From positions 1 through 21,856 of IMG/VR virus record IMGVR_UViG_3300011252_000347: a stretch of 21,856 bases of DNA; one strand, written 5' to 3'. The stretch comes from a virus. Shown piece by piece: positions 1-21,856 of this stretch. Position numbers and translations under genes: made by a program. How positions within the stretch are numbered: the first letter of the stretch is position 1; each line of letters begins with the position of its first letter. Below the pieces are notes generated by a model, which saw only the letters and a program-made list of their open reading frames with translations, did no database searches and was not told the DNA's origin.

Positions 1-225
1 TTTGCATTTAGCAATCCACCTACAAGTGGTACAGCATACAGCTTTACTTTGTTTATTACTCAACCTTCATCAGCTAAAACTATTGCTTGGCCTAGCTCAG
101 TAGATTGGGCAGGAGGATCAGCACCAGATGCACCGGGAAATAGTGAAGTAAACGGATACGGTTTCTTTACTCGTGATGGTGGTACTACTTACTACGGCTT
201 CCTTGGAGGGGCAGCACTTGGCTAA
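1..225 (+). CDS. Tail-fibre / tail structural protein, C-terminal end (partial)
   Basis: The frame is open from the first base of the window to TAA at 223-225, so this is the last 74 residues of a protein that begins outside the window. The end contains a WPSSVDWAGG stretch followed by FFTRDGGTTYYGF. From memory this tryptophan-proline plus TRDGGTTWYGF ending is common at the C-terminus of marine podovirus tail fibre or tail structural proteins; I infer a receptor-contacting or fibre-body role. The stop overlaps the start region of the next gene, which suggests translational coupling. The N-terminal part, needed to name the fibre type, is not visible. Confidence 0.7.
   Translation, partial: FAFSNPPTSGTAYSFTLFITQPSSAKTIAWPSSVDWAGGSAPDAPGNSEVNGYGFFTRDGGTTYYGFLGGAALG
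205..211 (+). promoter_or_regulatory. Strong Shine-Dalgarno that fixes a TTG start
   Basis: GGAGGGG lies 6 nt before TTG at 218-220, inside the 3' end of the upstream fibre gene. The in-frame ATG at 173 has no comparable site and would add a frame-shadow peptide with no fibre character, so the TTG is preferred. Confidence 0.6.
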
Positions 226-1063
226 GTCATTCTTCAATACAGGATTGTTAGGTGCTGCTGGTGGTGGTAGTGGAGAGTTTTTAATTGATGGAAGTAGTCA
301 AGGAGCAGCAGAGTCTGGGGCTACGTTTAATATCACTTACACAGGCTCTGAACGAACAATAACTGTTACTGCCGATACTACTTTTACTGTTACAGCTTGG
401 GGTGCTGGTGGTGGTGCAAGTGGGCGAGGTGGATATGGTGGAGGGGGAGGTTCATCTACAGGAACTGTTACTCTTTCTGCAGGAACAAATTACAAAGTAA
501 TTGTAGGCCAAGGAGGTGATGGCAAAAGCACTGGTGCTGCAAGTGCAGCTTTTGGTGGCGGTGGTGGTAGTCCATCAGGGCATGGCACAAATGGATCAGG
601 CGGTGGTGGTGGCTATACTGGTCTTTTTACTAGCTCAGTATCTCATAGCAATGCAATCATTATTGCTGGTGGTGGTGGCGGTGGCTCACAAGACCCCGGC
701 ACTGGCGGTGTAGGTGGCGGTTCATCAGGTGGTGCTGGCTCTAATACAGGTAGAGCAGGAACGGGTGGCACTCAATCAGCAGGTGGTAGTAATGGTTCTG
801 GTAGTGGGCAACTGCAAGGTGGCACTGGCACTAGCACAGGTTCAGGTGGTGGTGGCGGTTACTACGGAGGGGGTGGAGGCACCAACGCTGGACCGGGGGC
901 TGGCGGTGGCGGCTCTGGTTACATAGGCGGTGTATCTAATGGAACAACTACTGCAGGAAGTGGACAGGCTGGAGCTAGTAACCCTCCTGATGGCTATGCA
1001 CGGGGGTCAAGCTCTAGCGGCGTTGATGGTCAAGGTGGATACATAAGGTTTGTTGTGGCATGA
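218..1063 (+). CDS. Glycine-rich tail-fibre tip / adhesin-like protein
   Basis: This protein of about 281 residues starts (from TTG 218) as MAKSFFNTGLLGAAGG. A short beta-rich stretch follows (FNITYTGSERTITVTADTTF), then about 200 residues dominated by GGGGG runs separated by short beta-like segments such as NYKVIVGQGG and AIIIAGGGG. This layout matches the glycine-rich domain seen in phage tail tips and adhesins, where polyglycine stretches can pack as polyglycine-II helices; that structural reading is inference. It sits between a fibre C-terminus and a fibre-assembly-like gene, which supports a receptor-binding tip. The stop is 13 bp before the next start. An ATG at 173 is possible, but it overlaps the upstream gene further and lacks a good ribosome site. 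Confidence 0.7.
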   Translation: MAKSFFNTGLLGAAGGGSGEFLIDGSSQGAAESGATFNITYTGSERTITVTADTTFTVTAWGAGGGASGRGGYGGGGGSSTGTVTLSAGTNYKVIVGQGGDGKSTGAASAAFGGGGGSPSGHGTNGSGGGGGYTGLFTSSVSHSNAIIIAGGGGGGSQDPGTGGVGGGSSGGAGSNTGRAGTGGTQSAGGSNGSGSGQLQGGTGTSTGSGGGGGYYGGGGGTNAGPGAGGGGSGYIGGVSNGTTTAGSGQAGASNPPDGYARGSSSSGVDGQGGYIRFVVA

Positions 1064-1076
1064 TAAGGATTTTAAA

Positions 1077-1532
1077 ATGAAAATAGCTAAATTAGACAAT
1101 AACAATATTTTAGAGGTAGGCGAACATCGTTCTTTGTTTCCTAAAATATCTTTTCCTGCTAGTGGGCCAAATAAAGAATGGTTGAGTGCAAATAGTTGTG
1201 CTGCTGTTAAAAAAGACTATACTTGCAACGACACTTCTGAAAAAATTGTAACTACCGAGCCGTATTTACAAGATAACGTTGTTCACATTAAACGAGTAAT
1301 CCCGCTGACGGATGAAGATTTAGCTGAACGTACAACAGAATTTAAAGCAAATGTACGTTCTCAACGTGATCTTAAACTATCTGCATGTGATTGGGTAGTA
1401 ACTAAAGCATTAGAAGCTGGTGGCTCTGTACCTTCTGCATGGATAACTTACCGCACCGCCCTGCGTGATATTACTACACATGCCAACTGGCCTAATTTAC
1501 AGGCTGATGATTGGCCTACGGAGCCTAGCTAA
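1077..1532 (+). CDS. Tail-fibre assembly-like protein
   Basis: The product is 151 residues, starting MKIAKLDNNNILEVGEHR at ATG 1077, with AAGGA eight bases upstream. An earlier in-frame ATG at 1050 lies inside the upstream gene and lacks a ribosome site. The C-terminal half has the layout of small phage fibre-assembly chaperones: a helix with RDLKLSACDWVV, then AWITYRTALRDIT, then WPNLQADDWPTEP. These proteins help fold or attach fibre tips, and the position directly after a fibre-tip gene fits. The N-terminal half (NKEWLSANSCAAVKKDYTC) resembles the segment such proteins use to describe fibre ends, but I cannot assign it a function. The family call is by pattern, not by search. Confidence 0.65.
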   Translation: MKIAKLDNNNILEVGEHRSLFPKISFPASGPNKEWLSANSCAAVKKDYTCNDTSEKIVTTEPYLQDNVVHIKRVIPLTDEDLAERTTEFKANVRSQRDLKLSACDWVVTKALEAGGSVPSAWITYRTALRDITTHANWPNLQADDWPTEPS

Positions 1533-1603
1533 TGGATATAAACTGGACATTAGTAACAATAGCAGGGACATAAACCCTTGCTTTAATCATCTATGTGGTA
1601 TAA
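1532..1603 (+). pseudogene. Small membrane ORF interrupted by an in-frame TAA
   Basis: ATG at 1532 overlaps the upstream stop (TAATG). It reads MDINWTLVTIAGT, then TAA at 1571-1573, then in the same frame TLALIIYVV and a second TAA at 1601-1603. If the first TAA were a sense codon, the product would be a short single-pass hydrophobic peptide. It may be a decayed membrane peptide, a functional 13-residue peptide, a sequencing error or chance. The reading frame itself is directly visible; the gene status is uncertain. Confidence 0.3.
1561..1584 (+). terminator. Weak terminator-like hairpin after the fibre genes
   Basis: AGCAGGG (1561-1567) can pair with CCCTTGCT (1575-1582), with one bulged T and a seven-base loop. 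Only TT follows before adenines, so the U-tract is poor. It could attenuate transcription from the fibre genes, or just be a chance stem inside the broken small ORF. Confidence 0.25.
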
Positions 1604-1604
1604 T
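1578..1604 (+). promoter_or_regulatory. Sigma70-type promoter with extended -10
   Basis: A perfect TATAAT (1599-1604) is preceded by TGG, an extended -10 (TGn). TTGCTT at 1578-1583 is a partial -35 at a short 15-bp spacing, which an extended -10 can tolerate. It lies 36 bp before the ATG at 1641, in one of the few non-coding gaps on this strand, and would drive the genes from 1641 onward. A dyad overlaps the -10. Confidence 0.5.
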
Positions 1605-1616
1605 ATTACCCCATAG
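1591..1616. promoter_or_regulatory. 26-bp dyad over the -10 box (possible operator)
   Basis: CTATG-T-GGTA (1591-1600) and TACC-C-CATAG (1607-1616) are inverted copies matching at 9 of 10 positions, around a 6-bp A/T centre. The arms enclose the TATAAT of the promoter. This fits an operator at which a dimeric repressor would block polymerase. It could instead form an RNA hairpin in a transcript entering from upstream. There is no U-tract, so it is not a standard terminator. Confidence 0.35.
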
Positions 1617-1640
1617 CAGCAATCAAAAATCCCCATACAT

Positions 1641-2084
1641 ATGAATAATCTTTACCTGCTAAACCCGGCAGATGTTTTGGCTCAATGGCCCATAATAAAA
1701 CCACATATAGATAGCGCCCTTGCCCACTCCGTGGGCGAAATGAACACCTTCCAATTGTTCCAAAAAACGATGTCTGGTGAGGTTCATATCTGGGTCTATC
1801 TGGATGAGAATACGCAGATTACAGCCGTTTTAAGCACACGATTTCTACAATACGAAAACCGCAAATCTTTGCAAATCATGACGTGCGGCGGTGCAGTAGA
1901 AGATTGGGATATCTGGCTAGATCACAATTACGTTTTTGAGAATTTCTGCAAGAACAACGGCTGCTCATCCATACAAATTTGGGGCCGCAAAGGATGGGGC
2001 CGCAAGCTGGCTCAAGTAACCAGCCAGACAGGCAAATCCTACAAGCCCCTATATTATGTCTATGACATGGAGATCGACAAATGA
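1641..2084 (+). CDS. Unknown 147-aa phage protein, possibly GNAT-like fold
   Basis: I do not recognise this protein with certainty. It has mixed alpha/beta composition and no signal peptide or membrane segment. The middle alternates strands (GEVHIWVYLDENTQITAVL, then RKSLQIMTCGG). A helix and SSIQIWGRKGWGRKLAQV follow, which loosely recalls the strand-loop-helix of acetyltransferase-like (GNAT) proteins; that reading is speculative. No clear Shine-Dalgarno precedes ATG 1641. The ATG lies 36 bp after a promoter -10, so it is the first gene of that transcript. Its end overlaps the next start by 4 nt (ATGA), so the two are probably translated together and belong to the virion block. Confidence 0.55.
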   Translation: MNNLYLLNPADVLAQWPIIKPHIDSALAHSVGEMNTFQLFQKTMSGEVHIWVYLDENTQITAVLSTRFLQYENRKSLQIMTCGGAVEDWDIWLDHNYVFENFCKNNGCSSIQIWGRKGWGRKLAQVTSQTGKSYKPLYYVYDMEIDK

Positions 2085-3454
2085 CACTAACTAATCCGTT
2101 TGGTATTGAGCGTTACCTACACCCACGGCAATCGGGTATAATCGTATATAAAGGTGGGGGAGCGGCTCCTGCTCCAGCACCTGCCCCAGTTGTAAATGTT
2201 CAAGGAGGTCTGACAGAAGCGCAATACCAAAACCTCATGGGTGGCATAGGCTCTCCAACAATCGCAGGAGTTGATGGTGCTGACCCTACAGCCGCAACTG
2301 GGCTGTACAATGAAGCCGCAACAATCGGAACCAACCTAGATACCGGTTTTACTGGGGTGAATACTGGTATTGCTGATCTTTCTACAGGTATCACTGGCGT
2401 AAACACCGGACTTAATACTGGGTTTGCTGATATTTCATCTGCACTCGACACAGTAAGCGCAAATCAAACCACCGGTTTCGATACAGTAAATACGAATATG
2501 GCAACAAATGCAGCAAATATTAATACCGGGATAACCGGTCTGCAAGCAGGACAAGATGCTGGTTTTGCCGATGTAGGAACTCGCTTTGATACAGTAGACC
2601 AGGCAAACGTAAATATGCAGACTGCTGTGGATCAAGGATTTCAAGATCAGGCGCAGGGCTTCACTGATGTAAATGCTAATATGTCTGCAGGTTTTGCTGA
2701 CAATGCAGCGGCGGTTAATACCGGATTTACCGATGCTGCCACCGCCCTTGCACAAGGTTTTGGAGATGCCTCTACTCAGCTAACTAATACACAAGCTAAT
2801 GTGCTAGAAGGCCAGCAAGGTTTAGGAACGCAGCTAGACACAATGGGTGCTACAGCCGATGCCTATGCAGCGCAGTCTCTATCTAATCAGGATGCTCTGC
2901 AGTCCGGGCAAGACACTTTTCGCAGCACTTTTGATGACTATGTTGAACGGTATTCTGACGATACTGAACTGGCTCAGAATACCCGTGCTGACATGCAGAC
3001 AGCAAATGCTAATGCCAATCAAACTCTCCGCAATGACATGGCTAGAACAGCGAATGCTGAAGAAGTTAAGGCTGCTGAAATTGCTCGTAACGTACAAGCC
3101 ATTCAAATTAATCAGGCTAAAAATGCTGCAGTCGAAGCAGCAAGTAATCCAAATTTAGATCAGGGGATGCGTCAGAACTTTGCTAATTTGGGAACTAGCT
3201 TTGATAATAATGGCGCATTAATTCCAACCACTGTTGATCGTTCAGGAAATAGAATTGTCCGTTCTATGGATAATCAGGGGAACCTGACGCTCAACTCATT
3301 CAATAGTTTGGGACAGCCGGTTGGCTCCCAGACCCTCAACATTGCTCAATCCCTGAATATTCTAAGTCAGGTGAGCAAAGCATCCGCTGCAAACACTTCG
3401 CTGACACCGGTAGGTACACGGGCCGGTATAGCTTCCCCATATATGACCACATAG
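2081..3454 (+). CDS. Coiled-coil structural protein with heptad/hendecad repeats
   Basis: This 457-residue protein begins with a short unique N-terminus, then an Ala-Pro linker (residues 27-36). Residues about 85-250 form a long repetitive region. TG-F/I/L units fall exactly seven apart (hydrophobic residues 90, 97, 104, 111). Later GF pairs fall eleven apart (194, 205, 216, 227). Such spacing is typical of a parallel trimeric or dimeric coiled-coil shaft. Residues 250-355 are helical, alanine- and asparagine-rich. The tail (about 370-420) looks beta-rich: IPTTVDRSGNRIVRSMDNQG, then further short strands. I infer an elongated virion part such as a fibre, needle or connector shaft, given its place between fibre genes and lysis genes. 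No family name can be supported. Confidence 0.6.
   Translation: MTLTNPFGIERYLHPRQSGIIVYKGGGAAPAPAPAPVVNVQGGLTEAQYQNLMGGIGSPTIAGVDGADPTAATGLYNEAATIGTNLDTGFTGVNTGIADLSTGITGVNTGLNTGFADISSALDTVSANQTTGFDTVNTNMATNAANINTGITGLQAGQDAGFADVGTRFDTVDQANVNMQTAVDQGFQDQAQGFTDVNANMSAGFADNAAAVNTGFTDAATALAQGFGDASTQLTNTQANVLEGQQGLGTQLDTMGATADAYAAQSLSNQDALQSGQDTFRSTFDDYVERYSDDTELAQNTRADMQTANANANQTLRNDMARTANAEEVKAAEIARNVQAIQINQAKNAAVEAASNPNLDQGMRQNFANLGTSFDNNGALIPTTVDRSGNRIVRSMDNQGNLTLNSFNSLGQPVGSQTLNIAQSLNILSQVSKASAANTSLTPVGTRAGIASPYMTT
2342..2770 (+). repeat. Protein-level heptad then hendecad repeat array
   Basis: Codons for residues 88-230 of the coiled-coil protein encode repeated TGF/TGI/TGVNTG and GFxDxxxA(x)A units. 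The spacing is 7 residues in the first part and 11 in the last part. At DNA level the copies are diverged, so this is an ancient protein repeat and not recent tandem duplication. Confidence 0.55.
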
Positions 3455-3461
3455 GATTATC

Positions 3462-4193
3462 ATGCACCCACAGAAAATATCTCCACAAGGCACAAATCTA
3501 GTTAAAAAGTTTGAAGGTCTCCACAGGGTCCAAGACGATGGAATGGTATCAGCGTATCGATGCGTGGCGGGAGTTTGGACATGTGGATTTGGGGCAACTA
3601 AGGGCGTTAGATCAGGCACGAAGTGGACAAAAGAGTACTGTGATCAAAGGTTAGTTGATGACCTGAATGATCACGGGAAGGCAGTTAAACGCCATGTGAA
3701 TGTCCCTCTCACACAGTTTCAATATGACGCTCTCACGTCTTTCGTTTTTAATCTAGGAGAAGGTGCATTTAAGTCCTCTACGTTGCTAAAGAAATTAAAT
3801 AGGGGCATGTACGATGAAGTGCCTGAACAACTCATGCGGTGGAATAAAGCCCGTGTAGAAGGCAAGCTAGTACCGTTGAATGGCCTGACTCGCAGACGTG
3901 CTGCAGAGGCTGCTTTATTTAGTTCTGATGCCGCACTGCCTTCTGATGAAGGTGGCTCAGAGATGCCGCAAAAGGTATCTGCAGCGGCACCTAAATCATT
4001 AGCTAAAAGTAAAACAATGGCTGGTGCCGGTATCGCTGGTGCTGCCACAGCTATGAATGAGATTTCAGGACAACTGCAGGGCTTACTGCCTTACGCTGAT
4101 AGCTTAAAAGTCTTGTTCCTGGTGTGTGCAATCGGCGGCATTGCTCTAGCAGCATACGCAAGATTTAAGGACCATAAAGACGGGGTTCACTGA
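3462..4193 (+). CDS. Endolysin: GH24 lysozyme with hydrophobic holin-like C-terminus
   Basis: A 243-residue lysozyme that would cleave the glycan backbone of peptidoglycan at lysis. Residues 10-150 match the GH24 phage lysozyme fold: KKFEGL with catalytic E18, AYRCVAGVWTCGFGAT, and FQYDALTSFVFNLG around 86-98. The usual E-8-(D/C)-5-T signature is present as E18, C34 and T40, but about seven residues (within HRVQDDGMVS) are inserted between E18 and C34. A low-complexity linker follows. Two hydrophobic stretches come last: TMAGAGIAGAATAM (185-198) and a transmembrane-like segment at 214-233, then a basic end. That tail resembles small phage holin-like membrane modules sometimes fused to endolysins, so the protein may be membrane-tethered. 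There is no N-terminal signal. AGGA lies five bases before the ATG, and the stop overlaps the spanin start (TGATG). Confidence 0.85.
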   Translation: MHPQKISPQGTNLVKKFEGLHRVQDDGMVSAYRCVAGVWTCGFGATKGVRSGTKWTKEYCDQRLVDDLNDHGKAVKRHVNVPLTQFQYDALTSFVFNLGEGAFKSSTLLKKLNRGMYDEVPEQLMRWNKARVEGKLVPLNGLTRRRAAEAALFSSDAALPSDEGGSEMPQKVSAAAPKSLAKSKTMAGAGIAGAATAMNEISGQLQGLLPYADSLKVLFLVCAIGGIALAAYARFKDHKDGVH

Positions 4194-4432
4194 TGTTCGT
4201 ATTTGGTAAAATCAAAACCTACATTATCGCTACTTTAGCCCTCGCCCTGCCTATTATTTACGTCATGGGAAGGATCAAAGGACGGGCTGCAGAAAAGACC
4301 AAAGTGCTAGAAGACGATCTTCAGGCACAGAAAAAATCAACAAACTTTTATAAGAAAATGTCTGAACATGAAGACGATGCTCTTACTGATCGTAAGTCTG
4401 TCACTGACCGGTTGCGCTCAAACGGTTTATAG
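4193..4432 (+). CDS. Inner-membrane spanin (Rz-like)
   Basis: The product has 79 residues, with a short cytoplasmic N-terminus, one transmembrane segment at about 8-25 (TYIIATLALALPIIYVMG), and a charged helical periplasmic part with a likely coiled coil (KTKVLEDDLQAQKKSTNFYKK). This is the layout of an i-spanin, which with a lipoprotein partner fuses the inner and outer membranes in the last step of Gram-negative host lysis. It starts one base inside the lysozyme stop, and its 3' end overlaps the o-spanin gene by 65 nt in another frame. That arrangement is the strongest evidence for the call. It implies a Gram-negative host. Sequence similarity to known Rz was not tested. Confidence 0.75.
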   Translation: MFVFGKIKTYIIATLALALPIIYVMGRIKGRAAEKTKVLEDDLQAQKKSTNFYKKMSEHEDDALTDRKSVTDRLRSNGL

Positions 4433-4613
4433 AACTCAGCTTGAAATATACTGCCCACAATTGAAGCAGTATTCTGAGGCATTCAACAACAATCTAGCCA
4501 ATGAAATCGAAAGCCTACCGCCTGACAACCGGGCGATTGAAGAGGCAATCGGAAACTATGTTTATTTGCGTGACCGTATTCGGCGCTGCCATGAAGAAAA
4601 GGATAAAATCTAA
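4368..4613 (+). CDS. Outer-membrane lipoprotein spanin (Rz1-like)
   Basis: An 81-residue protein with a lipoprotein signal peptide: MK, a hydrophobic core (LLLIVSLSL) and the lipobox LTGC with Cys16. The mature chain would be 66 residues, anchored in the outer membrane and reaching the i-spanin across the periplasm. It is rich in charged helix and has only a small proline pair (LPPDN). The gene begins inside the i-spanin gene in a different frame, a partially overlapping spanin arrangement. No strong ribosome site is visible, so it may depend on translation of the upstream gene. Its stop overlaps the next ATG (TAATG). It has two further cysteines, in YCPQL and RRCHEE. Confidence 0.78.
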   Translation: MKTMLLLIVSLSLTGCAQTVYRTQLEIYCPQLKQYSEAFNNNLANEIESLPPDNRAIEEAIGNYVYLRDRIRRCHEEKDKI

Positions 4614-6382
4614 TGGGTTTGTGGAGTAGCACTTTCGGTGACGGCAATTCATTAGAGCAATCTATTGATAATCAGTTTGGAAGTAGCCAAGGAAGTTATG
4701 TCGGGGGAAGTTGGACAGGTTCTCCTTCTACCCGCCCTGACGGGGTAAAAGGGCCAAATGCCAACCGTGGCGGTGATAATGATTATGACGCTCTGTACGA
4801 TGAGTCTACCGGCGGTGCAGCGGGTGGCCTTGTATCTGCCCCTGCCCCTGTAGCCCCCGCCCCACCACCTAAAAGCACCCCATTCGATCCCAACTCAGTT
4901 CTAGAATATGCAAAGACCGCTGGTATGGTTGAATCTGATGCACAGATTGCGGAACTACTGGCTGATCCCACTAAGTGGCTGAATGACCGTAACATTAATC
5001 TGAGTGACGTTGTTCCCACTATTGATCCTGACGAAGAAGGAACAAACCTTGATCCGTATGATCCACGTTATGATTTAGGTGATGATGTAGCTGTTGATCC
5101 CAATACTGCTGTCATTAGCACCTCTGGAGATGTAACGCAGGGACCAATCACTGATTTCGCTGCAGATACTGTCACAGACCGTATGGGAACTGATGTAACG
5201 ACAGTTGATGCTGCTAAAGGTACAATCAGAGAGGATAACCTTGTAGACGCTGCACAGATCGACATGCAGGGTGTTGGCACCGGGGTTAATGCTGATGGCA
5301 CAATATCGGTTACAGGCGAGGCTATAAATAACTTCGCCACACAGAACATCTCACAGATGATTGATACCTCAACAATCAGCGGGAAGCTTCTGGCTCAAAA
5401 GCTGGGGGAAGGTAACTACACAGATGCCAAGGCTACTGTTCTTGGTCAGATGAAGATCATTAGTGATGAATTTAAAGACAGTAATGGTCAACCTAAAATA
5501 CCTGCATGGGCGCAATCAATAGCCCGTGAAACATCTAAAGCAATGGCTTTTACCGGCATCACCGGGACTGCACAAACCGCTGCTATGGCTACCGCACTGA
5601 TGGAAGCTACACTAGGCGTAGCTGAAAAAGATGCTGCATTCTTTCAAACCCTGACAGTTAAGAATTTAGATAATAGGCAACAGTCTATTATTAACAAAGC
5701 AAATGTCATGGCTCAATTTGAAGTAGCTAATCTAGACAATAGACAGGCTGCATTGGTTCAAAATGCTAAATCATTTTTAGAAATGGATATGGCTAATCTG
5801 ACTAATGAGCAACAGGCTGAAGTGATTAACACACAAGCTATGGTAGAGGCATTACTTACAGATCAAGCAGCCATAAATGCTCAACGTCTGTTTTCAGCAG
5901 AAACTGCAAATGATTTTCAAAAATATTATGATCAGATGAATGCCACGATTTCGATGAATAGGTCTGAGCAAATTAATGCAATGAACCGTTTTAATGCCGG
6001 TGAAATTAATGATGCATCTGAGTTTAATGCAACCATGGAAGACGCTCGACAGCGTTTTTATGCATCCATGCAATACAACATTGATTTGGCTAATGCTAAA
6101 TGGCGTCAGACCGTATCGACAACAAACAGTGATATGCAATTTGAAGCGCACTCTACGGATGTGAAAAACACTTTGGATATCAGCACTGAGGCGATGAACC
6201 GCATGTGGGATCGTGTCGATAATATGTTGGATTATATTTACCGGGGGGCTGAAGCGGAATCCGATAGAGATGCTCAAATTCTTGCAGCACAACTATCTGC
6301 ACAAGCCAGTGGTGGAAGCAGTAGTTCAGGTAAGTATCAGGCAATAGGAACTATTATAGCTGCAGGAATTGGCGCATTTTGA
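4613..6382 (+). CDS. Virion structural protein with 22-residue helical repeats
   Basis: This 589-residue protein is of unrecognised family. Residues 1-90 are low-complexity (Gly/Ser/Asp), with a Pro-Ala linker at 75-87. Residues 90-240 are acidic and Asp/Thr/Val-rich. Residues 255-345 look like a compact helical domain. Three tandem 22-residue repeats begin at NLDNRQ (351), NLDNRQ (373) and NLTNEQ (395), then a long helical region of short ASEFNAT/DLANAK-type units runs to about 560. It ends in a Gly/Ser linker and a short hydrophobic C-terminus (IGTIIAAGIGAF), which might contact membrane or be buried in the particle. AAGGA lies nine bases before the ATG. The neighbours (lysis genes upstream, ejection proteins downstream) suggest an internal or tail-associated virion component; that is inference. 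Confidence 0.6.
   Translation: MGLWSSTFGDGNSLEQSIDNQFGSSQGSYVGGSWTGSPSTRPDGVKGPNANRGGDNDYDALYDESTGGAAGGLVSAPAPVAPAPPPKSTPFDPNSVLEYAKTAGMVESDAQIAELLADPTKWLNDRNINLSDVVPTIDPDEEGTNLDPYDPRYDLGDDVAVDPNTAVISTSGDVTQGPITDFAADTVTDRMGTDVTTVDAAKGTIREDNLVDAAQIDMQGVGTGVNADGTISVTGEAINNFATQNISQMIDTSTISGKLLAQKLGEGNYTDAKATVLGQMKIISDEFKDSNGQPKIPAWAQSIARETSKAMAFTGITGTAQTAAMATALMEATLGVAEKDAAFFQTLTVKNLDNRQQSIINKANVMAQFEVANLDNRQAALVQNAKSFLEMDMANLTNEQQAEVINTQAMVEALLTDQAAINAQRLFSAETANDFQKYYDQMNATISMNRSEQINAMNRFNAGEINDASEFNATMEDARQRFYASMQYNIDLANAKWRQTVSTTNSDMQFEAHSTDVKNTLDISTEAMNRMWDRVDNMLDYIYRGAEAESDRDAQILAAQLSAQASGGSSSSGKYQAIGTIIAAGIGAF
5657..5854 (+). repeat. Three tandem 22-residue repeats (protein level)
   Basis: Residues 349-414 of the structural protein fall into three 22-residue units, each starting V/M-K/A-N-L-D/T-N-R/E-Q. 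Twenty-two is two hendecads, consistent with a long right-handed coiled coil. The DNA copies are diverged but still share aat-ttaga-aata-style segments. Confidence 0.55.
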
Positions 6383-7383
6383 TCAAAACCCTATTAGAAA
6401 AACATGAGAATGTTATACTTTTTTGTAATGGTGGTAGAGACAGCATGGCTGTCTGGCATCTACTAAAACCTTATCTAGATAAAATTTATGTCGGCTGGGT
6501 GGATACCAATAACAACGCCCCTGAAGTCAAAGCCTACATGACTGAAATCTCCAAACAGTCTCCTAAATTTATCAGATATAAATCGGATCAGCCCAAATGG
6601 GTGCAAGAGAACGGAATGCCGTCTGAGGTTGTGCCTATAGATAACACACCGATAGGCCAACGCTATGCAGGACAAAAACAGGTTACCATCGTAGATTACT
6701 TACAGTGCTGTTCTGAAAACATTCATCAACCTCTTTACAAGTTAGCGAAGCATGTGAATGCAACCGCTGTGATCACCGGACAAAGAAGTTCTGATGGACA
6801 TAAAGATGATAAGTCCAGCGGAGATTATGAGAATGGTTTTCAATATTTCTTTCCGATTGAAGATTGGTCTGATGACGATGTTAAATCGTATCTAAAATCA
6901 AAAGGTGAGACTGATCCTAGATTTGATATTCACCACAGTTCTATCGATTGCCTGACCTGCACAGCGTTCTGCAAATCAAGCCCCCAACGCATGGATTACC
7001 TACAGAAAAACCACCCTACTCATTTTGATGAGTTGGTTCGGAGATTAAAGATAATTCGTAACGAGATCACTAATTACACCGATGGAATTGATGCAGTTAT
7101 AAACGGAAACTTTAAAGAAACTGTGGATAACTCTATGAAAACAAAGCTTACAGAAAGTCTTCCCTCAGATATCCGATTGAAAGAAAACATCGAACATTTA
7201 GAAACGGTGGAGGGCATCCGCTATTATACGTGGGATTGGAATGCAGAAGCTATACGCCGGGGTTTAAACAATGGTCCTACGTTTGGCGTAATGGCGCAGG
7301 AAATTCAGAAAACGCATCCAGAGGCAATTGTTGAAGGGCCGCAAGGGTTCCTGATGGTCAACTATGGGGCGCTTCCCGAATGA
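6379..7383 (+). CDS. PP-loop (PAPS reductase family) protein fused to an S74 intramolecular chaperone domain
   Basis: A 334-residue protein in two parts. Residues 10-240 match the PAPS reductase/PP-loop family: strand ENVILFC, then NGGRDS (17-22), a variant of the S-G-G-x-D-S loop that binds and activates with nucleotide. Also present are TGQRSSDG (133-140) and a cysteine cluster CLTCTAFC (191-198), plus CC at 110-111. The canonical C-terminal ECGxH reductase motif is not seen, so the true reaction is unknown. Residues 263-334 match the S74 chaperone of phage tail spikes: SDIRLKENI with the Ser263/Lys268 pair used for self-cleavage, GVMAQEI and MVNYG. The start is TTG 6379, overlapping the upstream stop (TTGA). 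The next Met would remove the PP-loop motif, so TTG, or an unseen start near it, is required. The next gene overlaps by 4 nt. See findings. Confidence 0.75.
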   Translation: MIKTLLEKHENVILFCNGGRDSMAVWHLLKPYLDKIYVGWVDTNNNAPEVKAYMTEISKQSPKFIRYKSDQPKWVQENGMPSEVVPIDNTPIGQRYAGQKQVTIVDYLQCCSENIHQPLYKLAKHVNATAVITGQRSSDGHKDDKSSGDYENGFQYFFPIEDWSDDDVKSYLKSKGETDPRFDIHHSSIDCLTCTAFCKSSPQRMDYLQKNHPTHFDELVRRLKIIRNEITNYTDGIDAVINGNFKETVDNSMKTKLTESLPSDIRLKENIEHLETVEGIRYYTWDWNAEAIRRGLNNGPTFGVMAQEIQKTHPEAIVEGPQGFLMVNYGALPE

Positions 7384-7508
7384 GTGATACAGTAATTCCC
7401 CTGCCCGGCACGAGTGAAGTTGATCGTCAGTTTATTGAACTGGAGCGGCAACGAGAAGAAATTAGACAGCAAGCCCAGAAGATATCGGAGCGGCAAAATG
7501 AAGTTTGA
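7380..7508 (+). CDS. Small 42-aa coiled-coil protein
   Basis: The ATG overlaps the stop of the PP-loop/S74 gene (ATGA). The product begins MSDTVIPLPGTSEVDR and then forms one charged helix (FIELERQREEIRQQAQKISE). It overlaps the next gene by 11 nt. Tight coupling on both sides and the clean helix argue for a real gene. Function is unknown; a minor virion or scaffolding-like peptide is possible. Confidence 0.5.
   Translation: MSDTVIPLPGTSEVDRQFIELERQREEIRQQAQKISERQNEV
7487..7490 (+). promoter_or_regulatory. Shine-Dalgarno fixing the start at 7498
   Basis: GGAG lies seven bases before ATG 7498. It favours that ATG over the upstream in-frame ATG at 7414, which lies inside the 42-aa gene. Confidence 0.5.
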
Positions 7509-7704
7509 GGATGCGGTAAAGAAATCGGTAAAATCTTTCATGGAAGGTAAAATGCCAGAAGCTACCGGAGAATTGATGAGTGATGGAATATTCCACACCC
7601 CGGAATACTTTGATGATCTGGAAGCTGAACTAATGGATGATGAACCTAAAAAGGCTGGCAAGAAAAAAGCTAAAAAGGAGAATGCTGATGGCATCGATGT
7701 TTGA
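7498..7704 (+). CDS. Small unknown protein with lysine-rich C-terminus
   Basis: The product has 68 residues starting MKFEDAVKKSVKSFMEG. It has an acidic middle (EYFDDLEAELMDDE) and a basic patch (KKAGKKKAKK) before the end. GGAG lies seven bases upstream. It overlaps the 42-aa gene by 11 nt and the next gene by 17 nt. The family is not recognised. The charge pattern could suit contact with DNA or an acidic virion protein, and its place just before the ejection-protein genes suggests a minor virion component; both are guesses. Confidence 0.55.
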   Translation: MKFEDAVKKSVKSFMEGKMPEATGELMSDGIFHTPEYFDDLEAELMDDEPKKAGKKKAKKENADGIDV

Positions 7705-8266
7705 CGCACCAATCCCCGGCTCCAATTACGCAGCCGATACAAAAAATTATCCATGGCATCGTCCTCCAGACATCACAGAATATGACGAAGCTGTCGATTA
7801 CATGATCCGCAAGTTGGATGATCCTGATGAACATGAACTAGTATTCAGCTTATTAGAAATAGATACTCAACTAACAACGGTTGTAAGCACCTTGCTGATG
7901 CAAGGCATTTCCCGTGGCAAATTCCCGATTGATTTAGCCATCCTTATGGCAGGGCCATTAGCCCGTTACATCAGTATCTTGGCTGATAGTCAGGACATGA
8001 AATATGAAGTTGGCATAGAAGACACAGACCGTATTTCTATCACCCCAACCAGCTTAAAAATAGCACTGGGCATTATTGATACTGATGACGAGGTTCTGCC
8101 AGAAGAGCCTGTTGAAGAGGTGGAAAGTGGGCCAGATACCGGCGGGTTGATGGGCGCAGTCAGTGAAGACGAAATAGACCCTGCACCAGAGGATGAGCAA
8201 GCTGCCATGCTTGGCATCGTAGAAGAAGAAGTTATGGAAGAGGAGCCTGTCGATGGGTTGGCGTGA
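7688..8266 (+). CDS. Unknown virion-block protein with acidic C-terminus
   Basis: This is a 192-residue protein. I choose ATG 7688 because AAGGAG ends seven bases upstream; the in-frame ATGs at 7637 and 7682 are too early or too close to it. Residues about 35-125 look like a compact helical domain with a hydrophobic core (STLLMQGISRGKFPIDLAIL, then ARYISILAD). The last 60 residues are very acidic (EEPVEEVESG, EDEIDPAPEDEQ, EEEVMEEEPVDG). By position, before two very large internal proteins, it could be the smallest member of a three-protein ejection set like T7 gp14-gp16. No transmembrane segment or motif confirms that. Its end overlaps the next gene by 14 nt. Confidence 0.55.
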   Translation: MASMFDAPIPGSNYAADTKNYPWHRPPDITEYDEAVDYMIRKLDDPDEHELVFSLLEIDTQLTTVVSTLLMQGISRGKFPIDLAILMAGPLARYISILADSQDMKYEVGIEDTDRISITPTSLKIALGIIDTDDEVLPEEPVEEVESGPDTGGLMGAVSEDEIDPAPEDEQAAMLGIVEEEVMEEEPVDGLA

Positions 8267-11200
8267 TGTGCAAGCAGGTGTAGCTTCTGGTGCAATAAAT
8301 TATGCGAAAAAACCAGATAAATTCGGTAGCTTCCTAGAAGGCTTCGCTACAACCTATGCGGCGGGAGTGCAGAAGAAGGCAGACCGTGATTATGCGGCTA
8401 AATTGGCTGCTGATAAGCTGAAGATTGAAGAACAAAAAGAAGAAAAAACCCGGCGGCAAAAGCGGGAAGAAGAAGATCAGGAAAATAAAGCTGCAGCTAA
8501 AGCTGCTTTAGACATGGTCAATATTCCGCATTCTAATACCGCTGCATATCAAAAAGCATTTAGCTTAGTTAAAGGTGGTAATACTTCACTTCAAGTCGGT
8601 GAGTATTTTAAAACCGGCATTGGAGATGGCACTATTGTCCCAACGCAAGCCTACGAAACTTTTGGCCCTATGCCAGAGGCTGCTACCACCGATATGAGTG
8701 TATTTAGCCCATTAACAGGCAGAGAGTCTGGTATTGGGGGATATGATGCACTTCTGAACCAATCTCAAAAAAACCAGTTTGCAGACATAAAAGTGTCTCA
8801 AATGAATCTGGGTGAAGTGCTAGCGTTTCAAAGTGAACGAGGTGGCACCAGCTACCATGAGTGGTCTAAAACCAACATGCCAGAAGGTACAGAAGCAAAA
8901 GCTAAAGGTTTAGGTTCCACTCCTGCCGGTAAGTATCAGTTTGTTGGCGATACTATGAAGGACATTAAACAACGGGGCTGGAAAGAACTGGGCTTTGATG
9001 AGAACACCCCATTCAACGAAGATACGCAAGATGCGCTGTTCTTGTGGCTGGCACAAGACAAAATGAAGGGTGCTTCCTCACAGGAACAAAAGCGTATGGC
9101 ATTGCGTAATACATGGGAAGGTATTAAAGACCCCGCCGATGTCAGTGATGCTGAGATTGATAAGATTATTGCATCAGTTGAAACCGGCGTATTCAGTTCT
9201 GATGATGTGCAGACAGCGGGAGCAACCGGCCCTGACCCACTTGCTAAACTGAAGCCGGGGCAGACGGTAACTTTATCCATTAATCAAGGCAGTGACATAA
9301 AAGAGGGCGGCACTGGTGGGCCAAATGACAAGCGAACTGCTCCTTTTGCTTCTAAAACACGGCAAATTCAAAAAGTAACTGCCACAGTTAACGCTGATGG
9401 AACTCTTGAACTGCCCGGATATAATCGTCTGGATGTTTCTAATATGTCGTTAGAAGAACTCAACACTAGGTTTAACCCCAGAACAATTAATTGGAGTGAA
9501 GATGGGCCAGTTGCAAACCTACCTGATTTTAACCCAGAGTTTATGACAGGCCGAGTATACCTGTCCGATGAAAAAGGTGAGTTGCTAAACTATAATACTG
9601 GCACGGAGCAAGACCGCAATATCCCCGCCGGTATGCAGTTCAATGTTACGCAACGCCCATTCGATGAGATTGATATTTCAAACATCAATACTCTTGATGA
9701 GTACAATGCCATGGATAGAAATCTTCAGGCGGGTAGTCAGCGAGTATCCCAACAGTTCCAGACTGTCTGGGACAATCTAAAGACAACGCTGACCGCTGCA
9801 GACAACGCAACTAAAATTGAAGAGTTCCTATCGCTTGACTTTGCAATGGACCCAGAAGCCACTGTCGAAGACATAGATAATGGTATCAAAATAGCAAAAG
9901 CTAAGTTTGGTGAGGATGTTGTTATACCAGCGTATATTGCTACAGCTAGAACCATTATAGCAGACAGACCTCCATACACTGAAGATGAACTTCGTGAATT
10001 GGATTACAATCAACGTCTGTTGATAGAAAAAACTCATCCAAACGGGAATATTAAAGCACTGGCAGCTTCCATTAATATGGTTGATCCCCAACGGTTCCCT
10101 TCAGGCATTGAGTTAGGAAAGATGCCTACCGCAGATTTAGAAGGCGTTATTGCAGGTGTAGAGGCTACTATACTCCCACTAGAAGAAGATGGGGGCGAAC
10201 TTGATCCTGTTTCAAGGGACTTCCTAAAAACAGCTAGATTTATAATAGCTTCCAGACAGTCTGGTAGCATAGCTGATCTTGTTAAACCCGAAAACTTAAT
10301 GAAACTGAGTTCTGGCGATGCCATTGAAAACCTTATTGCGGCTGCAACAGGCGCAGGAATGGATGCAGAAAGCCCAACAATCACACAAGCTAATGCTATT
10401 TTAGCGTCAGTACGTGCGGCTGAAGATGGGCAGGTTGATTACAGCAAAATGCCCACAGAAGAACTTCTGGGCAAAATAGCGTTAGAAAATGCGTCAGAAA
10501 ACCCTGATCAAGCCAAGCTTACTGCGATGAATGTAATCTTCAATTCAAGAGAAGGTAAATTCGATATCAAAGATTATGACGATGTCGAAACCCCCACAAT
10601 TCGAGTGGAGATTGATGAACTTAGTAAAAAGATACAACAGCAACAAGCAGCGGTTTCAGAAGGCACAGAAGGTGCTGTAATGTCGGCACAAGATTCTGCA
10701 AGGCTTCTAGCACTCCAATCTCTTGTGTCTAAAAGACAGGCTGAAAAAGATGGACAAGTAGTCTTTGCCAAAGACAGCCCCACTTATATTATATCGTATA
10801 AAGACCCCACCACTAATGAACTGGTGGTAAGCACCGCCCAAGTTCTGGCTAATGGTAACCTTTATGATACCGGGAGCCGTAAAGTAGTCCCTGAAGGTGT
10901 GGAGATTAAAACTTCAGATTTGGAATTAAACAGTGCTAAAGGGCAGCTTCTTGCTCAGATGCAAACCCGTGATCTGCAGCCGGTTAAACTATCCCGTCAG
11001 TCCTCCGCATCTATGCTGAGATCAGCGTTTATTCTTAATAGCTATGTTGATCCAGCGCAGGATGGTAACCCCGACATTCTTACTACTGTTGGCAGTGTGG
11101 GTTCTAGGTTCTTTTCAAGAGCAGACGAAGAAATTTCTGCATTCAATGCAATGCTTGCTGGTGGAGCAAGTCAAGAAGAACTTATGGCAGGGATTGATGC

Positions 11201-11825
11201 CCGTGCTAACCAGTACGTGTCTCAAAATAATTTGAAGGGTCAAGCTAGATTAGCGTATCTATTTGAAGCAGAAGCTTTGAAATTTGCCTATACCTTTGCT
11301 GGAAGTTCATTGGAGCAACGAGGCGCTGGTTTATCTAATAAAGACTTTGCGAATGCAAAAAGTATTGTTACAGCCGGTGCAGACTTTGTAACATTCTCCA
11401 AAAACCTGAAGTCGCAGGTTTCACAAGGTCTTTCAGCTACGCAAGTTAAAATCAATGATCTGAAAAACAATAGCCCTCAGATTAAGCTGTTGAATGAATT
11501 AGACCCCACAAAGGATTTAACCTCTGGGTACACGATGAATTTATCAGATTGGTTCAAAACTCAAAATCTTAATACTGAATATAACTGGGTTAATAGTGAG
11601 ACTGCCGCACCGGCATCAACTGCAAAACCGGATGCTGTACAACCAAAGTCAGTTAGTGAATTAGTTAATCCTTATCGGGATAGTGCTACATTTGCTGCTG
11701 ATAGAAAAGCTTTCGAGGAATTAGCAGCCAGCCCTGAAAACCAAACTGCACTTTTAAAGGCTTTTTCCAATAAGACACGCATTCCTCTCGAAGTTCTTAG
11801 AAAACTATACACTCAAACTAAGTAA
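8253..11825 (+). CDS. Large internal virion protein with a muramidase/lytic transglycosylase-like domain
   Basis: This is a 1190-residue protein, AGGAG lying seven bases before the ATG. Residues 38-86 are a highly charged coiled-coil-like helix. Residues about 183-315 resemble a phage lysozyme/transglycosylase domain: NLGEVLAFQSERGG with candidate catalytic E195, then GSTPAGKYQFVGDTM (221-235) and NEDTQDALFLWLA (255-267). That order is the one seen in lambda-R-like and similar glycan-cleaving enzymes. The remaining 850 residues are mostly helical with no recognised domain. A giant virion protein with a wall-cleaving domain near the N-terminus matches T7 gp16-type ejection proteins, which open peptidoglycan for DNA entry. 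The fold assignment is by pattern, and the exact GH family is uncertain. Confidence 0.7.
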   Translation: MGWRDVQAGVASGAINYAKKPDKFGSFLEGFATTYAAGVQKKADRDYAAKLAADKLKIEEQKEEKTRRQKREEEDQENKAAAKAALDMVNIPHSNTAAYQKAFSLVKGGNTSLQVGEYFKTGIGDGTIVPTQAYETFGPMPEAATTDMSVFSPLTGRESGIGGYDALLNQSQKNQFADIKVSQMNLGEVLAFQSERGGTSYHEWSKTNMPEGTEAKAKGLGSTPAGKYQFVGDTMKDIKQRGWKELGFDENTPFNEDTQDALFLWLAQDKMKGASSQEQKRMALRNTWEGIKDPADVSDAEIDKIIASVETGVFSSDDVQTAGATGPDPLAKLKPGQTVTLSINQGSDIKEGGTGGPNDKRTAPFASKTRQIQKVTATVNADGTLELPGYNRLDVSNMSLEELNTRFNPRTINWSEDGPVANLPDFNPEFMTGRVYLSDEKGELLNYNTGTEQDRNIPAGMQFNVTQRPFDEIDISNINTLDEYNAMDRNLQAGSQRVSQQFQTVWDNLKTTLTAADNATKIEEFLSLDFAMDPEATVEDIDNGIKIAKAKFGEDVVIPAYIATARTIIADRPPYTEDELRELDYNQRLLIEKTHPNGNIKALAASINMVDPQRFPSGIELGKMPTADLEGVIAGVEATILPLEEDGGELDPVSRDFLKTARFIIASRQSGSIADLVKPENLMKLSSGDAIENLIAAATGAGMDAESPTITQANAILASVRAAEDGQVDYSKMPTEELLGKIALENASENPDQAKLTAMNVIFNSREGKFDIKDYDDVETPTIRVEIDELSKKIQQQQAAVSEGTEGAVMSAQDSARLLALQSLVSKRQAEKDGQVVFAKDSPTYIISYKDPTTNELVVSTAQVLANGNLYDTGSRKVVPEGVEIKTSDLELNSAKGQLLAQMQTRDLQPVKLSRQSSASMLRSAFILNSYVDPAQDGNPDILTTVGSVGSRFFSRADEEISAFNAMLAGGASQEELMAGIDARANQYVSQNNLKGQARLAYLFEAEALKFAYTFAGSSLEQRGAGLSNKDFANAKSIVTAGADFVTFSKNLKSQVSQGLSATQVKINDLKNNSPQIKLLNELDPTKDLTSGYTMNLSDWFKTQNLNTEYNWVNSETAAPASTAKPDAVQPKSVSELVNPYRDSATFAADRKAFEELAASPENQTALLKAFSNKTRIPLEVLRKLYTQTK

Positions 11826-11836
11826 GGACATTTCCT

Positions 11837-14800
11837 GTGGCTGAAACTTTGACCCCAGAAGAACAGGCGTTCATAGACAAAAATAAAGACCTGTTATCAG
11901 GAACTTCTTTAGGTGTTTCTGAGGAACCTGAAACAGAACCCGAAACCGAAACAGCGCCTGAAATCGACCCTGACTTAGAGGCTTTATTAGAACGCAACCC
12001 TAAATTAAATTTGACCGGTACTTCTCTAGACCCCAATAACTCCCTAGACCCTGCAAGAACTACAGGCACGGGGTTTGCTACTGACTTTACCCCGCAAGCA
12101 CAAGTTGCGAGTGATGCTACAGATAAACGAGATAGCATGACTTTCCCTTCCCTGTACGGAGAAAAGCCAGAGATTGGTAATTTTCAGCGGTTGAGGGCAG
12201 CATTAGAAGTAGGCAGTGATCTGGAAGGCGATCAAGCGGCTATGGAAGCCTATGAGGCAGACCTAGCTGAGTTTAAAACAAAGGCTGCAGAGACATACGA
12301 AACAACCGGACATCAATCCGGGGATGATCGTATCTACACCAAGTATCTGCCGATTAAAGATGATGAAGGTAATGTCACAGAATATAAGCAAGTAGATGTT
12401 ATTATACCCAGACCAGACAGTACCAGTTTTGAGCGTGTTGTAGAGCAAGCCGGTAGAGATATTTATCAGCAGTTAGGCGGGTTTGTTACAGAAGGCGCAA
12501 TCTTAGAAGAATCTGACTTAGAACGGGCAGTACCTGACTATGAACTGACCGGCGGTGAACAGTTTTTCACCACGATGCTCAGTATAATAGTTCCGGTAGT
12601 TCCCGCCATAAAAAGTCTCAACTACACTGGTAAATTTGTAAGAGGTGCTAAATTCGGCACTAAAAGCGCCATTGGTGTGGATGCTGTTGGCACCGCTGCC
12701 ATAGAAGCTATCATGTCACGGGAAGCTGACAAAGGTCTGTTGGTACGTCCAGAGAGTATTGCTTCCCTCACCGGCAGTCGCTTCACTGATGAACAGAACA
12801 AAGACATATCCATGTTTATGGATGGACTGCTCGTTAATGGAGCATTGGATGGTCTTATTTCTGTTGTAGGGAAAGCCACAGGTTGGGGGCGTAAAAAGCT
12901 TAGTGCCACAGCCCTACTTGCGAGTGAGGATGCTCTAAGAGATGCCGTAACCGATGACATGGTTACTAACGTAATGAAGTTTTTAGACCCTGAATTAGCG
13001 GATTTAGCCCCTGCTGAGTTTAAATCTAGGATACTTAATTTAGCTGAAAAGCTAAATGACAATGCCATTATTGAATTGACTTTAGGTAGAGCAACCACAG
13101 AGATTGGTGTGGATACCACCAACGCCATCATGAGATCATCAGAGGCATACATTGCAGAAACTCGGCAGGGTTTACGTGATACTATGTCTGAAACAGAATT
13201 TGATGAGTACGTCAAAAATAAAGCTGCAGACATGTCACGGGCGATGATTGATCTCATGAGAAGTCAGTCTACAACCCCTGCTGTAGCAAACACTGCAGCT
13301 AGAGTTACAGAAGAGGTAGGAAACTTTGTTGAACGTGCTGGAGAGGCGCAATTGCGGGACGGCGTTGAGAGCGTCGATGCCGCCGCTGCACAAACAGCAG
13401 ACAGCCTGGTATCTCAATCTAACCGGGAAGTTGCGGAGATTGAGAAGCAGTCAACACTACGGGCAAGTCAGACTGACGATTTACTCGCAACACAGAAAAC
13501 CTTGATTGAAGACAACCCTATTCTCCAAACTCTTGTCGGGGATGAACTGGGGGTATTGGTTACCGGCAATCAACCTGTATTCACTGCTAATATCCAACAA
13601 TACCGGGATGCGGTTAACGAGTTGGTAACCGACAAAATATATCCTCAGTTTGTAAAAGATATGGATGAAGTAGATGCAGCCTATAAAAATCTGCCTGAAG
13701 CAGACATCGATGCTGAAGCACTGAAGAAAAAACTGTTTGAAGTAGTACAAGATGTCAATGACATTGATAGCGGTGGTGCTGATATAGCGGCTAATGTGTT
13801 GCGGGATATGTTTGATGGTTACAAGCCAAGAACAGTATCCACACGACCTGATCCTATCCCTGTTGTGGGACAAGACGATCTTTTAAAGACTTCGGAAACT
13901 TCTAGTGAAGTCATAGAACGCATTACTGAAAACATTAAGTTCTCAGATTTATATAAGGTCAAAGCTGATTTACAGAGAGTAATAGAAAAGTATAGCAACC
14001 AACCTGCTGTTCAACAAAGGCTAATGGCATTCCGAAAGCATATTACTGATGCTGAAGAGGGCGGTCAGATGGCATATGTGATAGCAAATGCTAATCCTGA
14101 AGATGCGGCAAAATTTGCTGCAGCCGATGACCTCTATAAGGCAGCTAGAGCAAAGTACACTAATTCTGAACAGCTTGAAAAATTAACGGATGCAATGGCT
14201 AACAAAAGAAGGTTTGAAAATAATGAAATCCCCGGACCATTTAATAGAAAAGAAGCTGACTTCAACACGGCTGCAGGTCAATTTATTGATGAAACTATGG
14301 CAGATTCCACAGGAACACTATACAAACAGCTAAACTATATGTTGGATGGCGTAGTTAACCCTGCAGAGATATCCGATACGTTTGCCGCTATGTTTTTAGC
14401 TAATGCTACCGATGCACTGAGATTAGCGGTAGCTCAGTCAGATAACGCTGCTGATCCAGAGAAGGCTTTGTTAGCTGCATTCGGACCTATCCGAGATCAA
14501 ATGCAGTCAGTAGGTGCTGATAAACTTCTACAGCAATTGGAAACTGGCTATCGTCAGGTCAGGGATAGTTTTAAAGAGTCAGGCAACTTTGTAGCGAATA
14601 ACGACAAACTGATTAAAGCATTGGACGCACAAGCAAAGGCTGCACAAGAAGGCATTCTATCCACGCTTATTAGTTCATCTCCGGGGAGGACTGTTGGCCT
14701 CATGGGTAGAACTGAAGCCATTCCAACCTCATCTGCTAGAGAGGCCCTAGAGACGATAATCACTGGTAAAGATTCTGTTAATAAGCTTGCTGAACTCAGA

Positions 14801-15529
14801 AAGAAAATAGATGGACTGCCCAGCGTACTAGAACGTGAAATGGCAATGGAAGCATTACAAGCCATTTCTCTGGATACTATTGGCAGAAAGATATTTGGTG
14901 TCGGGGCTACAGGGCTGTCTGGTGGCACCACCGCAACTCGCAGCATCAGAAATAATAATGTTGTGAAACTAACCTCTGATGAAGCCAGTAACCTGATGAA
15001 GTCGATAGACACTCTCTATCCCGCCAATTCAGAAATGTCCGAAGCTATATTCCAAACTCTAGATAAGTTGTTTGAAGTCACTCTACCCGGCAGGGTTAAA
15101 TCCTCTATGCCCGGATCAGACACCGCATTCAATACTTCCAGAAATCAACAAATCAGGGATTCAGTATCAACAGCAATCTTGCTTACTGCCGGTTACATGA
15201 ACCCCACCGCTGCCATGCTACGGCGTATTGCAGAGGCTCCCATGAAGGACGCTAAAAAGCTTGAAGAAGATGTAGCGGCAAACGTACTAGCTGTTATATT
15301 AACAAGCCCCAAAGCATTCAGTGAATTACTCAAAGCTTCTGCTGAAGGTCAAAAGCAGTCAGTGATAAATAGACTAGCAAAAGAAGCTATTCGAAACACT
15401 GCTAAAACCACTCGCTATGAAATCCGGGTGCAAGAAGGTGATGAGTATGGGCAAGAAGACCCTGCAGCTTTTGCTGATAGAGACATGACTGAAATATTTG
15501 GCGCAAATGAAGTTTTAGGTATACAATAA
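11837..15529 (+). CDS. Large internal virion (ejection) protein
   Basis: A 1230-residue protein starting at GTG 11837, with AAGGA eight bases upstream and only 11 bp after the previous stop. It begins with a flexible Glu/Pro/Thr-rich stretch (residues 29-46). There are a few hydrophobic or amphipathic segments: FFTTMLSIIVPVVPAI (243-258), 275-294 and 325-346. About 850 residues of alanine-, aspartate- and glutamate-rich helices follow. No enzyme motif is visible. The size, helical character, N-terminal hydrophobic segments and pairing with the muramidase-bearing neighbour suggest a DNA-ejection channel protein of a podovirus. It is the last gene of the plus-strand block. Confidence 0.6.
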   Translation: MAETLTPEEQAFIDKNKDLLSGTSLGVSEEPETEPETETAPEIDPDLEALLERNPKLNLTGTSLDPNNSLDPARTTGTGFATDFTPQAQVASDATDKRDSMTFPSLYGEKPEIGNFQRLRAALEVGSDLEGDQAAMEAYEADLAEFKTKAAETYETTGHQSGDDRIYTKYLPIKDDEGNVTEYKQVDVIIPRPDSTSFERVVEQAGRDIYQQLGGFVTEGAILEESDLERAVPDYELTGGEQFFTTMLSIIVPVVPAIKSLNYTGKFVRGAKFGTKSAIGVDAVGTAAIEAIMSREADKGLLVRPESIASLTGSRFTDEQNKDISMFMDGLLVNGALDGLISVVGKATGWGRKKLSATALLASEDALRDAVTDDMVTNVMKFLDPELADLAPAEFKSRILNLAEKLNDNAIIELTLGRATTEIGVDTTNAIMRSSEAYIAETRQGLRDTMSETEFDEYVKNKAADMSRAMIDLMRSQSTTPAVANTAARVTEEVGNFVERAGEAQLRDGVESVDAAAAQTADSLVSQSNREVAEIEKQSTLRASQTDDLLATQKTLIEDNPILQTLVGDELGVLVTGNQPVFTANIQQYRDAVNELVTDKIYPQFVKDMDEVDAAYKNLPEADIDAEALKKKLFEVVQDVNDIDSGGADIAANVLRDMFDGYKPRTVSTRPDPIPVVGQDDLLKTSETSSEVIERITENIKFSDLYKVKADLQRVIEKYSNQPAVQQRLMAFRKHITDAEEGGQMAYVIANANPEDAAKFAAADDLYKAARAKYTNSEQLEKLTDAMANKRRFENNEIPGPFNRKEADFNTAAGQFIDETMADSTGTLYKQLNYMLDGVVNPAEISDTFAAMFLANATDALRLAVAQSDNAADPEKALLAAFGPIRDQMQSVGADKLLQQLETGYRQVRDSFKESGNFVANNDKLIKALDAQAKAAQEGILSTLISSSPGRTVGLMGRTEAIPTSSAREALETIITGKDSVNKLAELRKKIDGLPSVLEREMAMEALQAISLDTIGRKIFGVGATGLSGGTTATRSIRNNNVVKLTSDEASNLMKSIDTLYPANSEMSEAIFQTLDKLFEVTLPGRVKSSMPGSDTAFNTSRNQQIRDSVSTAILLTAGYMNPTAAMLRRIAEAPMKDAKKLEEDVAANVLAVILTSPKAFSELLKASAEGQKQSVINRLAKEAIRNTAKTTRYEIRVQEGDEYGQEDPAAFADRDMTEIFGANEVLGIQ

Positions 15530-15559
15530 AAGCAAAACCCCCAGACCGAAATCTGAGGG
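15526..15559 (-). terminator. Terminator of the minus-strand block
   Basis: Read on the minus strand, CCCTCAGA (15559-15552) pairs with TCTGGGGG (15545-15538): 8 bp with one U-G wobble and a six-base loop. It is followed by TTTTGCTTTT. On the plus strand the wobble becomes a C-A mismatch and no U-tract follows, so the signal points leftward. It lies about 75 bp past the last minus-strand stop. Confidence 0.6.
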
Positions 15560-15620
15560 CTTCTAGTTGCTAAACCTGAAAAGAACGTAAACGCCCGTTT
15601 CACCTATATACTACCTTTTT

Positions 15621-15654
15621 ACAGCCCGTGGGTCAAGAACTCATGGGCTGTTTT
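15621..15654 (+). terminator. Terminator of the plus-strand late block
   Basis: ACAGCCCGTG (15621-15630) pairs with CATGGGCTGT (15642-15651), with one G-U pair and an 11-base loop, followed by TTTT and then GATT. On the minus strand the stem is followed by adenines, so it works rightward. It sits about 90 bp past the last late gene, and its stem and loop overlap the 3' end of the convergent nuclease gene. Confidence 0.6.
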
Positions 15655-16115
15655 GATTCAAAAACAGGAACAATCTGTAACTCTGATTTAGGTATATCAA
15701 AGAACCTTTCCCCTCTTTTTATATAGATATTTGGGACATCTATAATAGGTGCATTTACGACTGCGTTATACCCAGCTATTGCTGCATGAGTTAAACTGTT
15801 GTTGAACACCATGAATTTTATTGATCGTGTGAGGAACTTTGATTTTCTAACTGGTATGTGCAGGGTATCGAAATGAAATGAAGTTCCGTGCCAAACGGAT
15901 TTGACTTCCACCTCACAAGGGAACGTCTTACCTTTTCCTCTAACAAGCAAATCCGTACCAAATTCATTAGGGTTGTCACTAGCTTCATAGCCCATCCTTT
16001 TCCAAAACTGTTTTGCCACTTCTCTGGCTGGATTGTCATACTGATCGAAGATTTCGTGCTGGAATACTTTGTACATGCTCGTCTTTGTTTTTGAAGAATG
16101 CGAAGTTATATCCAC
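15633..16115 (-). CDS. PD-(D/E)XK nuclease
   Basis: This 160-residue protein has a restriction-endonuclease-like core: helix REVAKQFWKRMGYEAS, GTDLLVRGKGKTFPCEVEVK with Asp55, Glu70 and Lys72 as the metal-binding D...ExK, and later strands (SIKFMVFN and so on). Such small nucleases in phage early blocks serve as Holliday-junction resolvases, repair nucleases or host-DNA-degrading enzymes; which applies is not known. The start shown is GTG 16115, with AGGGA eight bases upstream. ATG 16076 is an alternative that shortens the N-terminus by 13 residues and loses no motif. It overlaps the upstream small gene by 80 nt (41 with ATG). It is the last gene of the minus-strand block, and its stop lies in the loop of the opposing terminator. 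Confidence 0.7.
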   Translation of the reverse strand: MDITSHSSKTKTSMYKVFQHEIFDQYDNPAREVAKQFWKRMGYEASDNPNEFGTDLLVRGKGKTFPCEVEVKSVWHGTSFHFDTLHIPVRKSKFLTRSIKFMVFNNSLTHAAIAGYNAVVNAPIIDVPNIYIKRGERFFDIPKSELQIVPVFESKQPMSS

Positions 16116-16233
16116 GACAAAATTCCCTGTAATAATGTGATGTCGGGCGATATTTGCAGTCAGGGTTATCTAGATAAAAAGCGTTAACCCCCTCTTCAAA
16201 CGCTATGCATTTACTTGCTGGAAGCTGCCTCAT
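16036..16233 (-). CDS. Small RMF-like phage protein
   Basis: This is a 65-residue protein. Residues 9-45 follow the ribosome-modulation-factor-like pattern seen in many small phage proteins: an alanine helix with EEGVNAF, then NPDCKY, a gap, and YYREFCRGYNFAF (compare G..A....CPY......W..GW). Ribosome modulation factor binds ribosomes and pauses translation. Whether this phage protein does so is inference, since the fold also occurs in uncharacterised phage proteins. AGGAGG lies three bases before the ATG. It overlaps the upstream gene by 23 nt and the downstream nuclease by 41-80 nt. Confidence 0.55.
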   Translation of the reverse strand: MRQLPASKCIAFEEGVNAFYLDNPDCKYRPTSHYYREFCRGYNFAFFKNKDEHVQSIPARNLRSV

Positions 16234-16456
16234 GAACCTCCTGTTCTGTCATCTTCCACACAAACATTGGGGTGCCTTCCCCAACGTATGCTCCCAATGT
16301 GTTAAAGCTGAAATATTCCTGTGCCTCATCGTAGGTCATCCCATCCATAACTAAAATTTTTAGGCAGTGATCAGCGTCATACACAACAATGTTGTCAGAG
16401 CCACTTCTCTCACCAACACCAATGATTGCATCTCCAAATCCATCTGCCAGAAGCAT
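16211..16456 (-). CDS. Conserved small phage protein of unknown function
   Basis: An 81-residue protein whose ATG follows the RNR stop directly (TAAATG). The pattern GFGDAIIGVGERSG, VYDADHCLKILVMDGMTYDE, AQEYFSFNTLGAYVGEGTP is one I recognise as recurrent in phage genomes without assigned function. It is acidic with no membrane segment. Its position behind RNR suggests coupling to nucleotide metabolism in expression only; no role can be given. Confidence 0.6.
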   Translation of the reverse strand: MLLADGFGDAIIGVGERSGSDNIVVYDADHCLKILVMDGMTYDEAQEYFSFNTLGAYVGEGTPMFVWKMTEQEVHEAASSK

Positions 16457-18202
16457 TTATTCACACTTCCGAAGGCCGGTTGCTGGATCGAAATAGCAAG
16501 CCCCACCCTCTTCAACGAAGTCATGATTTTCTTCCACAACGGGAACTTCTGCCACATCCTCAACAGCAGATGCGTTTAAAATTCCAAAGCGTTTTCCACT
16601 GGCACGAAATGTAGTACAGCCAGAACTACCGCCCTCATAGGCATCCATGTATACCTTTTTGAAGTCTTCCCATCCAACATTGTCACCAACATTGCAGGTC
16701 TTGCTGCAAGCTGAATCAACGTATTTACTGGCAACATTTAGAACCTTCACATGGTCAAACACACTCAGTTCATCAGCAGTTTTGCCCTTTACTCCAAATT
16801 CCCGGTAAGCATAGTCTTCGACGGTTTCAATTCGTGGCCCATCAAAGGTCTGGATTGTCCGGTCATATGTGTGTGAGAACACTGGTTCGATACCAGAGGA
16901 GACATTGTCTGCAGATAGACTAATGGTTCCTGTCGGGGCGATGGAGAGAAGATGCGAGTTACGAATGCCGTGAGTTTGGATAAGCAACCTAATGCTTGCG
17001 GGGAGTGTTTGGGCAAATTCTGAATCCAGAAACTTTTCATCATATAAAGGGAACTTACCTTTCTCTACTGCAAGTGAGATTGATGTCAGATAGCAACCAT
17101 CCCTGATCACAGTCATGATCTTTTCAAACCAATGAATGAAGTCAGGTGTGCCATAGTCATAGCCCATTGCTTCCAGAGCGTTAGCTAGACCGGTCACACC
17201 CAATCCCATACGCCGGGTATCTTTTGCTTGCTTTTCCTGTTGAGGTAATGGGTATGTCGCACGATCCACTACGTTATCCATGGCTCTCACAACGTGGGGG
17301 ATGTCGTTCTTTAACATCTGCATGTTAAACGAATATGCCCCTTCTGGGGTCATCTGGATGTATTTAGTAAGGTTGAATGATCCCAACAGACACGCACCAT
17401 AGGGCGGCAAAGGCTGCTCACCACAGGGATTGGTGGCAACGATCTTCTCGCAATAATGCAGATTGTTTTTGCGGTTAATCCTATCGATGAATAAGATACC
17501 AGGCTCTGCCCAATCCCATGTTGATCTGAGTATATCATCCCATAATGCACGGGCTTTTACGGTCTTATAGACAGTGCCTTCAAACACCAGATCAAAGTCA
17601 GTGTCTTCTTTTACTGCCGACATAAACTCATCAGTCACGCCAACTGAAATATTAAACTGAGTTAATTCCGTGCTGTTGTTTTTAGCCCGGATGAACTTTT
17701 CGATATCGGGGTGATCCACCCTCAAAACGCCCATCTGAGCGCCCCTCCGGTGTCCTGCAGAGGCAATGGTTTTGCAGGTAGCATCAAAGATGCCCATGAA
17801 GGACAGGGGTCCACTAGACTTACTATCTAGGCTCCTAATCAATGCCCCATGAGGTCTGAGTGTACTGAAATCATATCCAATACCCCCACCTAGTTGCATA
17901 GTTCGGGCAGCTTCACCAACGGCCCCTGTGATGCCTTCCATACTGTCTTCAATAGTACCGCTAACGAAACAATTATATGGCGTTACAGTACGAGGTGCGC
18001 CCATGGCAGATTGCACTCTGCCAGCGGGTAAAAACCGTTGGTTATATAGAATGGTTCTAAAGTTGTTGAAGTGACTTTCATCGTCCTTCAATGCTTCGGC
18101 AACCCTTGTCATAGCTTCAGTGAAAGTCTCGCCCTCAGAGCGGTATTTCATTGCATGGATTTCTTCAGATATTGGTAGTGTAGGCCCGTATTCGTTTTTC
18201 AT
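16457..18202 (-). CDS. nrdJ: Class II (adenosylcobalamin-dependent) ribonucleoside reductase
   Basis: The product has 581 residues and reduces ribonucleotides to deoxyribonucleotides for phage DNA synthesis, using adenosylcobalamin as radical source. Visible active-site features are Cys78 (PYNCFVSG) and Cys271 (GACLLGSFNL), the likely redox pair, and Asn258-Cys260-Glu262 in NPCGEQPLPPYG, the thiyl-radical site. APTGTISLSADNVSSGIEP (422-440) is the class II phosphate-binding and core motif. The C-terminus carries Cys569 and Cys580, likely for electron transfer from thioredoxin. No N-terminal ATP cone is present and no small (R2) subunit gene lies nearby, which supports class II over class I. 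The length is shorter than the usual bacterial NrdJ. GGGAG precedes the ATG. It sits 10 bp after the MazG-like gene in the same operon. Confidence 0.88.
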   Translation of the reverse strand: MKNEYGPTLPISEEIHAMKYRSEGETFTEAMTRVAEALKDDESHFNNFRTILYNQRFLPAGRVQSAMGAPRTVTPYNCFVSGTIEDSMEGITGAVGEAARTMQLGGGIGYDFSTLRPHGALIRSLDSKSSGPLSFMGIFDATCKTIASAGHRRGAQMGVLRVDHPDIEKFIRAKNNSTELTQFNISVGVTDEFMSAVKEDTDFDLVFEGTVYKTVKARALWDDILRSTWDWAEPGILFIDRINRKNNLHYCEKIVATNPCGEQPLPPYGACLLGSFNLTKYIQMTPEGAYSFNMQMLKNDIPHVVRAMDNVVDRATYPLPQQEKQAKDTRRMGLGVTGLANALEAMGYDYGTPDFIHWFEKIMTVIRDGCYLTSISLAVEKGKFPLYDEKFLDSEFAQTLPASIRLLIQTHGIRNSHLLSIAPTGTISLSADNVSSGIEPVFSHTYDRTIQTFDGPRIETVEDYAYREFGVKGKTADELSVFDHVKVLNVASKYVDSACSKTCNVGDNVGWEDFKKVYMDAYEGGSSGCTTFRASGKRFGILNASAVEDVAEVPVVEENHDFVEEGGACYFDPATGLRKCE

Positions 18203-18212
18203 TTTGACTCCC

Positions 18213-18638
18213 TCAAACTAAGTCAGATAGGTTTGCTTTTTTATAATTTGGTCCTTTAAGAACCTTCCCATCAGGCCGAAGTAACGGCTTACCGTCCGGT
18301 CCTAATTTGCTCATATTGGCTGCGTGAATACGTCTGACGGCCTCATCCAAATTCCACCCGAATGTGGCTGCATATCCATAGATTACATATATTAGATCAG
18401 CTAATTCACTGAGCATGGCTGCAGGGCGATTTCCAGCATCACTCTCATCTGAAAACTCGCCAAATTCCTCTGCCACAAGCCGGTATCGAAGGTCTTCCAG
18501 ATCACGGTTAAACTTCCAGTTTTCATCCAGTGGATGATCCATGATCATTGCAAACTGACGTACCATTTCTAATGGGGTTTTTAATGGAAGTGGATCAGCC
18601 AATTCGGCTACATCATCGATGTCCTGTTGGGTGATCAT
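18213..18638 (-). CDS. MazG-like nucleotide pyrophosphohydrolase
   Basis: A 141-residue all-alpha protein with the MazG/HisE-type metal motif: EEFGE (57-61) followed by ELAD (78-81) at the expected spacing. Such enzymes hydrolyse (d)NTPs or related nucleotides to monophosphates and pyrophosphate. In phages they are proposed to clean the dNTP pool or to lower alarmone levels; neither is shown here. The C-terminus repeats GPDGKPLLRPDGKVLKGPNY, a tail typical of the phosphoribosyl-ATP-pyrophosphohydrolase-like subgroup. Its ATG overlaps the upstream stop (ATGA), and RNR follows after 10 bp, so both act in dNTP supply and are expressed together. Confidence 0.75.
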   Translation of the reverse strand: MITQQDIDDVAELADPLPLKTPLEMVRQFAMIMDHPLDENWKFNRDLEDLRYRLVAEEFGEFSDESDAGNRPAAMLSELADLIYVIYGYAATFGWNLDEAVRRIHAANMSKLGPDGKPLLRPDGKVLKGPNYKKANLSDLV

Positions 18639-18973
18639 AAGTGTTCACCCCGCTGATGCATTTGGATCAGATCATCAATAAAGAACTTCATCTTCTGAAG
18701 ATCATAGCCCACATCCACACCGGCTTTTTCACCCAGACGATAACAGGCTTTAAAGATATCGCCCCGGCTCTTACTCATGTTTTTAAATGAGATCAGATGA
18801 CGCAATTCATCAGCGTGTGGGGGGAGTTTATAATACGCAGTAGAAGCCCCATCAGATGCAACTTTCTTGCGGTCTGATGTGGGCATAATGTCCATCTGGG
18901 CGTTTGGATCAATATTGCTGGTATCGAAGGATACTACGACTTCCTCGTAGTCATCATTAAAATATTTAACCAT
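18635..18973 (-). CDS. DUF3310-like protein
   Basis: A 112-residue protein. The first 40 residues are poorly structured, and residues 45-105 match the DUF3310 pattern: YYKLPPHADELRHLIS, NMSKSRGDIFKACYRLGEK, then DLQKMKFFIDDLI. This domain occurs in many phages and is part of T7 gp1.7, which has nucleotide kinase activity; the isolated domain's function is not established. The neighbours are a MazG-like enzyme and RNR, so a role in nucleotide handling is plausible inference. The start overlaps the upstream stop (TGATG), and the stop overlaps the MazG start (ATGA). Confidence 0.65.
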   Translation of the reverse strand: MVKYFNDDYEEVVVSFDTSNIDPNAQMDIMPTSDRKKVASDGASTAYYKLPPHADELRHLISFKNMSKSRGDIFKACYRLGEKAGVDVGYDLQKMKFFIDDLIQMHQRGEHL

Positions 18974-19305
18974 CAGTGCAGTTTCTTATTAAAAGCAACC
19001 ACTTTGGTATCATGCACCGCATCTAACAACTCATCAGCAGGTTCAAATACAATGCCTTCTTGCTCAGAGGCTTCCATCAATGCGTCTATGATGCGGGTTT
19101 TGGCACCTACTTCAGCGAAGTGGTCTGCCATCAATTCCACGCTCTCTTGCATCCCATGGATCATATTGACGTAGTAGTCAGCATACTCCTCATCCATCTC
19201 AGAGGAGATGTTACAGGCTAGAATAATATTAACCTTCTTGTCTTCTCCTTCATCTTGGATTTGCATGACCAAAGACAAGGTATTTATCGGTAAATTATTT
19301 TCCAT
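18973..19305 (-). CDS. Small unknown early protein
   Basis: I do not recognise this 110-residue acidic protein. The N-terminal part looks beta-stranded (LSLVMQIQDEGEDKKVNIIL), the middle helical and acidic (EEYADYYVNMIHGMQESVEL, then further helix to about 75), and it ends in a short basic tail. There are no membrane segments. AGGA lies six bases before the ATG. It overlaps the upstream nuclease gene by 11 nt and the downstream gene by one base, so it is a regular operon member. The fold could suit a small regulator or partner of the replication genes, but nothing shows this. Confidence 0.5.
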   Translation of the reverse strand: MENNLPINTLSLVMQIQDEGEDKKVNIILACNISSEMDEEYADYYVNMIHGMQESVELMADHFAEVGAKTRIIDALMEASEQEGIVFEPADELLDAVHDTKVVAFNKKLH

Positions 19306-19681
19306 TTTTAGTCCTACTCTTTAAAAGATTGAAGAAATGATCCGCATCCATTACAGCCAGCGGTTTCTGTCGATCTGCTTTTATTATTGCGAGGGGTTGA
19401 GAGCCTTTAGGGCAATTTGTTTTGGCCTGATCCATGATCGTGTACACGGCTATTTTCTTCAGAGATTTGCACTCCACGGAGTAGGGGAAGAGTTTTCTGG
19501 CTGCTGACGCAAGCTGGATATCTTCCCCATTCTGCCCCATGGCGGTTGAACGAACATCGTCCAAACTCAAGCTAGGGAATAAGCCCAATATTTTATCTCG
19601 GACCCACTGTTGGTGACGCCTACCTTTTGCTTTGGCAGAGGATGTGCTTATAGCCATGCAGGTAGTTTTAGGGTGGTGCAT
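19295..19681 (-). CDS. PD-(D/E)XK endonuclease (phage resolvase-like)
   Basis: The product has 128 residues. After a basic start (KAKGRRHQQWVRDKIL), residues 49-72 hold the nuclease core: GQNGEDIQL with Asp54, then SVECK with Glu70 and Lys72, and a helix with DQA (84-86). I recognise this GEDI...ECK pattern as a recurrent phage endonuclease related to junction resolvases. Its target is unknown, but debranching or repair of replicating phage DNA is likely. ATG 19681 is used; ATG 19657 (MAIS...) is an alternative with less overlap. Neither has a strong ribosome site, and both keep the whole core. It lies directly behind the RecE-like exonuclease. Confidence 0.68.
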   Translation of the reverse strand: MHHPKTTCMAISTSSAKAKGRRHQQWVRDKILGLFPSLSLDDVRSTAMGQNGEDIQLASAARKLFPYSVECKSLKKIAVYTIMDQAKTNCPKGSQPLAIIKADRQKPLAVMDADHFFNLLKSRTKNGK

Positions 19682-20445
19682 TCACCCCACCCCGTGCCAA
19701 AATCTTTGTTCTTTTCAGCCGCCGCAATGATGTCCAGGGTATGATGCATTTGCTCCGTGGCTTTAGCCAACAGTTCCGGTCCAACCTCAAATATATGACA
19801 GACAAAAGGAGCGGTCTTTTCCACGCAAATGAACTTAAACCTAGATACTTCCCATCCAGCTAAATTACACACGTATAAGTAAAAAGCTGCCTGTAAATGG
19901 TAAGCATATTTGAATGTCTCAGATGCGAAACCTTTTGGACTTGCGTCTTGCGTTGTCTTCACGTCATAAAGAATGCCTTCTGAGGTTGCTGCCGGGGGAA
20001 CCATCTTTGAAAGAATTGCTAAATCAGGACGGACTTTGACCGCCAATCCTGTTCTAGGGCAGTCTGAGAAGATACTGACTTCGTTAAGTCTATCTTTGTG
20101 ACGTAATGCAGCTTTTGCATGAGCATTATTTAGTACTGATCTAACCATACATTGAGCGACATTGTACTCAACTTCAGTCAGTAACATCTGTTCATCTTCT
20201 AGGGCCGCTTCCTGATCTTTGAACGCTTTAGCTGATCGGGTTTTGCCGCCCTTGATTACTAAGTTCCTATTCTCTTCTAACAACAGGGCGTGAACAGAAT
20301 TTCCCAATCTAAATGCGGCTGTCTGGGACATTTTCTGCCCCTTCCAGTGTGCTACAGATTTCTTGGCAACTGTTTTAACAGCGGAGGAACTTACCCCCGC
20401 CGTAGCATGATATTCCTCATTAGAGAGGTCATGGACAATTCCCAT
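19648..20445 (-). CDS. RecE-like exonuclease (PD-(D/E)XK, DUF3799 family)
   Basis: This 265-residue protein matches the C-terminal nuclease of RecE/exonuclease VIII-like phage proteins. It opens with the typical MGIVHDLSNEEYHAT and SSSAVKTV, then FRLGNSVHALLLE (His52). The core follows: VKVRPDLA with Asp141, LYDVKTT with Asp161 and Lys163, and YHLQAAFYLYV with Gln185. These enzymes resect double-stranded DNA 5' to 3' to expose single strands for annealing or recombination. The upstream SSB-like gene overlaps by one base (TAATG), so the two probably work as an end-processing pair, as exonuclease/annealing-protein pairs do in other phages. The nuclease family is clear; the precise polarity is by analogy. 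Confidence 0.78.
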   Translation of the reverse strand: MGIVHDLSNEEYHATAGVSSSAVKTVAKKSVAHWKGQKMSQTAAFRLGNSVHALLLEENRNLVIKGGKTRSAKAFKDQEAALEDEQMLLTEVEYNVAQCMVRSVLNNAHAKAALRHKDRLNEVSIFSDCPRTGLAVKVRPDLAILSKMVPPAATSEGILYDVKTTQDASPKGFASETFKYAYHLQAAFYLYVCNLAGWEVSRFKFICVEKTAPFVCHIFEVGPELLAKATEQMHHTLDIIAAAEKNKDFGTGWGECTTLKLPAWL

Positions 20446-21281
20446 TACGCTGCATCCGTCAGATCATCGTCCAAACTGTTTTCAAGTGCAGCTATAGCCT
20501 GTGCATCGATGCTACCGGACTTAATAGACTTGTAGTAAGCCTCATCCACATATTCATTTTCTTTGTCGATGAGTTCTTTTATCATCTTTAAAGTTTCAAA
20601 CAGATCAGCGGTGCGTTCTAAGGGAGTGTCGAAATCAGGTTTGTAATTAAAAGTGTACCACTTCACACTTCCGTTTACGTTTCGTTCACTGGACAATTCG
20701 ATGTTAAAATCGAATAGGTTTCTATCCCCCGGCAAAGCATCTAAAACAGCATTCTTAAACCCGGTATAGTTTGAGTTTCTGTGCTGCAACATGCATGGGG
20801 TATTCTCATACACCACCTCTTCACCAGAGGCAGTTTTACCGGTCATGGTGACCAAACCCCGCACCTGTCGGAACTGCATATCACGCCACTTCTTGCGCTC
20901 TTCCCGCTCCATATCTTGCATAGCTTCCCACGCAGGATAGCCGCACTTGATACCGCCCTTCATGTCACGGGCTTCTTCCCGAAATGATAGAATTGCACGG
21001 CTTTTATTTGCAAGCCCGTCATCATCAAAGTGTATCCACTGATAATGATGTGATAGTGGCCTGAATGTAGCAGTGTCAGCAAAGGCTACCTTATCAGAGC
21101 CTTTTAAGTAGAACTTTCCTCTCGGATCAGGCTTGATTGCATTGCCCTGTATGTCATCCTCGTTGCTCATAATTGAAAGCGTGGGAAACCTTGCTACAGT
21201 TGAAGTTGATTTATTAGGTCCAGCCCCCAATGAAGCGGCTAATGCTGCGTATTCTGCCTCGACATTTGTCAGATCAGTCAT
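20445..21281 (-). CDS. Probable single-strand DNA-binding or annealing protein
   Basis: A 278-residue protein. Residues about 50-220 look like a beta-rich DNA-binding core with aromatic and basic patches (RGKFYLKGSDKVAF, HHYQWIHFDDDG, GSVKWYTFNYKP). The C-terminus is acidic (ALENSLDDDLTDAA), as in single-strand DNA-binding proteins that recruit partners through an acidic tail. It is the first gene after the minus-strand promoter and is translationally coupled to the RecE-like exonuclease. That context argues for coating or annealing of single-stranded DNA. No OB-fold signature was confirmed. AAGGA lies six bases before the ATG. Confidence 0.55.
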   Translation of the reverse strand: MTDLTNVEAEYAALAASLGAGPNKSTSTVARFPTLSIMSNEDDIQGNAIKPDPRGKFYLKGSDKVAFADTATFRPLSHHYQWIHFDDDGLANKSRAILSFREEARDMKGGIKCGYPAWEAMQDMEREERKKWRDMQFRQVRGLVTMTGKTASGEEVVYENTPCMLQHRNSNYTGFKNAVLDALPGDRNLFDFNIELSSERNVNGSVKWYTFNYKPDFDTPLERTADLFETLKMIKELIDKENEYVDEAYYKSIKSGSIDAQAIAALENSLDDDLTDAA

Positions 21282-21318
21282 TCTGAATCCTTATTATGAT
21301 TCTAATTAGTGAGTTTAT

Positions 21319-21348
21319 AGTATGGCATAGTTAGTGGCGTAATGTCAA
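21319..21348 (-). promoter_or_regulatory. Promoter for the minus-strand replication operon
   Basis: On the minus strand a perfect -35, TTGACA (21348-21343), overlaps the DNA polymerase stop. Eighteen bases further is CATACT (21324-21319) as a -10, with TATAAA a few bases on as a second candidate. It is in the only sizeable gap of the minus-strand block, 38-66 bp before the ATG at 21281. CTAATTAG (21302-21309), an 8-bp palindrome, lies just downstream and might be a small operator; that is weak. Confidence 0.5.
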
Positions 21349-21856
21349 TCTAACTCGACTTGATCCAACCAGTTTTTGCCCTCTGAAATCTCTATTTCCA
21401 GTGGCAAAACAAACGTGTAATTCCAACGCTCTGCTACCTCATCCACCACACCAACCATGGCCCAACGCAGGGCTTCCAGAACTTGATCCCGTTCATCTGC
21501 ACAGCAATCAACAACAATTGAATCATGCACAGTAAGAACAATTTTAGATTGTAGGTTTAATTCTTTAAAACGGCGGTAGGCCCGTATGCAAGCCAACGGC
21601 ACAACATCAGCCGTGGCAAATGATTGGACAGGATAATTAACAACATTAGTATGATTGGTTATCCTCCCATTACCAAGGCGCTTGGCATCTTCCCAGTAGA
21701 ACTGCCTACCTGATGGGGTCTGCACTAAACCGTCTACAAGAACGCCGTCTGTTAGCTTTTTGTGATATCCGTGTAAGCCTCTGTATAAATTGAAAAATTC
21801 TGTAAAATATCGTCGGATATGATCCTTCTGCCCACCTCCAGTTCCCCCATAAATCG
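21345..21856 (-). CDS. DNA polymerase, family A, C-terminal part (partial)
   Basis: The frame is open from the window edge (minus strand) to TGA at 21345-21347, giving the last 169 or so residues of the polymerase. Visible from the edge inward: IYGGTGGG, the end of the motif B/O-helix region, then FFNLYRGLHGYHKKL, the NYPVQSFATADVV region, and motif C as LTVHDSIVVD with the catalytic aspartate. In most family A polymerases motif C is HDE; here the glutamate is serine. The GTG at 21725 is not the start, because the frame continues upstream with polymerase sequence. The enzyme copies the phage genome; it heads the minus-strand block seen here. The exonuclease domain or any fusion lies outside the window. 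Confidence 0.88.
   Translation of the reverse strand, partial: IYGGTGGGQKDHIRRYFTEFFNLYRGLHGYHKKLTDGVLVDGLVQTPSGRQFYWEDAKRLGNGRITNHTNVVNYPVQSFATADVVPLACIRAYRRFKELNLQSKIVLTVHDSIVVDCCADERDQVLEALRWAMVGVVDEVAERWNYTFVLPLEIEISEGKNWLDQVELD

Follow-up and report, generated by a model that had tools for sequence, protein, structure and literature searches.

A PP-loop gene very probably inserted between an ejection-type phage virion protein and its S74 domain

The viral DNA analysed here (IMG/VR record IMGVR_UViG_3300011252_000347, positions 1 to 21,856; hereafter the window, 21,856 nucleotides) contains an open reading frame in which a PP-loop enzyme is joined to an S74 intramolecular chaperone. Comparison with related loci suggests that this arrangement very probably arose when a PP-loop cassette was inserted between an ejection-type virion protein and the S74 domain at its C-terminus. 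An apparently bizarre fusion can in this way be read as a nearly base-exact insertion of a gene at the point where a protein is predicted to cleave itself. By such a route, a phage could take up an additional gene within the coding sequence of a virion protein while leaving the mature protein unaltered.

The fusion itself is real. The frame at positions 6379–7383 (plus strand) is open throughout and encodes 334 aa from a TTG start, with residues 12–196 matching PF01507 PAPS_reduct (E 1e-12, 48.9 bits; cut-off 22.5) and residues 263–316 matching PF13884 Peptidase_S74 (E 1.2e-10, 41.9 bits; cut-off 22). Both Pfam matches bear out the initial annotation, which had described one uninterrupted frame for the two parts. 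PHROGs agrees with Pfam; among its families with an S74 domain, the best matches are to phrog_6121 ('virion structural protein') and phrog_4287 ('DNA ejection protein'). Specifically, the product is divided into a PP-loop domain (residues 1–244, positions 6379–7110; supported by Pfam, a 39-sequence alignment, a profile comparison with 7lhr and the structural model), a linker that holds a conserved Met253 and ends in Pro262 (residues 245–262, positions 7111–7164), and an S74 domain with an S263–K268 dyad (residues 263–334, positions 7165–7383, the last three bases being the stop codon; supported by Pfam and the comparison with locus L012), all on the plus strand. The same fusion is present, at 89–92% identity, on contigs of three further metagenome samples (L006, L007 and L008, of which the last two are 99.9% identical to one another), and an assembly or frameshift artefact is therefore ruled out. 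In a monomer model, the PP-loop part is predicted with a pLDDT of ~95 and the chain is confident over residues 1–245, residues 245–259 form helices following the PP-loop domain with no trimeric beta-helical fibre ahead of S74, and pLDDT falls below 50 at residues 260–301 within the S74 part.

With respect to the origin of the S74 domain, the gene directly upstream (positions 4613–6382, plus strand) encodes a 589-aa homologue of CRP-738 gp24 and CRP-235 gp25 that has no S74 tail and ends in a Ser-rich linker followed by the hydrophobic tail YQAIGTIIAAGIGAF. The window is syntenic with these HMO-2011-type roseophages, sharing with their phrog_4287 proteins the body (49–52% by BLAST), the S74 domain (64–69% identity) and the neighbouring genes; in the roseophages, however, body and S74 form a single protein, whereas in the window the PP-loop gene lies between them. 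Residues 227–771 of CRP-235 gp25 match the window body (52%), and residues 774–843 match residues 263–332 of the PP-loop frame (64%). The single-protein state is also found in L012, L103 and ~50 distinct contigs or C-termini overall, and the IMG/VR loci L012–L023 all carry a body–S74 protein with no PP-loop. The window body and the body of L012 are 93% identical, as are the two S74 domains. Searched alone against PHROGs, the window body gave no match; its assignment as an ejection-type virion protein is thus indirect, through the L012 homologue, whose body and S74 together match phrog_4287 at profile positions 43–386 of 392. Presence of the body product in virions would be expected solely by analogy with gp64 of Burkholderia phage JC1, which occupies the equivalent position and occurs in virions (PMC9144972). 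The body itself is modelled as mostly helical at a mean pLDDT of 47.8, too low a value for the model to be relied on.

The insertion point can be placed almost to the base. By blastn against L012, nucleotide identity is 89.4% up to position 6370 and 89.7% from position 7165, and the intervening 794 bp (positions 6371–7164, plus strand) stand in place of 9 bp of the L012 empty site, which is identical to that of L103 in codon view. The junction reads GGA ATT ACT AAG TTT/TCC GAC ATA in L012 and GGA ATT GGC GCA TTT/TGA in the window, so the stop codon of the body occupies the former position of the S74 serine. This stop is part of a TTGA overlap (positions 6379–6382, plus strand) in which TGA ends the body and TTG starts the PP-loop frame, an arrangement kept in L006 and L007. 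Because the insert carries its own stop–start junction, the last residue of the body protein is the one that preceded the S74 serine, the putative autocleavage site, and the displaced S74 retains both P262/S263 and K268. Known S74 domains are cut directly before the Ser with a Lys at +5, as in MyRF (P586/S587, K592), and the corresponding dyad of endosialidase is S911 and K916 (PMC8326128).

Counts of locus states among HMO-type bodies are consistent with this history. The body–S74 state accounts for 89 loci (50 distinct C-termini), a body followed by a separate PP-loop–S74 gene for three distinct genomes (the window, L006 and L007), and a body followed by a PP-loop gene with S74 lost for two (L028 and L029), while eight bodies end with neither, one of them near its contig end. 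Body–S74 is both the commonest state and the one seen in CRP-738 and CRP-235; judged from state counts rather than from a tree, the most economical direction is therefore insertion. The initial annotation had called for a neighbourhood survey for the same fusion; three other contigs carry it, and elsewhere S74 mostly sits on the preceding gene with the PP-loop absent or alone. Relatives with the two parts on separate genes, which it had regarded as grounds for rejecting the join, do exist, in the unexpected form of an S74 on the gene before. In every locus state, the next gene after S74, PP-loop or body is a small CRP-738 gp23 homologue (positions 7498–7704, plus strand), followed in the syntenic block by a gp22 homologue (positions 7697–8266, plus strand; 54% identity).

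The cassette has also been mobile. Between the window and L007, the number of synonymous differences per site (pS) is 0.25 in the PP-loop part and 0.70–0.83 in the lysozyme, body, S74 and downstream genes, so the cassette moved on its own, from one phage backbone to another and to the same insertion point; between the window and L006 the PP-loop (0.36) and body (0.39) values are alike. Since the window is as distant from the cassette-free L012 and L103 as from the cassette-bearing L006, there was more than one gain or loss, in numbers that these distances leave uncountable. The S74 domain of cassette carriers is still subject to purifying selection: its dN/dS is 0.088 (window–L006) and 0.066 (L007–L015), the latter similar to the 0.064 between the cassette-free L014 and L015; part of the carriers' S74 divergence may predate the insertion.

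Turning to the S74 domain, its S263/K268 dyad lies within SDIRLK at +5 spacing, as the initial annotation had noted, and is invariant in 14 of 14 aligned S74 sequences, all of which match the Pfam family. The dyad (SDxRxK, Lys at +5) is shared with the S74 domains of endosialidase, the GA-1 neck appendage (3gud) and MyRF (7dc3), the Pro before the Ser with MyRF, and the match to domains of this kind extends over their first 52–57 residues. The window domain differs from them in comprising just 72 aa, in lying behind an enzyme, and in having neither an upstream beta-helix nor a C-terminal coiled-coil helix, the protein stopping just after VNY (it ends VNYGALPE). By eye, ejection-type S74 proteins in our locus survey end no more than ~13 residues past the domain, and tail-fibre S74 proteins run on into a helix such as VPLLIEAIKELSAKI; on these features the window S74 belongs to an ejection-protein class without a coiled coil, as opposed to the tail-spike class. 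Trimerisation of MyRF is driven mainly by its C-terminal coiled coil, and its cleavage depends on the trimer (PMC8326128), so trimerisation by the window S74 is doubtful, and autocleavage before S263 is predicted from the dyad alone. The picture of an enzyme carried on a tail spike is ruled out by the ancestry of S74 in the upstream ejection-type gene and by the missing coiled coil; neither the tail-spike origin nor the S74-driven trimerisation that had been proposed for this protein is supported by these data.

The PP-loop part has the hallmarks of an ATP-dependent iron-sulphur enzyme. Cysteines C110, C111, C191 and C194 are invariant in the 39-sequence alignment and form a CC-X79-CxxC iron-sulphur signature, one half of which is D190-C191-x2-C194 in the window. 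Bacterial APS reductases have this CC/CxxC motif as their known [4Fe-4S] pattern, and the PP-loop profile aligns it with the cysteines of M. tuberculosis APS reductase (7lhr). SGGKDS, NGGRDS in the window, is near-invariant in the 39 sequences and represents the canonical ATP-pyrophosphatase form of the P-loop, whereas CysH proteins in the same alignments have an SFGIQA-type loop. The catalytic ECGxH motif is absent from the window protein and from its aligned homologues, and the NCBIfam CysH-type models all score below their cut-offs (cysH 31.4 against 165 bits, APS_reductase 23.1 against 235, PAPS_reductase 19.3 against 254). Lacking ECGxH, the enzyme is unlikely to be a sulphate reductase. 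The initial annotation had leaned the same way from the missing ECGxH and a CLTCTAFC cluster; both observations hold, the cluster reading DCLTCTAFC and its DCxxC half pairing with C110–C111, and the loop type and the sub-threshold CysH scores favour this view. On motif grounds, we favour an ATP-dependent iron-sulphur PP-loop enzyme, which would be predicted to hydrolyse ATP to AMP and PPi and to transfer sulphur.

Structural and profile comparisons relate the protein to several families. The modelled fold (residues 1–216) matches 4bwv, 2o8v, 2goy and 7lhr with Z of about 14–15, ATP sulphurylase (1zun) ties with the APS/PAPS reductases and GMP synthetase is close behind. The CysH APS reductases of M. 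tuberculosis (7lhr) and P. aeruginosa (2goy) share with the window the fold (Z ~14) and the iron-sulphur cysteine positions but differ in their ECGxH catalytic tail and in lacking the canonical ATP-type SGGKDS loop. A canonical PP-loop, an iron-sulphur site and sulphur handling are likewise common to SspD/DndC, BrxP and NcsA (6scy). In PADLOC, homologues of the PP-loop protein match SspD and BrxP (a Burkholderia homologue matches SspD at 1.1e-12), but the window protein itself matches the SspD profile only weakly (E 0.0084), and none of the window ORFs searched was named as an ssp, defence or DNA-modification partner gene.

The position of the PP-loop gene is highly regular. In 59 of 61 non-redundant PP-loop loci with upstream sequence available, drawn from the best 80 of 268 relatives, the ORF immediately ahead of the gene ends in a Gly/Ala/hydrophobic tail such as GLMSGLGTIAGAGIMAF. 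L064 and L069 depart from this pattern, and L069 has a protein of this kind at a greater distance upstream. The tail was scored by a simple composition threshold chosen after the tails had been viewed, with a background of 21% of ORFs of at least 150 aa in the same loci as a guard. In bacterial genomes, a Gly-rich-tailed ORF lies upstream in 7 of 7 loci (by eye). As a rule, the junctions are either tight overlaps (TAATG, TGATG, ATGA, GTGA, TTGA) or short gaps that reach ~23 bp at most. The upstream protein of L005 matches positions 1–315 of phrog_4287 and that of L011 positions 5–198 of phrog_6121. Among 80 further S74 loci, several ejection-type tails run straight into S74 (GSAGIMAF/SDVRLKEN in L234) and no PP-loop ORF was found; S74 and the PP-loop gene therefore look like alternatives at one place, with the clade of the window carrying both.

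Taken together, these observations lead us to propose that a PP-loop gene, normally a separate close partner after an ejection-type gene, entered the genome of a marine phage of the HMO-2011 type between an ejection-type body and its C-terminal S74. The body now ends at the length that it would formerly have had after autocleavage, a cut predicted for the ancestor from the Ser–Lys dyad. Translation of the PP-loop protein is probably coupled to that of the body at TTGA, and the protein carries the S74 left behind; most likely, this S74 detaches itself by a cut at P262/S263, so that a free PP-loop enzyme of normal size would result. For this explanation as a whole (insertion, coupling and a left-over S74 that cuts itself off), leaving the role of the enzyme aside, we estimate a probability of about 0.65, and for the self-removal step taken singly we would give even odds. 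Three observations sit less easily with it: a dN/dS of 0.07–0.09 reflects more selection than a useless remnant would show, the S74 is without the coiled coil that MyRF requires to trimerise and cleave, and some PP-loop loci have gaps of up to ~23 bp in place of a tight overlap. As to function, position and motifs, the sole basis here, allow the tentative suggestion that the enzyme is cytoplasmic, expressed late and of the ATP-dependent [4Fe-4S], sulphur-handling kind (SspD/DndC, NcsA), serving the ejection-protein module as neither a sulphate reductase nor a virion component; we think this role possible but hold it with much less assurance than the insertion.

Two alternative explanations concern the displaced S74. 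The main rival, in our estimation rather improbable, is that the displaced domain acts in trans on the ejection-type protein, after its release or as a product started at Met253. Purifying selection that continues after displacement, conservation of Met253 in 3 of 3 cassette-bearing genomes and the translational adjacency of the body and PP-loop genes fit such a role, but natural relatives dispense with S74 (L136, L141, L153 and L165, as well as L028 and L029), no convincing Shine–Dalgarno sequence precedes Met253 by eye, and known S74 domains work in cis (PMC3742443). A somewhat less likely reading holds that S74 was co-opted to fold or trimerise the PP-loop protein, giving a trimeric and possibly virion-carried enzyme. 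That S74 has stayed conserved while attached to the PP-loop part in both backbones, that it retains its dyad and that the gene is located among virion genes would suit this reading; it is countered by the absence of a coiled coil after VNY, by the derivation of S74 from the neighbouring gene, and by PP-loop homologues that manage without an S74, including L028 and L029, where it is gone. The virion data point the same way: CsCl-purified JC1 virions contained the upstream protein gp64 together with gp67 and gp68, but the PP-loop homologue gp65 is missing from the mass-spectrometry table (PMC9144972). This absence argues, if weakly, against virion delivery, which the initial annotation had raised and for which we find no support.

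Two further readings concern the junction and the chemistry. Programmed −1 frameshifting or readthrough at GCATTTTGA could yield some body–PP-loop–S74 product, with S74 still ending the ejection-type protein. The PP-loop frame is indeed −1 relative to the body, GCATTTTGA is conserved in three genomes, and the usual ATG start of PP-loop relatives is ATC or ATA in all three, with only TTG left; nonetheless, we consider this very unlikely, as no X XXY YYZ slippery heptamer is seen at the junction by eye, homologues such as L087 and L099 have NTGA overlaps with ATG or GTG, and the TTG aligns with the start of free PP-loop homologues. Alternatively, the protein may be an accessory PAPS/APS reductase that contributes to sulphur assimilation by the host, its location being accidental. 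This reading accords with database names (phrog_424) and with the APS reductase-like CC and CxxC motifs, and it is the one adopted in publications on JC1 and on phages of the CRP-822 type; the gene is described in the literature as a moron or as likely to belong to sulphur metabolism. The missing ECGxH cysteine, the canonical rather than degenerate loop, NCBIfam CysH, APS and PAPS scores far under cut-off, and the near-fixed location behind ejection-type genes all weigh against such a reductase, which we judge about as unlikely as co-option of S74.

Close counterparts of the PP-loop gene are found in Burkholderia phages BcepIL02 (gp67) and JC1 (gp65), both in phrog_424 ('PAPS reductase'). These proteins belong to the same PP-loop family (34% identity to the window), lie behind a Gly-rich-tailed virion protein and have CC/CxxC but no ECGxH, like the window enzyme; unlike it, they have no S74 and each is encoded on its own, starting from ATG or GTG. 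The phage 'PAPS reductase' is widespread and is generally assigned to sulphur metabolism, yet it lies almost constantly beside ejection-type virion proteins; this location, along with the missing reductase catalytic tail, calls for its role in infection to be rethought, a question that can be tested in cultured phages. In a literature search that left most subscription journals outside, we found no description of a tie between the PP-loop enzyme and ejection-type genes, nor anything on S74 together with ejection proteins. It is conceivable, if improbable, that the end of the podovirus ejection-type gene is a slot for either a coil-less self-cleaving S74 or a [4Fe-4S] PP-loop enzyme dedicated to modifying or maturing the product of that gene, perhaps through thiolation, and that the window has both, with the enzyme at the cleavage point and the mature products unchanged. 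Among the PHROGs families concerned, the phrog_4287 and phrog_6121 profiles end in S74, with the L005 and L011 upstream proteins matching the body part, and the upstream protein of BcepIL02 falls in phrog_8003.

The S74 self-cleaving chaperone domains surveyed across comparison loci L194–L273 (for example L201, L206, L234 and L243) fall into two classes, a fibre type with a C-terminal coiled-coil helix versus a coil-less type that terminates ejection-type proteins, directly behind a Gly/Ala-rich hydrophobic tail. The domain is dispensable in nature, as the ejection-type bodies of HMO-2011-type marine phages also occur with neither S74 nor PP-loop at their ends (loci L115, L116, L136, L141, L153, L160, L165 and L186), and several of these bodies stop exactly at the S74 junction.

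With respect to the PP-loop frame, the S74-fused clade (the window and loci L006 and L007) carries ATC or ATA where free homologues have their ATG start (window 6379–6384; 4001–4006 in both L006 and L007). The only start left is TTG, which is weak. More broadly, a virion protein with a Gly-rich hydrophobic tail was found near-constantly just upstream of the phage 'PAPS reductase' family gene, around the PP-loop matches in loci L002, L005, L009–L011, L028–L101 and L274–L280, and this pairing is shared by free phages and bacterial-genome contigs.

Several of these phages also encode a small acyl/acetyltransferase-like gene upstream of the ejection-type gene (window 1641–2084 (+); L001 1746–2198; L002 5562–5999; L004 3343–3699; L009 1962–2408). 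Annotations read acyltransferase or acetyltransferase and, for gp30 of the related roseophage CRP-235, toxin-activating lysine-acyltransferase; Pfam gave no confident family name for any of them. A virion protein could be the target that its product acylates.

Elsewhere in the window, overlapping ORFs at 4193–4432 and 4368–4613 (+) look like an Rz/Rz1 spanin set, with an Rz-like match (phrog_1026, 3.8e-06) and a lipoprotein-like signal at the start of the second ORF. A 160-aa ORF (15633–16115, −) had no significant family match; its FGTDLLVRGKGKTFPCEVEVKSVW resembles, as judged by eye only, a PD-(D/E)XK nuclease core. NrdJ, the adenosylcobalamin-dependent (class II) ribonucleotide reductase, lies at 16457–18202 (−; TIGR02504, 7.8e-155).
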